This document shows, one piece after another, positions 1-64,000 of a stretch of DNA of 64,000 nt; the first letter of the stretch is position 1, and every line of letters starts with the position of its first letter. The stretch spans positions 4,774,001 to 4,838,000 of the forward strand of contig NZ_CP134053.1 of assembly GCF_031583065.1 (NCBI RefSeq), written 5' to 3'. The DNA is from Streptomyces sp. CGMCC 4.7035 (GTDB lineage Bacteria > Actinomycetota > Actinomycetes > Streptomycetales > Streptomycetaceae). The notes beneath the pieces were generated by a model. The model was given only the letters and a program-made list of their open reading frames with translations, did no database searches and was not told where the DNA came from. The translations under genes were made by a program, and so were the position numbers.

Positions 1-1
1 C

Positions 2-931
2 CTCGATCCACCCGACCACACCCGGCTGCGCCGCTCGGTCGCCGCGGCCTTCACGGCGCGCGGCGTGGAGCGGGTGCGCGAGAAGTCGCGGCGGATGCTC
101 GACGAACTCGTGGACGAGCTGCTCCAGGACGGGCCCCCCGCCGATCTCACCGCGGCGGTCCTCGGCCCCTTCCCCATCGCCGTGATCTGCGAGCTGATGG
201 GCGTCCCGGCCGCCGACCGGCAGAACATGCACATCTGGACCCAGCTCATCCTGTCCTCCTCGCACGGCGCGAAGGTCAGCGAGAAGGCCAAGGACGAGAT
301 GAGCGCGTACTTCGCCGACCTCATCGGCATCCGCGAGGGAAGCACCGGCGAGGACGTCGCCTCGCTGCTCGGCGCCGCTCTGGGCCGGGGCGAGGTGACG
401 CTGGACGAGGCCGTGGGGCTCGCCGTGCTCCTCCAGATCGGCGGCGAGGCGGTCACCAACAACACCGGGCAGATGTTCTACATCCTGCTGACCCGCCCGG
501 ACCTGGCGCAGCGGCTGCGGGCGGAGCCGGAGATCCGGCCCCAGGCCATCGACGAGCTGCTGCGGTACGTCCCGCACCGCAACGCGGTAGGACTGTCCCG
601 GATCGCGACGGCGGACGTGGAGATCAACGGCGTACGGATCCGGGCGGGCGACGCGGTGTACGTGTCGTATCTGGCCGCGAACCGCGACCCGGACGTCTTC
701 CCGGACCCCGAGACGATCGACTTCGGGCGCAACCCCAACCCCCATGTGGCGTTCGGCTTCGGTCCGCACTACTGCCCGGGCGGGATGCTGGCCAGGCTGG
801 AGGCCGAACTGCTGGTGGACGTGCTCCTGGACCGGGTGCCGGGACTGCGGCTCGCGGTGCCGCCGGAGCAGGTGCCGTTCAAGAAGGGCGCGTTGATCCG
901 CGGGCCCGAGGCCCTGCCCGTGACGTGGTGA
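2..931 (+). CDS. Cytochrome P450, 5' end cut off by the window
   Basis: The frame is open from the window edge and begins with the DPPDHTRLRR segment typical of bacterial P450s about 80-90 residues from the N-terminus, so roughly the first fifth is missing. The K-helix ExxR is seen as ELLR. The haem loop FGFGPHYCPG holds the Cys thiolate ligand. It is a soluble class I type monooxygenase that needs ferredoxin partners not seen here. The I-helix reads IGGEAVTNN: the acid is present, but the usual Thr pair of the A/G-G-x-D/E-T-T motif is Ala-Val, with a Thr one position later, so proton delivery may differ. A cupin gene starts 7 nt downstream, so the two are probably cotranscribed. Substrate is unknown. 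Confidence 0.93.
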   Translation, partial: LDPPDHTRLRRSVAAAFTARGVERVREKSRRMLDELVDELLQDGPPADLTAAVLGPFPIAVICELMGVPAADRQNMHIWTQLILSSSHGAKVSEKAKDEMSAYFADLIGIREGSTGEDVASLLGAALGRGEVTLDEAVGLAVLLQIGGEAVTNNTGQMFYILLTRPDLAQRLRAEPEIRPQAIDELLRYVPHRNAVGLSRIATADVEINGVRIRAGDAVYVSYLAANRDPDVFPDPETIDFGRNPNPHVAFGFGPHYCPGGMLARLEAELLVDVLLDRVPGLRLAVPPEQVPFKKGALIRGPEALPVTW

Positions 932-938
932 GCGACCG

Positions 939-1478
939 ATGACGACGACTGAGAAGCCGATGGCGACGGAAGGCCTGTTCGTGCCGCCGGGCCACGGCCG
1001 GGTCGTCCGGACGCCGGCCCAGCACGTGACGTTCAAGGTGACCGGTACGCACTCGCGCATGGCGTCCACCTTCGAGGTGATCGTGCCACCGGGCTTCGAC
1101 GTCGGCGCACATGTGCACACACGCAGCGAGGAACTGTTCTACGTACTCGAGGGCGAGCTGGACGTGCTCGCCTTCGAGCCGCGCGTGCGGACTCCCGACA
1201 ACTGGCAGAAGTGGGAGTCGGGATCGGGCCGCCGGGTGGTCCGGGCGACGCCGGGCACGGTCATCGTGGTACCGCCCGGCTGCCCGCACGCCTTCGCGAA
1301 CCCCACGGAAACCCCGGCGAAGATGTTCTTCCAGGCGTCCCCGCCGCCGGACCACGAGCAGTACTTCGAGGAGCTGCTGGAGATCCTGGGCACGGGGGGC
1401 CCGCCGGATCACGAGGCGATCGAGGCGCTACGGAAGCGCTACGACATCGAACAACTCACGCCTCTGAAACACCGGTGA
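939..1478 (+). CDS. Cupin domain protein
   Basis: This 179-residue soluble protein has a single conserved beta-barrel cupin. Motif 1 is seen as HVHTRSEELFYVLEG, with His-x-His and Glu metal ligands. Motif 2 is PPGCPHAFANP with the third His, so a mononuclear metal site looks complete. Cupins of this size range from dioxygenases to isomerases and binding proteins, and the sequence does not separate these. The start lies 7 nt after the P450 stop, which suggests a joint oxidative step in one pathway. No other biosynthetic gene is visible in the window. Confidence 0.88.
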   Translation: MTTTEKPMATEGLFVPPGHGRVVRTPAQHVTFKVTGTHSRMASTFEVIVPPGFDVGAHVHTRSEELFYVLEGELDVLAFEPRVRTPDNWQKWESGSGRRVVRATPGTVIVVPPGCPHAFANPTETPAKMFFQASPPPDHEQYFEELLEILGTGGPPDHEAIEALRKRYDIEQLTPLKHR

Positions 1479-1495
1479 GCCGGAGCGCCCCTACG

Positions 1496-1570
1496 GGGGC
1501 GCGGGGCTGTGTCGATATGCGGCTCCGCCACGTGGGCGCGATCAGCCACGAACGGCCCGCAGGCCGCATC
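1496..1570. repeat. GC-rich intergenic repeat, intact copy
   Basis: After the cupin stop there is a segment starting near GGGCGCGGGGCTGTGTCGA, passing GCGGCTCCGCC and ending near CCCGCAGGCCGC. A second, interrupted copy occurs at 5121-5290. The type is common between Streptomyces genes and no coding role is apparent. Confidence 0.6.
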
Positions 1571-1743
1571 ACGTAGGCACCCGCCACGGCGCTACCGGGA
1601 TTCATTCGCAGTGCACCGGCGTTCACGCCGGTGGTGAAGCGAATCTGGACGCGGCGACGCGGAGCGTCGCCGAATCGTTCCGGCGGAGCTGGATTCGGCT
1701 GATCCGTCCCGGGCTGTCGGTGGCTGGTGTTAGCGTCCGGATC

Positions 1744-2991
1744 GTGCAGCTTCGGTATGCCTTCCGTCTCGATCCGACGCCGGGTCAGCGCAGCGCGCTG
1801 GCGAGGGCGTTCGGGTGCGCGCGGGTGGTGTACAACGACGCGATCGCGGCGCGGGAGCGGGCGCGGGCGGCGGGGGAGGCGTTCCCCACGGCGGCGGTGC
1901 TGTCGAGGACGCTGGTCACCGAGGCGAAGAGGACCCGTGAGCGGCACTGGCTGGGCGAGGTGTCGGCGGTGGTGCTCCAGCAGTCGCTGCGGGATGCGGA
2001 GAGCGCCTACCGGCACTTCTTCGCCTCCCTGAAGGGAGCCCGGAAAGGAGCGCGGGTAGGGGCACCCCGCTTCAAGTCCCGCAAGGACGAAAGGCAGGCG
2101 GTCCGGTTCACCGCGAACGCGCGCTGGAAGATCAACGAGACCGGAAGGCTGTTGCTGCCGAAGATCGGCGAGGTGAAAGTGCGCTGGTCGCGCACGCTGC
2201 CCGCCATCCCCTCCAGCGTCACGGTGATCAAGGACGCGGCCGGGCGATACTTCGCCTCCTTCGTCATCGACACCGACCCGGAGCAGGACCGGACCCGCTT
2301 CCGCGAGCCGGACCCCGACAGCACCCTCGGCATCGACCTGGGCCTGACCCTCCCCCAGACTCCGTCCGGGGGGACCCCCATCGCCGTCCTGTCCGACGGC
2401 ACGAAGATCGACTCCCCGCGGTTCCTGCGCCGCGCCGAGAAGAAACTGAAGAAGGCCCAGCGGGAGCTGTCCCGCAAGCAGAAGGGATCCAAGAACCGGG
2501 AAAAGGCCCGGCTGAAGGTCGGCCGCGCCCACGCCAAGGTGGCTGACGCGCGCCGCGAGTTCCACCACCGGCTCTCCACCCGGCTGATCTGCGAGAGCCA
2601 AGCGGTCGCGGTGGAGGACCTGGCGGTCAAGGCACTGGCGCGTACCAGGCTGGGCAAGAGTGATGCAGGCTGGTCCGCGTTCGTGGCCATGCTCGAATAC
2701 AAAGCGGCACGTTATGGCCGGACGTTTGTCACGATCGGCCGGTTCGAGCCCACCAGCCAGGTGTGCTCCGCCTGCGGGATCAAGGACGGGCCCAAGCCCC
2801 TGCACGTGCGGGAGTGGACCTGCCCCGCGTGCGGGACGGTCCACGACCGGGACCACAATGCCGCGAAGAACATCAAGGCCGCCGGACTGGCGGTGACAGC
2901 CTGTGGAGCGCGGGCAAGACCGGAACATGTTCCGGCACCGCGCGGTGAAGCAGGAAGCCATGGAATCCGGTCCGGAGCCCGTGCCGCGTAG
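1744..2991 (+). CDS. tnpB: TnpB, RNA-guided nuclease of IS605 type
   Basis: The protein has about 415 residues. The GTG at 1744 gives the canonical opening VQLRYAFRLDPTPGQR; an ATG 24 nt upstream is less likely. The N-terminal helix-turn-helix domain is followed by a RuvC-like nuclease with Asp198 (GIDLGLT), Glu291 (VEDLAVKAL) and Asp370 (DRDHNAAKNI), and by a zinc finger of two CxxC pairs (CSACG, CPACG). Known TnpBs cut DNA guided by an RNA from the element's 3' end. All catalytic residues are present. Residues 203-212 look like an extra 10-residue insertion directly after GIDLGLT, encoded by a palindromic 30-bp element at 2350-2379. Whether the nuclease stays active is unknown. Confidence 0.9.
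   Translation: MQLRYAFRLDPTPGQRSALARAFGCARVVYNDAIAARERARAAGEAFPTAAVLSRTLVTEAKRTRERHWLGEVSAVVLQQSLRDAESAYRHFFASLKGARKGARVGAPRFKSRKDERQAVRFTANARWKINETGRLLLPKIGEVKVRWSRTLPAIPSSVTVIKDAAGRYFASFVIDTDPEQDRTRFREPDPDSTLGIDLGLTLPQTPSGGTPIAVLSDGTKIDSPRFLRRAEKKLKKAQRELSRKQKGSKNREKARLKVGRAHAKVADARREFHHRLSTRLICESQAVAVEDLAVKALARTRLGKSDAGWSAFVAMLEYKAARYGRTFVTIGRFEPTSQVCSACGIKDGPKPLHVREWTCPACGTVHDRDHNAAKNIKAAGLAVTACGARARPEHVPAPRGEAGSHGIRSGARAA
2350..2379. repeat. Palindromic mini-element inserted in frame in tnpB
   Basis: The 30 nt begin CTCCCCCAGACTCC and end GGGGGGACCCCC, with TCCCCC and GGGGGGA arms able to pair. The same type of sequence stands free at 5159-5260 and 51181-51280. Removing it would restore the usual GIDLGLT-(I/F)AVLSDG reading of TnpB proteins. 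Confidence 0.65.
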
Positions 2992-3047
2992 CGGCACAGC
3001 ACCGGACCGGAAGGCCAGAATCCTCGGGCTTCAGCCCGAGGAGCAAG

Positions 3048-4274
3048 TCAACGAATCGGCATCCCCGACAACGTACGCGCGATCACCAACCTCTGGATCT
3101 CACTCGTACCCTCAAAAATCGTGTAAATAGCCGCATCGCGATGCATCCGCTCCACCGGGTACTCCCGGGTATACCCGTTGCCCCCGAGGATCTGGACCGC
3201 CTGAGCGGTCACCTTCTTCGCGGTCTCGCTCGCGAACAGCTTCGACATGGACCCCTCGGCCGCCGTGAACGGCTTGCCGTTGACCGCCATCCAGGAGGCC
3301 CGCCACACCAGCAGACGGGCCGCGTCGATCTGGGTGCGCATGTCCGCGAGCTGGAAGGCGACACCCTGGTTGTCGATGATCGGCCGCCCGAACTGCTCAC
3401 GCGTCTTCGCGTAGTCGAGGGCCACCTCGTACGCGGCCCGTGCCGTGCCCACGGCCATCGCACCCACGGCCGGGCGGGACGCCTCGAACGTGGCCATGGC
3501 CGCGTTCTTCACCCGGTCGCCACCCGCCCTGGCCTTCTCTCGGGCACGCGCGAGGCGCTCGTCGAGCTTCTCCTTGCCGCCGAGCAGGCAGGAGCCGGGG
3601 ACGCGGACGTTGTCGAGGACCACCTCGGCGGTGTGGGAGGCGCGGATGCCGTGCTTCTTGAACTTCTGGCCCTGGGCGAGGCCCGGCGTGTTCGGCGGGA
3701 CGATGAAGGAGGCGTGGCCCTTGGAGCCCAGCTCCGGGTCGACGACGGCGACGACCACGTGGACGTTGGCGATGCCGCCGTTGGTCGCCCAGGTCTTGGT
3801 GCCGTTGATCACCCACTCGTCCTTGGCCTCGTCGTACACGGCACGCGTACGCATGGAGGCGACGTCGGAGCCGGCGTCGGGCTCGGAGGAGCAGAAGGCG
3901 GCCACCTTGACATCGTTCGCGTCGCCGTACATCTGGGGGATCCAGGTGCCGATCTGCTCCTCGGTGCCGTTGGCGAGGACGCCCACGGCGGCGAGGCCGG
4001 TACCGACGATGGAGAGCGCGATGCCCGCGTCGCCCCAGAACAGCTCCTCCATGGCCATGGGAATGCCGAGGCCGGTGGGGTCGAAGTACTGCTGGGCGTA
4101 GAAGTCGAGGGAGTAGATGCCGACCTTCGCGGCCTCCTGGATGACCGGCCAGGGAGTCTCTTCACGCTCGTCCCATTCGGCGGCCGCGGGGCGGATCACA
4201 TCGGCGGCGAAGCCGTGCAGCCAGTCCCGGACCTCCTTCTGTTCGTCGTTGAGCTCCATGGTGAACTCGGCCAT
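3048..4274 (-). CDS. Acyl-CoA dehydrogenase
   Basis: This 408-residue protein has the full acyl-CoA dehydrogenase length. The helical N-domain is followed by the middle beta domain ([16 protein letters not shown], then [14 protein letters not shown]) and the C-terminal helical domain with [12 protein letters not shown], the FAD-binding [21 protein letters not shown] segment and the end motif [17 protein letters not shown]. It oxidises an acyl-CoA to the 2-enoyl-CoA and passes electrons to ETF. The Glu in IFEGTSE is the expected catalytic base position in the short/medium-chain group. It is divergent from a TetR regulator that probably controls it. The stop codon coincides with the right end of the TnpB element, so the insertion just spared the gene. 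Confidence 0.92.
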
Positions 4275-4305
4275 GTCCCCTCCAGCACTGCGCTAACGTG
4301 TTACT

Positions 4306-4318
4306 TGCGGTAACCGCA
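4306..4318. promoter_or_regulatory. Candidate TetR operator between dehydrogenase and regulator
   Basis: TGCGGT and ACCGCA form perfect 6-bp arms around a single A. The site lies 32 nt upstream of the dehydrogenase start and in the 189-nt gap shared with the divergent TetR gene, where a TetR protein would be expected to repress both promoters. Binding is inferred from position and symmetry only. Confidence 0.5.
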
Positions 4319-4463
4319 GTCTGTTACTCACCAGTAGGAAAGTCAACTCCCGAGCCGGGACCGAAGGCCTTCGGCCGGTGGTCGGCAGCTCGTTCGATAC
4401 CGACCTGCCTTTCAGTGTTAGTTTGCGCAGGCGTCACCGATACAGCACGGGTGGGGAGAGATC

Positions 4464-5108
4464 ATGGACACCAGGCAGCGGGCCGATCAGCAGCGGTCCG
4501 CCGACCACCGACGGCGAGAGCTGCTGGAGGCCGCCGACCGAGTGGTGCTGCGCGACGGCCCGGGGGCCTCGATGAACGCCATCGCCGCCGAGGCCGGCAT
4601 CACCAAACCGATTCTCTACCGCCACTTCGGCGACAAGGGCGGACTGTACGCCGCACTCGCCAAACGCCACACGGACGCCCTGCTCGCCTCGCTGCGGGCG
4701 GCACTGGACGCCCCGGCCGACCGGCGGGAGCGGGTCGAGTCCACGCTGGACACCTATCTCGCGGCGATCGAGGCACGGCCGCAGGTGTACCGCTTCCTGA
4801 TGCATCCGGCGGAGGGCGGCTCCCAGAGCGACCAGGGCTTCGACACGGGCCGGCACTCCATCCCGCTGCTGCGCCGCATGGGCGAGGAGCTGGCCCAGGT
4901 CATCGAGGAACGGCTGGACCTCGGACCGGACAGCCACCAGCTGGCCCGGGTCTGGGGCCACGGCATCGTCGGCATGATGCACGCGGCCGGGGACTGGTGG
5001 CTGGGCGAGCGACCTTGTTCGCGGGCGGAGTTGGTGCGGAGCCTGGCGGACCTGCTGTGGGGTCGGCTGGCCGCGGCCGGGGACCGCATCGGCGGCCCAG
5101 GGTTCTGA
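4464..5108 (+). CDS. TetR/AcrR family transcriptional regulator
   Basis: The 214-residue protein has an N-terminal helix-turn-helix at about residues 15-60 (RRELLEAADRVVLRDGPGASMNAIAAEAGITKPILYRHFGDKGGLYAALAKRH), clearly TetR-type. The rest is a helical ligand and dimer domain. GGGGAGAG upstream supports the ATG at 4464. It diverges from the acyl-CoA dehydrogenase gene, so a FadR-like role answering to an acyl-CoA is likely; the ligand is inferred, not seen. Confidence 0.9.
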   Translation: MDTRQRADQQRSADHRRRELLEAADRVVLRDGPGASMNAIAAEAGITKPILYRHFGDKGGLYAALAKRHTDALLASLRAALDAPADRRERVESTLDTYLAAIEARPQVYRFLMHPAEGGSQSDQGFDTGRHSIPLLRRMGEELAQVIEERLDLGPDSHQLARVWGHGIVGMMHAAGDWWLGERPCSRAELVRSLADLLWGRLAAAGDRIGGPGF

Positions 5109-5120
5109 AACCGCTCGTAA

Positions 5121-5290
5121 GGGGCGCGGGGCCGTGTTCGCTGTGCGGCTCCGCCGCGATGGGGGTCCCCCCTGTTCATGGGGGTCCCCCCTGTTCATGG
5201 GGGTCCCCCCTGCTCGAGCGAAGCCGAGAGCTTGGGGGAGAAGCCGAGAACTTGGGGGAGCGAGCAACCACGACGAACCCGCAGCCGCCC
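5121..5290. repeat. Intergenic repeat interrupted by palindromic mini-elements
   Basis: Positions 5121-5158 and 5261-5290 match the left and right parts of the repeat at 1496-1570. Between them sit three 19-bp units with GGGGGTCCCCCC cores (5159-5177, 5178-5196, 5197-5215) and two 20-bp units ending CTTGGGGGAG (5221-5240, 5241-5260). The insertion belongs to the family found inside tnpB and after bioD. The stretch separates the convergent tetR and def genes and may also act as a terminator. Confidence 0.65.
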
Positions 5291-5296
5291 GCCGGG

Positions 5297-5836
5297 CTAA
5301 CGCCCCCACGGCGCCCGCGCGGCCTGGCGCAACACCTTCCGCTTGCGCCACCCCGCCAGGTGATCCACGTAGACTCGGCCCTCAAGGTGATCACACTCAT
5401 GCTGCAGGCACCGCGCGAACCACCCGGTGCCGTGCACAGTGACCGGCTCGCCATCGACCGTGAAGCCCTCCACGACGGCATGGTCGTACCGCTCCGTCCC
5501 CGCCTCCAGCCCCGGCAGGGACAGGCACCCCTCCGGCCCGCGCAGCACCACACCGTCAGCCTCGACGAGCCGTGGGTTCACCACATGCCCCAGATGACGG
5601 ACGTCCTCGTCGTCCTCGCAGTCGTACACGAACACACGCCACGGCTCGCCGACCTGATTCGCGGCCAGACCGACCCCTTGGGCGGCGTACATGGTGGCGA
5701 ACATGTCCTCGACGAGCCGGGCCAGTTCGGGGCCGAAGTCGGTGACCTCCGCGCACGGTGTGCGCAGCACGTCGTCGCCGAGCAGTGTGATGGGTCTGAC
5801 GCGCCCTCGGGCGCCCTGGATGGAGCGGTGTCGCAT
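5297..5836 (-). CDS. def: Peptide deformylase
   Basis: The 179-residue enzyme removes the formyl group from the N-terminal Met of new proteins. All three signature motifs are present: GVGLAANQ, EGCLSLPG with the metal-ligand Cys, and QHECDHLEG with the HExxH metal site. The ATG at 5836 gives MRHRSIQGARGRVRPITLLGDDVLRTPC, the usual N-terminal extent; the longer upstream reading has no family similarity. It is divergent from murT. Streptomyces often carry several deformylases, so this may be one of a set. Confidence 0.93.
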   Translation of the reverse strand: MRHRSIQGARGRVRPITLLGDDVLRTPCAEVTDFGPELARLVEDMFATMYAAQGVGLAANQVGEPWRVFVYDCEDDEDVRHLGHVVNPRLVEADGVVLRGPEGCLSLPGLEAGTERYDHAVVEGFTVDGEPVTVHGTGWFARCLQHECDHLEGRVYVDHLAGWRKRKVLRQAARAPWGR

Positions 5837-5978
5837 GGCGGCCAGGGTACGGTCCTCAATGTCGCGCGGGCGACGGGGTGGTGCCGGGATTCGGGTGCGT
5901 GAGTGGATCTCGATAGGCTGAGGGCCACACGTTGCCGGGACAGGGCGCGGCGCCGTACGCAAGGAGGATCGAGAACTG

Positions 5979-7217
5979 ATGGCAGGCAACTCGGACCCGC
6001 TGACGCCGCGGGCCAAGCTCGCCGTGACCGCGGGCAAGGCGGTCGCTGCGGCATCGCGCGCCGCGGGGCGCGGCAGCGGATCGGTGATCGGCGGCCGAGT
6101 GGCGCTCAAACTCGACCCCGACCTCCTCGCCCGGCTCGCCCAGAACCTGGACGTCGTCCTGGTCTCGGCGACCAACGGCAAGACCACGACCACCCGGCTG
6201 ATCGCCGAGGCGCTGCGGGCCGCGGGCCCGGTCGTCTCCAACGCGCTCGGTGCCAACATGCCCGCCGGCATCACCTCGGCGCTGGCCGGCGGCTCGGACG
6301 CCAAGTTCGGTGTCATAGAGGTCGATGAGAAGTACCTCGCCGGGGTCGCCCGGGACACCGACCCGAAGTGCATCGCGCTGCTCAACCTCTCCCGCGACCA
6401 GCTCGACCGCGCCGCCGAGACCCGTATGCTCGCCGAGAACTGGCGTGAGGGTCTGGCCGGTTCCAAGGCCGTCGTCGTCGCCAACGCGGACGACCCGCTG
6501 GTGGTGTGGGCCGCCTCCTCGTCGGCCAACGTGGTCTGGGTCGCGGCCGGCCAGATGTGGAAGGACGACGCCTGGTCCTGCCCGTCCTGCGGCGGTGTGA
6601 TGCAGCGCCCCGGCGACGACTGGTACTGCGGCGAGTGCGGCTTCCGCCGGCCGACCCCGTCCTGGGCGCTGTCGGGCGACCACGTCCTCGACCCGCACGG
6701 ATCCGCCTGGCCGATCCACCTCCAGCTGCCGGGCCGCGCCAACAAGGCGAACGCCGCCAGCTCCGCGGCCGTCGCGGCCGTCTTCGGGGTGCCCCCGCAG
6801 GTCGCCCTGGAGCGGATGTACCAGGTGCAGGCGGTGGCCGGGCGCTACGACGTCGTCCAGTTCCAGGACCGTGACCTGCGCCTGCTGCTCGCGAAGAACC
6901 CGGCCGGCTGGCTGGAGACCTTCTCGCTGATCGACCCGCCGCCGACCCCGGTGATCCTGTCGGTGAACGCGCGCGGCGCGGACGGCACCGACACGTCCTG
7001 GCTGTGGGACGTCGACTACACGCGGCTGACCGGCCACCCGATCTTCGTCATCGGCGACCGGAAGCTGGACCTGGCCGTGCGTCTGGAGGTCGCGAACCAG
7101 TCCTTCCAGGTCTGCGACAACCTCGACCAGGCCGTCCAGCTCGCCCCGCCGGGCCGGATCGAGGTCATCGCGAACTACACCGCGTTCCAGGACCTGCGCC
7201 GCCGCGTCGGCAACTGA
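5979..7217 (+). CDS. murT: MurT, Mur-ligase-like subunit of lipid II isoglutaminyl synthase
   Basis: The 412-residue protein carries the Mur ligase ATP site (SATNGKTTTTRLIAEAL, about residues 64-80) and the C-terminal DUF1727 domain with a DTSWLWDVDY segment. A zinc ribbon of four Cys (CPSCG and CGECG, about residues 205-225) is present as in other MurTs. With GatD it amidates the D-Glu of the stem peptide of lipid II to D-isoGln in the cytoplasm. The gatD gene starts 19 nt downstream. AAGGAGG lies 11 nt upstream of the ATG. Confidence 0.93.
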   Translation: MAGNSDPLTPRAKLAVTAGKAVAAASRAAGRGSGSVIGGRVALKLDPDLLARLAQNLDVVLVSATNGKTTTTRLIAEALRAAGPVVSNALGANMPAGITSALAGGSDAKFGVIEVDEKYLAGVARDTDPKCIALLNLSRDQLDRAAETRMLAENWREGLAGSKAVVVANADDPLVVWAASSSANVVWVAAGQMWKDDAWSCPSCGGVMQRPGDDWYCGECGFRRPTPSWALSGDHVLDPHGSAWPIHLQLPGRANKANAASSAAVAAVFGVPPQVALERMYQVQAVAGRYDVVQFQDRDLRLLLAKNPAGWLETFSLIDPPPTPVILSVNARGADGTDTSWLWDVDYTRLTGHPIFVIGDRKLDLAVRLEVANQSFQVCDNLDQAVQLAPPGRIEVIANYTAFQDLRRRVGN

Positions 7218-7236
7218 CCACGAAGGACGATCATCG

Positions 7237-7965
7237 ATGAGTGACAACAGCCTGCGTCTGGTGTGGATCTACCCGGACCTGCTGAGCACCTACGGCGACC
7301 AGGGCAACGCGCTCGTCGTGGAGCGCCGGGCCCGCCAGCGCGGTCTCGACGTGGCCCGCCTCGACGTGCGCAGCGACCAGCCGATCCCGACCTCCGGCGA
7401 CATCTACCTGATCGGCGGCGGCGAGGACCGTCCGCAGCGGCTCGCGGCCGAGCGGCTGCGCCGCGACGGCGGCCTGTACCGGGCCGTGGAGAACGGCGCG
7501 ATCGTCTTCTCCGTCTGCGCCGGCTACCAGATCCTCGGCCATGAGTTCGTCAACGACCTCGGGCAGCGGGAGCCGGGCCTCGGCCTGATCGACGTCGTCT
7601 CGGTGCGCGGCGAGGGCGAGCGGTGCGTCGGCGACGTCCTCGCGGACGTCGACCCGCAGCTGGGTCTGCCCCAGCTCACCGGCTTCGAGAACCACCAGGG
7701 CGTCACCCACCTCGGCCCGACCGCCCGCGCGTTCGCGCAGGTCAAGATCGGCAAGGGCAACGGCACGGGCGACGGTACGGAGGGCGCGTACAACGGGACG
7801 GTCTTCGGTACGTACATGCACGGTCCCGTCCTCGCGCGCAACCCGCAGATCGCCGACCTGCTGCTGAAGCTGGCCCTGGACGTCAACGCCCTCCCGCCGA
7901 TCGACGACCGCTGGTACGAGGCGCTGCGCAACGAGCGCATCGCGGCTGCGCAGCAGCCCGCGTAA
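7237..7965 (+). CDS. gatD: GatD, glutamine amidotransferase subunit of lipid II amidation
   Basis: This 242-residue class I amidotransferase (CobB/CobQ-like) has the nucleophile Cys in FSVCAGYQILG and the His in GTYMHGPVLARNP. It releases ammonia from glutamine for MurT. GatD proteins lack the classic third Glu of the triad. The last codons (AQQPA, stop) are part of a 26-bp repeat that is duplicated twice more just downstream. Confidence 0.93.
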   Translation: MSDNSLRLVWIYPDLLSTYGDQGNALVVERRARQRGLDVARLDVRSDQPIPTSGDIYLIGGGEDRPQRLAAERLRRDGGLYRAVENGAIVFSVCAGYQILGHEFVNDLGQREPGLGLIDVVSVRGEGERCVGDVLADVDPQLGLPQLTGFENHQGVTHLGPTARAFAQVKIGKGNGTGDGTEGAYNGTVFGTYMHGPVLARNPQIADLLLKLALDVNALPPIDDRWYEALRNERIAAAQQPA

Positions 7966-8023
7966 GCACAGTCGCGCAGCAGCCCGCGTAAGCACAGTTG
8001 CGCAGCAGCCTGCGTGAACGCAG
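7948..8023. repeat. 26-bp tandem repeat, three copies, at the gatD 3' end
   Basis: Units start at 7948, 7974 and 8000, each opening GCGCAGCAGCC and including a TAA or TGA in the same relative place. The first copy is the real end of gatD, so the terminus with its stop codon has been copied twice. The remaining gap to pfkA has no recognisable gene. Confidence 0.9.
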
Positions 8024-8242
8024 AACCGAAACGGTTCCGCAGAGCCCGCCCGACGGCCCGTACACCTGCCGGCCGGGCGGGCCCAACCAGCCCGTCTGAC
8101 GATGCGTCCGCACAGCTGAGCGGGCGCGTCCAGCAGGCGGACGCACGCTACGGTCCCGCCCCCTTCCGCCGGTAGGGTGGCGGGGATCGAGCCGGACAAC
8201 GTGGTCCGGTTTCCGGCCCACGTTGAGAAGGTATTTCGGGCT

Positions 8243-9268
8243 ATGCGCATTGGTGTCCTCACGTCCGGCGGCGACTGCCCCGGCCTGAACGCCGTCATCC
8301 GGTCCGTCGTGCACCGCGCCGTCGTCGACCACGGCGACGAGGTCATCGGCTTCCGGGACGGCTGGAAGGGCCTCCTGGAGTGCGACTACCTCAAGCTCGA
8401 CCTCGACGCGGTGAGCGGCATCCTGGCTCTCGGCGGCACCATCCTCGGCTCCTCCCGGGTCCGCCCCGAACATCTGCGGGACGGTGTGGAGCGGGCCAAG
8501 GGCCATGTCGAGGAGCTGGGTCTCGACGCGATCATCCCGATCGGCGGTGAGGGCACGCTCAAGGCTGCCCGGCTGCTGTCGGACAACGGCCTGCCGATCG
8601 TCGGCGTGCCCAAGACCATCGACAACGACATCGCCGTCACGGATGTCACCTTCGGCTTCGACACGGCCGTGGGCGTGGCCACCGACGCGCTGGACCGGCT
8701 GAAGACCACGGCCGAGTCCCACCAGCGTGTGCTGATCGTGGAGGTCATGGGCCGCCACACGGGCTGGATCGCGCTGCATTCCGGCATGGCCGCCGGCGCT
8801 CACGCGATCGTCGTGCCGGAGCGCCCCTTCGACATCGAGGAGTTGGCCGCCCGGGTCGGCGAACGGTTCGCCGCGGGGAAGCGGTTCGCGATCGTCGTGG
8901 CCGCGGAGGGCGCCAAGCCGAAGGCGGGCACCATGGACTTCGACGAGGGCGGCAAGGACGTCTACGGCCACGAGCGCTTCGCCGGCATCGCCCGCCAGCT
9001 CTCCCTGGAGCTGGAGCAGCGCCTCGGCAAGGAGGCCCGTCCGGTCATCCTCGGGCACGTCCAGCGCGGCGGTACGCCGACGGCGTACGACCGCGTGCTC
9101 GCCACCCGCTTCGGCTGGCATGCCGTGGAGGCCGTGCACCGGGGCGAGTTCGGCATGATGACCGCGCTGCGCGGCACCGACATCGTGATGGTGTCGCTTG
9201 CGGAGGCGGTGGAGACGCTGAAGACGGTGCCTTCGGAGCGGTACGCCGAGGCGGAATGCGTCCTGTAG
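8243..9268 (+). CDS. pfkA: 6-phosphofructokinase
   Basis: The 341-residue enzyme phosphorylates fructose 6-phosphate in glycolysis. It shows the N-terminal nucleotide loop GVLTSGGDCPGLNAVIR, the GGEGTLKAA loop, the catalytic PKTIDNDI motif, MGRHTGWIA for the sugar phosphate, and RGGTPTAYDRVLATRFG. The residue pattern is that of actinobacterial ATP-type enzymes. The Lys in PKTIDND also occurs in pyrophosphate enzymes, so the donor is not certain from motifs alone. The ATG at 8243 opens with the standard MRIGVLTSGGD; the 22 in-frame residues upstream are not conserved-looking. Confidence 0.93.
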   Translation: MRIGVLTSGGDCPGLNAVIRSVVHRAVVDHGDEVIGFRDGWKGLLECDYLKLDLDAVSGILALGGTILGSSRVRPEHLRDGVERAKGHVEELGLDAIIPIGGEGTLKAARLLSDNGLPIVGVPKTIDNDIAVTDVTFGFDTAVGVATDALDRLKTTAESHQRVLIVEVMGRHTGWIALHSGMAAGAHAIVVPERPFDIEELAARVGERFAAGKRFAIVVAAEGAKPKAGTMDFDEGGKDVYGHERFAGIARQLSLELEQRLGKEARPVILGHVQRGGTPTAYDRVLATRFGWHAVEAVHRGEFGMMTALRGTDIVMVSLAEAVETLKTVPSERYAEAECVL

Positions 9269-9299
9269 TGCGGGACCGACTCGTACGGAACTGAAGAGT

Positions 9300-9331
9300 C
9301 CGCCCCCGGTGGCAGTCGCCGCCGGGGGCGG
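9300..9331. terminator. Hairpin terminator after pfkA
   Basis: CCGCCCCCGG at 9300-9309 pairs perfectly with CCGGGGGCGG at 9322-9331 around a 12-nt loop. It lies about 31 nt after the pfkA stop and a short pyrimidine run follows. Confidence 0.65.
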
Positions 9332-9401
9332 TTCTACTCTGGGTCCGGACAGACAGCTGTGGACAGACAGCGCACAACCCCCACGAAACAGGAGCCGGCG
9401 G

Positions 9402-10352
9402 ATGGATCACAGCGGGCACGGCATGAGCACGGATCTGCCGCCGTTCACGCTGGGGCGGGGTCTTGAGTGGTCCGCGGACCCGTTCTTCCTCGTCGCCTGC
9501 CTGGTCGGGCTCGGGCTGTACGGGTGGGGCGTGATCCGGCTCGTGAAGCGCGGGGACAAGTGGCCGGTCGGCCGCACCGTCGCATACGTCGTCGGCGTGC
9601 TGACGGTGATGCTGGCGATGTGCACCAAGCTGAACGACTACGGCATGGTCATGTTCAGCGTGCACATGGTGCAGCACATGGTGATCAGCATGCTGTCCCC
9701 CATCCTCATCCTGCTCGGCGCCCCGATCACCCTGGCGTTGCGTGCGCTGCCCACCGCGGGCCGCGACCGCAAGGGGCCGCGCGAACTGCTGCTGATGCTG
9801 TTGCACAGCCGCTATATGAGGATCGTCACGCACCCGGCGTTCACGATCCCGATGTTCATCGCGAGCCTGTACGCGCTGTACTTCAGCCCGCTCTTCGACT
9901 TCCTCATGGGGTCCAAGGCCGGGCACATCGCGATGATGGTGCACTTCCTCGCCGTCGGCCTGGTGTTCTTCTGGCCGATCATGGGCGTGGACCCGGGGCC
10001 GCACCGCCCCGGCTATCTGATGCGGATGCTGGAACTGTTCGCGGGCATGCCGTTCCACGCGTTCTTCGGCATCGCGCTGATGATGGCGTCCACGCCGATG
10101 GTCGACACCTACCGGAATCCGCCTGCCTCGCTCGGCATCGAGGCCCTGTCGGACCAGACGTCGGCGGGCGGTATCGCCTGGGCGTTCAGCGAGATCCCGT
10201 CCGTCCTGGTGCTGCTCGCGCTGCTCTTCCAGTGGTACGGCTCGGAGCAGCGGCAGGCGAAGCGCAAGGACCGGGCCGCGGACCGCGACGGCGACAAGGA
10301 ACTCGAGGCCTACAACGCCTATCTCGCCTCACTCAACGCACGCGGCCGCTGA
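9402..10352 (+). CDS. Cytochrome c oxidase assembly factor, CtaG/caa3-type membrane protein
   Basis: The 316-residue protein has about seven hydrophobic segments and the His-rich patterns of the caa3_CtaG family (MVQHMVISMLSPILILLGAPITLALR, then MMVHFLAVGLVFFWPIMG, then GMPFHAFFGIALM). These proteins help insert copper into cytochrome oxidase. GGAGCCGGCGG precedes the ATG at 9402, which begins MDHSGHGMSTD; the His-containing start may bind metal. The C-terminal tail is charged and cytoplasmic. Confidence 0.85.
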   Translation: MDHSGHGMSTDLPPFTLGRGLEWSADPFFLVACLVGLGLYGWGVIRLVKRGDKWPVGRTVAYVVGVLTVMLAMCTKLNDYGMVMFSVHMVQHMVISMLSPILILLGAPITLALRALPTAGRDRKGPRELLLMLLHSRYMRIVTHPAFTIPMFIASLYALYFSPLFDFLMGSKAGHIAMMVHFLAVGLVFFWPIMGVDPGPHRPGYLMRMLELFAGMPFHAFFGIALMMASTPMVDTYRNPPASLGIEALSDQTSAGGIAWAFSEIPSVLVLLALLFQWYGSEQRQAKRKDRAADRDGDKELEAYNAYLASLNARGR

Positions 10353-10428
10353 GTTCTGCCACACCGCTGAATTCCCTTTCTTTTCATACTGCCTGAATTG
10401 CTCCTCCATTCGGTAACCTGGTGCTCGA

Positions 10429-10453
10429 CGCCCTGCCTCCGCTCGGCAGGGCG
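10429..10453. promoter_or_regulatory. Leader hairpin before the lipoprotein gene
   Basis: CGCCCTGCC (10429-10437) and GGCAGGGCG (10445-10453) make a perfect 9-bp stem with a 7-nt loop, ending about 26 nt before the start codon. An AT-richer stretch upstream (10370-10410) could hold the promoter. It may be an attenuator or mRNA stabiliser. Confidence 0.45.
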
Positions 10454-10479
10454 CGGGGGGACCGCTGGGGGGAGCGGTG

Positions 10480-12036
10480 ATGACATTTCGCGCGTTCATG
10501 CAAAGGGCCGGGAAATCGGCAGCCCGGAGGATCGGCGTTCTGCTGGTCGCCGCGCTGATCCTCAGCGGGTGCAGTAGAAGCGCACATTTGTTCGCCGTGC
10601 AGGCCGTCGCCGCCGGAGTTCCGTCGCTGGCCCCGTTCTTCGACGAGCACAGCGGTCTCGGTCACGACGCCACGGTCCAGGCACAGCAGGCACCCGGGGG
10701 ACTGCAGGCGGGCAACACACCCGGACTCTACGGCGGTTCACGGAAGCCCACGATCTGTGACGTCAAGCGGCTGAAGGAATTCCTCACCGATCCGCGCAAC
10801 GATCGAAAGGCCAAGGCCTGGGCGCAGGTCCAGGGAATTCCCCAGACGGAGATCCCGGATTATCTCGACCGGCTCACACCCGTACTTCTGCGTCACGACA
10901 CTCTCGTTCAGAACCACGACTACAAGAAGGGCAGGGCCACCCCCTTCAACTCCCTGCTCCAGGCCGGTATCGCGGTATTGGTGGACGATCAGGGACAGCC
11001 CATGGTGAAGTGCTCGTGCGGAAATCCGCTGCGGCCCTTCCAGGGCGACACCACACGGATTTCCGTCAAGTTCAAGGACGGCAACAAGAAATGGGCCGGC
11101 TACGACCGCGCCTCGGTGGTGGCGGTCAAGCCCGCGCCGCGGCGGCTGACCCGGCTCGCGCTGATCGACGTCGACGACCCGAACCACGGGATGAACCGGC
11201 CCGTCGGCACCGGCGGCGGACACGACAAGCCCTTCGACACTCGGGTGCGGCACAAGGTGCCCGAGGTCACCGGGATGCGGTTCACCGAGGCCAGTCGGCA
11301 GCTGACGAGCCAGGGACTCGCGGTCGCCTACGCCGGCAAGGGGGCGCCGCCCGACGAGGCAGTGGTCACGGGCTCGGATCCGGCGCCAGGCACCGAGCTG
11401 GCGTTCGGACAGTACGTGACGCTGTCGGTGGACATGGGCGAGACCGACGGGTCGGGCTCGGGCACCCCGGGCGGGAAGACCGGCGAGGCGGGCGGCGGAA
11501 CGGCCGGGGGCACGGGCAGCGGGACGACCGGGGGGACGGGCACCGGGACGCCCGGGGGCCCGAACGGCGGAACGTCCGCTCCCCCGGCGTCGGGCGGGAC
11601 GTCTCCCGGTCAGACCAGCGCGTCGCCTCCCACACCGTCGAAGAGCGGCTCGGCCTCCTCGCCGCCCGCCTCGGGCGGCTCGTCCTCGGCTCCGGCGAGC
11701 GGGGGCACCTCGGCCTCCTCGGGGGGTGCCTCGTCTCCGACCAGGAGTTCCGGCCCGCCCGCGGCCGGCAGCACTCCACCCGCCGCGTCACCGTCGGCGA
11801 GCAGCCCGCCCGCGTCCCGCTCGGCACCCGGAGCGACCGGTTCACCGCCTACGAGCAAGCCGGCCTCCAGCAGCGCGCCCGCCACGTCGGCACCCATCAC
11901 GTCGGCGCCCGTCACCTCGGCGTCTGCCACGTCGGCGCCCGTCACCAGCGCACCGGCCACCAGTGAACCGCCGGTCACGCGTGACCCCGTGACCGGCTCG
12001 CCCACGGCCGGCCCCCTCTTCGACGACAGGGCCTAG
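10480..12036 (+). CDS. DUF6777/PASTA lipoprotein with Ser/Pro-rich tail
   Basis: The 518-residue protein starts with a lipoprotein signal peptide (VLLVAALILSGC, lipid Cys near residue 32). The folded part up to about residue 225 resembles DUF6777. A PASTA domain follows at about residues 260-320 (VPEVTGMRFTEASRQLTSQG ... DPAPGTELAFGQYVTLSVD). The last 190 residues are a Gly-Thr then Ser-Pro-Ala low-complexity stretch with repeats such as TSAPVTSA, suited to span the cell wall. A GTG at 10477 is an alternative start. The kinase gene begins 16 nt downstream, and PASTA domains normally sit on such kinases, so the lipoprotein is a candidate external sensor for it. Confidence 0.85.
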   Translation: MTFRAFMQRAGKSAARRIGVLLVAALILSGCSRSAHLFAVQAVAAGVPSLAPFFDEHSGLGHDATVQAQQAPGGLQAGNTPGLYGGSRKPTICDVKRLKEFLTDPRNDRKAKAWAQVQGIPQTEIPDYLDRLTPVLLRHDTLVQNHDYKKGRATPFNSLLQAGIAVLVDDQGQPMVKCSCGNPLRPFQGDTTRISVKFKDGNKKWAGYDRASVVAVKPAPRRLTRLALIDVDDPNHGMNRPVGTGGGHDKPFDTRVRHKVPEVTGMRFTEASRQLTSQGLAVAYAGKGAPPDEAVVTGSDPAPGTELAFGQYVTLSVDMGETDGSGSGTPGGKTGEAGGGTAGGTGSGTTGGTGTGTPGGPNGGTSAPPASGGTSPGQTSASPPTPSKSGSASSPPASGGSSSAPASGGTSASSGGASSPTRSSGPPAAGSTPPAASPSASSPPASRSAPGATGSPPTSKPASSSAPATSAPITSAPVTSASATSAPVTSAPATSEPPVTRDPVTGSPTAGPLFDDRA

Positions 12037-12052
12037 ACCGGGGAGCGACCGC

Positions 12053-14089
12053 ATGGCATCAGGAACACCGCAGTCGGGAGTGGGTCGCGTCATCGCCGGC
12101 CGGTACCTCCTGCTGAACCGGCTCGGCAGCGGGGCCATGGGCCATGTGTGGCTGGCCCATGACCAGCGGCTGGCCTGCGAGGTCGCCGTCAAGGAGATCG
12201 TGTTCCGCGATGCCGTCGAGGCGGTGGAGGAACGGACGGCCCGGGTCGCCCGCGCCCGCGCCGAGGCGCGGCACGCGGCCGGGCTCCGCGACCATCCGCA
12301 TGTGGTGACCGTGCACGACGTACTGGAGCACGAGGGCCTGCCGTGGATCGTCATGGAGTACGTCGCGGGCGCGCTCGACCTGCGTGAGCTGGTGCGTCGG
12401 CGCGGCCCGCTCGCCCCCGCCGAGTGTGCCCGCATCGGGCTCGCGGTGCTGGACGCGCTCACCGCCGGGCACGAGCGGGGCGTCATGCACCGGGACGTGA
12501 AGCCGGCGAACATCCTGCTGGCGCCGGACCGTGCCGGGGCGCCCTACGCCCGCGTCCTGCTCACCGACTACGGCATCTCGATACAGCCTGACGCGGGCGA
12601 AACCCGGTACACGCTGACGTCCGCGCTGGTCGGGACGCCCGGCTATCTGGCGCCGGAGCGCGCGACCGGCGGGCCGCCGACCGCGGCCGCCGATCTGTTC
12701 TCGCTGGGCTGCACGCTGTACTACGCGGTCGAGGGATGTGGGCCGTTCGAACGGGACACGCATCTCGCGGAGGTCACCGCGGTGGTGCTGGAGGAGCCGC
12801 GCCCGCCGATGCGGGCCGGGGCGCTGGAGCCGCTGCTGGCCTCGATGCTGGTCAAGGACCCGGCGCTGCGGATCACGGCGTCGGACACCGCGGCCGCGCT
12901 GGCGGCGATCGTCATCCCGCAGTCGCATCCGCGCACCCGGCTGGATCTGGGGTCGCGTCCGCCCTGGGAGGGGTCCGACGCGACGACCGAGACCTCCCAG
13001 CGCCAAGCGTCGCACGGCTTCGGCCTCGCCTCCGGACACGGCGGCGCGGGTGAGGCATCGTCCACCGCGCGATACGACGGCGCGAGCGAGGCACCGACCG
13101 CCTCGGGATACCGCGGCGCAAGCGAGGCGCCGCCCGCCTCGGGCTCCGTTCCTCCCGGCTGGGCACGGCCGGGGCCTCCCGTCGTGTCCTCACCGTCGTA
13201 CGGGCACGACGTCCTCAGTAGCGCCCCGGCCGGACGGGGTTTCGGCCCGCCGCTCACCCGTGGCGAGCGTCATCCGAGGCGGTCGCACGTCCTGCGTGCC
13301 CTCGCCGCCTGCGCCCTCGGTCTGCTCCTCGCCCTGGGCGGGGTCTGGTACGCCATGGCGCAGCGGACGACCGACGGCACGGCGAAGCCGTACGGGGACG
13401 CCGTCGCCCTCACCCACCCGCTCAAGGACGGGGACTGCGTCGTCGCCGACTGGCCCGGGAACCCCTTCCAGGGCGCTCCGCGGCTGACCGTCGATCCGAC
13501 CTGCGCCGAGAAGACCCCCGACGGCCAGGTCATGGCCGTCGTCCCGAACGCGTCCGCCGACGAGGCGCGCGGGCGCGGGACCGCCGAGTGCGAGCAGCGT
13601 ACGCGGGAGATCCGGGAGAAGCTCGCGGACGTCCGCAGTTACGCCCTGGTCCCGACCGGGGCGGGCTTCGAGGCGGCCGGACGGCGCACCGCCTGTCTGG
13701 TGCTGGGCGCGCACGGGCCGGTGTACGGGCCCCTCGGAGACCACCGCAAGCCGGGGATGCGGTTCGTCGACACGGCGAACATGCAGAAGCGGGACTGTCT
13801 GGACGCTCCCTCGCTGCGGGCAGCGAAACTGGTCTCCTGCGCCGGGACGCACGACCAGCAGGTCCTCGGCTTCACCCGGCTGAGCCCGGACACCCCCCTC
13901 GGCAGGGCGAAGAGCCTGTCGGACGCGGCGTGTGCGAGGGATGTGCCGCCGAAGGACTACGGGTACGACCCGAACCGCTACGAGGCCGCTTCCTGGACGG
14001 GGAAAAGTGCCTGGACGTCCGGTACTCATCTTGTCGTGTGCACCGTACGCGAGCAGAACGGGGGCACCATGGGTAAGGACGGACCATAA
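12053..14089 (+). CDS. Membrane-anchored Ser/Thr protein kinase, PknB-like
   Basis: The 678-residue protein has an N-terminal Hanks-type kinase domain (about residues 18-280): GSGAMG loop, VAVKEI lysine, HRDVKPANIL, then DYG instead of DFG, and GTPGYLAPE. A low-complexity linker follows with GASEAP repeats, then one membrane helix near residues 420-440. The extracellular part has paired Cys and resembles two Septum_form-like units (GDCVVADWPG..., RDCLDAPS...). There are no PASTA domains. The preceding lipoprotein carries one, so the pair may form a split receptor. A 52-residue membrane protein follows 13 nt later. Confidence 0.9.
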   Translation: MASGTPQSGVGRVIAGRYLLLNRLGSGAMGHVWLAHDQRLACEVAVKEIVFRDAVEAVEERTARVARARAEARHAAGLRDHPHVVTVHDVLEHEGLPWIVMEYVAGALDLRELVRRRGPLAPAECARIGLAVLDALTAGHERGVMHRDVKPANILLAPDRAGAPYARVLLTDYGISIQPDAGETRYTLTSALVGTPGYLAPERATGGPPTAAADLFSLGCTLYYAVEGCGPFERDTHLAEVTAVVLEEPRPPMRAGALEPLLASMLVKDPALRITASDTAAALAAIVIPQSHPRTRLDLGSRPPWEGSDATTETSQRQASHGFGLASGHGGAGEASSTARYDGASEAPTASGYRGASEAPPASGSVPPGWARPGPPVVSSPSYGHDVLSSAPAGRGFGPPLTRGERHPRRSHVLRALAACALGLLLALGGVWYAMAQRTTDGTAKPYGDAVALTHPLKDGDCVVADWPGNPFQGAPRLTVDPTCAEKTPDGQVMAVVPNASADEARGRGTAECEQRTREIREKLADVRSYALVPTGAGFEAAGRRTACLVLGAHGPVYGPLGDHRKPGMRFVDTANMQKRDCLDAPSLRAAKLVSCAGTHDQQVLGFTRLSPDTPLGRAKSLSDAACARDVPPKDYGYDPNRYEAASWTGKSAWTSGTHLVVCTVREQNGGTMGKDGP

Positions 14090-14102
14090 GGAGGGTGTCG
14101 CG

Positions 14103-14261
14103 ATGCCCGGTTCTACGAAGACGATGGGGGTGCTCACCGTTGGTGGGCTCGTCGTGGTGACGGCCTACACGGTGGCGCTCGGCAGCAGTGGGTGGCTGTG
14201 GTTCGGCTGGGTCGTCCTCGGCCTGATCACCCTCGGCATGGTGGCGACCGGCAACCCCTGA
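14103..14261 (+). CDS. Small membrane protein, 52 residues
   Basis: AAGGAGGGTG stands 5-8 nt before the ATG at 14103, the best ribosome site nearby. Two hydrophobic helices are visible (GVLTVGGLVVVTAYTVAL and WLWFGWVVLGLITLGMVA). The gene follows the kinase by 13 nt and ends 3 nt from the stop of the convergent histidine kinase. Function is unknown; partnership with the kinase is inferred from position. Confidence 0.75.
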   Translation: MPGSTKTMGVLTVGGLVVVTAYTVALGSSGWLWFGWVVLGLITLGMVATGNP

Positions 14262-14264
14262 CGC

Positions 14265-15470
14265 TCACTGCCGGGGCAGCCGTCCCGCCGAGTGCACCCC
14301 CGGCTGGTACTTCGGCAACCGGGCGGTGATCTTCATGCCCGCTCCGACCGCGGTCTCGATGACGAGGCCGTGGTCGTCGCCGTAGACCTGGCGCAGCCGG
14401 TCGTCCACGTTGGACAGGCCGATGCCGCCGGACGGGCTGACCTCTCCGGCGAGGATGCGGCGCAGCAGCTCCGGGTCCATTCCGGCGCCGTCGTCCTCGA
14501 TGACGACCAGCGCCTCGGCGCCCGCGTCCTGCGCGGTGATGCTGATGTGGCGTTTGTCGGTGGTGCCCTCCAGTCCGTGCTTGACCGCGTTCTCCACGAG
14601 CGGCTGAAGGCAGAGGAAGGGCAGGGCGACCGGCAGTACCTCGGGCGCGATCTGCAGGGTGACCGAGAGCCGGTCGCCGAAGCGGGCCCGTACGAGCGCC
14701 AAGTAGTGGTCTATGGCGTGCAGTTCGTCGGCGAGCGTGGTGAAGTCGCCGTGCCTGCGGAACGAGTAGCGGGTGAAGTCGGCGAACTCCAGGAGGAGTT
14801 CACGGGCGCGCTCGGGGTCGGTGCGTACGAACGAGGCGATCACGGCGAGTGAGTTGAAGATGAAGTGCGGGGAGATCTGGGCGCGCAGGGCCTTGATCTC
14901 GGCCTCGATGAGCCGGGTTCGGGACTGGTCGAGGTCCGCTAGCTCCAGTTGCACGGAGACCCAGCGGGCCACCTCGCCCGCTGCCCGGACGAGAACGGCG
15001 GACTCGCGGGGCGCGCAGGCCACCAGCGCGCCGTGCACCCGGTCGTCGACGGTGAGCGGGGCGACGACGGCCCAGCGCAACGGGCAGTCGGGGACGTCGC
15101 AACCGATGCGGAAGGCCTCGCCGCGGCCGGTCTCCAGCAGGCCCCCGAGCCGATCCAGGACCTCGTCGCGATGGTGCTCCCCCGCGCCGTCCCAGGCCAG
15201 CACGGTCTCCCGGTCGGTGAGGCAGAGCGCGTCGGTGCCCAGCAGGCTGCGCAGCCTGCGCGCGGATTTGCGGGCCGTCTCCTCGGTGAGCCCGGCGCGC
15301 AGCGGGGGTGCTGCCAGGGAGGCGGTGTGCAGGGTCTGGAAGGTGGCATGCTCGACGGGGGTGCCGAGCCCGCCGAGGCTCTCGGGGCGCGCGGTGCGCC
15401 GACCGAGCCAGAACCCGGCGGCGAGCAGCGGGAGTACGGCCACGCACAGGCCGGCGAGGAAGCCGCTCAT
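14265..15470 (-). CDS. LytS/YpdA-type sensor histidine kinase
   Basis: The 401-residue protein has one N-terminal membrane helix (residues 5-22), a GAF-like input region around 60-190, and the His_kinase domain with the phospho-acceptor His in ALRAQISPHFIFNSLAVI. The ATPase has the N box NAVKHG and GIGLSNVDDRL. The five- or six-helix LytS sensor domain is absent, so sensing is probably cytoplasmic or through the symporter. The ATG overlaps the symporter stop as ATGA. The LytTR regulator at 17553-18311 is the clear partner. Confidence 0.9.
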   Translation of the reverse strand: MSGFLAGLCVAVLPLLAAGFWLGRRTARPESLGGLGTPVEHATFQTLHTASLAAPPLRAGLTEETARKSARRLRSLLGTDALCLTDRETVLAWDGAGEHHRDEVLDRLGGLLETGRGEAFRIGCDVPDCPLRWAVVAPLTVDDRVHGALVACAPRESAVLVRAAGEVARWVSVQLELADLDQSRTRLIEAEIKALRAQISPHFIFNSLAVIASFVRTDPERARELLLEFADFTRYSFRRHGDFTTLADELHAIDHYLALVRARFGDRLSVTLQIAPEVLPVALPFLCLQPLVENAVKHGLEGTTDKRHISITAQDAGAEALVVIEDDGAGMDPELLRRILAGEVSPSGGIGLSNVDDRLRQVYGDDHGLVIETAVGAGMKITARLPKYQPGVHSAGRLPRQ

Positions 15471-17179
15471 GCCTTGGCCTCCGCCCGTAGTTCCTCGGGC
15501 AGATGGAAGCGGGCCAGGATCGCCGCCGTCCCGGCCGGTACCCGTCCCGGTGTCGCCAGGGACACCAGCACCATGGTCAGGAATCCGAGCGGCACCGACC
15601 AGAGCGCGGGCCAGGCGAGCAGCGCGTGCAGGGTGCCGGTGCCCGGATAGCCCGCCATGGTCGCCGCCACCGCGACGAACGCCGAGCCGCCCCCGGCCAG
15701 CATTCCGGCCGCCGCGCCGGGCGGGGTCAGCCGCCGCCACCAGATGCCCAGCACGAGCAGCGGACAGAACGAGGACGCGGACACGGCGAACGCGAGTCCG
15801 ACCGCGTCGGCCACCGGGAGCCCGCCCACCAGCACGCTCGCCGCCAGCGGCATCGCCATCGCGAGCAGCGTGCCGAGCCGGAAGTGCCGTACGCCCCGGG
15901 ACGGCAGGACGTCCTGGGTGAGCACGCCGGCCACCGCCATGGTCAGCCCCGACGCCGTGGACAGGAACGCGGCGAAGGCACCGCCCGCGACGAGCGCGCC
16001 GAGCAGATCCGCGCCGAGTCCGCCGATCATGCGATCGGGCAGCAGCAGGACGGCGGCGTCGGCGTCCCCGGTGAGGGTGAGTTCGGGGGCGTAGAGCCGG
16101 CCCAGCGCGCCGTAGACCGGTGGCAGGAGGTAGAAGGCGCCGATCAGGCCGAGCACGGCGACGGTGGTGCGGCGGGCCGCGACGCCGTGCGGGCTGGTGT
16201 AGAAGCGGACGACGACGTGCGGCAGGCCCATGGTGCCGAGGAAGGTGGCGAGGATGAGTCCGTACGTGGCGTAGAGCGGGCGTTCCTCGCGGCCGGAGGC
16301 CAGTGAGGTCGACATGCCGCCGTTGCTGCCGGGGTCGGCGACGGGGACGGGGTCGCCCTGGTCGAAGGCCAGCCGGGTGCCGCCTTCGATGTGGTGGGCG
16401 CCTGCGGCGAGGTTCACGCGCTGCCCGGTGTACCGCCGACCGTCGACCGTGCCCGTCGCCGTGACGTCGAGCGGACGGGACAGTCGGATGTCGAGGCTGT
16501 CGTCGATCCGCACGACGCGGTGCTCGCGGAAGGCGGCCGGTTCGGCGAAGGCGCCGCGCGGCGCTCCGTCGCCCTGCCAGGCCAGCACCAGGAAGAGCGC
16601 CGGGACGAGCAGGGCGGTGAGTTTGAGCCAGTACTGGAAGGCCTGGACGAAGGTGATGCTGCGCATGCCCCCCGCGGCGACGGTCGCCACCACGACGACC
16701 GCGACGATGACCCCGCCGAGCGCGTCGGGCGCGCCGGTCAGCACGGCCAGCGTGAGCCCGGCGCCCTGGAGTTGGGGCAGCAGATACAGCCAGCCGACCC
16801 CGACCACGAAGGCTCCGGCGAGCCGGCGCACCTGCCGCGAGGCGAGCCGGGCCTCGGCGAAGTCCGGGAGGGTGTAGGCGCCGGAGCGGCGCAGTGGGGC
16901 GGCGACGAACAGAAGCAGGACGAGATAGCCGGCGGTGTAGCCGACCGGGTACCACAGCATGTCGGGGCCCTGGACGAGGACGAGGCCCGCGATGCCCAGG
17001 AAGGAGGCGGCGGACAGGTACTCGCCGCTGATCGCGGCCGCGTTGAGGCGGGGGCCGACGGTGCGGGAGGCCACGTAGAAGTCGGAGGTGGTGCGGGAGA
17101 TGCGCAGACCGAAGGCGCCGACGAGGACGGTGGCCAGGACGACGAGGGCGACCGCGGGAACGGAGTAGTTCTGGTTCAC
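15467..17179 (-). CDS. Sodium:solute symporter (SSS family, acetate permease-like)
   Basis: The 570-residue protein has about 13 membrane helices and SSS family features such as DFYVASRTVGPRLNAAAISGEYLSAASFLGIAGL and FLSTASGLTMAVAG. A loop of about 90 residues around 210-300 is hydrophilic and external. Related ActP/BtsT-type carriers take up short carboxylates. It lies between a small membrane protein and a LytS-type kinase in one operon, a layout recalling known carboxylate-sensing systems in which a kinase controls a transporter. The substrate is not determined by the sequence. Confidence 0.9.
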   Translation of the reverse strand: MNQNYSVPAVALVVLATVLVGAFGLRISRTTSDFYVASRTVGPRLNAAAISGEYLSAASFLGIAGLVLVQGPDMLWYPVGYTAGYLVLLLFVAAPLRRSGAYTLPDFAEARLASRQVRRLAGAFVVGVGWLYLLPQLQGAGLTLAVLTGAPDALGGVIVAVVVVATVAAGGMRSITFVQAFQYWLKLTALLVPALFLVLAWQGDGAPRGAFAEPAAFREHRVVRIDDSLDIRLSRPLDVTATGTVDGRRYTGQRVNLAAGAHHIEGGTRLAFDQGDPVPVADPGSNGGMSTSLASGREERPLYATYGLILATFLGTMGLPHVVVRFYTSPHGVAARRTTVAVLGLIGAFYLLPPVYGALGRLYAPELTLTGDADAAVLLLPDRMIGGLGADLLGALVAGGAFAAFLSTASGLTMAVAGVLTQDVLPSRGVRHFRLGTLLAMAMPLAASVLVGGLPVADAVGLAFAVSASSFCPLLVLGIWWRRLTPPGAAAGMLAGGGSAFVAVAATMAGYPGTGTLHALLAWPALWSVPLGFLTMVLVSLATPGRVPAGTAAILARFHLPEELRAEAKA

Positions 17180-17188
17180 GGTCGCGCC

Positions 17189-17545
17189 TCAGCGGTCCTC
17201 GACGAGGCGTACGAAGTCCTTCTCGTTGCGCTCGGCGCGGCGCACGTACCAGCGGGCGAGCAGAACCAGTGGCGGGTAGAGGCCGAAGCCGAGCACGGCC
17301 CATTCCAGCCCGTTGTTGCGCGTGGTGGCGAAGACAAGGGGCAGGGGCCCGACGAGGAGCACCAGGACGGTGAGGACGGTGAGGCCGGCGCGGAGTTGAC
17401 TGCGCATCAGTGAACGGACGTAGGTGTGGCCGAGCGTGGTCTGTTCGTCGATCTCGGTCCGCGGCCGGTAGTAACCGGAGTCCCGGCGGGTGCGCCGGGG
17501 CGGCCCGGTGACGACGACGCGGCGTTCGGTGGGGTCCTGGGGCAC
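17189..17545 (-). CDS. Small membrane protein of the symporter operon (DUF485-like)
   Basis: The 118-residue protein has a basic N-terminal half and two membrane helices (AGLTVLTVLVLLVGPLPLVFA and WAVLGFGLYPPLVLLARWYV). Small two-helix proteins of this kind are commonly encoded directly before SSS carriers. It lies 9 nt upstream of the symporter and 7 nt downstream of the LytTR gene. A direct role in transport is likely but unproven. Confidence 0.8.
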   Translation of the reverse strand: MPQDPTERRVVVTGPPRRTRRDSGYYRPRTEIDEQTTLGHTYVRSLMRSQLRAGLTVLTVLVLLVGPLPLVFATTRNNGLEWAVLGFGLYPPLVLLARWYVRRAERNEKDFVRLVEDR

Positions 17546-17552
17546 GCGGTCC

Positions 17553-18311
17553 TCATCCTCCCGTGGTCCGGCGCATCAGCAGGTCCCGCAGCTCGCGTGC
17601 GTGCCGTCGGCTGACCTGGAGTTCGACGGAATCGACGAGGACGCTCACCGAGCCGGCGTCCAGGCGGAGTTCCTCGATGTGGCGCAGCGCGACGAGGTGG
17701 CGGCGGTGGATGCGGACGAACCCGCGCGAGCGCCAGCGCTCCTCCAGGGTGGACAGCGGGATCCGGACGAGATGGCTGCCCTGGGGGGTGTGCAGGCGGG
17801 CGTAGTCGCCCTGGGCCTCGACGTGGGTGATGTCCTCGACGGGCACGAACCGTGTCACGCCCCCGAGTTCGACGGATATGTGGTCGGGATCGGGCTCGTG
17901 CACGGGTATCAGGGGTGCCGTCTCCCGTACCTGCGCGGCGCGACGCACCGCCTCGGCGAGCCGCTCGCGACGTACGGGCTTGAGGACGTAGTCGACGGCC
18001 TTGAGGTCGAAGGCGTGTACGGCGAAGCCCTCGTGCGCGGTGACGAAGACGACGAGCGGCGGCTGGGCGAAGCCGGTCAGCAGCCGGGCCATCTCCAGGC
18101 CGTCGAGGCCGGGCATGTGGATGTCGAGGAAGACGACGTCGATCGCGTCGGGGCCGTCAAGGCCGGACTCCAGGGCACGGTTGATGCGGCGCAGCGCCTC
18201 GGTCGCGTCGCTCGCGCCCTCCACACTGCCGATCCGTGGGTCCGCGTTCAGCAGATAGAGGAGTTCCTCCAGCGAGGGGCGTTCGTCGTCGACGGCGAGG
18301 GCGCGCAGCAT
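17553..18311 (-). CDS. LytTR-family response regulator
   Basis: The receiver domain (residues 1-120) has the acidic pair DDE, the phosphorylation Asp in VVFLDIHMPG and Lys in YVLKPV. The LytTR DNA-binding domain covers about 150-245 (VPVEDITHVEAQGDYARLHT ... FVRIHRRHLVALRHIEEL). The ATG at 18311 begins MLRALAVDDERPSLEELLYLL, as expected for a receiver; two in-frame upstream starts would add unconserved residues. It is first in the operon with the symporter and kinase and is probably autoregulated. Confidence 0.9.
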   Translation of the reverse strand: MLRALAVDDERPSLEELLYLLNADPRIGSVEGASDATEALRRINRALESGLDGPDAIDVVFLDIHMPGLDGLEMARLLTGFAQPPLVVFVTAHEGFAVHAFDLKAVDYVLKPVRRERLAEAVRRAAQVRETAPLIPVHEPDPDHISVELGGVTRFVPVEDITHVEAQGDYARLHTPQGSHLVRIPLSTLEERWRSRGFVRIHRRHLVALRHIEELRLDAGSVSVLVDSVELQVSRRHARELRDLLMRRTTGG

Positions 18312-18412
18312 GAACGTGGAGTGTAGGAGCATTCCGTACGCCTGGACATGCGCGGGAGCATGGACGTTCCCGCTGGACACGGTGGACGGACCGGTGTGGA
18401 TACAGTGCCCGC

Positions 18413-18916
18413 ATGAACAGCAGGCCGCCCATGTTCGACGAGCTCGATCGCAAGATCATCACCGCTCTGATGGCGAACGCCAGGACCAGTTTCGCCGAGA
18501 TCGGTGCGGCCATCGGCCTGTCGTCCACGGCGGTCAAGCGCCGGGTGGACCGGCTGCGCGAGACGGGCGTGATCACCGGGTTCACGGCCACGGTGAAGCC
18601 GTCGGCGCTGGGGTGGCGCACGGAGGCGTACGTGGAGGTGTACTGCGAGGGCGCGGCGCCTCCCCGGCGCCTGGCGGAGGTCGTGCGCAACCATCCGGAG
18701 ATCACCGCGGCGATGACGGTGACAGGCGGCGCGGACGCCCTGCTGCACGTGCGGGCACGGGACGTCGAGCACTTCGAGGAGGTGCTGGAGCGCATCCGCG
18801 CGGAGCCGTTCATCCGGAAGACGATCAGCGTGATGGTGCTGTCCCACCTCCTCCCGGACAGCCCGGAGGCGGGCGCCAGCCAGGTCGCCCCCAACGGCGC
18901 AGCAGACGTGCGCTGA
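18413..18916 (+). CDS. Lrp/AsnC family transcriptional regulator
   Basis: The 167-residue protein has the AsnC helix-turn-helix (MFDELDRKIITALMANARTSFAEIGAAIGLSSTAVKRRVDRL, residues 7-48) and a RAM ligand domain (residues 75-150). These proteins bind amino acids and act as octamer-like assemblies. It is divergent from the LytTR gene with 101 nt between starts, and 123 nt upstream of dimethylargininase. The next two genes handle arginine-derived amino acids, so they are the likely targets. Confidence 0.9.
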   Translation: MNSRPPMFDELDRKIITALMANARTSFAEIGAAIGLSSTAVKRRVDRLRETGVITGFTATVKPSALGWRTEAYVEVYCEGAAPPRRLAEVVRNHPEITAAMTVTGGADALLHVRARDVEHFEEVLERIRAEPFIRKTISVMVLSHLLPDSPEAGASQVAPNGAADVR

Positions 18917-18938
18917 CCAGGCGGAAGACGCAGCATTC

Positions 18939-18954
18939 CTGCGCGAACGCGCAG
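18939..18954. promoter_or_regulatory. Candidate Lrp/AsnC operator upstream of ddaH
   Basis: CTGCGCG-AA-CGCGCAG is a perfect 16-bp inverted repeat 85 nt before the dimethylargininase start and just after the asnC gene. It is the only strong symmetry in the gap and lies where a regulator of ddaH-rocD would bind. Confidence 0.5.
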
Positions 18955-19039
18955 CTGTCATCGCTTGTCGCCCGTCTCCGGCACTTCCTACCTTGGAGTC
19001 AACCCTCAGTCGACACCGAGTAAGCGGAGGTACCCCTCT

Positions 19040-19852
19040 GTGCCAGACAGCCGTGTGCCGCGCCGACGGCGTTTCCTCGTCTGCGAACCCAGACATTTCG
19101 CCGTGCAGTACGCGATCAATCCCTGGATGCACCCCGACACCCAGGTCGACGTGGATCTCGCCCGAGACCAGTGGCAGGCGCTGATCCGCGCCTACCGCGC
19201 CCACGGCCACACCGTCGAAGCCCTGGACCCGGTCCCCGGTCTCCCGGACATGGTGTTCGCCGCCAACTCGGCGGTCGTCGTCGACGGCCGCGTCTTCGGC
19301 TCCCTCTTCCACGCGCCCGAACGACGCCCCGAGTCCGTCCATTACGAAACGTGGTTCAAGACGGCCGGCTACACCGTCCACCGCCCCGAGTCCGTCTGCG
19401 AGGGCGAGGGCGACCTGGTCTGGACGGGACGGTACGTCCTGGCCGGCACCGGGTTCCGTACGACTCGCGAGGCGCACCGCGAGGTCCAGGAGTTCTTCGG
19501 GCACCCGGTGATCAGCCTGACCCTGGTGGACCCCCTCTTCTATCACCTGGACACGGCACTGTTCGTCCTCGACGACGACAACATCGCCTACTACCCGGAG
19601 GCGTTTTCGCCCGGCAGCCGTGAGGTGCTCGCGCGGCTGTACCCGGACGCGGTGCTCGCCACGCGCGACGACGCGATGGCCTTCGGCCTCAACTCCGTCT
19701 CCGACGGACGCCACGTCTTCATCGCGCCGAAGGCCGAGGCGCTCGCCGCCCGGCTCGCCGACCACGGCTACGACCCCGTCCCCGTCGACCTCTCCGAGTT
19801 CCACAAGGCCGGCGGAGGCATCAAGTGCTGCACCCAGGAGATCCGTTCATGA
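19040..19852 (+). CDS. Dimethylargininase (DDAH)-type amidinohydrolase
   Basis: The 270-residue protein belongs to the arginine-modifying guanidino-group superfamily. Visible landmarks are MVFAANSAVV, GEGDLVWTGRYVLAGTGFRT, the catalytic His in FYHLDTALFVL and the nucleophile Cys near the end in GIKCCTQE. DDAHs hydrolyse methylated arginines to citrulline; bacterial homologues may also act on arginine. GTG at 19040 is preceded by GCGGAGG. The stop overlaps the next gene's start as ATGA, so it is translationally coupled to ornithine aminotransferase. Confidence 0.88.
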   Translation: MPDSRVPRRRRFLVCEPRHFAVQYAINPWMHPDTQVDVDLARDQWQALIRAYRAHGHTVEALDPVPGLPDMVFAANSAVVVDGRVFGSLFHAPERRPESVHYETWFKTAGYTVHRPESVCEGEGDLVWTGRYVLAGTGFRTTREAHREVQEFFGHPVISLTLVDPLFYHLDTALFVLDDDNIAYYPEAFSPGSREVLARLYPDAVLATRDDAMAFGLNSVSDGRHVFIAPKAEALAARLADHGYDPVPVDLSEFHKAGGGIKCCTQEIRS

Positions 19853-21069
19853 CCGCTCCCGTCCGTACGCGTTCGTCCGCCGAGCTGATCCGCGCCGAGG
19901 AGCCCGTCCTCGCCCACAACTACCACCCGCTGCCCGTGGTCGTCGCCCGCGCCGAGGGTGCCTGGGTGGAGGACGTCGAGGGCCGCCGCTATCTCGACAT
20001 GCTCGCCGGCTACTCGGCGCTGAACTTCGGGCACCGCAACCCGGTGCTGATCGAGGCCGCGCACCGCCAGCTGGACCGTCTGACCCTCACCTCCCGCGCC
20101 TTCCACAACGACCAACTGGCCGCGTTCGCCGAGTCCCTGGCCGCCTTGACGGGACTGGACATGGTGCTGCCGATGAACACGGGCGCGGAAGCGGTGGAGA
20201 GCGCCGTCAAGGTGGCGCGCAAATGGGCCTACGAGGTCAAGGGCGTGCCGGCCGACCGGGCGACGATCGTGGTGGCGGCCGACAACTTCCACGGCCGTAC
20301 GACGACGATCGTCAGCTTCTCGACGGACGAGACGGCCCGGTCGGGCTTCGGCCCGTTCACGCCGGGCTTCCGCGTCGTCCCATACAACGACCTGGCGGCG
20401 CTGGAGGCGGCGGTCGACGAGACGACGGCGGCCGTGCTGATCGAGCCCATCCAGGGCGAGGCGGGCGTGATCATCCCCGACGAGGGCTACCTCACCGGGG
20501 TCCGCGACCTCACCCGCCGGGCCGGGTGCCTGTTCATCGCGGACGAGATCCAGTCCGGACTCGGCCGCACGGGCCGCACCCTGGCCGTCGAGCACGAAGG
20601 GGTCGTGCCGGACGTCCTGCTGCTCGGCAAGGCGCTCGGTGGCGGGATCGTGCCGGTCTCCGCGGTGGTCGCGCGCCGGGACGTCCTCGGCGTACTGCGT
20701 CCGGGTGAGCACGGGTCGACGTTCGGCGGCAACCCCCTTGCCGCAGCGGTCGGTTCGGCGGTGGTCGGCCTGCTGCAGACGGGCGAGTTCCAGCGCGGGG
20801 CGGCTGAGCTGGGCGCGGTGCTGCGGGACGGACTCACCGCTCTCATCGGCAAGGGCGTCGTGGGCTTCCGCTCGCGCGGGCTGTGGGCGGGCGTCGACAT
20901 CGACCCGGCGATCGGCACGGGCCGCGAGATCAGCGAACGCCTCATGCGCGAGGGAATCCTGGTCAAGGACACCCATGGCTCCACGATCCGCCTGGCACCG
21001 CCGCTGACGATCACCGGCGAGGAGCTGGGGTCGGCGGTGGAGGCGCTGGAGAAGGTGCTGGCCTCCTGA
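19849..21069 (+). CDS. rocD: Ornithine aminotransferase
   Basis: The 406-residue PLP enzyme moves the delta-amino group of ornithine to 2-oxoglutarate, giving glutamate semialdehyde. Seen are MNTGAEAVESAVKVARKW, FHGRTTTIVSFSTDE, EPIQGEAGVIIPDEGYL, the Asp in IADEIQSGLGRTG and the PLP Lys in LLLGKALGGGIVPVSAVVA. The ATG at 19849 overlaps the DDAH stop. Together they suggest a route from arginine derivatives towards glutamate. A strong hairpin follows the stop. Confidence 0.92.
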   Translation: MTAPVRTRSSAELIRAEEPVLAHNYHPLPVVVARAEGAWVEDVEGRRYLDMLAGYSALNFGHRNPVLIEAAHRQLDRLTLTSRAFHNDQLAAFAESLAALTGLDMVLPMNTGAEAVESAVKVARKWAYEVKGVPADRATIVVAADNFHGRTTTIVSFSTDETARSGFGPFTPGFRVVPYNDLAALEAAVDETTAAVLIEPIQGEAGVIIPDEGYLTGVRDLTRRAGCLFIADEIQSGLGRTGRTLAVEHEGVVPDVLLLGKALGGGIVPVSAVVARRDVLGVLRPGEHGSTFGGNPLAAAVGSAVVGLLQTGEFQRGAAELGAVLRDGLTALIGKGVVGFRSRGLWAGVDIDPAIGTGREISERLMREGILVKDTHGSTIRLAPPLTITGEELGSAVEALEKVLAS

Positions 21070-21077
21070 TAGGGCAC

Positions 21078-21113
21078 GGTACCCGGGGCCGTTCGTGAGC
21101 GGCCCCGGGTACC
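21078..21113. terminator. Terminator after rocD
   Basis: GGTACCCGGGGCCG (21078-21091) pairs with CGGCCCCGGGTACC (21100-21113), a perfect 14-bp stem with an 8-nt loop, 8 nt after the stop codon. Confidence 0.75.
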
Positions 21114-21122
21114 GCACGCTCG

Positions 21123-21176
21123 TACCGTCTCGGGTCCGCCTTTATTTCCTACCGTCTCGGGTCCGCCTTTATTTCG
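21123..21176. repeat. 27-bp tandem duplication
   Basis: Two adjacent copies (21123-21149 and 21150-21176) start TACCGTCTCGGGTCCGCC and differ only at the last base. They lie between the rocD terminator and the GNAT gene, so they may duplicate part of its promoter region. Confidence 0.9.
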
Positions 21177-21212
21177 TTGCGGCATCCTGTCGGCCTCTCC
21201 GACAGTGAGCGG

Positions 21213-22160
21213 ATGAACCTCACAGTGCGCCCGGTCACCCTCGACGACACGATCCCCTTGTGCGAACTCCTCAACGCGGTCGACGTGGCGGAGATCGGGC
21301 AACCGGAAACCGATCTGCACAGCGTGGAGGCCGGACTCAGGCGTCCCGGCCTGGACTTGGCACGGGACTCGTGGATCGGGGTCGACGACGACGGGCGGTT
21401 CGTGGCCTACGGACTGGTGTGGGACGTCGCGGGCGGCGAACGGATCGACATCGACCTGTACACGCTGCCGGACGCGGACGCGGCAGGGCGGCGGCTGCTG
21501 GAGCTGATGGAGGAGCGGGCGGCGGCCAAGGCCGCGGAGAACGGTGCCTCGCGTGCCGTGGTGCATCTGTATCTCAACTCCTCCCCCACTCTGGACACCA
21601 CACTGCTCGACGCCCGCGGCTGGCGGGTGATACGGCGGTTCAACGTGCTGACCCGCCCCGTGTCGGCGGCCGACGACCGGGCTCCCGTCCCGCCGCCCGG
21701 TGTGACCGTGCGCGAGTGCCGCACCGAGGCGGACCGCCGACGCGTGCACGAACTGCTGAACGCCTCGTTCGCCGACCACTTCGAGTACCACCCGCGCCCC
21801 TACGAACAGTGGCTGGAGACCCTGGGATCCGACCGGACGGACTGGTCCCTGGTGTGGATCGCCTCCGTGTCCGGCCTCGGCGACGCGGGTGTACTCATGG
21901 CCAGGAACGACGAGACGAGCATGGGCTGGATCCGGCATCTCGGCGTCCTGGAGACGGCGCGAGGTCGTGGGATCGGCAGTCATCTCCTGCGGCACGCCTT
22001 CACCGCGTTCGCCGCACGCGGGCGGGACACCGTGGGCCTCGGTGTGGACACGGAGAACACCTCGGAAGCGCTGCGGCTGTACCTGCGCCACGGCATGACG
22101 CTGCACTACGCCGTGCTCACTTGGCAGGTCGAGGTTCCGGTGAGTCCCACAGCCCCGTGA
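21213..22160 (+). CDS. Tandem GNAT-domain acetyltransferase-like protein
   Basis: The 315-residue protein has two GNAT-like halves. The first (1-150) is degenerate. The second (165-310) has the acetyl-CoA loop LGVLETARGRGIGSHLLRHAF, matching R/Q-x-x-G-x-G/A, and GVDTENTSEALRLYLRHGM. Such two-domain proteins are related to mycothiol synthase, but the substrate here is not clear. The ATG at 21213 follows GTGAGCGG. The last 44 nt overlap the convergent LOG-like gene. Confidence 0.82.
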   Translation: MNLTVRPVTLDDTIPLCELLNAVDVAEIGQPETDLHSVEAGLRRPGLDLARDSWIGVDDDGRFVAYGLVWDVAGGERIDIDLYTLPDADAAGRRLLELMEERAAAKAAENGASRAVVHLYLNSSPTLDTTLLDARGWRVIRRFNVLTRPVSAADDRAPVPPPGVTVRECRTEADRRRVHELLNASFADHFEYHPRPYEQWLETLGSDRTDWSLVWIASVSGLGDAGVLMARNDETSMGWIRHLGVLETARGRGIGSHLLRHAFTAFAARGRDTVGLGVDTENTSEALRLYLRHGMTLHYAVLTWQVEVPVSPTAP

Positions 22161-22617
22161 GATCCAGCGCCTCCGCGGGCGTCCGCGCATGGAGCACGCC
22201 GGGCAGATCCCGCCCCTCGGCGTCGATCGGCCGCCAGCCGTCGCCGAGTTGGATCACGGGCACGCCGCCCCGGCGCATGGCCAGGGCCAGCTCCGAGAGG
22301 GTGCCCCAGGAACCGCCGACCACGACGACGGCGTCCCCGCTGTGGATGATCACGCTGTTGCGGGCCTGCCCGAGACCGGTGGCGACGGCGGCGCTCAGAT
22401 CCGGTCCCGCACCGGCGCGATCGGCCTCGGACAGCACCCCGACGACCAGGCCGTCGCGGGAGCGGGCGCCCGCCGCCACCGCGGCCATCACCCCGCCGTA
22501 CCCACCGCAGATCACCACGGCGCCGCGCTCCGCGAGCAGCCGGCCCAGCTCGTACGCGAGGCTCCACTCCCGCTCGCCGCACCGCGCCGGCCCGCACACC
22601 GCCACCTGCACCGCCAT
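22117..22617 (-). CDS. LOG/TIGR00725-like nucleotide-binding protein
   Basis: The 166-residue Rossmann-fold protein shows VAVCGPARCGE, GGYGGVMAAVAAGA and VGGSWGTLSELALAM, the last matching the GGxGTxxE motif of LOG (cytokinin riboside monophosphate phosphoribohydrolase) relatives. The TIGR00725 subgroup is shorter than true LOG proteins and has no assigned function. It overlaps the GNAT gene tail to tail by 44 nt. Confidence 0.8.
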   Translation of the reverse strand: MAVQVAVCGPARCGEREWSLAYELGRLLAERGAVVICGGYGGVMAAVAAGARSRDGLVVGVLSEADRAGAGPDLSAAVATGLGQARNSVIIHSGDAVVVVGGSWGTLSELALAMRRGGVPVIQLGDGWRPIDAEGRDLPGVLHARTPAEALDLTGLWDSPEPRPAK

Positions 22618-22707
22618 GCCGGCCCACCTCCGGCGCGCACGATACTGCCCGGCAGGTCGCCGCGGCCGACAGCCTCGCCGTTCAGGTGCGGTACCGCTGA
22701 TCGCTCT

Positions 22708-23832
22708 TCATCCCACCCGGTATCGCTCGGCACGGCCGGCGTTCAGGGTCAGCCCGAGGCCCGGGGACCCGTCGGGTCCCGGGGTGACGGCGCCTCCGGC
22801 GGGGTCGAGAACGCCGTCGAAGAGGACGCGTTCGACGCGTACGTGGTCGTGGAACCACTCAAGATGGCGCAGATTGGGCACGGCGGACGCGGCGTGGACG
22901 TGCGCGTGCGGCGCGCAGTGCCCGGAGATGTCGAGGCCGTGGCCTTCGGCGAGCGCGGCGGCGCGCAGCCAGACGGTGATGCCGCCGCAGCGGGTGACGT
23001 CGGCCTGCAGGCAGTCGACCGCACCGGCATCGAGCAGGTGGGCGAAGTAGGCAAGGGTGTAGCCGTACTCACCGGCCGTCACGTCCATCGGCACGGCGAC
23101 ACGGATCGCCGCCAGCGTGCGGGGATGGTCGGAGGAGACCGGCTCCTCGAACCACCTCACCCCATGGTGGGTCAGGCGGTCGGCGACGCGGACGGCCTGC
23201 TTCGCCGTATAGGCGCCGTTGGCGTCCACGTACAGCTCGGCGCCGTTCCCGATGCAGGCCCGTGCCGCGCCGACGCGGTGCAGATCGCGTTCCTCGCACC
23301 GCCCCCACGACTCCCCGATCTTGATCTTGACGCGGGGGATGCCCTCGTCCTCCACCCAGGTCCGCAGCTGCCGCTCCTGTTGTCGGTCGTCGTAGGTGGT
23401 GAAGCCGCCGCTGCCGTAGAGCGGCACCGCGGTCCGCGCGGCGCCCAGCAGGTCGACGAGAGGCAGACCGAGCAGCCGGCTCTTGCAGTCCCACAGCGCG
23501 ATGTCCATGGCGGAGATCGCCTGCGCCGCCACACCGGGCCGTCCGGCGTTGCGCACGGTGCGGTGCATGGCCTCGTTCAGGCGCGGCACGTCGAGCACTG
23601 AGCCACCGACGACCACACCGGTCAGCAGCTCGTGGACGACCTGCGCGGTGGCCGCCGGGCCGTAGGTGTAGCCGAGGCCGGTGACATCACCGCAGCGGAC
23701 GGTGGCGAGTACGAGGGTGGTTCGGTCCCAGCTCAGGGTGCCGTCCGCCTCGGGCGTGTCGGTGGGCACGGTGTAGACGGCCGTGTCCACCCGCTCCACG
23801 GACGGTTTTCCGGACGCGGCGGTGTCCCTCAT
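22708..23832 (-). CDS. Enolase-superfamily (mandelate racemase/muconate lactonising) enzyme
   Basis: The 374-residue protein has the N-terminal capping domain and the TIM barrel with KIKIGES (KxK base), the metal ligand in LYVDANGAY, the next in VRWFEEPVSS, and a third in VTAGEYGYT. A His-rich CAPHAHVH segment follows. It probably abstracts a proton alpha to a carboxylate and dehydrates an acid sugar or related compound. It is last in a minus-strand run after the FAD/Fe-S dehydrogenase. Its ATG is the fifth ATG of an unusual tandem array of ribosome sites and starts (23830-23944). Confidence 0.88.
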   Translation of the reverse strand: MRDTAASGKPSVERVDTAVYTVPTDTPEADGTLSWDRTTLVLATVRCGDVTGLGYTYGPAATAQVVHELLTGVVVGGSVLDVPRLNEAMHRTVRNAGRPGVAAQAISAMDIALWDCKSRLLGLPLVDLLGAARTAVPLYGSGGFTTYDDRQQERQLRTWVEDEGIPRVKIKIGESWGRCEERDLHRVGAARACIGNGAELYVDANGAYTAKQAVRVADRLTHHGVRWFEEPVSSDHPRTLAAIRVAVPMDVTAGEYGYTLAYFAHLLDAGAVDCLQADVTRCGGITVWLRAAALAEGHGLDISGHCAPHAHVHAASAVPNLRHLEWFHDHVRVERVLFDGVLDPAGGAVTPGPDGSPGLGLTLNAGRAERYRVG

Positions 23833-23944
23833 CGGTCCTCCCCGGCTAGGAGCATCGGTCCTCCCCGGCTGTGAACATCAGTCCTCCGGGGCTACGAACA
23901 TCGGTCCTCCCCGGCTACGAACATCGCTCCTGCCCGACTACGAA
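23830..23944 (-). repeat. Five tandem 23-bp copies of a stop/ribosome-site/start module
   Basis: On the minus strand each unit reads close to TTCGTAG, then CCGGGGAGGACCG, then ATG. Units are 23922-23944, 23899-23921, 23876-23898, 23853-23875 and 23830-23852. The first holds the TAG that ends the upstream dehydrogenase; the last holds the start of the enolase-superfamily gene. Because 23 is not a multiple of 3, the four upstream ATGs open mini-ORFs of 7-10 codons (such as MLLAGEDR) ending at or just past the next ATG. This may tune translation through reinitiation. Confidence 0.9.
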
Positions 23945-26900
23945 CGGCGTCGCACGCGATGGGCGGCCACCGCGGCCGGAACCGCCGTCAGGGCGGCGGC
24001 CACCGCCGTGGTCGCCCAGCGGCCCAGGCGGGAGGGCTCGGCAGGACGCTCCGCCAGGTGTTCGGGCAGGTGGGCGGGCAGGACGCCGTCGAGGCCGAGC
24101 GCCAGCGCCTCGGCCAGGTGCAGGGCCCGGCGGCCCGTGCCCGCCTGTTCGATCTGGGTGCGGCAGCTGAAGCCGTCCGCGAGGAGCAGAGCCGCGGGGG
24201 ACGCCGCGCGGACGGCGGGAAGAACCCCCTGTTCCGCGACGGCCATGGACACCTCGTGGTGGCCGCGTTCGAATCCGAAGTTGCCCGCGAGTCCGCAGCA
24301 GCCCTCGTCCAGGACCTCGGCGTCGATGTGGGCGCGGCGCATCAGTTCACGGTCGGCGTCGTCGTGCGTGATCGCGTGCTGGTGACAGTGGGTCTGCACC
24401 ATGGCCTGCCGGGCGAGGGCGGGCGGCCGCCAGTCCTCGGGGGCGTGCTCGACGAGGTGCTCGGCGAAGGTGCGGAACCGCTCGGCCAGACGCCGCACGT
24501 CCGGGTCGGCCGACAGCAGTTCCGGCGCGTCCGCCCGGAACACGGCCGTGCAGGACGGTTCGAGGCCGATGACGGGGGTGCCCGCCTCGATCCATGGACG
24601 CAGTACGCCGAGCGTGTGCCGCAGAACCTGCTTCGCCACGGTCAGTTGACCGGTGGAGATCCAGGTCAGTCCGCAGCACACCGGCCTGGTGGGTACGGCG
24701 ACGTGGAATCCGGCGTCCTCCAGGACGCGGACGGCCGACCGCGCGATCGCCGGGTGGAAGTACGTGCTGAAGGTGTCGGGCCACAGCACCACCGCCCGTG
24801 GGTCGCCGGGGTCCGGCTCGTAGGTGCCACGGGCCCGCCACCATTGAAGGAACGACTCCCGGGCGAACACCGGGGCCTGGCGGGCGCCGTCCACTCCGGC
24901 CAGCCGTTTGCCTGCGTCGGCCAGGCCGGGCGCGTGCAGCGCGCTGTTGACCAGCGACGGCGCGATGCGGGAGAGCCGGGCCCACAGCGGAAGCCAGCCC
25001 ATGGAGTAGTGGGCGGCCGGGCGTGGCCTGCCCGCGTAGTGGTGGGCGAGGAACTCGGCCTTGTAGGTGGCCATGTCGACGCCGGTGGGGCAGTCCGATT
25101 TACAGCCCTTGCACGCCAGGCACAGGTCGAGGGCGTCCCGGACCTCGGTGGAGCGCCAGCCGTCGGTGATCGCGGAGTCCGCGTGGCCGTCGAGCATCTC
25201 GAACAGCAGCCGCGCACGGCCGCGGGTGGAGTGTTCCTCCTCCTGCGTGGCCCGGTAGGACGGGCACATCACGCCGCCGTGGTGGCTCCGACAGTTACCG
25301 ATGCCGACGCAGCGCAGCACGGCGCGGCTGAAGGAGTGTTCGTCCTCCGGATAGCCGAAGTGCGTCCGCACGGTGGCGGGCCGCCAGGCGGGGCCCAGCC
25401 GCAGCTGCCCGTCGACCGGGTTCGGATCGACGACCTTGCCCGGGTTCATTCGGTTACCGGGGTCGAACAGGGCCTTGAGTTCACCGAAGGCGGCCACGAG
25501 ACGCTCACCGAACATGCGGGTCAGCAGTTCACCCCGGGCCTGTCCGTCCCCGTGCTCTCCCGACAGGGATCCTCCGTACGCGGCCACGAGGTCGGCGGCC
25601 CGTTCCAGGAAGCGACGGAAGTCGGCGACGCCGTCGACGGTCGTCAGCCCGAACGGGATACGGGTGTGCACGCACCCTTGCCCGAAGTGTCCGTACAGCG
25701 AGGGGTGGTCGTAGCCGAAGTCGTCGAAAAGGTCCTTCAGGTCGCGCAGATAGTCGCCCAGGCGTTCGGGCGGGACGGCGGAGTCCTCCCAGCCCTCCCA
25801 GGTGTCCCGGTCGTCCGGCGGCCGAGCGGTCACGCCGAGGCCCGCCTCGCGGGCCCTCAGCATCTCCTGCTCGCGCGCGGGGTCGTCGGAGAAGGCGACC
25901 GCCGGGTCCTTCTCGCTGCGGCCCACCGCGCGCAGCAGTGCGTGTGCCTGCTCGTCGACGTCGTCCTGGCTGTCGCCGCTGAACTGCACGAGCAGCCAGC
26001 TGTCTCCCTCCGGAAGGGCGTGGAGGGAGTCGAGATAGGCGTGCTCCTCCCGCATGAGCTGTGCCATCCGCCCGTCGAGTGCCTCCAGTTGGCCGGGTGA
26101 GCAGTGCTCCAGGAGGCGGGGGACGTCATCGGCGGCGGAGCAGATGTCGTCGTACCCGAGGACCAGCAGCGACTGGCTGGGCGGCACGGGCACCAGGTCG
26201 AGTTCGGCGCGCAGCACCGTCACGAGGGTGCCCTCGCTGCCCACCAGGGTCTTGGCCACGTCGAAGTCGTTCTCCGGCAGCAGCGAGTCCAGGTTGTAGC
26301 CGGAGACGCGGCGCGGGATCTTCGGGTAACCGCGCCGTATGTCCGCCAGGTACTCGGTGACGATGCGGTCCAGGCCCTCGTGGATCTCGGCCCGGCGTCC
26401 GCCCTCCGCGACGATCCGCGTTCGCTCGGCCTTGGACGTCGGTCCCACCCACATGCGCGTTCCGTCATAGGTGAGGACCTCCAGGCGGCGCACGTTGTCC
26501 ACGGTCTTGCCGTACGCCTGCGCCGACGCCCCGCACGAGTTGTTGCCGATCATGCCACCGAGCGCGCAGTGGCTGTGCGTCGACGGCTTGGGCCCGAACT
26601 GGAGGCGGACGTCGGACAGCTGCCGGTTGAGTTCGTCCAGGACGAGCCCCGGTTCCACGACGCAGGTGCGGGCGTCGGGGTCGACCGACACGAGCGCATC
26701 GCAGTACTTGCTCCAGTCGATGATCACGGCCGTATTGGTCGTCTGGCCGGCCAGACTGGTGCCACCGCCCCGGGACAGGACCGGCGCGCCGAACCGTGCG
26801 CACACCTCGACGGCCCGGGCACCGGCCTCCACGTCACGCGGGATCACGACCCCGATGGGGACCTGACGGTAGTTGGAGCCGTCCGTGACGTACGCGCCCT

Positions 26901-27024
26901 TGCTGCCCGCATCGAACCGGACCTCGCCGTGCACCGCATCCCGCAGTGCCGCTTCCAGCCCGGCCACGTCCACTGCGGCTCCCGTCGGGTCGACGGGGAG
27001 GAACAAGCCGCTCAGCGGACTCAC
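23938..27024 (-). CDS. FAD-linked dehydrogenase fused to Fe-S domain (D-2-hydroxyacid/glycolate oxidase type)
   Basis: The 1028-residue protein joins an FAD_binding_4 domain (SRGGGTSLAGQTTN, about residue 85; GGMIGNNSCG), an FAD-oxidase C-terminal domain (LSGEHGDGQARGELL), a ferredoxin-like unit (LCLACKGCKSDCPTGVDM) and two CCG cysteine domains (CCGLTWISTGQL, CCGLAGNFGFERGHH). A possible membrane helix ends the protein. Relatives oxidise D-lactate, glycolate or 2-hydroxyglutarate and feed the quinone pool. GTG at 27024 overlaps the upstream stop as GTGA. With an SDR before and an enolase-type enzyme after, it suits catabolism of a hydroxy or sugar acid. Confidence 0.9.
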   Translation of the reverse strand: MSPLSGLFLPVDPTGAAVDVAGLEAALRDAVHGEVRFDAGSKGAYVTDGSNYRQVPIGVVIPRDVEAGARAVEVCARFGAPVLSRGGGTSLAGQTTNTAVIIDWSKYCDALVSVDPDARTCVVEPGLVLDELNRQLSDVRLQFGPKPSTHSHCALGGMIGNNSCGASAQAYGKTVDNVRRLEVLTYDGTRMWVGPTSKAERTRIVAEGGRRAEIHEGLDRIVTEYLADIRRGYPKIPRRVSGYNLDSLLPENDFDVAKTLVGSEGTLVTVLRAELDLVPVPPSQSLLVLGYDDICSAADDVPRLLEHCSPGQLEALDGRMAQLMREEHAYLDSLHALPEGDSWLLVQFSGDSQDDVDEQAHALLRAVGRSEKDPAVAFSDDPAREQEMLRAREAGLGVTARPPDDRDTWEGWEDSAVPPERLGDYLRDLKDLFDDFGYDHPSLYGHFGQGCVHTRIPFGLTTVDGVADFRRFLERAADLVAAYGGSLSGEHGDGQARGELLTRMFGERLVAAFGELKALFDPGNRMNPGKVVDPNPVDGQLRLGPAWRPATVRTHFGYPEDEHSFSRAVLRCVGIGNCRSHHGGVMCPSYRATQEEEHSTRGRARLLFEMLDGHADSAITDGWRSTEVRDALDLCLACKGCKSDCPTGVDMATYKAEFLAHHYAGRPRPAAHYSMGWLPLWARLSRIAPSLVNSALHAPGLADAGKRLAGVDGARQAPVFARESFLQWWRARGTYEPDPGDPRAVVLWPDTFSTYFHPAIARSAVRVLEDAGFHVAVPTRPVCCGLTWISTGQLTVAKQVLRHTLGVLRPWIEAGTPVIGLEPSCTAVFRADAPELLSADPDVRRLAERFRTFAEHLVEHAPEDWRPPALARQAMVQTHCHQHAITHDDADRELMRRAHIDAEVLDEGCCGLAGNFGFERGHHEVSMAVAEQGVLPAVRAASPAALLLADGFSCRTQIEQAGTGRRALHLAEALALGLDGVLPAHLPEHLAERPAEPSRLGRWATTAVAAALTAVPAAVAAHRVRRRS

Positions 27025-28049
27025 CCGACCTTCCGCCCCTGGAGAGGTGCCGTCGGTGCGCCGGCGCCCTCCTGGACCCCGTGCAGGAACTCCTCCATGA
27101 CCTCGGTCGCCGTCCGCTGCGGCCGCCAGGCCAGTTCGGTCTGCGCGCGTGTGCAGTCCATGAGCGGCAGTCGCAGCACGGCGTCGAAGAGGTGCGGGGA
27201 CGCGGGCAGCAGACGCAGCCCCCACGCGGCGGCGATCGCCGACCGTGCGGCCGTGCGGGGCATCCGCACGGGGCGGGATCCCAGCAGCTCGCCCAGTACG
27301 GCCGCGTCGAGGGGCGGGTCGGCGGCCAGGTTGAACGCGCCCCGGACGTCACTTTGCAGCGCGAGCTGGTAGGCGCGGGCCGCGTCGTCGGTGTGCAGCG
27401 CCTGCACCCGCAGCCCTGGGATGTCCGGCAGGAACGGCAGCAGCTCCGGCCGGATCAGCGGTCCGGGCAGGAACCGTCCGCCGAAGATGCGCCGCTGTTC
27501 GCTCGCCGACTCGCGCTTGAACAGGAACGCGGGCCGCATCCGTACGACACGGACGCCGGGATGCTCGTACTCGTACGCGTCGAGTGTCCGCTCCAGGTAG
27601 GCCTTCTCCCGTGTGTAGGCGGCGTCCGGCCAGCCGTGCGTGGGCCAGGACTCGTCCACGGCGTGGTCCTCAGGACCCGGGGAGTAGGCGCCGACCGACG
27701 AGGCGTGCACGAGCGTCGGCACCTCGGCGGCGGCGACGGCCTCGAAGACCCGGATGCTTCCGAGCACGTTCGTCCGCCAGGTCGCGACCGGATCGTGCGT
27801 GGGCTGGAACGCCCACGCCAGGTGTACGACCGCGTCGGCGCCCTCGAACTCCGTCACCAGGTCGGCCTGCTCCGAGGCGAGGTCGACCTCCGACCACCGC
27901 ACGCGTTCCGGGCCGAGGTCGGGGACGCGGCGAGCCAGGCCCCGCACGCTGTCGACGTCCGGGTCCTCGGCGAGCAGGCGCACGAGGCTGGTGCCCACAT
28001 TGCCGGTGGCCCCCGTGACAACGATCTTTGTGCCTGTTGCGGTGCTCAC
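27021..28049 (-). CDS. NAD-dependent epimerase/dehydratase (extended SDR)
   Basis: The 342-residue protein starts with the Rossmann loop VTGATGNVGTSLVRLL and has HLAWAFQPTHD, LVHASSVGAYSPG and the YTREK (YxxxK) catalytic pair. GAGGAG stands 7 nt before the GTG at 28049. It heads the three-gene run with the FAD/Fe-S and enolase-type enzymes. It probably acts on a sugar-derived or lactone substrate; which one is not visible. Confidence 0.88.
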   Translation of the reverse strand: MSTATGTKIVVTGATGNVGTSLVRLLAEDPDVDSVRGLARRVPDLGPERVRWSEVDLASEQADLVTEFEGADAVVHLAWAFQPTHDPVATWRTNVLGSIRVFEAVAAAEVPTLVHASSVGAYSPGPEDHAVDESWPTHGWPDAAYTREKAYLERTLDAYEYEHPGVRVVRMRPAFLFKRESASEQRRIFGGRFLPGPLIRPELLPFLPDIPGLRVQALHTDDAARAYQLALQSDVRGAFNLAADPPLDAAVLGELLGSRPVRMPRTAARSAIAAAWGLRLLPASPHLFDAVLRLPLMDCTRAQTELAWRPQRTATEVMEEFLHGVQEGAGAPTAPLQGRKVG

Positions 28050-28141
28050 TTCTGGGCTCCTCTCGGTGACCGGTGACCGGTCCCTGCGAGTACCCGGTGC
28101 ACACGGAAGCACCCAGGGCTCGGCGAGCGAACAGGACCCGG

Positions 28142-28486
28142 TCAGCCGTCCGTCGCCGGGGCCTGCGCCGGGGCCGGGCCGCGCTGCGCGTCGTGCCGGG
28201 CGAGGAGGGCGAGCAGGTCGGAGACGGTCAGGCTCGCGTCGGCCGGGTGCCGCAGAGGGATACCCGGCTCGATGCGATAGGTGTTCGAGCGCCCCGCACG
28301 GTTACGGGTCAGATAGCCCCCCTGCACCAAATCAGAAATGATCTTCTGAACGGCGCGTTCCGTCAGTCGGCAGCGGACCGCGATGTCCCGGATACGGGTG
28401 CTCTGGTCCTCTGCGATGGCGGCCAGCACGCGCGCATGGTTGGTGAGGAAGGTCCATCCTGTATGCGGCTCAGGCACTCCACCCAT
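28142..28486 (-). CDS. Winged-helix (MarR/IclR-like) regulator
   Basis: The 114-residue protein has a winged helix-turn-helix at residues 10-70 (VLAAIAEDQSTRIRDIAVRCRLTERAVQKIISDLVQGGYLTRNRAGRSNTYRI). The C-terminal part is short. The ATG at 28486 is preferred over a TTG at 28507. It lies 92 nt upstream of the SDR gene in the same direction and divergent from the STAS-ANTAR gene. Palindromes in the AT-rich gap at 28510-28567 are probable binding sites. Confidence 0.8.
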   Translation of the reverse strand: MGGVPEPHTGWTFLTNHARVLAAIAEDQSTRIRDIAVRCRLTERAVQKIISDLVQGGYLTRNRAGRSNTYRIEPGIPLRHPADASLTVSDLLALLARHDAQRGPAPAQAPATDG

Positions 28487-28509
28487 GTATTCGATGGTAG
28501 GCCCCAAAA

Positions 28510-28567
28510 TTCATGAAAACAAAAAGACGAAAGAAAATTCATGCATCTCTTGACATGTAATGCATGA
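28510..28567. promoter_or_regulatory. AT-rich operator/promoter region with palindromes
   Basis: TTCATGAA (28510-28517) is a perfect 8-bp palindrome. TCATGCAT (28539-28546) and ATGCATGA (28560-28567) are perfect inverted arms 13 nt apart, and they enclose TTGACA (28550-28555), a good -35 match. The region is far more AT-rich than its surroundings and separates the winged-helix regulator from the STAS-ANTAR gene. Confidence 0.6.
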
Positions 28568-28623
28568 CGGGCCGAGCCTTACAGGCGGGGGCGCGTGCGG
28601 GCGGACGAGCTCGGGAGGCTGCC

Positions 28624-29403
28624 ATGGTGAAGCGGGTACTCCCCCAGCCCGAAAGCCCGGATCAGGCCGTTCGGGCGGCATCGGACCAGTCGCCGCGACA
28701 CATGGTGTCCCCGTGTCTGACGGTGGAGACGCAGCCGAACGGCGACCGGACGGCCGTGGTGGTGTCGGGCGAACTCGACATCGACACGGAGCAGGCACTG
28801 CAGGACGCCCTGCGCGACGCGTTGCGCCACTCGGTGGGCGGCATCGATGTCGATCTCGCGGGAGTGGACTTCTGCGACTGCTCGGGGCTGAACGTCCTGC
28901 TGTGCGTCCGCCGACGGGCGCTGGAGGACGCCAAGACCCTCGCCCTCAGCGCGACCGGCCCGGCCGTCGAGAAGCTTCTGTCGCTGACCGGTACGCGAGC
29001 GCTGTTCGGCCTGACCGGCTCCGCCGCCAGGACCGTGGTGAACGGCCACGCGGCGCGCCCCCGAGCGGGGCCCTCATCCCCGGGGGAGGGTGAGCGGCCC
29101 GAGGGCACCGACGAGGACCTGCAGATCGAGCTCGTCCAGCTCAGGCGGGCCATGCAGACCCGGCCGGTGATCGACCTGGCCCGCGGGGTGCTGATGGCCT
29201 CCTTCGCCCTGAGCGCCCAGGACGCCTGGAGGGTGCTGGTCACCGTCTCCCAGAACACCAACACGAAACTGCACCATGTCGCCCAGGATCTCGTGATGGC
29301 CGTCAACGGCGACACGCCACCCGGACCGCTGCAACGGGAACTGGCGACCGCGGTCACCGCGCTCAAGGAACCCGCCTCGGCACCTCCCCACACCGCCCGG
29401 TAG
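28624..29403 (+). CDS. STAS-ANTAR fusion protein
   Basis: The 259-residue protein joins a STAS domain (about 30-135) to an ANTAR RNA-binding domain (about 165-235). In the STAS part, VDFCDCSGLNVLL carries the Ser that anti-sigma factor kinases phosphorylate. The ANTAR part shows QLRRAMQTRPVIDLARGVLMASFALSAQDAWRVL. Such proteins may link sigma-factor partner switching to antitermination. GGGAGG stands 5 nt before the ATG at 28624. The extension upstream to 28564 is less likely. Confidence 0.88.
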   Translation: MVKRVLPQPESPDQAVRAASDQSPRHMVSPCLTVETQPNGDRTAVVVSGELDIDTEQALQDALRDALRHSVGGIDVDLAGVDFCDCSGLNVLLCVRRRALEDAKTLALSATGPAVEKLLSLTGTRALFGLTGSAARTVVNGHAARPRAGPSSPGEGERPEGTDEDLQIELVQLRRAMQTRPVIDLARGVLMASFALSAQDAWRVLVTVSQNTNTKLHHVAQDLVMAVNGDTPPGPLQRELATAVTALKEPASAPPHTAR

Positions 29404-29467
29404 ACCTGGTTACCCCGGCCGGGCGCACGCCCCCGCTAGGCCGCCACCGGCCGGAGGTACGACGCCT

Positions 29468-29869
29468 GTGCCGGAAACCCCGAGAGGGTATGCCTTGGCC
29501 ATGACCTTTCAACGTCCCGCCGAGCGTGGCGGCCCCGAGCGAGGCCGGTTCGAGGAGTTGGCAGAAAAAGCATCCAATTTGACCAGCTCCCCGCTCTTCT
29601 TTCTCATCTGCCTGGCATTCGTCGGGTTCTTCGTCGCCGCGCACGCGGCGCACCTGCCCGTGCCGTGGCTCCTGCTCGCCGGGGAGTCCACGAGCGCGAT
29701 CACGCTTCTCCTCCTCGCTCTGCTCAAGAACTCGGAGATGCGGGCCGAGCACGCCATTCAGCGCAAGCTCGACGCGATCGCGGGCGCCTTGCTGGAAATC
29801 AACAAGGACAACGAAAGCCCTGCTCTGAAGGAGCTCAGGGACTCGATCCGTATGGAGGAAGAGTTGTAG
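29468..29869 (+). CDS. Low-affinity iron permease-family membrane protein
   Basis: The 133-residue protein has two membrane helices (LFFLICLAFVGFFVAAHAAHL and WLLLAGESTSAITLLLLALL) followed by QRKLDAIAGALLEINKDNE, the pattern of the small bacterial members of the Iron_permease family. GGAGGT is 9 nt before the GTG at 29468; an ATG at 29501 is the alternative start. Despite the family name, transport by these short proteins has not been shown. Confidence 0.7.
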   Translation: MPETPRGYALAMTFQRPAERGGPERGRFEELAEKASNLTSSPLFFLICLAFVGFFVAAHAAHLPVPWLLLAGESTSAITLLLLALLKNSEMRAEHAIQRKLDAIAGALLEINKDNESPALKELRDSIRMEEEL

Positions 29870-29990
29870 AACGGCGCGCGCACGGCGTTGTCACCGATGC
29901 GCGGGGACCGATATGCAGGGAAATACGACTCGTGCCACGCTGATCAGGGGCGGAGCCGCCCCGTCGCACCTCATCGAGGAGTGAGCCGAC

Positions 29991-30179
29991 ATGACCGAGC
30001 GGCAACGTGACCGGTTTACGGACGAGTCGGGCCACGTCAGGGACATGACCGAGGAGACCCTCGGCGCCCAGGAACAGGAACGCCAGGAACGTCAGCACCG
30101 GGAGGAGCGGCGGCAGCAGCGCGGCCGTCGGACCGACGAGTCCACCTACTCCGAGGAGAGCGACAACGATCTTCCGTGA
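29991..30179 (+). CDS. Small charged hypothetical protein, 62 residues
   Basis: GAGGAGTGAGCC lies directly upstream of the ATG. The protein is almost entirely polar, rich in Glu, Arg and Gln (QEQERQERQHREERRQQRG), likely disordered or a coiled coil. No family is recognised. Confidence 0.55.
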   Translation: MTERQRDRFTDESGHVRDMTEETLGAQEQERQERQHREERRQQRGRRTDESTYSEESDNDLP

Positions 30180-30299
30180 CAGTCGCACTTCGCCCCGTCG
30201 GCCTGTCGGCCTGGGGGCGCGCTTCGGCGGGCCCGGGGCCACGTCGCCCCGGGCCTACAGCCGACCTCGCAGCCGCGCCACGATGTGCCCCGACAGACG

Positions 30300-30970
30300 T
30301 CAGTGGGCCAGTACGCCACCCACTCCCGGGCCCGACCCGGTGCTCAGGCCGAGCGCGACGGGGCCGTAGTACGTGCCGCTCTCCGGCACCGGCGCCCCGT
30401 CCGGGCCGCCCCTCAGCGTAAGGACCGTGCCGTCGCCGGCGTTCTCGCCCTCGGCGCCGAGCGCCAGGTCCGGGTGCCCGTCGCCGGTCAGGTCGGCGAG
30501 CGACACCGCCGCGCCGAGCCGGTCGCCCGCCTCGGCGGCACCAGGCACCCCGGTGCGCTCGGCGTCGTACACCTCGGCCTCGGTGGCCGTGAGTCCGCCC
30601 GTGCCGCCGTGCAGCAGCAAGGCCGCGCCCGCGGTCGGCGAGCCGGACACGGTCACGTCCGTACCGGGCGTTGCCGCTGGATTGCTCCGTGCGCGCCCAT
30701 CTCAAAGCGGTTGAGGACCTTGCCGAGAGGGTTCCACCCGCGCCCGTCCGGCATGCGCACCCCGACCCGCTGCCCCAAGTACGTCCCGAGCCCGAGGAGC
30801 GTGTCGTGCGCCCGCTCACGTCCGGCGCCGCCCTTGCGGAGTCCGTCGATCAGGAAGTCGACGACACCCAGGCTGCCCGCCGCCGGGTGTAAGGCTCTGA
30901 CAACTCCCAGGCTCCCGGCCTTAGCCTGGGGAAACGCCGGCGCGAAGCCGACCTGGAGGAGTGAGGGGCG
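30300..30970 (-). pseudogene. Remnants of two genes joined: unknown Streptomyces protein and FG-GAP protein
   Basis: Reading the minus strand, 30300-30720 encodes the end of an FG-GAP (integrin alpha-like) surface protein (GDRLGAAVSLADLTGDGHPDLALG) without start or other repeats. Upstream, 30653-30885 encodes in another frame a fragment containing LGVVDFLIDGLRKGGAG and VGVRMPDGRGW, also without a start. A stop codon separates the FG-GAP frame from anything further upstream. The simplest reading is a deletion that fused the 3' parts of two genes. Confidence 0.6.
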
Positions 30971-30974
30971 AGCC

Positions 30975-31691
30975 GTGTTCTACTATCTGCTCAAATACAT
31001 CATTCTCGGACCGCTCTTGAGACTGGTCTTCCGGCCGCGCATAGAAGGTCTCGAACATGTGCCGGCGTCCGGACCGGCCATCGTCGCCGGCAACCATCTC
31101 TCCTTCTCCGACCACTTCCTGATGCCCGCGATCATCAAACGGCGCATCACCTTCCTGGCGAAGGCCGAGTACTTCACCGGACCCGGCGTCAAGGGCCACC
31201 TGACCGCGACGTTCTTCCGCAGCGCCGGGCAGATCCCGGTGGACCGATCCGGCAAGGACGCCGGACAGGCCGCGATCCGAGAGGGACTCGGCGTGCTGCG
31301 CAAGGGCGAGTTGCTGGGCATCTACCCCGAAGGCACACGCTCGCACGACGGCCGTCTGTACAAGGGCAAGGTAGGCGTCGCGGTGATGGCTCTGAAAGCC
31401 CAAGTACCCGTCATTCCCTGCGCGATGATCGGCACCTTCGAGGCCCAGCCGCCGGGCCAGGTCATCCCCAGCCTCCACCCCGTGGTGATCCGCTTCGGCA
31501 AGCCCCTCGACTTCTCCCGTTACGCCGGCATGGAGAACCAGAAGGCCGTCTTGCGCGCGGTCACCGACGAGATCATGTACGCCATCCTGTCCCTCTCCGA
31601 GCAGGAGTACGTCGACCAGTACGCGGCGGTCGTCAAGGCGCAGGAGGCCGTAGCGGAGGAGCGCAAGTTTCCCCGTATGCCGCTGAGTTGA
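30975..31691 (+). CDS. 1-acyl-sn-glycerol-3-phosphate acyltransferase (PlsC family)
   Basis: The 238-residue protein has the acyltransferase motif NHLSFSDHF (Hx4D) and the substrate motif YPEGTRSHDG. It adds a second fatty acid to lysophosphatidic acid at the membrane. GTG at 30975 follows GGAGGAGTGAGGGG, and the N-terminus is hydrophobic, suited to membrane association. Streptomyces have many PlsC paralogues, so the exact substrate is open. Confidence 0.9.
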   Translation: MFYYLLKYIILGPLLRLVFRPRIEGLEHVPASGPAIVAGNHLSFSDHFLMPAIIKRRITFLAKAEYFTGPGVKGHLTATFFRSAGQIPVDRSGKDAGQAAIREGLGVLRKGELLGIYPEGTRSHDGRLYKGKVGVAVMALKAQVPVIPCAMIGTFEAQPPGQVIPSLHPVVIRFGKPLDFSRYAGMENQKAVLRAVTDEIMYAILSLSEQEYVDQYAAVVKAQEAVAEERKFPRMPLS

Positions 31692-31752
31692 CGGGATCTG
31701 CTCACAGCCGATCCCGCCCGGGCGCCGCTACCCGGCGCTTTAGGCTCGCGTC

Positions 31753-32778
31753 ATGAAACGTGCTGTGGTCATCGGAGCGACGGGACAGATCGGGCGGGCG
31801 GCGGTCGCGGCGCTCGCAGGGGACGGCTGGGATGTGACGGCAGCGTCGCGGGGCGGTGGCCGGGACGAGGACTGGCCCAAGGACGTACGGGCTGTACGGC
31901 TCGACCGTGAGGACGACGCGGCGCTGGCCGGGGTGATCGGCGACGGCTGCGACACCGTGGTCGACATCGTGGCCTATGGAGCGGCGCATGCACGGCAGTT
32001 GGCGTCCCTGTCGGACCGTGTCGGTTCGGCCGTGGTGATCTCCAGTGTGGCGGTCTACGAGGACGACAAGGGGCGGGGCTTCGACACGCAGGAGGAGCCG
32101 GACGGCTTCCCCGAGTATCCCGTGCCCGTCCCCGAGACCCAGCGGACCGTGCGAGCAGGCGACGCCACCTACAGCACACGCAAGGTCGCCCTGGAACGTG
32201 AACTCCTCGCCGTCGCAGATCGGTTGCCCACCACGCTGCTGCGCGCCGGTGCGGTCCACGGCCCGTACTGCCGTTCGCCCCGCGAGCTGTACTTCGTCAA
32301 GCGCGCCCTCGACAGGCGGGTCCGTCGCATCCTCGCGTACAGCGGTCGGAGCCGGTTCCACCCGGCGAGCGTGCGCAACATCGCGGAGCTGATCCGGCTC
32401 GCCGCCGCGCGGCCCGGGGCCCGGGTGCTCAACGCCTGTGATCCCGACGCGCCCACGGTCGCCGAGATCGCCGCGGCGATCGACGCCATGATGGGCGTGG
32501 AGAGCGAGACCGTCCTGGTCGACGGTCCGCCTCCGGCTCCGCGCGTGGGTGACACACCATGGACGGTGCCCGCACCGGTGGTGTGCGACATGTCGGCGGC
32601 GGAACGGGAACTCGGCTACCGTCCCCTGGTCCGGTACGCCGAGACGCTGCCCGAGACGGTCGCCTGGATCGAACGCCAACTGGCCGGGCGGGACTGGCGT
32701 GAGGCGTTCCCGAAGATGGCGGCCGCGTACGGAGACCTCTTCGACTACGCGGCGGAGGATGCCTGGTCGGCGTCATGA
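31753..32778 (+). CDS. NAD-dependent epimerase/dehydratase-like protein
   Basis: The 341-residue protein starts with the Rossmann loop VVIGATGQIGRAAVAAL, followed by VDIVAYGAAHARQL, VVISSVAVYED and, at the usual Tyr-x3-Lys position, TYSTRKVALE. Distance from the SDR family norm is moderate and the substrate is unknown. A strong bidirectional hairpin follows. Confidence 0.82.
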   Translation: MKRAVVIGATGQIGRAAVAALAGDGWDVTAASRGGGRDEDWPKDVRAVRLDREDDAALAGVIGDGCDTVVDIVAYGAAHARQLASLSDRVGSAVVISSVAVYEDDKGRGFDTQEEPDGFPEYPVPVPETQRTVRAGDATYSTRKVALERELLAVADRLPTTLLRAGAVHGPYCRSPRELYFVKRALDRRVRRILAYSGRSRFHPASVRNIAELIRLAAARPGARVLNACDPDAPTVAEIAAAIDAMMGVESETVLVDGPPPAPRVGDTPWTVPAPVVCDMSAAERELGYRPLVRYAETLPETVAWIERQLAGRDWREAFPKMAAAYGDLFDYAAEDAWSAS

Positions 32779-32812
32779 GGAGGGGCGGCCGGGCATTTCC
32801 GGCCGCCCCTCC
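32779..32812. terminator. Bidirectional terminator
   Basis: GGAGGGGCGGCCGG (32779-32792) and CCGGCCGCCCCTCC (32799-32812) form a perfect 14-bp stem with a 6-nt loop between the convergent epimerase and aminopeptidase genes. Confidence 0.8.
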
Positions 32813-32830
32813 CCCTTACGAACGCTCGGA

Positions 32831-34429
32831 CTACGGCTTCGGCGTGGCGTGCGGCGTGCACGTCACGTCGGAGCTGTCCGTCTCGCCGGTGAGCAGGTAG
32901 GTGTCCACCCGGCTGTTGATGCACGGGTTGACCAGACCGGTCACACCGTGGGAGCCCGCGTCCTTCTCGATGATCAGGCGGGAGCCCTTGAAGCGCTTGT
33001 GCAGCTCGACCGCGCCGTCGAACGGCGTCGCGGCGTCACGCGTGGACTGCACGATCATGACGGTCGGCAGGCCCTTGCCGGTCTTCACGTTCACCGGGTT
33101 CTGCTGCTTGACCGGCCAGGTGGCGCACGGCAGGTTCATCCATGCGTTCGCCCAGGTCATGAACGGGTAGTCCTTGTTGAGCCGGGTGTTGTCCCGGTCC
33201 CACTTCTTCCAGCTCGTGGGCCACTTGGCGTCGGTGCACTCGACGGCCGTGTAGACGGCGTTGCCGTTCTCGGAGCTGATGTTGCCCGCCGTGTCCGACA
33301 GGTCGGGCGCGGCGGCGTCGACGAGCGCCTGGGTGTCACCGGCGAAGTACTTGCTGAACACGGTGGCGACCGGCACCCACGAGGAGTCGTAGTACGGGGC
33401 GTTCTGGAAGAAGGAGATCAGCTCGGCCGGGCCGACGAGACCGCCGATGGGGTTCTTCTTCGCCGTGGCGCGCAGCTGGATCCACTTGTCCTGCACCGCG
33501 GCGCGCGTGGTGCCCAGGTGGAAGGAGGCGTCGTTCGCCGCGACCCAGTCCTCCCAGTCCTTCCAGCGGCCCTCGAAGGCGACGTCCTGGTCGAGGTTGG
33601 CCTCGTACCAGATCTTCTCGCGCGACGGGTTGACCACGCTGTCGACGATCATGCGGCGGAGGTGGCCGGGGAACATCGTGCCGTAGACGGCGCCGATGTA
33701 CGTGCCGTAGGAGACACCCAGGTAGTTGAGCTTCTTCTCCCCCAGCGCGGCACGGATGACATCCAGGTCGCGCACGGTGTTGGGCGTGGTCATCTGCCGC
33801 AGCATCGCGCGGCCGGTGCGCTCCAGGCACCCCTCCGCGTACTCGCGGGCGAGCTTGCGCTGGGCGAGCTTGTCCGCCTCGGAGTCGGGGACGGGGTCCG
33901 CCTTGGGTGCCTTCACGAACTCCTGGGGGTCCGCGCAGGAGATGGGCGCCGAGTGGCCGACGCCACGCGGGTCGAAGCCGACGAAGTCGTAGGCCTTCGC
34001 CACGTTGGCCCAGATCGGGTTCTTGGTGGTGACCCGGCGCGGGAAGCGCATACCGGAGCCACCGGGGCCGCCCGGGTTGTAGACGAGGGCGCCCTGGCGC
34101 TCCTCCTTGGTGCCCGTGTTCCCGATGTGGTCGACGGCGAGCTTGATCTGCTTGCCGTTCGGGTGGGCGTAGTCGAGTGGAACGGTGACCCAGCCGCACT
34201 GGATGGGCTTCTCGAACCCCCAGTCGGCGGGACAGTCCTGCCAGTCGATCCCGGCCTTGGCGGCCCGCGCGGCGGCGATCGCGACGCCGCGGGACTCACG
34301 GTCCTGGCCTTGGCGCGAGTCGGCGGTGGCCGACGGTGCCGCCATGGCGCCGGCTATCAGCGTCGCCGTGACGAGCGCCCCCGCAGAGCCGAGTGCGGTC
34401 ACTCGTCTCGTCGGTCTGATTCCCCTCAA
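32831..34429 (-). CDS. Secreted tripeptidyl aminopeptidase (alpha/beta hydrolase, S33)
   Basis: The 532-residue protein begins with a signal peptide (RRVTALGSAGALVTATLIAGAMAAPSATA). The alpha/beta hydrolase fold has the oxyanion segment NPGGPGGSG, the nucleophile Ser in GVSYGTYIGA and the late His in AGSHGVTGL, followed by the TAP-like C-terminal domain. It removes tripeptides from extracellular proteins. The TTG at 34429 is chosen because GGGGAGGT stands just before it and the signal peptide then starts correctly; the open frame to 34522 adds 31 residues that do not fit. Confidence 0.88.
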   Translation of the reverse strand: MRGIRPTRRVTALGSAGALVTATLIAGAMAAPSATADSRQGQDRESRGVAIAAARAAKAGIDWQDCPADWGFEKPIQCGWVTVPLDYAHPNGKQIKLAVDHIGNTGTKEERQGALVYNPGGPGGSGMRFPRRVTTKNPIWANVAKAYDFVGFDPRGVGHSAPISCADPQEFVKAPKADPVPDSEADKLAQRKLAREYAEGCLERTGRAMLRQMTTPNTVRDLDVIRAALGEKKLNYLGVSYGTYIGAVYGTMFPGHLRRMIVDSVVNPSREKIWYEANLDQDVAFEGRWKDWEDWVAANDASFHLGTTRAAVQDKWIQLRATAKKNPIGGLVGPAELISFFQNAPYYDSSWVPVATVFSKYFAGDTQALVDAAAPDLSDTAGNISSENGNAVYTAVECTDAKWPTSWKKWDRDNTRLNKDYPFMTWANAWMNLPCATWPVKQQNPVNVKTGKGLPTVMIVQSTRDAATPFDGAVELHKRFKGSRLIIEKDAGSHGVTGLVNPCINSRVDTYLLTGETDSSDVTCTPHATPKP

Positions 34430-34566
34430 GTGGGACCTCCCCGTACGTGGTTGCGATTGGTACGGGGATCCTTTCGGCTGTGAGGTGTCTGAGAACAGAG
34501 GGGGACTGGGCTTCTTTACCAATCCGATAACCGGTACACGCCTGTCCGTTGAGCGGAGAGGGCCAT

Positions 34567-35322
34567 TCAGCCGACGGTGTGCAGCGCCTCGTCCAGCACC
34601 CGCCGCAGTCGCAGCGCGTCGGGTGCGACCGCGGTGACGAGCACGGCGGGTCCGGCGAGCGGGGTGAGCGCAGCGTACTCTCCCAGCATCCGCGGCTGCG
34701 CCGGTGCCCGCCCGAACTCCGGTCGCACGACGAGAAGTTGCCCAAGGGCCCGATGTCCCGCGAGCACGGCGGGCCCGTCCCAGCCGCCGGGGGCGCCCGG
34801 CCCGCAGGCCACCTCCTGGTCGAGCAGCGGCCGTCCGTCCAGCCGTACGGTGAGACGGCTGGTGAGCCGTCCGGGTTCCTCACCGGCGCGCCCGAGCACC
34901 TGCTCCTCGCGGAATACGAGGCGGGCGCCGGGCGCGAGGTCGACGCGCGAGGAGACATACAGCTCGCTGCCCCGCACGGAGATCAACTGCTCCGGCAGCC
35001 ACCGCAGTTCGCCACCGGCGGCCACGTCGAGCCGGACGTCGTAGCGGGCCTCCCCCTTGGCCTGACCGGGCAGGGCGATGGTCGCGGCGGCCGACCCCAC
35101 CTGAAGCAGGGCACCACTCGCCACCTCGGCCTCGACGGTGAAGTGGTCACCGCCGAGCGGCCCGCTCATCGCACCGACGAGCATGACGCGTGCCTCGTCG
35201 CCGCTCGCCCGCGTACGGCGCAGCGCGAGCGGCCCCTCACCCGCCAGCACCGGCAGCGACGTACCGCCCCTGCCGTCGTCCCGGGCCACGATCCGCGCGG
35301 TGGCCCGTACCCCCGTGCTCAC
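34567..35322 (-). CDS. ureD: Urease accessory protein UreD
   Basis: The 251-residue UreD scaffold delivers nickel with UreF and UreG. Recognisable segments are [42 protein letters not shown] and REEQVLGR. The GTG at 35322 overlaps the ureG stop as GTGA; another GTG 9 nt upstream is possible. It is the last gene of the urease operon. Confidence 0.88.
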
Positions 35323-35996
35323 GCCGTCCACGCGGCGATCTGCCCCCGCACCCAGTCGGCGACGGCCGTGACGCCGTCCTCTGTCCGCAACGACTGGAAA
35401 ACGACGGGCAGTTCGGCCCGCTGTGCCTTCGCGTCGGCGGCCATCCGGGCCAGGTCGGACCCGACGTACGGCGCGAGGTCGGTCTTGTTGACGACGAGCA
35501 GATCGGCGGTGGTGACACCGGGACCGCCCTTGCGCGGGATGTCGTCCCCGCCCGCGACATCGATGACGAAGATCTGCGCGTCGACGAGCCCCTTGGAGAA
35601 GGTGGCGGTGAGGTTGTCGCCGCCCGACTCGACGAGAATCAGATCGAGCGGCCCGACCTCGTCCTCCAGATCCTCGACCGCTTCGAGGTTGGCCGAGATG
35701 TCGTCCCGGATGGCGGTGTGCGGACAGGCCCCCGTCTCGACGGCGGTGATCCGCTCGGGCGGCAGCACGGCCTCACGGAGGAGGAACTCGGCGTCCTCAC
35801 GGGTGTAGATGTCGTTGGTCACGACGGCGAGGGACAGTTCGTCCCGCAGGGCCCGGCAGAGCGCGGCCACGGTGGCGGTCTTACCGGACCCGACGGGCCC
35901 GCCGAGCCCGACCCGGAGGGCACGGCGCGTGCCGTCCGGCCGGTGGGCGTCGGAGCTGACGGCGGCGGGGCCGTCGTGGGAGTGGTCGAGGTGCAT
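35319..35996 (-). CDS. ureG: Urease accessory GTPase UreG
   Basis: The 225-residue GTPase powers nickel insertion. Seen are the P-loop [23 protein letters not shown] (metal-binding CPH), VESGGDNL and the base-specificity motif NKTDL. The N-terminal HLDHSHD is a short His-rich metal stretch. AGGAG stands about 8 nt before the ATG at 35996. A 216-nt gap containing repeat hairpins separates it from ureF, unusual inside this otherwise tight operon. Confidence 0.94.
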
Positions 35997-36060
35997 GGAA
36001 GCGGCTCCTAATGTCTGAGTCGACGGCGCTCTTTCAGCCGGGCCGGGCATTGGTCAGCCC

Positions 36061-36180
36061 GTCCGGCGTTTGAGGACGAGGCCGTTCAGGCTGATACGGG
36101 GGTCTGGGGGCGGAGCCCCCAGGGAAGGGACCAGGGGACGCAGTCCCCGGCGGGGTCGAAGGGGCGGAGCCCCTGGAGGA
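36061..36180. repeat. Three-hairpin GC-rich element between ureF and ureG
   Basis: Three perfect hairpins follow each other: CTGGGGG/CCCCCAG (36104-36122), GGGGAC/GTCCCC (36134-36148) and AGGGGC/GCCCCT (36160-36174). The preceding GGCGTTTGAGGACGAGGCC phrase is common at such elements between Streptomyces genes. It splits the urease operon and could reduce or stabilise the downstream ureGD message. Confidence 0.65.
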
Positions 36181-36212
36181 TGGGACGGGTAGGGGCGGCG
36201 GGGGCGAACCTC

Positions 36213-36887
36213 CTACGACGCGAACAGCCGCACAGGCCAAGCCGCATGAGCCTCCGCACCGATCTCCAACAGCGGAGCGGAAGCCGCAGGCAACGCACCG
36301 ACCCCGTCGTCGAGCACCCGACGCGCCGCCAGAACCGCCAGGTCGACGACCCTGTCCAACTCCGGCGCCAGCCGAGCCAGAACCGCCGTGGCGTCAAAGG
36401 GGTCCAGACTCAGCAACCGCACCGTCGCGGTCGCCGGCCCACTGACACTCTCGTACGCGGAGCAGTACGCGGCGTCCTCGGCCCCGAGCCCGGCGGCCCG
36501 CGCCACCAGCCCCAGCACGACCGGCTGATGCGCCCCCTTGGGGAACTCCCGTGCCACCGCGTCCAGTTCTCCGCAGGGCCACGTGGCCCGAGCGGCCCGC
36601 ATCAGCTGACGCCCCAGCTTGCGCGCGGCGGCGCGCAGTGCGGCAGACGGCGTACGGGCATCCGCGGCGGCGTCCAGCACGACCGGGTCGACGCCGAGCG
36701 CGGCCGCCGCGGCCAGCGAGGCGGCCACCAGCCCGGCAGTGTGCAACCGCCCTCGGCAGAAGTCCTCAAGGCTCGCGGCCCCGGTGATCCGCCCGGCGCG
36801 CACGGCCGCCTCGGCCCCGCCGGAGTGCGCGTGCCCTCCGGCGGGGAAGCGGCCGTCGGCCAGGACGAGAAGCGCTGCCCGCGACAT
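36213..36887 (-). CDS. ureF: Urease accessory protein UreF
   Basis: The 224-residue helical protein has LLVLADGRFPAGGHAHSGGAEAAV at its start and YCSAYESVSGPATATVRLLSLDP later, as in other UreFs. It couples UreD and UreG on apo-urease. The start overlaps the ureC stop as TGATG. Confidence 0.92.
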   Translation of the reverse strand: MSRAALLVLADGRFPAGGHAHSGGAEAAVRAGRITGAASLEDFCRGRLHTAGLVAASLAAAAALGVDPVVLDAAADARTPSAALRAAARKLGRQLMRAARATWPCGELDAVAREFPKGAHQPVVLGLVARAAGLGAEDAAYCSAYESVSGPATATVRLLSLDPFDATAVLARLAPELDRVVDLAVLAARRVLDDGVGALPAASAPLLEIGAEAHAAWPVRLFAS

Positions 36888-38608
36888 CAGAAGAGGAAGT
36901 ATCGCTGGGCCATGGGCAGTTCGGCGGCCGGTGCCGCCTCGACCAGTTCGCCGTCGATATGGACGGCGAAGCTGTCGGGGTCGATCCGCACCTGCGGCCG
37001 TGCGTCGTTCTCACGCATGTCCGCCTTGGTGACGCCGCGCGTCGACTCGATGGCCACGAACTTCTTCCCGAGCGAGAGCCGCTCCGGCAGTCCGTCCTCG
37101 ATCGCCAGCGGCGCCACGAAGTTGACGGAGTTGGCGGCGGGCGCCCGCCCGATCGCCCCGAACATCGGTCGCGGCAGGATCGGCTGCGGCGTGGGGATCG
37201 ACGCGTTGGCGTCGCCCATCTGCGCGTACGCGATCTGTCCGCCCTTGATCACGAGGTGCGGCTTGACCCCGAAGAACGCGGGCTCCCACAGGACGAGGTC
37301 GGCGAGCTTTCCGGTCTCGACGGAGCCGATCTCGTGGGCGAGGCCCTGGGCGAGCGCCGGGTTGATCGTGTACTTGGCGACATAGCGGCGTACGCGGTGG
37401 TTGTCCGCGCGGCCGTCGCCCGGCAGCGCGCCCCGGCGCCGCTTCATCACGTGCGCGGTCTGCCAGGTCCGCATGATGACCTCGCCGACGCGCCCCATGG
37501 CCTGGGAGTCGGACGAAATAATGGAAATCGCACCCAGATCGTGCAGGATGTCCTCCGCACCGATCGTGGACGGCCGGATCCGCGACTCCGCGAACGCGAG
37601 GTCCTCGGGCACCGCGGCGTTCAGGTGGTGGCACACCATCAGCATGTCGAGGTGTTCCTCGGCGGTGTTGACGGTGAACGGCCGGGTCGGGTTGGTGGAG
37701 CTGGGCAGCACGTACGGCTCGGACACCACGGTCATGATGTCCGGCGCGTGCCCGCCGCCCGCGCCCTCGGTGTGGTACGCGTGAATGCCGCGGCCCTTGA
37801 TCGCGGCGAGGGTGTCGCCCACGAACCCGGCCTCGTTCAGCGTGTCCGTGTGGATGGCGATCTGGATGCCGGTGCGCTCGGCGACGGTCAGCGAGGCGTC
37901 GATGACGGCGGGGGTGGACCCCCAGTCCTCGTGCAGCTTCAGTCCCAGCGCTCCGCCGCGGATCTGCGACAGCATCGCCTCCTGCGAGACGGTGTTGCCC
38001 TTGCCGAGGAGACCGAAGTTGAGCGGGTAGCCCTCCATCGCCTCCAGCATCCGGGCCAGATGCCAGGGACCGGGCGTCACGGTGGTCGCCTTCGAGCCCT
38101 CGGCCGGTCCGGTGCCGCCGCCGATCAGCGTCGTGATGCCGGCGGACAGCGCCTCGTCGGCGATCTGCGGACAGATGAAGTGGACGTGCGCGTCGATGGC
38201 ACCGGCGGTGACGATCCGGCCGTTGCCGGCGATGATCTCCGTCTCGGGGCCGATCACCAGGTCCGGGTGGACGCCGTCCATCGTGTCCGGGTTGCCGGCC
38301 TTTCCGATGGCGCTGATCCGGCCGTCGCGGATACCGACGTCCGCCTTGATGATGCCCCAGTGGTCGATGATGACGACGCCGGTGATGACGGTGTCGGGGG
38401 TGCCTTCCGCACGCGTGGCACGCGACTGGCCCATGGATTCACGGATGACCTTGCCACCGCCGAACACGGCCTCGTCACCGGCCAGTCCGGGCCCGCCGGA
38501 ACGATCCTCCTCGATCTCGACGAGAAGGTCGGTGTCGGCGAGCCGGATACGGTCGCCGATGGTCGGGCCGAACAGGTCGGCATACGCGGCACGCGAGATC
38601 TCAGGCAT
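36887..38608 (-). CDS. ureC: Urease alpha subunit
   Basis: The 573-residue catalytic subunit hydrolyses urea to ammonia and carbamate. All nickel-site elements are present: HVHFICPQ, the carbamylated Lys in [23 protein letters not shown], the [12 protein letters not shown] flap and the active-site MVCHHLN region, with [12 protein letters not shown]. The ATG at 38608 follows GGAGGTGC and overlaps ureB by 8 nt. Confidence 0.96.
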
Positions 38609-38912
38609 CGAGAGCACCTCCGGTCTCCCCGCGCAGACCGGGCACGACGCGGGCACCGGCGAGCGGGACGAGTTCGACGTCGACGGGGATTCCGGGCTCG
38701 AAGCGCACGGCGGTGCCGGCGGCGATGTTCAGCCGCTTGCCGCGTGCGGCGGCACGGTCGAAGTCCAGACCGGGGTTGGCCTCGGCGAAGTGGTAGTGGG
38801 AGCCGACCTGGACGGGCCGGTCGGCGGCGTTGAGGACGGTCAGCCGGGTGACCTCGCGACCGTCGTTGTAGACGATCGGGTCGTCGGCGAACAGGAACTC
38901 TCCGGGAATCAT
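38601..38912 (-). CDS. ureB: Urease beta subunit
   Basis: The 103-residue structural subunit opens [20 protein letters not shown] and has [18 protein letters not shown], typical of UreB. GAGGAG stands 8 nt before the ATG at 38912. Confidence 0.95.
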
Positions 38913-38927
38913 GCCGGCCACTCCTCG

Positions 38928-39230
38928 TCAGACGATCGGGTCGTGGACGGTGACGAGCTTGGTGCCGTCCGGGAAGGTCGCCTCGACCTGGACGTCGTGG
39001 ATCATCTCGGGGATGCCCTCCATGACGTCGTCCCGGGTGAGCAGCTTGCGCCCGGAGGCCATGAGCTCGGCGACCGTACGGCCGTCACGCGCGCCCTCCA
39101 GGATGTGCGACGTGATGAGCGCGACCGCCTCGGGGTGGTTCAGCTTGAGGCCGCGGGCCCGGCGCTTCTCGGCCACGTCGGCCGCCACGTGGATCAGCAG
39201 CCTCTCTTGCTCGTGCGGGGTCAGTTGCAC
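38928..39230 (-). CDS. ureA: Urease gamma subunit
   Basis: The 100-residue subunit opens [35 protein letters not shown]. The GTG at 39230 gives the normal family start, with AGG 6 nt upstream; the frame to 39242 is 4 codons longer. It is first in the operon ureABCFGD. A GlnR-like box lies about 100 nt upstream. Confidence 0.94.
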
Positions 39231-39331
39231 GTCCCACCTCACAGTCCTCGCTCCGGACCGTGCGGGGCCCGGTTGCCGCAGCCACCGGGCAAAGTACCTG
39301 GTGGCGTGGATCGGCAGGCTAGTTGGAGCGA

Positions 39332-39347
39332 GTTTCGAGCAAGTTAA
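39332..39347 (-). promoter_or_regulatory. GlnR-like half box upstream of ureA
   Basis: On the minus strand the sequence reads TTAAC, six bases, then GAAAC, close to the GlnR consensus GTnAC-n6-GAAAC. It lies about 100 nt upstream of ureA. Urease genes are known GlnR targets in Streptomyces. Only one of the usual two repeats is clear. Confidence 0.45.
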
Positions 39348-39752
39348 CCGAGCTGTGATCCGTCAGGCGCGCGGGCGCGGGTCACGCACAAGTCCGGCGA
39401 GCGGCGCTGGGAGCTTGATGGGGGGCGAGCTGACCACGCCGGGCAAGCGCCCATGGGTCATGCGTGACTTTGGTGATGCTGCCCAGCCAGCGGGAGGACG
39501 ACTCCCCGGTCAGGGCGCGTGCGCTGAGCCCAATGGCCGCTGTCATGGTCCAGCCCCGCCGCGCCGTGGGCCTTCAGGTCACGGGAGGCCGGCGAGCCGA
39601 GCAGCTCACCCATGCCGCCGTGGCCTGGTACGCGGGCCGCTCACCCAACGGCACACCCAACGGCCAACGCCCTCGGGACACACGCCCGGAGTCACTCACC
39701 CAACCACCGCGCCCGGCGCGATATCCGAGCCGCTCGCCCGACCGCCCAGTCC
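39348..39752. other. Gap between urease operon and antitoxin gene with no recognised gene
   Basis: Open frames on both strands here have no recognisable family and no good ribosome site. The place downstream of the antitoxin, where a toxin gene would be expected, shows no RelE, Fic or PIN motif. Confidence 0.5.
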
Positions 39753-40028
39753 TCAGGACGCGCTGGGCCCCCGATGCTCCGCGGCGATGCCGAAGCGGCG
39801 TCGCTCACGCGGGGCCGAGGAGACCTCACGGACGCTGGAGACCGAGCTGATCACCTGCTCCTCCGCGGCGTCCAGTTCGGCGAGCCGTTCGAGGTCGGCG
39901 GCGGAGACCAGGGCGACGAGAGGCTTCCCGTGCCGCGTCACGACGACGCGCTCGCCGCCGTACACCACGCGGTTGATCAGATCGGCGAGCTCAGCCCTGG
40001 CTTGCGTCACCGGAATCTCGTAGGCCAT
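39753..40028 (-). CDS. Orphan Phd/YefM-family antitoxin
   Basis: The 91-residue protein starts MAYEIPVTQARAELADLINRVVYGGERVVVTRHGKPLVALVSAADLERL, the typical YefM DNA-binding fold, followed by an acidic, disordered tail that normally wraps a toxin. No toxin gene lies next to it on either side. It may have lost its partner or act only as a repressor. Confidence 0.85.
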   Translation of the reverse strand: MAYEIPVTQARAELADLINRVVYGGERVVVTRHGKPLVALVSAADLERLAELDAAEEQVISSVSSVREVSSAPRERRRFGIAAEHRGPSAS

Positions 40029-40165
40029 GTGGTCCAGCTTAGACCGAGGCCCTGAGAGGCCTCTTCGAGCGGAAGATCCCATTCTGCCCCGCAGACATTT
40101 CCTCGCACATACGATCGACTCTCGGCCTTCTAGTTGGAGGCGCGCATGACAACCGAGGAGGGGAC

Positions 40166-40513
40166 GTGTCCAGCATGTCGAGGCGGTCACTACTGGGGTA
40201 CTCGGGGACGGCGGCGGCCGGGGCGGTGCTCGGCACGGCAGGGTCGGCACAGGCCGGCGAAGTGGAGGCGGCCGGCGCACCGACGGTCGAGTTCCCGTTG
40301 GGCACGCAGTTCAGCGGATCCTCCCGGATAGGCGACGCCGATTCCGGTGGCTACATGGCGATCACCTTCACCTTCGAGCCCGACGGGACCATCCCCGCGG
40401 AGAACGCCATCACCGCGACGGAGGTCGCGAACGCCCTCTCCGAATTCGCCGTCTCGCGCGGCTGGCCCCCGATCACGTTCAGCGGCAGACCCGCTCCCGT
40501 CGCGATCAACTGA
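40166..40513 (+). CDS. Small Tat-exported protein of unknown function
   Basis: The 115-residue protein has a twin-arginine signal ([19 protein letters not shown], ending AGSAQAG). The mature part is about 85 residues without Cys. GAGGAGGGG stands before the GTG at 40166; ATG 40175 is an alternative. A strong terminator follows. Function is unknown. Confidence 0.75.
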
Positions 40514-40525
40514 GCACCGCACGAC

Positions 40526-40558
40526 GGCGCCCCGGACCGACCTTCGGTCCGGGGCGCC
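40526..40558 (+). terminator. Rho-independent terminator
   Basis: GGCGCCCCGGACCGA (40526-40540) and TCGGTCCGGGGCGCC (40544-40558) make a perfect 15-bp stem with a 3-nt loop, followed by CCCTTTTCG. Confidence 0.88.
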
Positions 40559-40603
40559 GCCCTTTTCGCTCTCAGCATGCTTCGCACCCAACGGAACGTA
40601 CGT

Positions 40604-40622
40604 CCTGTACATTTTTTACAGG
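40604..40622. promoter_or_regulatory. Inverted repeat before clpP, possible operator
   Basis: CCTGTA and TACAGG are perfect 6-bp arms around a 7-nt AT-rich centre, ending 24 nt before the clpP start. The position would let a repressor block transcription or initiation. PopR controls some extra clpP genes in Streptomyces, but no match to a known box is claimed. Confidence 0.5.
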
Positions 40623-40646
40623 AGCGATCCCGAGGAGGCGCCTGCC

Positions 40647-41282
40647 ATGAACCGACCGTCCGCCCGCCATGTCCTGCCCGAGTTCACCGAACGCACGGGC
40701 TACGGACACCGGACCCTTGATCCGTACGCGAAGCTGCTGGACGAGCGGATCGTTTTCCTGGGGACGCCGATCGACGACACGGCGGCGAACGATGTGATGG
40801 CGCAGTTCATGCATCTCGAGTACCTGGACCCGGACCGGGACATCTCGCTGTACATCAACTCCCCCGGCGGCTCGTTCAGCGCGATGACCGCGGTCTACGA
40901 CACGATGCAGTACGTCGGCTGCGACGTGGAGACGATCTGCCTCGGCCAGGCGGCGTCCGCCGCGGCCGTCCTGCTCGCCGGGGGCGCGCCGGGCAAACGG
41001 TTCGCGCTGCCCGGCGCGCGGGTGCTGATCCGCCAGCCGTCCCTGCCGGAACCGGTGCAGGGGCAGGCCACCGACCTGGCCATCCAGGCCGAGGAACTGA
41101 CGCGGACCCGCAGGCGACTGGAGGAGTTGCTCGTGCGGCACACCGGGCAGAGCCCGGAGCGGATCGCGGCCGACATCGAACGGGACAAGATCCTCGACGC
41201 GCCGGCGGCGAAAGAGTACGGGCTGGTCGACCTCATCATCCCGAGCCGCAAGGCGTCACGCTCCGCGTCCGGCGCGAGGTGA
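40647..41282 (+). CDS. ClpP-family protease subunit with altered catalytic triad
   Basis: The 211-residue protein aligns along the full ClpP length. The nucleophile is Ser104 ([11 protein letters not shown]) and the Asp is Asp180 (ERDKIL), but the His expected 25 residues after the Ser is Arg129 (RVLIRQPSL; codon CGC at 41031). The oxyanion strand SPGGSFSAM and [18 protein letters not shown] are intact. As read, the subunit should lack normal peptidase activity and may work only in mixed rings with another ClpP. GAGGAGG precedes the ATG. A small gene follows after 7 nt. Confidence 0.88.
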
Positions 41283-41289
41283 GCCGCCG

Positions 41290-41595
41290 GTGCTGCCGCC
41301 CGAACTTCCCCCGCTGCCCGCGCTGACCCGCGCCGAGGCGGAGTTGATCGACCATTACCTCGACGTGGTCGACCTGCTCGGCCGCATCAACCCCGCGCAC
41401 TCCGGGGACACGTACCGCGGCCTGCGCGCCGCCCAGGCCCTGGTGAGCAAGGCGGCGGCGCTGCGCGACGCGCTGACGCTGATGCATCAGCGCGGGGAGA
41501 GCGAACTGCACGGCCCGACCCTCGCCCGGGCCCTGCGCGTCCTCGACGGCGAGCGCCGCGCGGCCCGCGTCACGGTGCCACCGGGGCCGGACTGA
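41290..41595 (+). CDS. Hypothetical helical protein downstream of clpP
   Basis: The 101-residue protein starts at GTG 41290, 7 nt after clpP, so it is cotranscribed. It is predicted helical (LTRAEAELIDHYLDVVDLLGRIN) with no membrane segment. No family is recognised. Its place suggests an adaptor or regulator of the Clp subunit, but this is a guess from context. Confidence 0.65.
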   Translation: MLPPELPPLPALTRAEAELIDHYLDVVDLLGRINPAHSGDTYRGLRAAQALVSKAAALRDALTLMHQRGESELHGPTLARALRVLDGERRAARVTVPPGPD

Positions 41596-41991
41596 CGGGA
41601 CTGCCATGACGTCGAGGGGCCCGACGGATGCCACCGCCATGCCGTCGCCACATCATTCTGACGGAGCATAACCGTGCCACGGGACTCGGACAGTTGACGG
41701 GGACCGGCCGCCTCACGGCTCGCGCACCGAGGGCGAGCGGTCCGCTCGCGGCTCAAACGGACCAAATGGCGTACCTCCGGTTGGAGTAGACACCTCTCCC
41801 CCGGGGGCCCGAAAAAATTGCGCAACGCGCGTACCTCCAGGGCAAAATCCGGTGCTTCGGTGCAGGTCCGAGGCTTTTCAGCCCCCTCAACGCCCTTCGA
41901 ACAAAGGGCTGTCCACCCAAACGGGTGAGTGGTGAGTAACCCCACAAACCTCCGATTCCATTGTGATTTTCCGACTTCCGTGAGTGAAGAT

Positions 41992-42222
41992 CCCTTGCTG
42001 ACGACAAGCCCCCGCCACCGCGGCGGGGCGGTCCGGGCGGACGCCGAGTCCTGCCGCCGCCCGGATGACCGGTCGACAGGAGTGGATCGGCAGGAGTGGA
42101 GGACCCGGCAAGGCGGGCCCCGGAGAGATCCGGCGGTCCTTGGGGTGAAGCCGCGTGAGCGGCCGGGCTACTTCGCCAGCCCGAATCCGACAGGTCATCC
42201 TTCACAGGCGGCTGACGAAGGG
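41992..42222 (+). ncRNA. ydaO/yuaA-type c-di-AMP riboswitch
   Basis: The leader contains the conserved blocks of this class: TTGGGGTGAA, then after a short helix GCCCGAATCCGACAGG and CATCCTTCACAGGCGG. The outer stem can form between CCCTT (41992-41996) and AAGGG (42218-42222), with CCGCC/GGCGG inside it. It precedes an NlpC/P60 hydrolase, and c-di-AMP switches upstream of cell-wall hydrolases are established in Streptomyces. AAGGG is also the best ribosome site for the gene. The 5' boundary is approximate. The AT-richer block at 41800-41990 probably holds the promoter. Confidence 0.8.
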
Positions 42223-42228
42223 TTGCGC

Positions 42229-42702
42229 ATGACTGCGCTCAATCGTGTCCCGTCGCTGCTGAGCCGGGCCGGTACGGCCTCGGCACTCACCCTCGCCGCC
42301 GTCGGCGGCAGCATCGCGGTCCCCGGCGTCGCCGGCGACGCGGCGGCGGCGACCCCTGCGACGAAGGCGCTCCAGGTCGCCGCGTCCAAGAAGGGAGCTC
42401 CCTACCAGTGGGGCGCCACCGGACCGCGCCGCTTCGACTGCTCCGGGCTCACGCTCTACGCGTACAAGAAGGCGGGCAAGACCCTGCCCCGTACGGCGGC
42501 GGCCCAGTACAACAAGACGCACCACATCTCCGCCTCCCACCGCAAGGCGGGCGACCTGGTGTTCTTCCACTCGGGCCGGAACATCTACCACGTCGGCATC
42601 TACGCCGGGAAGGGAAAGATCTGGCACTCCCCGAGGACCGGGGACGTGGTCAGGCTCCAGAAGATCTGGACGAAGAGCGTGTGGTACGGGCGCGTCAGCT
42701 GA
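42229..42702 (+). CDS. Secreted NlpC/P60 peptidoglycan hydrolase
   Basis: The 157-residue protein has a signal peptide (TASALTLAAVGGSIAVPGVAGDAAA) and one NlpC/P60 domain with the triad Cys (RFDCSGLTLY), His (YHVGIYAG) and a third His (IWHSPRTG). It cleaves peptide stems of the cell wall. No LysM or SH3 domain is attached. It is controlled by the upstream c-di-AMP riboswitch. Confidence 0.93.
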   Translation: MTALNRVPSLLSRAGTASALTLAAVGGSIAVPGVAGDAAAATPATKALQVAASKKGAPYQWGATGPRRFDCSGLTLYAYKKAGKTLPRTAAAQYNKTHHISASHRKAGDLVFFHSGRNIYHVGIYAGKGKIWHSPRTGDVVRLQKIWTKSVWYGRVS

Positions 42703-42708
42703 CGTCGT

Positions 42709-42744
42709 CGACGGGGTGACGGCACGTGCGTCGTCACCCCGTCG
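42709..42744 (+). terminator. Terminator after the NlpC/P60 gene
   Basis: CGACGGGGTGACG (42709-42721) pairs perfectly with CGTCACCCCGTCG (42732-42744), 13 bp with a 10-nt loop. The right arm is the start of the first unit of the repeat array that follows. Confidence 0.7.
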
Positions 42745-42803
42745 GGGCGTGAGGCCGTCACCCCGTCGGGGCGTGAGGCCGTCACCCCGTCGGGGCGTGA
42801 GGA
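42732..42803. repeat. 24-bp tandem repeat, three copies
   Basis: Units at 42732-42755, 42756-42779 and 42780-42803 begin CGTCACCCCGTCGGGGCG and are identical except at the final base. Any copy could pair with 42709-42721, so there are three alternative terminator hairpins. Confidence 0.92.
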
Positions 42804-42828
42804 GGAGCGGAACGGTTACTCGTTCTCC

Positions 42829-43362
42829 ATGGCCGACCGACCTCCCGACCAGGCACGGAACGAGACGCCCCTGGAGCGTTCCGACCGCAACTTCGCGGAG
42901 CTTCTGCAAGAGCTGCGGGTCACGCAGACCGGGGTGCAGATCCTCTTCGCCTTCCTGCTGACGCTGGCCTTCACCCCGCGCTTCCCGTCCCTCGACACGG
43001 TCCAGCGCGCCACGTACGTCACCACGCTCCTGCTCGCCGTGCTGGCCGCGGCCCTGTTCACGGCGCCGGCCGCCCTGCACCGTTCACTCTTCCAGCAGAA
43101 CGCGAAGCCGGCCATCGTGCAGATCTCCTCCCGGCTCGCCACGGCCGGGCTGGGGGTCCTCATGCTGGCGTTCACCGGGGCGGTCCTGCTGGTGGTGAAT
43201 GTGTCGCTCGGCCTGGGTGCCGGGATCGCCGCCGGCGGGGGCACGCTCCTGGTGTGTGTGGGGCTGTGGGGCGTTCTGCCCCGCCTGGTGCGGCGCACCG
43301 GACTCACCTCACCACGGGCCCCAGCACCGACAGACCGAGAACCGTCGGAACGCACCCGGTGA
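42829..43362 (+). CDS. DUF6328 membrane protein
   Basis: The 177-residue protein has a polar start (LERSDRNFAELLQELRVTQTGVQILFAFLLTLAF) and four membrane helices, the pattern of DUF6328. Function is unknown. It follows the repeat array by 25 nt. Confidence 0.82.
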   Translation: MADRPPDQARNETPLERSDRNFAELLQELRVTQTGVQILFAFLLTLAFTPRFPSLDTVQRATYVTTLLLAVLAAALFTAPAALHRSLFQQNAKPAIVQISSRLATAGLGVLMLAFTGAVLLVVNVSLGLGAGIAAGGGTLLVCVGLWGVLPRLVRRTGLTSPRAPAPTDREPSERTR

Positions 43363-44693
43363 CCGTCTCGGCGGCCCGTACCGGGGCGCTGGGCCGAGCG
43401 GCGGGCGGGCTGCCGATCAGGCGACACCGGCGGTCGCCCAGGGTCCCCACGGGTGCCCGTGGCCATGCCCGCACTGCTCCGCACGGCGGGACCCGAAGCG
43501 GCCCGCAGCCGACGGTGACGGCCCACGACCCGCCGACCGGCATTCACGCGGTGGCAGTCGGCGGGCGGGGTCGCCGGGCACCGGCTGATCAGGAGCGCGC
43601 CCGGGCTCTGGGGCCCGCATCAAGGGCGGGCGCCGGAGCGCGGGGGGAGGAACCATGCCCACCGCCGCGAGGAGACGACGTCGGGACCCTCCGACGGGCA
43701 CGTCGACGCGACATCCTCCCCCGAGCACGGCGAGCGCAACGTCAAGACCCTCCCCCAGGCACCGCAAGCACGACCTCCAGCCCCTCCGTCGACCACGGTG
43801 ACGCGACATCCTCCCCGGGGCACGGCGAGCACAACGTCAGGACCCTTCCCGGACACCCCGAGCGCGACCTCAGAACCTCCCGGACACCGCCAGCGCGACC
43901 TCAGGACCTCCCGGACACCGCCAGTGCGACCTCAGGACCTCCCGGACACCCTGAGCGCGCCTCAGAACCCTCCCGGACACCGCCAGCGCAACATCAAGCC
44001 CCTCCCCGGAGACCGCGAGCACGACCTGAGGACCCACCCGCGGGCACCCCCAGCGCAAGATCAAGACCCTCCCGCGGACACCGCCAGCGCAACATCAAGC
44101 CCCCGAACACCGCGAGCGCGACATCCGGACCACCCCCGCCGCCACAGCGGGCAGCGCCAAGCCCCGCCCAGGGCGGCTCGCCCGGCACGGCCGCGGTGCG
44201 GCACCGTCACGCCGTGCCGGAGATCGTCGCCTCGTCGCCGAGGTCCGCCCGCACGTCGCCGGGCAGCGGCCGGTACGCGGAGGTGTGCGGCATCAGCCGA
44301 TCAGAGCCGTCCTCACCCGGCCCGGTGACCAGCGGGGCGTCGAGCCCGCGCCCGCCGCCTCAGGGGCCGCTCCCTCGGTGCCGACCGAGAGCGCCGGGTA
44401 CGCCGCAGAGTGCCCCCTGGCCAGGGGCGGGCCGCGGCGTCACGGTGGTGCCGGAGGCGGTGGCAGGACCACGGCACCCGGGTGGCGTACGCCGCCGGAG
44501 CCGGGCACGCCGCGCCGTACGGTCTCGGTCGCGCACCGTCCGACGAGGCGGCGCCCGCGGCCGACGCGTTCCGCGCCCTGGTGCGCGGCGCCTTCGGAGG
44601 GGGCGGCACGGCACGTCTGAGAAGCAGCAAGCGTGCCGGAGCCGAGGGGGCCCAACGGACCGGCGCGAGCGCGGATCCCGTCGGGCCGCCGCC
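43363..44693. other. 1.3-kb non-coding stretch containing a degenerate repeat array
   Basis: Long open frames cross this stretch on both strands, but none keeps Streptomyces codon bias, a ribosome site or a recognisable domain. The middle (43695-44160) is a degenerate tandem array. The flanks at 43363-43690 and 44160-44693 hold nothing identifiable. Confidence 0.6.
43695..44160. repeat. Degenerate minisatellite, about 14 units of 28-34 bp
   Basis: Successive units resemble ACCTCAGGACCTCCCGG followed by ACACCGCCAGCGCG. The units between about 43850 and 43960 are nearly identical; the outer ones diverge and change length, so the frame shifts from unit to unit. There are no unique spacers of constant size, so it is not a CRISPR array. 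Confidence 0.75.
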
Positions 44694-45152
44694 TCAAGGC
44701 TCCGTCTGTCCTCCCGCGGTGACCGACTGCACGGGTGCGTTCCACGGGAGTTCGATCGCGACCGTCTTCCCGCCCTCGCGGGTGGGCCGCACGCTCAGCT
44801 TGCCGCCGTACTCGGCGGTCAGCCAGCGGATGATCACCAGGCCTCGGCCGTTGTCCTGCTGCACGGCCGCGGGCAGGCGCTTCGGGAGACGCGGGTGACT
44901 GTCGGTGACACCGATGCGCAGTAACTCGTCCCGGTCGAGCGCGATGTCGACCGTGAACGTGGGCGACTGCCCGAAGGTGTGCTGCACCGCGTTGGTCGCG
45001 AGTTCGGACACGATCAGGCGGACGGTGTCGGCGACTTCGGCGTCGCTCGGCAGGCCCCATTCGACGAGAACGCTGGTGACGTATTTTCGGGCGGCGGAGA
45101 CCGAGGCGGGATCGCTCGGCAGAGTGACGGATGCTTCCTGGTGATCTGCCAT
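44694..45152 (-). CDS. HATPase_c ATP-binding protein (anti-sigma factor kinase-like)
   Basis: The 152-residue protein has the GHKL fold: SELATNAVQHT (N box), DSHPRLPKRL and DNGRGLVIIRWL (G1/G2 boxes). Such proteins resemble SpoIIAB/RsbW. The gene is divergent from the WhiJ-like regulator, the usual arrangement in Streptomyces developmental loci. Confidence 0.9.
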   Translation of the reverse strand: MADHQEASVTLPSDPASVSAARKYVTSVLVEWGLPSDAEVADTVRLIVSELATNAVQHTFGQSPTFTVDIALDRDELLRIGVTDSHPRLPKRLPAAVQQDNGRGLVIIRWLTAEYGGKLSVRPTREGGKTVAIELPWNAPVQSVTAGGQTEP

Positions 45153-45276
45153 GGCGACGTCGTCCCTTTCCCACGGGACCGGAGTCCGACACGGAGCGGT
45201 TGGTTGAGTACGGTCCCGGACTTGGTGCTGCGCGCCAGCCTGCCATCACCAGGGCTCTCTCGGGTGCGTTCCCCCG

Positions 45277-45292
45277 AGATATGCATATATCT
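45277..45292. promoter_or_regulatory. Inverted repeat in the divergent whiJ-like promoter region
   Basis: AGATAT-GCAT-ATATCT has perfect 6-bp arms and stands out as AT-rich. It lies 109 nt before the HTH gene and 125 nt before the HATPase gene, a good place for autoregulation by the HTH protein. Confidence 0.5.
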
Positions 45293-45400
45293 GTCGCTCG
45301 AAGCGGTGAACTCTCCGACGACCGACCGTATTTGGGCCGACCCCGGGCCCATCCTCTACCGTCGCCGTGAAAACCGCGCGAGGTGCGGAGGGAGTCGGCC

Positions 45401-46261
45401 ATGCAGTACGGACCAGCGGTGCGCCGCCGCAAACTCGGCGCCGAATTACGCGCTCTGCGCGCCGGGGCGTGTCTCACGAGCGGTGAGGCTGCCGCTCTCG
45501 TCGGCTGGCACCAGTCGAAGGTGAGCCGGATCGAGACGGGTGCCAGCGGGGTCAAGCCTGCCGACGTGCGGCTGCTGCTCGACGCGTACGGCGTCGAGGA
45601 CCCCGAACTGCGCGAACTGCTCCTCGTGTTGGCGGGCTCCGAGGACGGCGGCGGCCGGCAGAACTGGTGGCACGCCTACCGCGGGGTGCTGCCGCCGACC
45701 TACCGCGATTTCATCAGTCTGGAGTCCCAGGCGAGCGGGATGCGCACACTGGAGACCTCCGTCGTGCCGGGGCTGCTGCAGACGCCGGAGTACGCCCGGG
45801 CCGTGACCCGGGCCGCGGTCGGCACCCTGGAGGACGGCAAGCTGGACGCCCTGGTGGAGGTGCGGCTGGCCCGGCAGGACGTGCTGCGTGCCGATCCGCC
45901 GCTGAAACTGAGCGCCGTCCTGGACGAGGCGGTGCTGCGCCGGGAGGTCGGCGGACCGAAGATCATGGCGCGGCAGCTGGAGCGGCTCATGGAGGCGGCC
46001 CGGCTGCCCCAAGTACGGCTCCAGGTCCTGCCGTTCGCCGCCGGGGCGCACATCGGCATCACCGGGCCTTTCGTTATCTTCTCATTTCCGAGCAGATCCG
46101 ATCTGGATGTGGTTGTTCTCGACCACTTGACGAGTAGCCTCTACCTCGAGCGGAAAGAAGACCTCCAGGCCTACAGCGAGGCCTTCAAGTCCCTTCAGAT
46201 CCACGCCCTTTCGCCCGAGGACTCGTTGGATTACATCGCCGCGTTGGCCGGCGACGCGTAA
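45401..46261 (+). CDS. WhiJ-like helix-turn-helix regulator (XRE/DUF5753)
   Basis: The 286-residue protein has an N-terminal XRE domain (RRRKLGAELRALRAGACLTSGEAAALVGWHQSKVSRIETG) and a DUF5753 domain with VVPGLLQTPEYARAV. With the DUF397 protein encoded 12 nt downstream it forms the classic WhiJ/DUF397 pair that affects development and antibiotic production. GGAGGGA precedes the ATG at 45401. Confidence 0.92.
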   Translation: MQYGPAVRRRKLGAELRALRAGACLTSGEAAALVGWHQSKVSRIETGASGVKPADVRLLLDAYGVEDPELRELLLVLAGSEDGGGRQNWWHAYRGVLPPTYRDFISLESQASGMRTLETSVVPGLLQTPEYARAVTRAAVGTLEDGKLDALVEVRLARQDVLRADPPLKLSAVLDEAVLRREVGGPKIMARQLERLMEAARLPQVRLQVLPFAAGAHIGITGPFVIFSFPSRSDLDVVVLDHLTSSLYLERKEDLQAYSEAFKSLQIHALSPEDSLDYIAALAGDA

Positions 46262-46273
46262 GGAGGCACCCCC

Positions 46274-46498
46274 ATGTCAGCACTGCCTCGGCACATCCCC
46301 TCCAGTACGTCCCTCCACGATGTGCGGTGGCTGCGCAGCAGCCGCAGTACGGGAATGAACAACTGCGTGGAGACGGCCCGTCCGGTCCACGGCCCGTGGA
46401 CCGGACTGGTGGCCGTGCGCGACTCCAAGAACGTGACCGGACCCGCCCTGTTCTTCACCCCCGACGCCTGGGAGGAGTTCCTCGCCGAACTGAGCTGA
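46274..46498 (+). CDS. DUF397 protein, partner of the WhiJ-like regulator
   Basis: The 74-residue protein contains WLRSSRSTGMNNCVETA, VAVRDSKN and FTPDAWEEFLAEL, all standard for DUF397. It is thought to antagonise the HTH partner. Confidence 0.92.
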   Translation: MSALPRHIPSSTSLHDVRWLRSSRSTGMNNCVETARPVHGPWTGLVAVRDSKNVTGPALFFTPDAWEEFLAELS

Positions 46499-46548
46499 TC
46501 ACGTCCGCATGACTCGGTTATGTTCCAGCCAATTTCGGACCGATTCCG

Positions 46549-46636
46549 AGTCACTTCCGTACGACGTGCAAGTCACTTCCGTACGACGTGCAAGTCACTT
46601 CCGTACGACGCGCGAGTCACTTCCGTACGACGCGCG
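46549..46636. repeat. 22-bp tandem repeat, four copies
   Basis: Units begin AGTCACTTCCGTACGACG at 46549, 46571, 46593 and 46615. The first two end TGCA, the last two CGCG. They lie between the convergent DUF397 and bioF genes. Confidence 0.92.
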
Positions 46637-46657
46637 ATGCACGGCCGTTTCGCCGAC

Positions 46658-47785
46658 TCACGGTCGCGTCTCGCCGATCACGCGGACGGCGTGCTCGATC
46701 TGCCCTTCGGTGAGGTCCGCTCGGGCGGTCAGGCGCAGCCGTGAGATGCCGTCGGGCACCGACGGCGGGCGGAAACAGCCGACGGCGACTCCCGCCGCAC
46801 GGCAGTCGGCCGCCCACCGTACGGCCTGCTCGGGGGAGGGTGCCCGCACGGAGACGACGGCGGCGTCCGGCCGCACCGCCTCATGGCCCTCGGCCGTGAG
46901 GCGGGTGTGCAGGGCCGTCGCCACCGTGCGGGCCCGCGCGGCACGCTCCGGCTCGCGGCGCAGCAGACGCAGCGCCGCGAGCGCCGCCCCCGCCGCGGCG
47001 GGGGCGAGCCCGGTGTCGAAGATGAACGTCCGGGCGGCATTGACCAGATGGTCGATCACATGTGCCGGGCCGAGGACGGCGCCGCCCTGGCTGCCCAGCG
47101 ACTTCGACAGGGTCACCGTCACCACGACGTCCGACGCGCCCGCGAGCCCCGCCGCGTGCGGGGCACCCCGGCCGCCGTTCCCGAGGACGCCGAGGCCGTG
47201 GGCGTCGTCGACGATCAGTCCGGCTCCGTACTCCCGGCAGGCGGCGGCCACTTCGGCCAGTGGGGCCGCGTCGCCGTCCACCGAGAAAACCGTGTCGGAG
47301 ACCGCGACGGCGGGTCCCCGGTGGGTGTCGAGCGCCTTTCGGACCGCCTCGGGGTCGGCGTGCGCGACGACCTGGGTGGTACCGCGCGCGAGCCGGCAGC
47401 CGTCGATGAGCGAGGCGTGGTTGCCCGCGTCGGAGACGATCAGGGAACCGTGCGGCGCGAGCGCGGTGACCGCCGCGAGGTTGGCCGCGTACCCGGAGGA
47501 GAAGACGAGGGCCGCCTCGAAGCCGCAGAAGTCGGCGAGCTCGCGCTCCAGTTCGCCGTGCAGCTCCGTGGTGCCGGTGACGAGCCGGGAGCCGGTCGAG
47601 CCGCCGCCCCACAGCCGGGCCGCCCGGGCCGCACCCTCGGTGATCTCCGGGTGGCGGGCCAGGCCCAGGTAGTCGTTGCTCGCGAGGTCGAGGAGCGGGG
47701 AGTCGGCCGGGCGGGGGCGCAGCGTGCGGACGAGTCCGGCCCGGCGGCGCGCCCGCGCCTGCTCCTCGATCCAGCCGAACGCCAT
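46658..47785 (-). CDS. bioF: 8-amino-7-oxononanoate synthase
   Basis: The 375-residue PLP enzyme condenses pimeloyl thioester with alanine in biotin synthesis. Seen are [52 protein letters not shown] and the PLP Lys in [11 protein letters not shown]. It is divergent from bioBAD with 147 nt between the starts. Confidence 0.93.
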
Positions 47786-47846
47786 CGTTCCTCCAGAGCT
47801 TTTGTAGGCAGTGCACAGACACTAGCCGGGCGACCAGCCACCCAGG

Positions 47847-47864
47847 GTGTGGCAATACCCACAC
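47847..47864. promoter_or_regulatory. Candidate biotin operator between bioF and bioB
   Basis: GTGTGG and CCACAC form 6-bp arms around CAATAC, 62 nt from bioF and 69 nt from bioB. It is the clearest symmetry in the divergent promoter region. The regulator (BioQ- or BirA-type) is not in the window. Confidence 0.45.
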
Positions 47865-47932
47865 GTCGAACCGTGTCTCTTGTGCGAAGTCTCCTTGGCC
47901 CCGGGCGGTCCCGTAGGACAGGATCGGCTCCC

Positions 47933-49171
47933 ATGGACCTGCTGAACACGCTGGTGGACAAGGGGCTGCGGCGCGAGATGCCGACCCGCGAGGAAGCGCT
48001 GGCCGTCCTCGCCACTTCCGACGACGACGTGCTCGATGTGGTGGCCGCGGCCGGCAAGGTGCGCCGCCACTGGTTCGGCCGACGGGTGAAACTCAACTAT
48101 CTCGTCAACCTGAAGTCCGGTCTGTGCCCTGAGGACTGTTCCTACTGTTCCCAGCGGCTCGGTTCGAAGGCCGACATCCTGAAGTACACCTGGCTCAAGC
48201 CGGACGAGGCCTCCCAGGCCGCGGCGGCCGGAGTCGCGGGCGGCGCCAAGCGGGTCTGCCTGGTGGCGAGCGGGCGCGGCCCCACCGACCGGGACGTGGA
48301 CCGGGTCTCCGACACCATCAGGACCATCAAGGAGCGGAACGAGGGCGTCGAGGTGTGCGCCTGCCTCGGCCTGCTCTCCGACGGCCAGGCCGAGCGGCTC
48401 CGCGCGGCGGGCGCCGACGCCTACAACCACAACCTGAACACGTCCGAGGCGACGTACGGGGACATCACGACCACGCACACGTACGCCGACCGGGTGGACA
48501 CCGTGGAGAAGGCGCACGCGGCCGGGCTGTCGGCCTGTTCCGGCCTGATCGCGGGTATGGGCGAAAGCGACGAGGACCTGGTCGACGTCGTCTTCTCGCT
48601 GCGGGAGCTGGACCCGGACTCGGTCCCGGTCAACTTCCTGATCCCGTTCGAGGGCACTCCGCTCGCCAAGGAGTGGAACCTGTCCCCGCAGCGGTGTCTG
48701 CGGATCCTGGCAATGGTGCGGTTCGTGTGCCCGGACGTGGAGGTGCGCATCGCGGGCGGCCGCGAGGTCCATCTCCGTACGATGCAGCCGCTGGCCCTGC
48801 ACCTGGCCAACTCCATCTTCCTGGGCGACTATCTGACCAGCGAGGGCCAGGCGGGCAAGGCCGACCTGGAGATGATCGCGGACGCCGGATTCGAGGTGGA
48901 GGGCACGGACCAGGTGACGCTGCCGGAGCACCGGGCGGCGACGGGCGGGTGCGGGTCGCACGAAGGCGCGGGATGCGGGTCGCACGAAGGCGGCGGGTGC
49001 GGGTCCCACGAGAGCGCGGGATGCGGGTCCCACGAAGGCGGCGGGTGCGGGTCCCACGAGACGGGCGGTGTCTGTGGTTCGGCTGCCGCACCGCAGGTGA
49101 ACGAGCCGCGCACGGACCTGGTCGCGGTACGCCGCCGGGGTGCCGGAACGGATCTCGCGCCCAATGCCTGA
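47933..49171 (+). CDS. bioB: Biotin synthase with Cys/His repeat tail
   Basis: The 412-residue radical-SAM enzyme inserts sulfur into dethiobiotin. The 4Fe-4S motif [40 protein letters not shown] and [12 protein letters not shown] are present, as is the 2Fe-2S Arg region [12 protein letters not shown]. After about residue 335 comes an unusual tail in which an 8-residue unit GCGSHExx occurs five times (Cys340, 348, 356, 364, 372), encoded by 24-bp repeats. The tail could bind metal or protect the clusters. The stop overlaps bioA by 8 nt. Confidence 0.94.
48947..49066 (+). repeat. 24-bp coding minisatellite in bioB, five units
   Basis: Units starting GGGTGCGGGTCGCACGA or close variants encode GCGSHE plus two variable residues. 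GA/AC/GG third-base and wobble differences show that units have diverged while C, S, H and E stayed constant. Confidence 0.9.
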
Positions 49172-50444
49172 CCTTCCCGTGGACGAGCTGCTGGCCCTGG
49201 ACCGGCAGCACGTCTGGCATCCGTACGGTCCCATGCCCGGCCGTCAGGAGCCGCTCGTCGTGGAGTCGGCGAGCGGGGTGCGACTGCGCCTCGCCGACGG
49301 CTCCGGCGAACTGGTGGACGGCATGTCGTCCTGGTGGTCGGCCATTCACGGCTACAACCACCCGGTACTCAACGAGGCAGCGCGCGAGCAGCTGGCACGG
49401 ATGAGCCATGTGATGTTCGGCGGGCTCACCCACGAGCCCGCCGTCCGGCTCGCGAAGCTCCTTGTCGACTTGTCACCCGAAGGCCTGGAACACGTCTTCC
49501 TCGCGGACTCCGGCTCCGTGTCGGTCGAGGTGGCGATCAAGATGTGCCTTCAGTACTGGCGCTCGCTCGGCCGCCCGGCCAAGCAGCGGCTGCTGACCTG
49601 GCGTGGGGGCTACCACGGCGACACCTGGAACCCGATGTCCGTCTGCGACCCCGACGGCGGCATGCACGAGCTGTGGCGGGGCGTCCTGCCCCGGCAGGTG
49701 TTCGCCGAGGCGCCGCCGGCCGCGTACGAGGAGTCGTACGCCGACCATTTGCGCGAGATGGTGGCACGGCACGCGGACGAGCTGGCCGCGGTGATCGTGG
49801 AACCGGTGGTGCAGGGCGCGGGCGGGATGCGGTTCCACTCCCCCGCGTATCTGCGTGTGCTGCGTGAGGCGTGCGACGCACACGACGTACTGCTCGTCTT
49901 CGACGAGATCGCCACGGGGTTCGGGCGCACGGGCGCGCTGTTCGCCGCGGACCACGCGGCGGTGACGCCGGACGTGATGTGCGTGGGCAAGGCGCTGACG
50001 GGCGGCTATATGACCATGGCCGCGACGCTGTGCACCCCGCGGGTGGCCGACGGGATCTCCCGGGGCGAGGTGCCCGTGCTCGCGCACGGCCCCACCTTCA
50101 TGGGCAACCCGCTGGCGGCCGCAGTGGCCTGCGCCTCGATCGAGCTGTTGCTGGGCCAGGACTGGCAGTCGGAGGTCAAGCGGATCGAGACCGGGCTGCG
50201 GGAAGGGCTCGCGGAGGCTACGGCGGTGCCCGGGGTGCGCGAGGTACGCGTCCTCGGCGCCATCGGCGTCGTCCAACTCGACCACCAGGTGGACATGACG
50301 GCGGCGACGCGGGCCGCGCTGCGCGAGGGCGTGTGGCTGAGGCCGTTCCGCGACCTCGTCTACACGATGCCGCCGTATGTGACCGGCGACGCGGACGTGG
50401 CACGGATCGCGCGCGCGGTGTGCGCGGCGGCACGGGAGAGCTGA
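49164..50444 (+). CDS. bioA: Adenosylmethionine-8-amino-7-oxononanoate aminotransferase
   Basis: The 426-residue PLP aminotransferase makes 7,8-diaminopelargonate. Seen are [52 protein letters not shown] and the PLP Lys in [12 protein letters not shown]. The ATG at 49164 overlaps the bioB stop. Confidence 0.95.
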
Positions 50445-50445
50445 G

Positions 50446-51162
50446 ATGTCGGTACTGATGATCACGGGGACCGGCACGGAGGTCGGCAAGACGGTCACGA
50501 CCGCTGCCGTCGCCGCGGTGGCCGTGGCCGCGGGGCGGTCGGTGGCCGTCCTCAAGCCCGCGCAGACGGGGGTACGGCCGGACGAACGCGGGGACGCCGA
50601 CGAGGTGGCCCGGCTCGCGGGTGCCGTGACGACGCAGGAACTCGCCCGCTACCCGGAGCCGTTGGCGCCCGCGACGGCGGCCCGGCGCGCCGGGATGCCG
50701 CCCGTGCGGCCGCACGAGGTGGCGGAGGCGGCCGCGAAGCTGGCCGTCGAGCACGACCTCGTCCTCGTCGAGGGCGCGGGCGGGCTGCTCGTACGGTTCG
50801 ACGACGAGGGCGGCACCCTGGCGGATGCGGCGCGGCTGCTGGCGGCGCCGATGCTCGTCGTCGCGTCGGCCGGTCTCGGCACGCTGAACACGTCCGAGCT
50901 GACGTCGCGTGAACTGCGGCGGCGGGGACTGGACTTGGCGGGTGTGGTCATCGGGAGCTGGCCCGATCCGGCCGATCTGGCGTCGCGGTGCAACCTCGTG
51001 GACCTTCCGGTGGTGGCCGAGGCGCCCTTGCTCGGCGCCCTGCCCGCGGGAGCCGGAGCGTACGCGCCCGCCGACTTCCGGGCCGGGGCGCCCACGTGGC
51101 TCGCGCCCCGACTGGGCGGGGCATGGGACGCGGCCGCGTTCACGTCGGCGTTCGCACCCTAG
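50446..51162 (+). CDS. bioD: Dethiobiotin synthetase
   Basis: The 238-residue ATPase closes the ureido ring of dethiobiotin. The P-loop TGTGTEVGKTVTT, LKPAQTG and VEGAGGLLVRF are present. The start is 1 nt after the bioA stop, completing bioBAD. Confidence 0.95.
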   Translation: MSVLMITGTGTEVGKTVTTAAVAAVAVAAGRSVAVLKPAQTGVRPDERGDADEVARLAGAVTTQELARYPEPLAPATAARRAGMPPVRPHEVAEAAAKLAVEHDLVLVEGAGGLLVRFDDEGGTLADAARLLAAPMLVVASAGLGTLNTSELTSRELRRRGLDLAGVVIGSWPDPADLASRCNLVDLPVVAEAPLLGALPAGAGAYAPADFRAGAPTWLAPRLGGAWDAAAFTSAFAP

Positions 51163-51180
51163 GCCCAGTCGTCAAACTCC

Positions 51181-51280
51181 CTCCCCCAGCCTTCGGCCGG
51201 GGGGACCCCCAGAGCACGCACCTTCTGCGACATCAGCCTCCCCCAAGCTCTCGGCTTCGCTCGAGCAGGGGGACCCCCAT
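51181..51280. repeat. Two palindromic mini-elements after bioD
   Basis: The first (51181-51211) runs from CTCCCCCAGCC to GGGGGGACCCCCA. The second (about 51238-51280) runs from CTCCCCCAAGCTCTCGG through CGCTCGAGC to AGGGGGACCCCCA. Both belong to the family at 2350-2379 and 5159-5260. The rest of the 51163-51597 gap shows no gene. Confidence 0.75.
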
Positions 51281-51597
51281 CGCGGCGGGCGTAGGGCCCG
51301 CCCTCCGGGCGGACGACGGGAGTTCGACGACAGGACCTGGGCCGGGGGCGTGCGGAGGCCCCCGCCTCGGCGATCGCACGGCACGGGTCGTGTATTCGTC
51401 GGCCTACGCTCCCGGGGACGGGCCGCTTGCCCACGGGCAGTTCGGTCCTGACCGCTGTACAGAGTTTCATCGCTTGACGTGCCCGCGCACCCCCGGCTCG
51501 TGGTCCCGGTGACGACGGGGCACGGGACGGGCGTGCGCGGGGTGCGGCCGGGTAAGAATCGCTGTATCGCCCGTCCTCCGCCCCCGGGAGGCCCCTC

Positions 51598-52278
51598 ATG
51601 CCGGCCCGCGCCCCCATGGACGTCGTCCACCACCCCCTCTTCGCCCGCTTCTACGCCCGGTTCAGCGTGGCCGCCGAACGGACCGTGGGTCCGCACCGGG
51701 ACGAACTCCTCGCCTGCCTGTCGGGGCGGGTGATCGAGGTCGGGGCGGGCAACGGTCTGAACTTCGCGCACTACCCCGGCACGGTGGCCGAGGTCGTCGC
51801 GATCGAGCCGGAACGGGCGCTGCGCCACCTCGCGGTGACCGCGGCCCTGCGCGCCGACGTGCCCGTGGACGTGGCTCCGGGTGCGGCGGAGGCGCTGCCG
51901 GTGAAGAGCGAGGCCTTCGACGCGGCGGTCGTGTCGCTGGTGCTGTGCAGCGTGCGGGATGTGGCGCGCGCTCTGTCGGAGATCCGGCGCGTGCTGCGCC
52001 CCGGCGGCGAGTTGCGGTTCTTCGAGCACGGCAGGGGCGGCGGGCGCGCGATGGAGCTCACCCAGCGGGCGCTGGACCGCACCGTGTGGCCCCGGCTGTT
52101 CGGTGACTGCCACGTCGGCCGGGACCCGGTCGCCGCGATCAGGTCGGCCGGCTTCGTCCTCGGGCCCTACCGCCAGGTGTCGGTGCCGGCCAAGGGGCCG
52201 CGGATGCCCAGCTCGTACTGTGTGCTGGGCACCGCCTGGCGGCCCGGCCTCAATGAGTCGACAGAGTCGGCGGAGTAG
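51598..52278 (+). CDS. Class I SAM-dependent methyltransferase
   Basis: The 226-residue protein has the SAM loop VIEVGAGNGLNFAHYP, the acidic residue in VVAIEPE, and VVSLVLCSVRDVARALSEIRRVLRPGGELRFFEH, as in Methyltransf_11. GGGAGG precedes the ATG. It resembles the METTL7/UbiE-like group; the substrate is unknown. Confidence 0.85.
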   Translation: MPARAPMDVVHHPLFARFYARFSVAAERTVGPHRDELLACLSGRVIEVGAGNGLNFAHYPGTVAEVVAIEPERALRHLAVTAALRADVPVDVAPGAAEALPVKSEAFDAAVVSLVLCSVRDVARALSEIRRVLRPGGELRFFEHGRGGGRAMELTQRALDRTVWPRLFGDCHVGRDPVAAIRSAGFVLGPYRQVSVPAKGPRMPSSYCVLGTAWRPGLNESTESAE

Positions 52279-52653
52279 TCAAAGACTCCACTGCCGCAGC
52301 TCCTGCGCGATCTCGTGCACCGAGGCCTCACCGCTCTTGACCAGCCGGGCCAGGTCGCGCACCTGCTCCGGTGAGGTGATCACCTTGACGCCGCTGGCGA
52401 CGAGGTAGGCGTAGGCGACCGCGGACGCGAACAGCGCGTTGGAGCGCTCCAGCGCCGGGACGTGCAGCAGGAGTTGGAGCAGGGCGGCGGCGCGGGCGTG
52501 CGGGGTGTCGTAGACGGGGACGCCGAATATCTCCGCGTCGTGCCGGCTGACGGCGGCGACGAGTGCGCCCCAGTCGGTGACCTGGGGATCTCCAGGCGTT
52601 TTCTGTTCGGCGACCATCAGCAGCCAGGCGAGGTCGATTCTGAGATGGCTCAA
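52279..52653 (-). CDS. Fic/Doc-like toxin with degenerate Fic motif
   Basis: The 124-residue protein matches the size of Doc-type toxins. Where Fic proteins have HPFxDGNKR, this one reads HVPALERSNALFASAVAYAYL, keeping the His and Asn but losing the Gly and Arg/Lys positions. It starts at TTG 4 nt after the antitoxin stop, so the two are coupled. Such proteins are annotated as Fic-family toxins in Streptomyces; AMP transfer or kinase activity is doubtful. Confidence 0.7.
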   Translation of the reverse strand: MSHLRIDLAWLLMVAEQKTPGDPQVTDWGALVAAVSRHDAEIFGVPVYDTPHARAAALLQLLLHVPALERSNALFASAVAYAYLVASGVKVITSPEQVRDLARLVKSGEASVHEIAQELRQWSL

Positions 52654-52657
52654 TGGA

Positions 52658-52921
52658 TCAGCGACGACCTTCGTTCCGGTGCTCGCGCGAGCCCTCGCCC
52701 CGGCCCTCGTGGGCCGCGCCGAACTCCTCGGCGAAGACCGACTCGTACTGCTTCATGAAGTCGGCGGCGGCCTCGACGAACGTGTGGCCGGCTTCCCCGG
52801 TGTCCTGTCGGACCAGTTCCTCTATGTAGCGGTTGACGCTCATACCGCGCTCCAGGGCACGTTCACGGGCGGCCCGGGCGGTGTCCTCGTCCACCCTCAC
52901 GTTCAACTGGGTCTTCGCCAT
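52658..52921 (-). CDS. Ribbon-helix-helix antitoxin
   Basis: The 87-residue protein opens MAKTQLNVRVDEDTARAARERALERGMSVNRYIEELVRQ, a clear RHH DNA-binding domain. The charged C-terminal half (KQYESVFAEEFG...) would bind the toxin. Two palindromes with GCTAGC cores lie directly upstream. Confidence 0.85.
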   Translation of the reverse strand: MAKTQLNVRVDEDTARAARERALERGMSVNRYIEELVRQDTGEAGHTFVEAAADFMKQYESVFAEEFGAAHEGRGEGSREHRNEGRR

Positions 52922-52928
52922 ACTTCGA

Positions 52929-52952
52929 CGCTAGCGCCGGGGTGCTAGCACC
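52929..52952. promoter_or_regulatory. Paired palindromes, likely toxin-antitoxin operator
   Basis: CGCTAGCG (52929-52936) and GGTGCTAGCACC (52941-52952) are perfect palindromes sharing GCTAGC, 14 bp apart centre to centre. They lie 8-31 nt before the antitoxin ATG, as expected for autoregulation by tandem RHH dimers. Confidence 0.65.
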
Positions 52953-53146
52953 GGCAAGGGGGCGGTGGAGGTCCATCTCAGGGTGGAGGTTGCCCCTTAC
53001 ACGGGTATCAGGGACACGACCTGTGGCGGAGACGCGCCTGGACTTCGGGGGGATACCGACTGTGCCGTGCACCACATTACGCTCGGGCGGGACAGGGAAA
53101 ACGGGGACGCCGGGACGTCGGGACGTCCACGACCGAGGAGGCGGAC

Positions 53147-53977
53147 TTGTCCACTACTGCTGCGCAGCACACCCCGGGCCGCGCGGAGGCGGACGGGTTC
53201 GCCGCCCGCGCCCGGGGCCTGACGAAGGCGTACGGCTCGGGCGAGACGACGGTGCTCGCCCTCGACGCGGTCGACGTGGACATCGCACGCGGCCGGTTCA
53301 CCGCGGTCATGGGCCCCTCGGGGTCCGGGAAGTCCACGCTGATGCACTGCCTGGCCGGGCTCGACACCGTATCGGCCGGGCAGGTGTGGCTCGGCGACAC
53401 CGAGATCACGGGGCTGAAGGACCGCGAGCTGACCCGGCTGCGCCGGGACCGGATCGGCTTCATGTTCCAGTCGTTCAATCTGATCCCGACGCTCAACGCG
53501 GCCGAGAACATCACACTGCCCATGGACATCGCGGGCCAGAAACCCGACCAGCAATGGGTCGACCAGGTCATCGACACGCTCGGGCTGCGCGACCGGCTGA
53601 AGCACCGGCCGGCGCAGTTGTCCGGCGGGCAGCAACAGCGCGTCGCCTGTGCGCGGGCGCTCGCCTCCCGCCCGGAGCTGATCTTCGCGGACGAGCCGAC
53701 CGGCAACCTCGACTCCCGGGCGGGGCTCGAAGTCCTGGGCTTTCTGCGCGAGGCGGTCGACGGTCTGGGGCAGACCGTCGTGATGGTCACCCACGATCCG
53801 GGCGCGGCCGCCCACTCCGACCTGGTGCTGTTCCTGGCGGACGGCCGGATCGTGGACGAGATGGAGCGCCCGACGGCGGAGGCGGTGCTGGAGCGGATGA
53901 AGCGTTTCGACACGGCGCGGGCGACCTTCGACAGCGCGATCGCGACCGCCGACGACGCGTCCGGCCCCGAGGACTGA
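53147..53977 (+). CDS. ABC transporter ATP-binding protein (MacB/LolD type)
   Basis: The 276-residue ATPase has Walker A GPSGSGKSTLMH, the Q-loop FMFQSFNLIPTLNA, signature LSGGQQQRVACARALA and Walker B LIFADEPTGNLDS, with H in MVTHDP. GAGGAGG precedes the TTG at 53147. It pairs with the FtsX-type permease that starts 8 nt after its stop. Confidence 0.94.
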   Translation: MSTTAAQHTPGRAEADGFAARARGLTKAYGSGETTVLALDAVDVDIARGRFTAVMGPSGSGKSTLMHCLAGLDTVSAGQVWLGDTEITGLKDRELTRLRRDRIGFMFQSFNLIPTLNAAENITLPMDIAGQKPDQQWVDQVIDTLGLRDRLKHRPAQLSGGQQQRVACARALASRPELIFADEPTGNLDSRAGLEVLGFLREAVDGLGQTVVMVTHDPGAAAHSDLVLFLADGRIVDEMERPTAEAVLERMKRFDTARATFDSAIATADDASGPED

Positions 53978-53984
53978 GGCAACC

Positions 53985-56546
53985 GTGCTGAAGGCGACGC
54001 TGCGCAGCTTCCTCGCGCACAAGGGACGGCTGATGCTCTCGGCGCTGGCCGTCATCCTGTCCGTGGCGTTCGTCGCGGGCAGCCTGATCTTCTCGGACAC
54101 GGTGACCCGGACCTTCGACCGGCTGTTCGCCTCCACAGCGGCCGACGTGACGGTCAGCCCCAAGGAGGACCTCTCCTCGCAGGTCCCGTCCGGGGTGACC
54201 GCGACCCTGCCCGCCGCGCTGGCCGCGAAGGTGGCCAAGGTCGACGGCGTCGCGGCCGTTCATGTGGACGCCGCCGTCAGCGACATCACGGTCGTCGACC
54301 GTGAGAACGCCCCCGTGGGACCCACCACCGGCGCGCCCACCATCGCGAAGAACTGGTACGTCACCGACCGCAGCCCGGTGAAACTCACCTCCGGACACGC
54401 GCCGCGGGGCCCCGGTGAGGCGCTCCTGGACGCGGACACCGCCCGCCACAAGCACGTGCGGATCGGTGACAGGCTGACGGTGCTCGCGCGGCCCGGCTCG
54501 TTCAAGGTGCGGGTCGTGGGGATCGCCACCTTCACGACCACCAACCCGGGCGCCGCCCTGGTCTTCCTGGACACGCCGACCGCCCAGACAAAGCTGCTCG
54601 GCAGCTCCAAGGCGGCCACGAGCATCTCGGTCGACGCGGCACAGGGCGTCGGCGACGCCCGGCTCAAGCAGCGGATCGCCGCCGCGCTCCCCTCCTCCTA
54701 CGAGCTGCGGACCGCGAGCGAGAAGGCCAAGTCCGACACCGACCGGCTCGGTACGTTCCTCGACGTGATCAAGTACGTGATGCTGGGCTTCGCCGGCATC
54801 GCCGTGCTCGTGGGCGTGTTCCTCATCGTCAACACCTTCTCGATGCTCATCGCCCAACGCACCCGCGAACTGGGCCTGCTGCGCGCCCTGGGCGCCGACC
54901 GGCGGCAGGTGCGCCGGTCCGTGCTGATGGAGGCCCTGCTGCTCGGCCTGGTCGGCTCGACGCTCGGGCTCGCCGTGGGCATCGGACTCGCGGCCGGGCT
55001 CATCCGGCTGATGAGCGCGTTCGGCATGAACATCCGGTCCACCGACATGGTGATCGGCTGGGCGACTCCCGTCGCGGCGTACGTCGTCGGGGTCGGCGTC
55101 ACGTTCGTCGCGGCGTACCTCCCGGCCCGGCGCGCGGCCGGCGTCTCCCCCATGGCGGCCCTGACGGACGCCGAGGTCGCCGGTGTGGGCAGACCGCTCA
55201 GGGTCCGCGCGGTGGCGGGCGCGATCGTCGGCACGCTCGGTGTGGCCGCGCTGGCGGGGTGCGCCCGGGCGACGGAAACCGCGTCGGCCGCCTCCCTCCT
55301 CGGGGTCGGCGTGATCCTCACGCTCGTCGCGACCGTGATCGCCGGCCCGCTGCTGGTGCGTCCGCTGATCCGGGTGCTGGGTGCCGCCTTCCCCGCGCTG
55401 TTCGGCGCGGTCGGGCGGATGAGCCAGCGCAACGCCCTGCGCAATCCGCGCCGCACCGGGGCCACCGCTTCCGCCCTGATGGTCGGGCTCGCCCTGGTGG
55501 GCGGGATGTCGGTGGCGAGCGCGTCCATGTCCAAGTCGTTCGACCAGCAGATCGACAAGACGCTGGGCGTGGACTTCGTGGTGCAGAACCGCAATTTCCG
55601 GCCCTTCCCTCAGGAGATCACCGACCGGGTCCGCGCCACTGACGGCACCGGGCTCGTCGTACGCCAGCGGTTCACGCCCGTCGCGGTGCGGCTGCCGGAC
55701 GGCAAGCGCGTCGAGACGACGGCCGCGGGCTACGATCCCCGGCTCGACGACGTCGCCCACATCACCTACGCGCAGGGCGACACGGCCGCCGCCCTCGCGG
55801 ACGGCAACGTGGCCATGGACGCGCAGTTCGCGAAGAGCCACGACGTCCGCGTCGGCAGTGCGATCCCGGTCCAGTTCCCGGCCGGACGCCACACCGATCT
55901 GAAGGTCGGCGCGCTCACCGACCAGGACGGGTCGGAGGGCTTCATTCAGGGCGGGGTGTTCTTCGGGATGGCGACGCTCCAGAAGTACGTGCCGAACGGA
56001 CAGGACTCCGCCCTGTACGTCAACGCCGGGCCCGGTACCTCGAAGGACCAGCTGCGGTCACGCCTGGAGAAGACACTCGCCGCATACCCCCAGGTCCAGG
56101 TGCGCGACCGGGCCGACTACAAGAAGCTCGTGCACGACCAGATCGCCGTGCTGCTCTACCTCGTGTACGCGCTGCTCGGCCTGGCGATCGTCATCGCGGT
56201 GCTCGGGGTGGTCAATACCCTGGCCCTGTCGGTCGTCGAGCGCACCCGTGAGATCGGACTGCTGCGCGCGATCGGGCTCGCCCGGCGGCAGTTGCGCCGG
56301 ATGATCCGGCTCGAGTCGGTGGTGATCGCCGTGTTCGGGGCCGTTCTCGGGCTGGCCCTGGGGCTTGTGTGGGGCGTGTGCATCCACCAGGTGCTCGCCC
56401 TTCAGGGCATGAAGGCGCTGGACGTCCCCTGGGGCACGATCATCGCCGTCGTGATCGGCTCGGCGGTCGTGGGGGTGGTGGCCGCGCTGCTGCCCGCGCT
56501 GCGCGCGTCGCGCATGAATGTGCTGGCGGCGATCGCGCACGAATGA
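53985..56546 (+). CDS. FtsX-like ABC permease, two FtsX units
   Basis: The 853-residue permease has the N-terminal helix (residues 17-37), a periplasm-facing domain, three helices with an FtsX unit near 260-395, two more central helices, a second external domain and a final FtsX unit near 720-850. LNRERTRELGLLRALG-like segments (QRTRELGLLRALGADRRQ and ERTREIGLLRAIGLARRQ) contact the ATPase. Such transporters move lipids or peptides or transmit force to the wall. No substrate or adaptor is encoded nearby. Confidence 0.92.
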   Translation: MLKATLRSFLAHKGRLMLSALAVILSVAFVAGSLIFSDTVTRTFDRLFASTAADVTVSPKEDLSSQVPSGVTATLPAALAAKVAKVDGVAAVHVDAAVSDITVVDRENAPVGPTTGAPTIAKNWYVTDRSPVKLTSGHAPRGPGEALLDADTARHKHVRIGDRLTVLARPGSFKVRVVGIATFTTTNPGAALVFLDTPTAQTKLLGSSKAATSISVDAAQGVGDARLKQRIAAALPSSYELRTASEKAKSDTDRLGTFLDVIKYVMLGFAGIAVLVGVFLIVNTFSMLIAQRTRELGLLRALGADRRQVRRSVLMEALLLGLVGSTLGLAVGIGLAAGLIRLMSAFGMNIRSTDMVIGWATPVAAYVVGVGVTFVAAYLPARRAAGVSPMAALTDAEVAGVGRPLRVRAVAGAIVGTLGVAALAGCARATETASAASLLGVGVILTLVATVIAGPLLVRPLIRVLGAAFPALFGAVGRMSQRNALRNPRRTGATASALMVGLALVGGMSVASASMSKSFDQQIDKTLGVDFVVQNRNFRPFPQEITDRVRATDGTGLVVRQRFTPVAVRLPDGKRVETTAAGYDPRLDDVAHITYAQGDTAAALADGNVAMDAQFAKSHDVRVGSAIPVQFPAGRHTDLKVGALTDQDGSEGFIQGGVFFGMATLQKYVPNGQDSALYVNAGPGTSKDQLRSRLEKTLAAYPQVQVRDRADYKKLVHDQIAVLLYLVYALLGLAIVIAVLGVVNTLALSVVERTREIGLLRAIGLARRQLRRMIRLESVVIAVFGAVLGLALGLVWGVCIHQVLALQGMKALDVPWGTIIAVVIGSAVVGVVAALLPALRASRMNVLAAIAHE

Positions 56547-56590
56547 TGTACTCGGCGCCTACTCAAGTCGCTTACAGCTGAGGAGAGTTC

Positions 56591-57481
56591 ATGCCGCGCC
56601 CGTTCCGTTTCGGGGTCAATCTGCTCGAACCCGCGCCGGCCGATGAATGGCGCGCCAAGTGCCGCCGGGCCGAGGAGCTCGGCTACGACGTGATCCTCGT
56701 CCCCGACCATCTCGGCTGGCCGGCGCCGTTCCCGGCGCTGGTCGCGGCGGCGGAGGCGACCGAGCGTCCCCGGGTGGGCACGTTCGTGCTCAACGCGGGC
56801 TTCTGGAACCCGACGCTGCTGGCCCGCGAGGTGGCCACGACGGACGCGCTGACCGGCGGTCGGCTGGAACTCGGCCTCGGCACCGGATACGTACCGGCCG
56901 AGCACGACAAGGCGGGCCTGCCGTACGGCTCGGCGAAGGAACGCGTGGACCATCTGCGGCGTACGGTCGAGGAGCTGGACCGGCTGCTCGGCTCGGACGA
57001 GCACCGGCCGCAACCCGTGCAGAAGCCGCGGGTGCCGGTACTGATCGGCGCCAACGGCGACCGGATGCTGAAGCTCACCGCCGAGCACGCCGACATCGCG
57101 GCGTTCACGGGGGCGCGTTCGGTGCCCGGGAGCGCGACCGGGCAGCTGGTGCCGATCGCCGCCGAGGAACTCGACGAGCGCGTCGCCCTGTACCAGGAGT
57201 TCGCGGCGGGCCGCGAGGAACCGGCCGAGCTGAACCTGCTCATCCAGATGGTCGCGGTCACCGATGACCCCGAGAGCGCGGTCCGGCCACTGCTGGGCCG
57301 CCTGCCGGACCTGACCGCCGACCAGGCTCTGGCGCTGCCCATCATGCTGGTCGGCACCCTGGAGCAGGTGGTCGAGCAGGTGCGGGGGCGGCGTGAGCGG
57401 TACGGGTTCTCGTACCTGACCGTGCTGGAGCCGTACATGGAGGCGTTCGCGCCGGTGATCGAGGCGCTGCGCGGCGAGTAG
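56591..57481 (+). CDS. LLM-class F420-dependent oxidoreductase
   Basis: The 296-residue TIM-barrel protein has FRFGVNLLEPAP, VPDHLGWPAPFPAL, RPRVGTFVLNAGFWNP and GRLELGLGTGYVPAEHDKAG, matching the actinobacterial F420 subgroup (TIGR03621-like). It would reduce or oxidise a small molecule with F420. GAGGAGAG precedes the ATG. Confidence 0.9.
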   Translation: MPRPFRFGVNLLEPAPADEWRAKCRRAEELGYDVILVPDHLGWPAPFPALVAAAEATERPRVGTFVLNAGFWNPTLLAREVATTDALTGGRLELGLGTGYVPAEHDKAGLPYGSAKERVDHLRRTVEELDRLLGSDEHRPQPVQKPRVPVLIGANGDRMLKLTAEHADIAAFTGARSVPGSATGQLVPIAAEELDERVALYQEFAAGREEPAELNLLIQMVAVTDDPESAVRPLLGRLPDLTADQALALPIMLVGTLEQVVEQVRGRRERYGFSYLTVLEPYMEAFAPVIEALRGE

Positions 57482-57485
57482 CGGC

Positions 57486-57577
57486 CGGCACGGCGAACGA
57501 GCAGCCGTCCGCACCACGAACGAACAACCATCCGCACCACGAACGAGCAGCCGACCGCACGGCGAACGAGTGGCCGA
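57486..57577. repeat. 23-bp tandem repeat, four imperfect copies
   Basis: Units at 57486, 57509, 57532 and 57555 resemble CCGCACCACGAACGAGCAGC. They fill most of the gap between the oxidoreductase and GNAT genes. No ribosome site or start codon is part of the unit. Confidence 0.88.
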
Positions 57578-57646
57578 CGGGAGGGCCACATCGTCCGCAT
57601 GCTGAAATTCCGCGTCCGGCTCTCCCCCGCGTGCTGTGATCCCCGC

Positions 57647-58072
57647 ATGAAGGATCTTCGGATACGGGCCGCCGGGCCCGAGGACCTCGACACCGTGCTG
57701 GCCTTCTGGAAGACCGCCGCCGAGGGCACGAGCATCAGCGACGACCGGGACGGCGTGGAGCGGCTCGTCGCCCGCGACCCCGAGGCGCTGATCCTCGCCG
57801 AGCAGGGCGGCGAGCTGGTCGGCACGGTGATCGCGGGCTTCGACGGCTGGCGCTGCCATCTGTACCGGCTCGCGGTGCACCCCGGTCGGCGCCGTCGCGG
57901 GATCGGCTCGACGCTCCTGGCCGCCGCGGAGGAGCGGTTCGTACGGCTCGGGGGGCGCCGCGGGGACGCGATGGTGCTACAGCGCAACGAGACCGCCCAT
58001 CATGCCTGGCGGGCCGCCGGGTACACGCCCGAGGAGCACTGGCGGCGCTGGGTGAAGCCCCTCGCGAACTGA
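57647..58072 (+). CDS. GNAT acetyltransferase
   Basis: The 141-residue protein starts MKDLRIRAAGPEDLDTVLAFWK and has the acetyl-CoA loop LAVHPGRRRRGIGSTLLAAAEER and NETAHHAWRAAGYTPEE, a compact single GNAT domain. The ATG at 57647 is preferred because the 16 residues before it lack the fold; no clear ribosome site is seen for either start. Confidence 0.83.
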   Translation: MKDLRIRAAGPEDLDTVLAFWKTAAEGTSISDDRDGVERLVARDPEALILAEQGGELVGTVIAGFDGWRCHLYRLAVHPGRRRRGIGSTLLAAAEERFVRLGGRRGDAMVLQRNETAHHAWRAAGYTPEEHWRRWVKPLAN

Positions 58073-58087
58073 ATCACTTTGCCGGTC

Positions 58088-58127
58088 CTTTACCATGGGG
58101 GGACCGAATCGTCCCACCATGGAAAGG
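58088..58127. promoter_or_regulatory. Long hairpin upstream of the CNNM/CorC pair
   Basis: CCATGGGGGGAC (58093-58104) and GTCCCACCATGG (58111-58122) pair with one mismatch, and flanking CTTT/AAAG bases extend the stem. It lies about 90 nt before the first CNNM gene and 16 nt after the GNAT stop, so it could be a terminator or a leader element. Confidence 0.5.
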
Positions 58128-58216
58128 TGTGAGCGTCCGCCCATGGGCGAGCCTCCCAGTAACCGACATCGCGCGGTCGTCGCGTCCCTGGCCGATCCTG
58201 GGACGGAGGTGACCCG

Positions 58217-59551
58217 ATGACCGAAGTCCTCCTGCTGCTGGTGGCGGTCCTGCTCTCGCTCGCCTGCGGTGGCTTCGTCGCGGCGGAGTTCTCGCTCACC
58301 ACGGTCGAGCGCAGCGAGCTGGAACACGCCGCTGCGCGTGGTGAGCGCGGTGCGCAGGGCGCCCTCAAGGCCGTACGGAATCTGACGTTCCAGCTTTCCG
58401 GTGCCCAGCTCGGCATCACGGTCACCAACCTGGTGGTCGGCATGCTCTCCGAGCCGTCGATCGCCAAGCTGATCGCGGGCCCGCTTCAGTCGCTGGGCAT
58501 GTCGCGCTCCACGTCCACAACCGTCGCCCTCGTCATCGGCACCGGCCTGTCGACCGTGTTCCTGATGGTGGTCGGCGAGCTGGTGCCCAAGAACTGGGCG
58601 ATCTCCTCACCGCTGGCCGTGGCCAGACGCGTGGGCACTCCGCAGCGCTGGTTCAGCGCCGCGTTCCGCCCGTTCATCACGCATCTGAACAACACGGCCA
58701 ACCATTTCGTCCGCCGCTTCGGGATCGAACCGGCCGAGGAGCTGGCCTCCGCACGCGGTCCACAGGAGCTGGTGGCGCTCGCCCGGCACTCCGCGAAGGA
58801 GGGCGCCCTGGAGCCGGACACCGCCGAGCTGTTCGTCCGCACCCTCAATCTCGCCGACCTGACCGCCGAGAACGTGATGACCCCGCGTGTCCAGGTCGTC
58901 GCCCTCGATGTCCAGGCGACCTGCGAGGACGTGGCGAACGCGACGCGCGCTACGGGTCTGTCCCGCTTCCCCGTCTATCGCGGCAACCTGGACTCGGTCG
59001 TCGGCATCGCCCACATCAAGGACGTCCTGACCGTGCCCGCCGACGAACGGCCCCTCCGTCAGGTGTCGCAGGTGACGCGCGAACCCCTGTTCGTCCCCGA
59101 GTCCCTCACCGTCGACCGGCTGCTGGACCGGCTCTCCGGCAAGAACACCATGGCCGTGGTCATCGACGAGTACGGCGGCACCGCCGGGGTCGCCACGCTG
59201 GAGGACATCGTCGAGGAGGTCGTCGGCGAGGTACGGGACGAGCACGACCCGCACGAGACATCCGACCTGGCGCCCGCCGGCACCGACGATGCCGGCCTGA
59301 CCCTGTACTCGGCCGACGGCTCCGCTCGCGTCGACCAGCTCGCACGGGTCGGACTGCGGGTGCCCGAGGGCCCGTACGAGACGCTGGCCGGTCTCATCGC
59401 CACGGAACTCGGCCGCATACCGGCCAAGGGCGACAGCATCGAGGTCGCCGGGTGGCGCCTCGACGTGGTCGACGCGTCGGGCCGCCGGGCCGCGCGCGTG
59501 CTCATGCACGCGCCGCCCGCCGCCGACGCCGAGGAGGAGGGGAAGCGGTGA
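58217..59551 (+). CDS. CNNM/CorC-type membrane protein with CBS pair and CorC_HlyC domain
   Basis: The 444-residue protein has the DUF21 membrane domain (residues 1-190, three to four helices), two CBS domains (NVMTPRVQVVALD ... RFPVYRGNLDSVVGIAHIKD; DRLLDRLSGKNTMAVVIDEYGGTAGVATLEDIVEEVVGE) and the CorC_HlyC domain (to about 430). These proteins are linked to Mg2+/Co2+ export or homeostasis; the old name is hemolysin-like. GGAGGTGACC precedes the ATG. The next gene overlaps as GTGA. Confidence 0.92.
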   Translation: MTEVLLLLVAVLLSLACGGFVAAEFSLTTVERSELEHAAARGERGAQGALKAVRNLTFQLSGAQLGITVTNLVVGMLSEPSIAKLIAGPLQSLGMSRSTSTTVALVIGTGLSTVFLMVVGELVPKNWAISSPLAVARRVGTPQRWFSAAFRPFITHLNNTANHFVRRFGIEPAEELASARGPQELVALARHSAKEGALEPDTAELFVRTLNLADLTAENVMTPRVQVVALDVQATCEDVANATRATGLSRFPVYRGNLDSVVGIAHIKDVLTVPADERPLRQVSQVTREPLFVPESLTVDRLLDRLSGKNTMAVVIDEYGGTAGVATLEDIVEEVVGEVRDEHDPHETSDLAPAGTDDAGLTLYSADGSARVDQLARVGLRVPEGPYETLAGLIATELGRIPAKGDSIEVAGWRLDVVDASGRRAARVLMHAPPAADAEEEGKR

Positions 59552-60561
59552 CCGTCGTACAGCTGCTGATCGGTCTGCTGACGCTCGTCGCGAACGCCTT
59601 CTTCGTCGGCGCCGAGTTCGCGCTGATCTCCGTGCGCCGCAGCCAGATCGAGCCGCACGCCGAGGCGGGCGACCGGCGGGCGCGCAGCGTCCTGTGGGGT
59701 CTGGAGCACGTGTCGGCGCTGCTGGCGGCCGCACAGCTGGGCATCACCCTGTGCACCCTGGTCCTCGGTGTGGTCGCGGAGCCCGCGATCGAACATCTGC
59801 TGGAACCGGTGTTCCACGCGGTGGGCATCCCGGAGAGCGCGGGCCGCGCCGTGTCGTTCGTGATCGCGCTGGCCCTGGCGACGTATCTGCACATGCTGCT
59901 CGGCGAGATGGTGCCGAAGAACATCGCGCTCGCGGAACCGGTGCGCCTGGCGCTGCTGCTCGGCCCGCCGCTGGTCGCCCTGTCCCGGACGCTGCGCCCG
60001 GTGATCTTCACCGTGAACACCTTCGCGAACGGTCTGCTCGCGCTGTTGCGGGTGGAGACGAAGACCGAGGTCACGGCCACGTTCTCGGACGACGAACTGG
60101 CACGCCTCGTCAAGGACTCCGGCGACGCGGGACTCATCGACGACCGTGCGCGGGAGCGGCTCCACGACGCCCTGGAACTGGGCCGTCGGCCCGTGCGCGA
60201 CGTGGTGGTACCGCTGGAACGCGCTGTCTACGCGCGCGTGGGCATCACTCCGGAGCAGTTGGAGCGCCTGTCGGCCGAGTCCCGGTTCTCGCGCTTCCCC
60301 GTCGTGGACGAGGGCCGGCGGATCGTCGGCTATCTGCATGTCAAGGACGCGCTGGACGCGTCACCACGGGACAAACCGTTCCGGCTGCGGGACATGCGCC
60401 CCATCGCGCGGGTCCGGGAGAACACGCCACTGGACGACGTACTCACGGCCATGCGCGGCAGCCGTACGCACCTGGCAGCGGTCCTGGGCGCAGACGGACG
60501 ACTGGCGGGGCTGGTGACGATGGAAGACGTGCTGCGGGAGCTGTTCGGGCAGCCGGTTTGA
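59548..60561 (+). CDS. CNNM-type membrane protein lacking CorC_HlyC domain
   Basis: The 337-residue protein repeats the DUF21-CBS-CBS layout (VLGEMVPKNIALAEPVRL; SRFPVVDEGRRIVGYLHVKD; AAVLGADGRLAGLVTMEDVLRELFGQPV) but stops after the second CBS. The GTG at 59548 is preceded by GAGGAGGAGGGG. It is coupled to the longer paralogue, so a heteromeric transporter is plausible. Confidence 0.92.
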   Translation: MTVVQLLIGLLTLVANAFFVGAEFALISVRRSQIEPHAEAGDRRARSVLWGLEHVSALLAAAQLGITLCTLVLGVVAEPAIEHLLEPVFHAVGIPESAGRAVSFVIALALATYLHMLLGEMVPKNIALAEPVRLALLLGPPLVALSRTLRPVIFTVNTFANGLLALLRVETKTEVTATFSDDELARLVKDSGDAGLIDDRARERLHDALELGRRPVRDVVVPLERAVYARVGITPEQLERLSAESRFSRFPVVDEGRRIVGYLHVKDALDASPRDKPFRLRDMRPIARVRENTPLDDVLTAMRGSRTHLAAVLGADGRLAGLVTMEDVLRELFGQPV

Positions 60562-60613
60562 GCGGGGGCCGACGGCGTTTCCCGGGCGGAACAGACGCGA
60601 GCCGCGGCGCACG

Positions 60614-60793
60614 GCCGCCCTGAGCCCAAGCGGGCCGACCGACGCGGACCACGGCCAGTAGCCGCCCTGAGCCCGGGTCGGCCGGCCGACCCGGGCCACG
60701 GCCTGCAACCGCCCTGGACCCAAGCGGGCCGGCCCACGCGGACCACGGCCTATAGCCGCCCTGAGCCAGGGTGGATTGGCCGATGCGGCAACG
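60614..60793. repeat. 47-bp tandem repeat, nearly four copies
   Basis: Units at 60614-60660, 60661-60707 and 60708-60754, and a partial one from 60755, begin GCCGCCCTGAGCC (third ACCGCCCTGGACC) and share ACGCGGACCACGGCC-like ends. The array fills the space after the CNNM pair. The remaining 60794-61001 has no gene. Confidence 0.9.
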
Positions 60794-60893
60794 GCCGCCC
60801 GTGGGTCCCCGTGAGCAACGGCAGGTCCGCGCGGCGCGATGGCCCCGCGATGGCCCCGCGCGGATCAGCCGACCGGGCCCGAGGTACCGCGTC

Positions 60894-60922
60894 CCGAACG
60901 GCCGGCCAGGCCGGCCGTTCGG
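60894..60922. terminator. Perfect hairpin before the GDSL gene
   Basis: CCGAACGGCCGG (60894-60905) and CCGGCCGTTCGG (60911-60922) form a 12-bp stem with a 5-nt loop about 80 nt upstream of the GDSL start. It may end transcription from the CNNM genes or be a leader element. Confidence 0.5.
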
Positions 60923-61001
60923 CGTCGGGCGCGGCCAAGGGGGCGGCATGGGCAGGGTGACCGACCGGCGGGTATGCCCGCGGGATAGCATCTACGGCGC
61001 C

Positions 61002-61841
61002 ATGCAGACGAAACCCACGTACACCAGCCTGGTCGCGGTCGGCGACTCCTTCACCGAGGGCATGTCGGATCTGCTCCCCGACGGTACGTACCGCGGCTGG
61101 GCCGATGTCCTCGCAAGCCGGATGGCCGCACGGACACCAGAATTCCGCTATGCCAACCTCGCCGTGCGCGGCAAGCTGATCCGGCAGATCGTCGACGAGC
61201 AGGTGGACCTCGCCGCGGCGATGCGGCCCGATGTGATCACACTGGTCGGCGGACTCAACGACACGCTGCGACCCAAGTGCGACATGGGCCGCGTCAGGGA
61301 CCTGTTGACGGAGGCCGTGGAGCGGCTCGCCCCCTCGTGCGAACAGCTCGTCCTGATGCGCAGCCCCGGCCGCCAGGGCCCGGTTCTCGAACGCTTCCGC
61401 CCCCGTATGGAGGAGCTGTTCACCTGCGTCGACGAGCTGGCCGCGCGGCACGGCGCGCTCGTGGTCGACCTGTACGGGGCGCCGTCGCTCGCCGACCCGC
61501 GCCTGTGGGACGTGGACCGGCTGCATCTGACGGCCGAAGGACACCGCCGGGTGGCGGAGGCCGTGTGGCAGACGCTGGGGTACGAGGCGGAGGATACGGA
61601 GTGGCGCACACCGCTCCCGCCCACCGCGCCGCCGAACTGGCTCGCCCGCAGGACCGCGGACGTCCGCTTCACCCGGCAGCACCTGCTGCCCTGGATAGGA
61701 CGGCGGCTGACGGGCCGCTCATCGGGGGACGGCCGGACAGGCGCCCAGGTGAGCGCTGAGCTGGGCAAAGCTTTCTGGGTCACCCCTGCGGACCACACAA
61801 ACCCCGGCCCTGTGACGGACTGGCGACAGGTGTCGCCCTAA
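61002..61841 (+). CDS. SGNH/GDSL hydrolase
   Basis: The 279-residue protein has the nucleophile block VAVGDSFTEGM, the Gly block NLAVRGK, GGLNDT (Asn block) and the Asp-His pair DRLHLTAEGH. No signal peptide is seen, so it is probably a cytoplasmic esterase or lipase. The ATG at 61002 gives the normal N-terminus close to the first motif. Confidence 0.9.
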   Translation: MQTKPTYTSLVAVGDSFTEGMSDLLPDGTYRGWADVLASRMAARTPEFRYANLAVRGKLIRQIVDEQVDLAAAMRPDVITLVGGLNDTLRPKCDMGRVRDLLTEAVERLAPSCEQLVLMRSPGRQGPVLERFRPRMEELFTCVDELAARHGALVVDLYGAPSLADPRLWDVDRLHLTAEGHRRVAEAVWQTLGYEAEDTEWRTPLPPTAPPNWLARRTADVRFTRQHLLPWIGRRLTGRSSGDGRTGAQVSAELGKAFWVTPADHTNPGPVTDWRQVSP

Positions 61842-62146
61842 CCCGGAGGCGCCTTGCCCCGGGAGAAGAGCCTCCGGTCCAGACCAAGGCGCATCGCGAC
61901 GCGCAGACCGAGGCCATGACTGCACCGTCTCGGCTGACGTGCCCACCATGCCTGGCACGGCGCCCACGAGGCAGGCAGCCACTGACACCAAACCCGTAAC
62001 GAAAAGGCCCCCGCCTCACTCGCCGAGGACGGGGGCCTTCCCCATGTACGCCTACCGCTGCTCGGGACATGCCGTCTGCCGGCCCGGCACGAGGGCGTAG
62101 CGGCCCTCTCCCGCTAGGTCGACCGGCGCGAGCATGCAACACGCCG
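61842..62146. other. Convergent intergenic gap
   Basis: Apart from the terminator at 62004-62039 nothing is recognised. No tRNA cloverleaf was found despite the terminator-like end. Confidence 0.6.
62004..62039. terminator. Bidirectional terminator
   Basis: AAGGCCCCCG (62004-62013) and CGGGGGCCTT (62030-62039) form a perfect 10-bp stem with AA/TT ends, between the convergent GDSL and metallopeptidase genes. Confidence 0.85.
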
Positions 62147-63541
62147 TCACCAGATGTGGCGTGCCTCCCAGAAGGGGGCGAGGTCCTTGTCCGTCATGGA
62201 CTGGGCGGCCTTCTTGAAGTCAGCGGTGGTGGACACGCCGTACCAATGGTCCTTGGCGTAACGCTTGAGCAGTCGGGCCATGGTGCCGGAACCGACTGTG
62301 CGTTCCAGATCGGCCAGGGCGCAGGGCCCGGCTGTGTAGATGAGGTGATATGTGCCGGGGTGTTGCGACCAGTAGGCCATGGAGCCGGTCAGCGAGATGT
62401 TGTCGTCGGGCCAGTAGACGTCCGACCAGCAGTCGCGGGTGTCCCAGCCGTAGAAGCGGGCATTGGCGTACTGAGCGAAGCTTTCATCCAGCCACGGTGA
62501 GGAGTACTCGTCGTTGCCGACGATGCCGTACCACCACTGGTGCGCCACCTCGTGGACGGCGGCGCCGCCTTCTTCGGTGGTGCCGAGGAGGACGAGGCCG
62601 GGATACTCCATGCCACCGCCGAACTGGCTGGTCATCACGAGGTCGATCTCGTCGTACGGGTAACGGCCGAACTCCCGGCCGAACCGGTCGATCGCGGCGA
62701 CAGCATCCACGCGGTTGACGTGCACGCCCGCGGCAGGGGTGTCGGGCGCCCAGTACGACTTCACGAGCACTCCCCCGGCCGTGGTATCGGTCGCCATGCG
62801 AAACGGGCCCGCCGCCCAGGCGAAGTCCCGCACTCGCTCCGCGACGCTGAGCGTGACCGTACGGCCGGCGCGACCAGGGAACGTTCGGGTGTGGCCGGTC
62901 GCCGGCACCTTCAGGGACGACGGGTGGTCGAGTCGGACACGGAAGTCGCTGGTCAGGGCGTAGAAGCTCTCGCCGACCGACACGTAGGGGTCGAGATGCC
63001 ACCCCTTCGTGTCATGCACGGCGAGCACCGGCAGCGCGTTGCCGAGGAAGCGGTAGGCGCCATCGTGGCCGAAGCGGGCATTACGGTCCGGCACAGTGAT
63101 CGAGACGTCGAAGGCGATGGACGTCCGCATATTGCGCGCGAGCGGCCTCGGTAGCGCTATACGCAGAGCTGTGCAGTTCACACCGAGATGGTTCGGTGTG
63201 CCACCGCGTACCCTCGTCACCGTGACGGGAGAGGGCGCAGCGGGCGTACCGCATTTGTCCTCGCCGTTGCCCCACAGACGTAGGTACACCTCGCGCAGAG
63301 GCTGATCGGACCCGTTCCGGAACGACACCCGCTGCCGTCCCGTCCAGTGGCTGCCGTCGGCGTCGGATCGCAGGACCACGTCGTAGCGAGCGCGATCGGG
63401 CGTCGCGGCGGCCGTGGATAATCCCTGTCCCGGCGCCGCGCTCGCATCACTCATACCGCCGCCCAGTGCCGTGAACAGCATGAACAACACGGTGAACAGA
63501 CGACGACCGGACCTGGGCGAACATATGGATGACGGTGACAT
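62147..63541 (-). CDS. Secreted M1-family metallopeptidase
   Basis: The protein of about 464 residues has a signal peptide (RRLFTVLFMLFTALGGGMSDASA) and the gluzincin site HEVAHQWWYGIVGNDEYSSPWLDE, with the HExxH zinc ligands and the second Glu 18 residues later. GGMEYPGLVLL matches the GxMEN exopeptidase motif with Tyr in place of Asn. It resembles the short M1 group lacking the C-terminal helical domain. The ATG at 63541 has no good ribosome site; a GTG at 63559 is possible. Confidence 0.85.
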   Translation of the reverse strand: MSPSSICSPRSGRRLFTVLFMLFTALGGGMSDASAAPGQGLSTAAATPDRARYDVVLRSDADGSHWTGRQRVSFRNGSDQPLREVYLRLWGNGEDKCGTPAAPSPVTVTRVRGGTPNHLGVNCTALRIALPRPLARNMRTSIAFDVSITVPDRNARFGHDGAYRFLGNALPVLAVHDTKGWHLDPYVSVGESFYALTSDFRVRLDHPSSLKVPATGHTRTFPGRAGRTVTLSVAERVRDFAWAAGPFRMATDTTAGGVLVKSYWAPDTPAAGVHVNRVDAVAAIDRFGREFGRYPYDEIDLVMTSQFGGGMEYPGLVLLGTTEEGGAAVHEVAHQWWYGIVGNDEYSSPWLDESFAQYANARFYGWDTRDCWSDVYWPDDNISLTGSMAYWSQHPGTYHLIYTAGPCALADLERTVGSGTMARLLKRYAKDHWYGVSTTADFKKAAQSMTDKDLAPFWEARHIW

Positions 63542-63684
63542 GCCAGCGGATACTGTCACATCACACCGCCAGTGGACCCCACTTGGACAGAACTGTCCGT
63601 GGAAGGAGGTGCGGTCGCGGCGAAGTGGGTTCGAGCGCTCGATTGTCCCGGCCCTGGGCCTTCCCGACAAGCAACGCTCGAGGC

Positions 63685-63903
63685 ATGTGCGGCGAACGCG
63701 GCCCTGCGCCATTCGCGTTCCGGGTGATCGCAGTCGTCGCCGAGGAGCATCCACGCTGCCCGTCCCACAACCTGATGACTGCCGCCCGGGCACGCGCCCG
63801 CGTCATCGGCTCCGGCCGCGCGCTGCGGCTGCGCGTCGAAGCAGCCTCACTGCTCGATGACCTCGGCCACAGCGTCCGCATCCGCTTCCTGGCAGCAGCG
63901 TGA
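63685..63903 (+). CDS. Possible small hypothetical protein
   Basis: The frame encodes 72 residues (VIAVVAEEHPRCPSHN, then an Arg/Ala-rich stretch). No family is recognised and the ribosome site is weak. It is divergent from the metallopeptidase. It may not be a real gene. Confidence 0.3.
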   Translation: MCGERGPAPFAFRVIAVVAEEHPRCPSHNLMTAARARARVIGSGRALRLRVEAASLLDDLGHSVRIRFLAAA

Positions 63904-64000
63904 CGGACAAACCACCGGGCCCCCGCGGGACCTGCCTTCCCGAAACCCATCCCGCCCATGCCGGCTGAGGTCTGCGCGGCCTGAAGGACGGGGCCCGCAC

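Follow-up and report, generated by a model that had tools for sequence, protein, structure and literature searches.

Why does the start of one gene stand five times over behind the end of its neighbour? The question is raised by a cistron junction of Streptomyces sp. CGMCC 4.7035, inside a 64,000-nucleotide stretch of contig NZ_CP134053.1 (positions 4,774,001 to 4,838,000; the window). A first-pass annotation had read there five tandem copies of a complete translation-initiation module before an enolase-superfamily gene.

Both genes of the junction lie on the minus strand. The upstream gene (23938..27090; Pfam, NCBIfam) encodes an FAD-linked oxidase/4Fe-4S protein and has an uncertain start, with GTG at 27090 taken for searches and 26973 given by the gene caller. 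The downstream gene (22708..23832; Pfam, NCBIfam) encodes a 374-aa mandelate racemase/muconate lactonizing enzyme of the enolase superfamily that reached no equivalog cut-off in the NCBIfam search. Its ATG, with the A at 23832, is supported by two proteins (P0002 and P0003), 86-87% identical to it, that begin at the same methionine. From the stop of the FAD gene to the real enolase start there are 105 nt.

The array was delimited with TRF, unit comparison and dinucleotide shuffles. Five contiguous 23-bp units run head to tail on the minus strand from 23944 to 23830, spanning the upstream stop to the real start and thus lying between genes, against the start codon. Identity at lag 23 is 78 of 92 positions (0.85), while the best value over lags 10-59 in 1000 dinucleotide shuffles was 0.53, which rejects a chance origin and bears out the five tandem copies. 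An assembly artefact is unlikely, since the units differ from one another and the genome is one contig. As a head-to-tail repeat of a 10-100 bp unit outside coding sequence, the array is an intergenic minisatellite.

Unit 1 (23922..23944) carries the TAG stop of the FAD gene (23940-23938), AGGAG and ATG1 (23924); unit 2 (23899..23921) GGAGG and ATG2 (23901); unit 3 (23876..23898) GGAGG and, within TGATG, ATG3 (23878); unit 4 (23853..23875) GGAGG and ATG4 (23855); and unit 5 (23830..23852) GGAGG and the real ATG (23832-23830), which forms an ATGA overlap with the fourth mini-ORF described below. The first unit holds the real upstream stop and the last the real downstream start, and this anatomy confirms that the cistron junction itself has been multiplied. 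The annotation had further given every unit a TAG-type stop and a ribosome site at near-ideal spacing. The ATG and a Shine-Dalgarno (SD)-like core are indeed kept in all five units, but TAG is present in four (CAG in unit 4) and GGGGAGGA is exact in three, with GGCAGGAG in unit 1 and CCGGAGGA in unit 3. A spacing of 4 nt between GGAGG and ATG is nothing unusual in this genome: it occurs in 26 of the 202 called genes that have GGAGG no more than 20 nt upstream, the mode being 7. SD-anti-SD duplex energies of the units, calculated with an assumed 16S tail sequence, range from -8.0 to -10.8 kcal/mol. Pairwise unit identity is 17-21 of 23, that is, 2-6 positions differ. Nine of the 23 columns vary, 8 of 15 outside the SD and ATG versus 1 of 8 inside (p 0.07).

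Tandem sites often bind regulators, and the repeat might be a DNA or RNA element unrelated to translation, such as protein-binding sites, a promoter or a structured RNA. We hold this to be very improbable: the unit is exactly an SD-start module, no promoter- or terminator-like site was found within 23600-24300 with sigma-70-type models, and there was no Rfam match within 22000-28500.

The annotation had advised comparing unit number in related strains. A second strain carrying this junction did not turn up. In 30 related loci where an FAD gene adjoins an enolase gene (four of them apparently the same contig taken twice) the comparison did not return this array, and the test used found no tandem copy of the start region at any of these junctions. 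Absence from all 30 points to a local origin, and an ancestral operon feature is rejected. At the S. echinoruber junction (L040:3866-4001) stands an unrelated 18-bp repeat that contains GAGGA but no ATG. In two near relatives (G273 and G183; loci L304 and L305) the FAD gene, at 88% identity, is followed directly by a SLOG-family (TIGR00725) gene. The enolase gene, which in the window stands between these two, is absent there and has thus been gained or lost in the clade.

The relatives also bear on a reading in which the array frees enolase translation from the upstream gene, coupling being lost stepwise along the relay and the last start being supplied by local SDs. At 27 of the 30 junctions the two genes overlap or lie at most 20 nt apart (the gap is longer in L040, L059 and L109), and the 105 nt here would suit such decoupling. 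A plain spacer would serve equally, however, and we consider this role distinctly unlikely.

Within the 8.09-Mb genome, a search for the unit core with up to two mismatches gave three exact places, all inside the array, and six other matches, single and scattered, with one or two mismatches. With the unit core at one genome place, a dispersed mobile repeat is rejected. Tandem arrays as such number 499 in 1.664 Mb of this genome. Of the 439 with periods of 12-100, 205 lie mostly outside called genes, as judged with a simple gene caller, and 91 of these have about three or more copies. The window itself has more intergenic tandem repeats of 22-24 bp (42732-42802, 46549-46632 and 57494-57570), in which no start module was noticed. 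In a test of 1237 of the genome's gene starts for tandem duplication of the start region, a repeated SD-ATG appeared only at the enolase gene; the test covered 80 + 1 stretches, about 20% of the genome, a sample that missed the genome's own kinase-regulator ladder (see below). At two loci (L184 and L152) the start codon is repeated without an SD, and for five more genes the matching copy had no start codon. The L184 repeat (L184:18386-18473; C1:4768386-4768473), at another co-directional junction, has a 15-bp unit in about six copies, with ATG/GTG starts and stops and no SD (ATG CCG CCG TGA). The focal array is thus a genuine repeat of a start module, local and specific to its lineage.

The four extra ATGs open mini-ORFs of 7-10 codons, as the annotation had it, all on the minus strand. 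Mini-ORF 1 (MFVAGEDRCS, 10 codons, 23892..23924) ends at a TAG in unit 3, 13 nt before ATG3; mini-ORF 2 (MFVAPED, 7 codons, 23878..23901) at a TGA sharing 1 nt with ATG3; mini-ORF 3 (MFTAGEDRCS, 10 codons, 23846..23878) at a TAG of unit 5 that precedes the real ATG by 13 nt; and mini-ORF 4 (MLLAGEDR, 8 codons, 23829..23855) at a TGA that shares 4 nt with the real start. Measured from each stop to the following ATG, the distances are -10, -1, -10 and -4 nt, in keeping with the suggested ladder of possible reinitiation. Mini-ORFs 1 and 3 thus run 10 nt past the next ATG, and their stops lie 13 nt ahead of the one that follows it. A stop that overlaps the next start or lies a few nt from it, as in termination-reinitiation, is found at mini-ORFs 2 and 4; that of the FAD gene lies 13 nt before ATG1. 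With overlaps at mini-ORFs 2 and 4 and 13-nt steps elsewhere, the array offers two interleaved routes, both ending at the real start, and from the sequence ribosomes may use both.

The likeliest reading, which we hold to be probable, is that a minisatellite expanded locally and was tolerated, each copy being in itself a complete stop-SD-start relay. A 23-bp piece over the cistron junction, comprising the upstream stop, the SD and the downstream start, would have been tandemly duplicated to five copies by the process that makes the genome's many intergenic minisatellites, and would persist because every copy is such a module. A ribosome that set out from any extra ATG would terminate either on a later ATG or 13 nt short of one, and the real start would end all routes. 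The last SD and ATG would drive most enolase translation de novo, with the upstream modules adding a modest relay. The anatomy is observed; from it we infer the reinitiation, its size and its tolerance. In favour of a relay, a 15-nt upstream fragment is sufficient for termination-reinitiation in E. coli (PMC10666635). Against it stands the overrun at mini-ORFs 1 and 3. Few ribosomes may cross the 13-nt steps, because an intergenic distance of about 20 nt almost abolishes coupling in the two-species experiments described in PMC10666635, where two E. coli gene pairs at a 14-nt gap reinitiate at 60% and under 20%.

Similar ladders were sought in other Streptomyces with seven patterns for three SD-start modules in a row, differing in spacings and codons, each with its reversed pattern as control. 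The sets comprised 246, 246, 179, 179, 150, 150 and 150 genomes; they overlap, and genomes recur. Genomes with pattern versus control numbered 5 versus 9 and 5 versus 11 (of 246), 3 versus 3 and 2 versus 7 (of 179), and 9 versus 9, 2 versus 1 and 1 versus 3 (of 150), in sum 27 versus 43 genome-by-pattern cases. Since the control occurs in more genomes than the ladder pattern, ladders as such are not enriched over background for these seven patterns in these overlapping sets, and this too counts against the relay.

Eight genome-by-pattern matches, at six different genes of which two are uncertain, lead into an open gene. Beside the focal junction (23 bp, five units), a ladder stands between a histidine kinase gene and that of a DpiA-like response regulator, with three 44-bp units in the same genome (L245:1500-1602; C1:1693456-1693557; seen alongside L241 and L244), three 41-bp units in G183 and seven 41-bp units in G273. 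There the two unit lengths differ by 3, and the mini-ORF stops share 4 nt with the next ATG. This ladder was found in 3 of 32 distinct regulator loci (30 listed of the 188 genomes with a match, plus G273 and G183). A third precedes a Tad-like gene (G151; 35 bp, with two steps of 62 bp) and a fourth a LacI-type regulator gene (G021, L252:1455-1569; 29 bp, with one step of 56 and three leader ORFs). The last has no co-directional gene in front and is possibly a leader-peptide series. The remaining two, at a sigma-factor junction (G116; 23 bp, with one 42-nt step containing a 19-nt one) and a polysaccharide-deacetylase junction (G028; 23 and 20 bp), are less certain because their downstream frames have no Pfam match, and the true start in G028 may be a later ATG.

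Other matches were not counted as ladders: a 23-bp repeat after a gene end with no gene called behind (L217), a 21-bp repeat about 300 nt before a gene (L218), repeats on the opposite strand of called genes (L242, L285, L286 and L291), a 24-bp in-frame repeat (L243), in-frame coding repeats (L251, L288, L290, L299 and L300, with a called start inside L299), one at a contig end (L250), four without a gene start (L287, L289, L292 and L293) and a 25-bp repeat without a gene (L303). Those of G257 were also set aside as dispersed 32-33-bp repeats, L220 alone having been read in detail. That family, GGAGGCCCCATG..., forms arrays at several places and on both strands of G257 (L220, L228-L240).

At all six ladder genes the main unit length is 3n+2, the length needed because only then can a mini-ORF overlap the next start by -4 or -1. 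Among the genome's own intergenic arrays, 3n+2 and 3n+1 stand at 51:50; against this baseline the six genes give p ~0.017 and the four firmest alone p ~0.065, in a small-sample post hoc test conceived after the cases had been seen. Units of 3n, being in-frame protein extensions, were excluded from the ladder count; a looser test that adds two in-frame cases, an arbitrary choice, gives 6 of 8 at 3n+2 versus an expected third (p 0.020). The 3n+2 lengths join the lower variation of the SD and ATG columns, the local origin and the commonness of intergenic arrays in favour of the relay reading.

Some of the same observations suit a neutral minisatellite that happens to cover a gene start, its extra SD-ATG copies unused and only the last one mattering. 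Arrays are common in this genome, the reversed control is at least as frequent as the ladder pattern, and the units have diverged at nine columns; yet the SD-like core and the ATG are kept in every unit, and ladders before genes have 3n+2 units. We rank this account second, as a serious alternative that is nonetheless improbable.

The annotation had also proposed that copy number sets expression of the enzyme and varies by slippage. In its strong form, an evolved rheostat, module number would be selected to set enolase output and slippage would change it. Unit number does differ between species at the unrelated kinase-regulator junction (1 in G208, 3 in our genome, 3 in G183 and 7 in G273), and in M. 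tuberculosis strains longer tandem repeats before fpg1 went with more mRNA, by the account in PMC2734929. The focal units, however, are diverged with no sign of recent copying, and differences at 2-6 of 23 positions weaken the case for current slippage there; the fpg1 effect is modest and on mRNA, with units of 55 and 79 bp that are both 3n+1 (PMC2734929). A rheostat seems to us unlikely.

The ladder has engineered and natural counterparts. In a bicistronic design, an engineered leader peptide is encoded by a short SD-led ORF whose stop overlaps the start that it feeds. The focal array likewise has short SD-led ORFs that could deliver ribosomes to an overlapping start, but it is natural and places several stages in series. 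Mini-ORFs 2 and 4 show the overlaps of ATGA/TGATG termination-reinitiation coupling as described in PMC6728339; the array is set apart in that the overlap recurs and mini-ORFs take the upstream place. In Actinobacteria, leader ORFs at 10-11 bp from genes, short and proposed to raise translation by reinitiation, are single rather than tandem, in a study that takes at most one leader per gene (PMC4833913).

The claim that no case of this form had been described does not stand, since MIRUs (mycobacterial interspersed repetitive units) are a precedent (PMC12548453, PMC4213456, PMC2734929). A 2025 translational-coupling review describes them as repeats located at start codons, whose small ORF shows -4 nt coupling (PMC12548453); the focal distances are -10, -1, -10 and -4 nt. 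By their published descriptions MIRUs share with our array the position at a cistron junction and a small ORF per unit. Their number varies between strains, as unit number does between species at the Streptomyces kinase-regulator ladder, which moreover shares its type of junction with the MIRUs of senX3-regX3. The latter have units of 77 and 53 bp, both 3n+2 by arithmetic, whose make-up differs between strains (PMC4213456). MIRUs, however, are one dispersed family with 41 places in H37Rv, thought to insert at start codons (PMC2734929), whereas the 23-bp unit is shorter, stands at one genome place and looks copied from the local junction. VNTR3239/ETR-F, in front of fpg1, is likewise a variable tandem repeat between two genes that ends at a start codon, and its length was correlated with expression; it differs in its 3n+1 units of 55 and 79 bp, in an effect seen at the mRNA level and in the absence of a start module from its description (PMC2734929). 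For Streptomyces, no description of such ladders was found among the titles and abstract starts of the open-licence papers searched, a scope mostly outside subscription journals.

Streptomyces may repeatedly and independently make 3n+2 relay ladders, with copy number drifting or tuned, as a convergent, non-mobile counterpart of MIRUs in which each mini-ORF would hand its ribosome to the next start; we offer this tentatively. If the relay fails, the junction is a clean case of a harmless minisatellite over a gene start. If it works, start-module copy number would be a simple evolvable control on operon stoichiometry, the 1, 3, 3 and 7 units at one orthologous junction would form a natural series for multi-stage reinitiation, and the relay would explain which tandem duplications a gene start can bear, namely those of length 3n+2.
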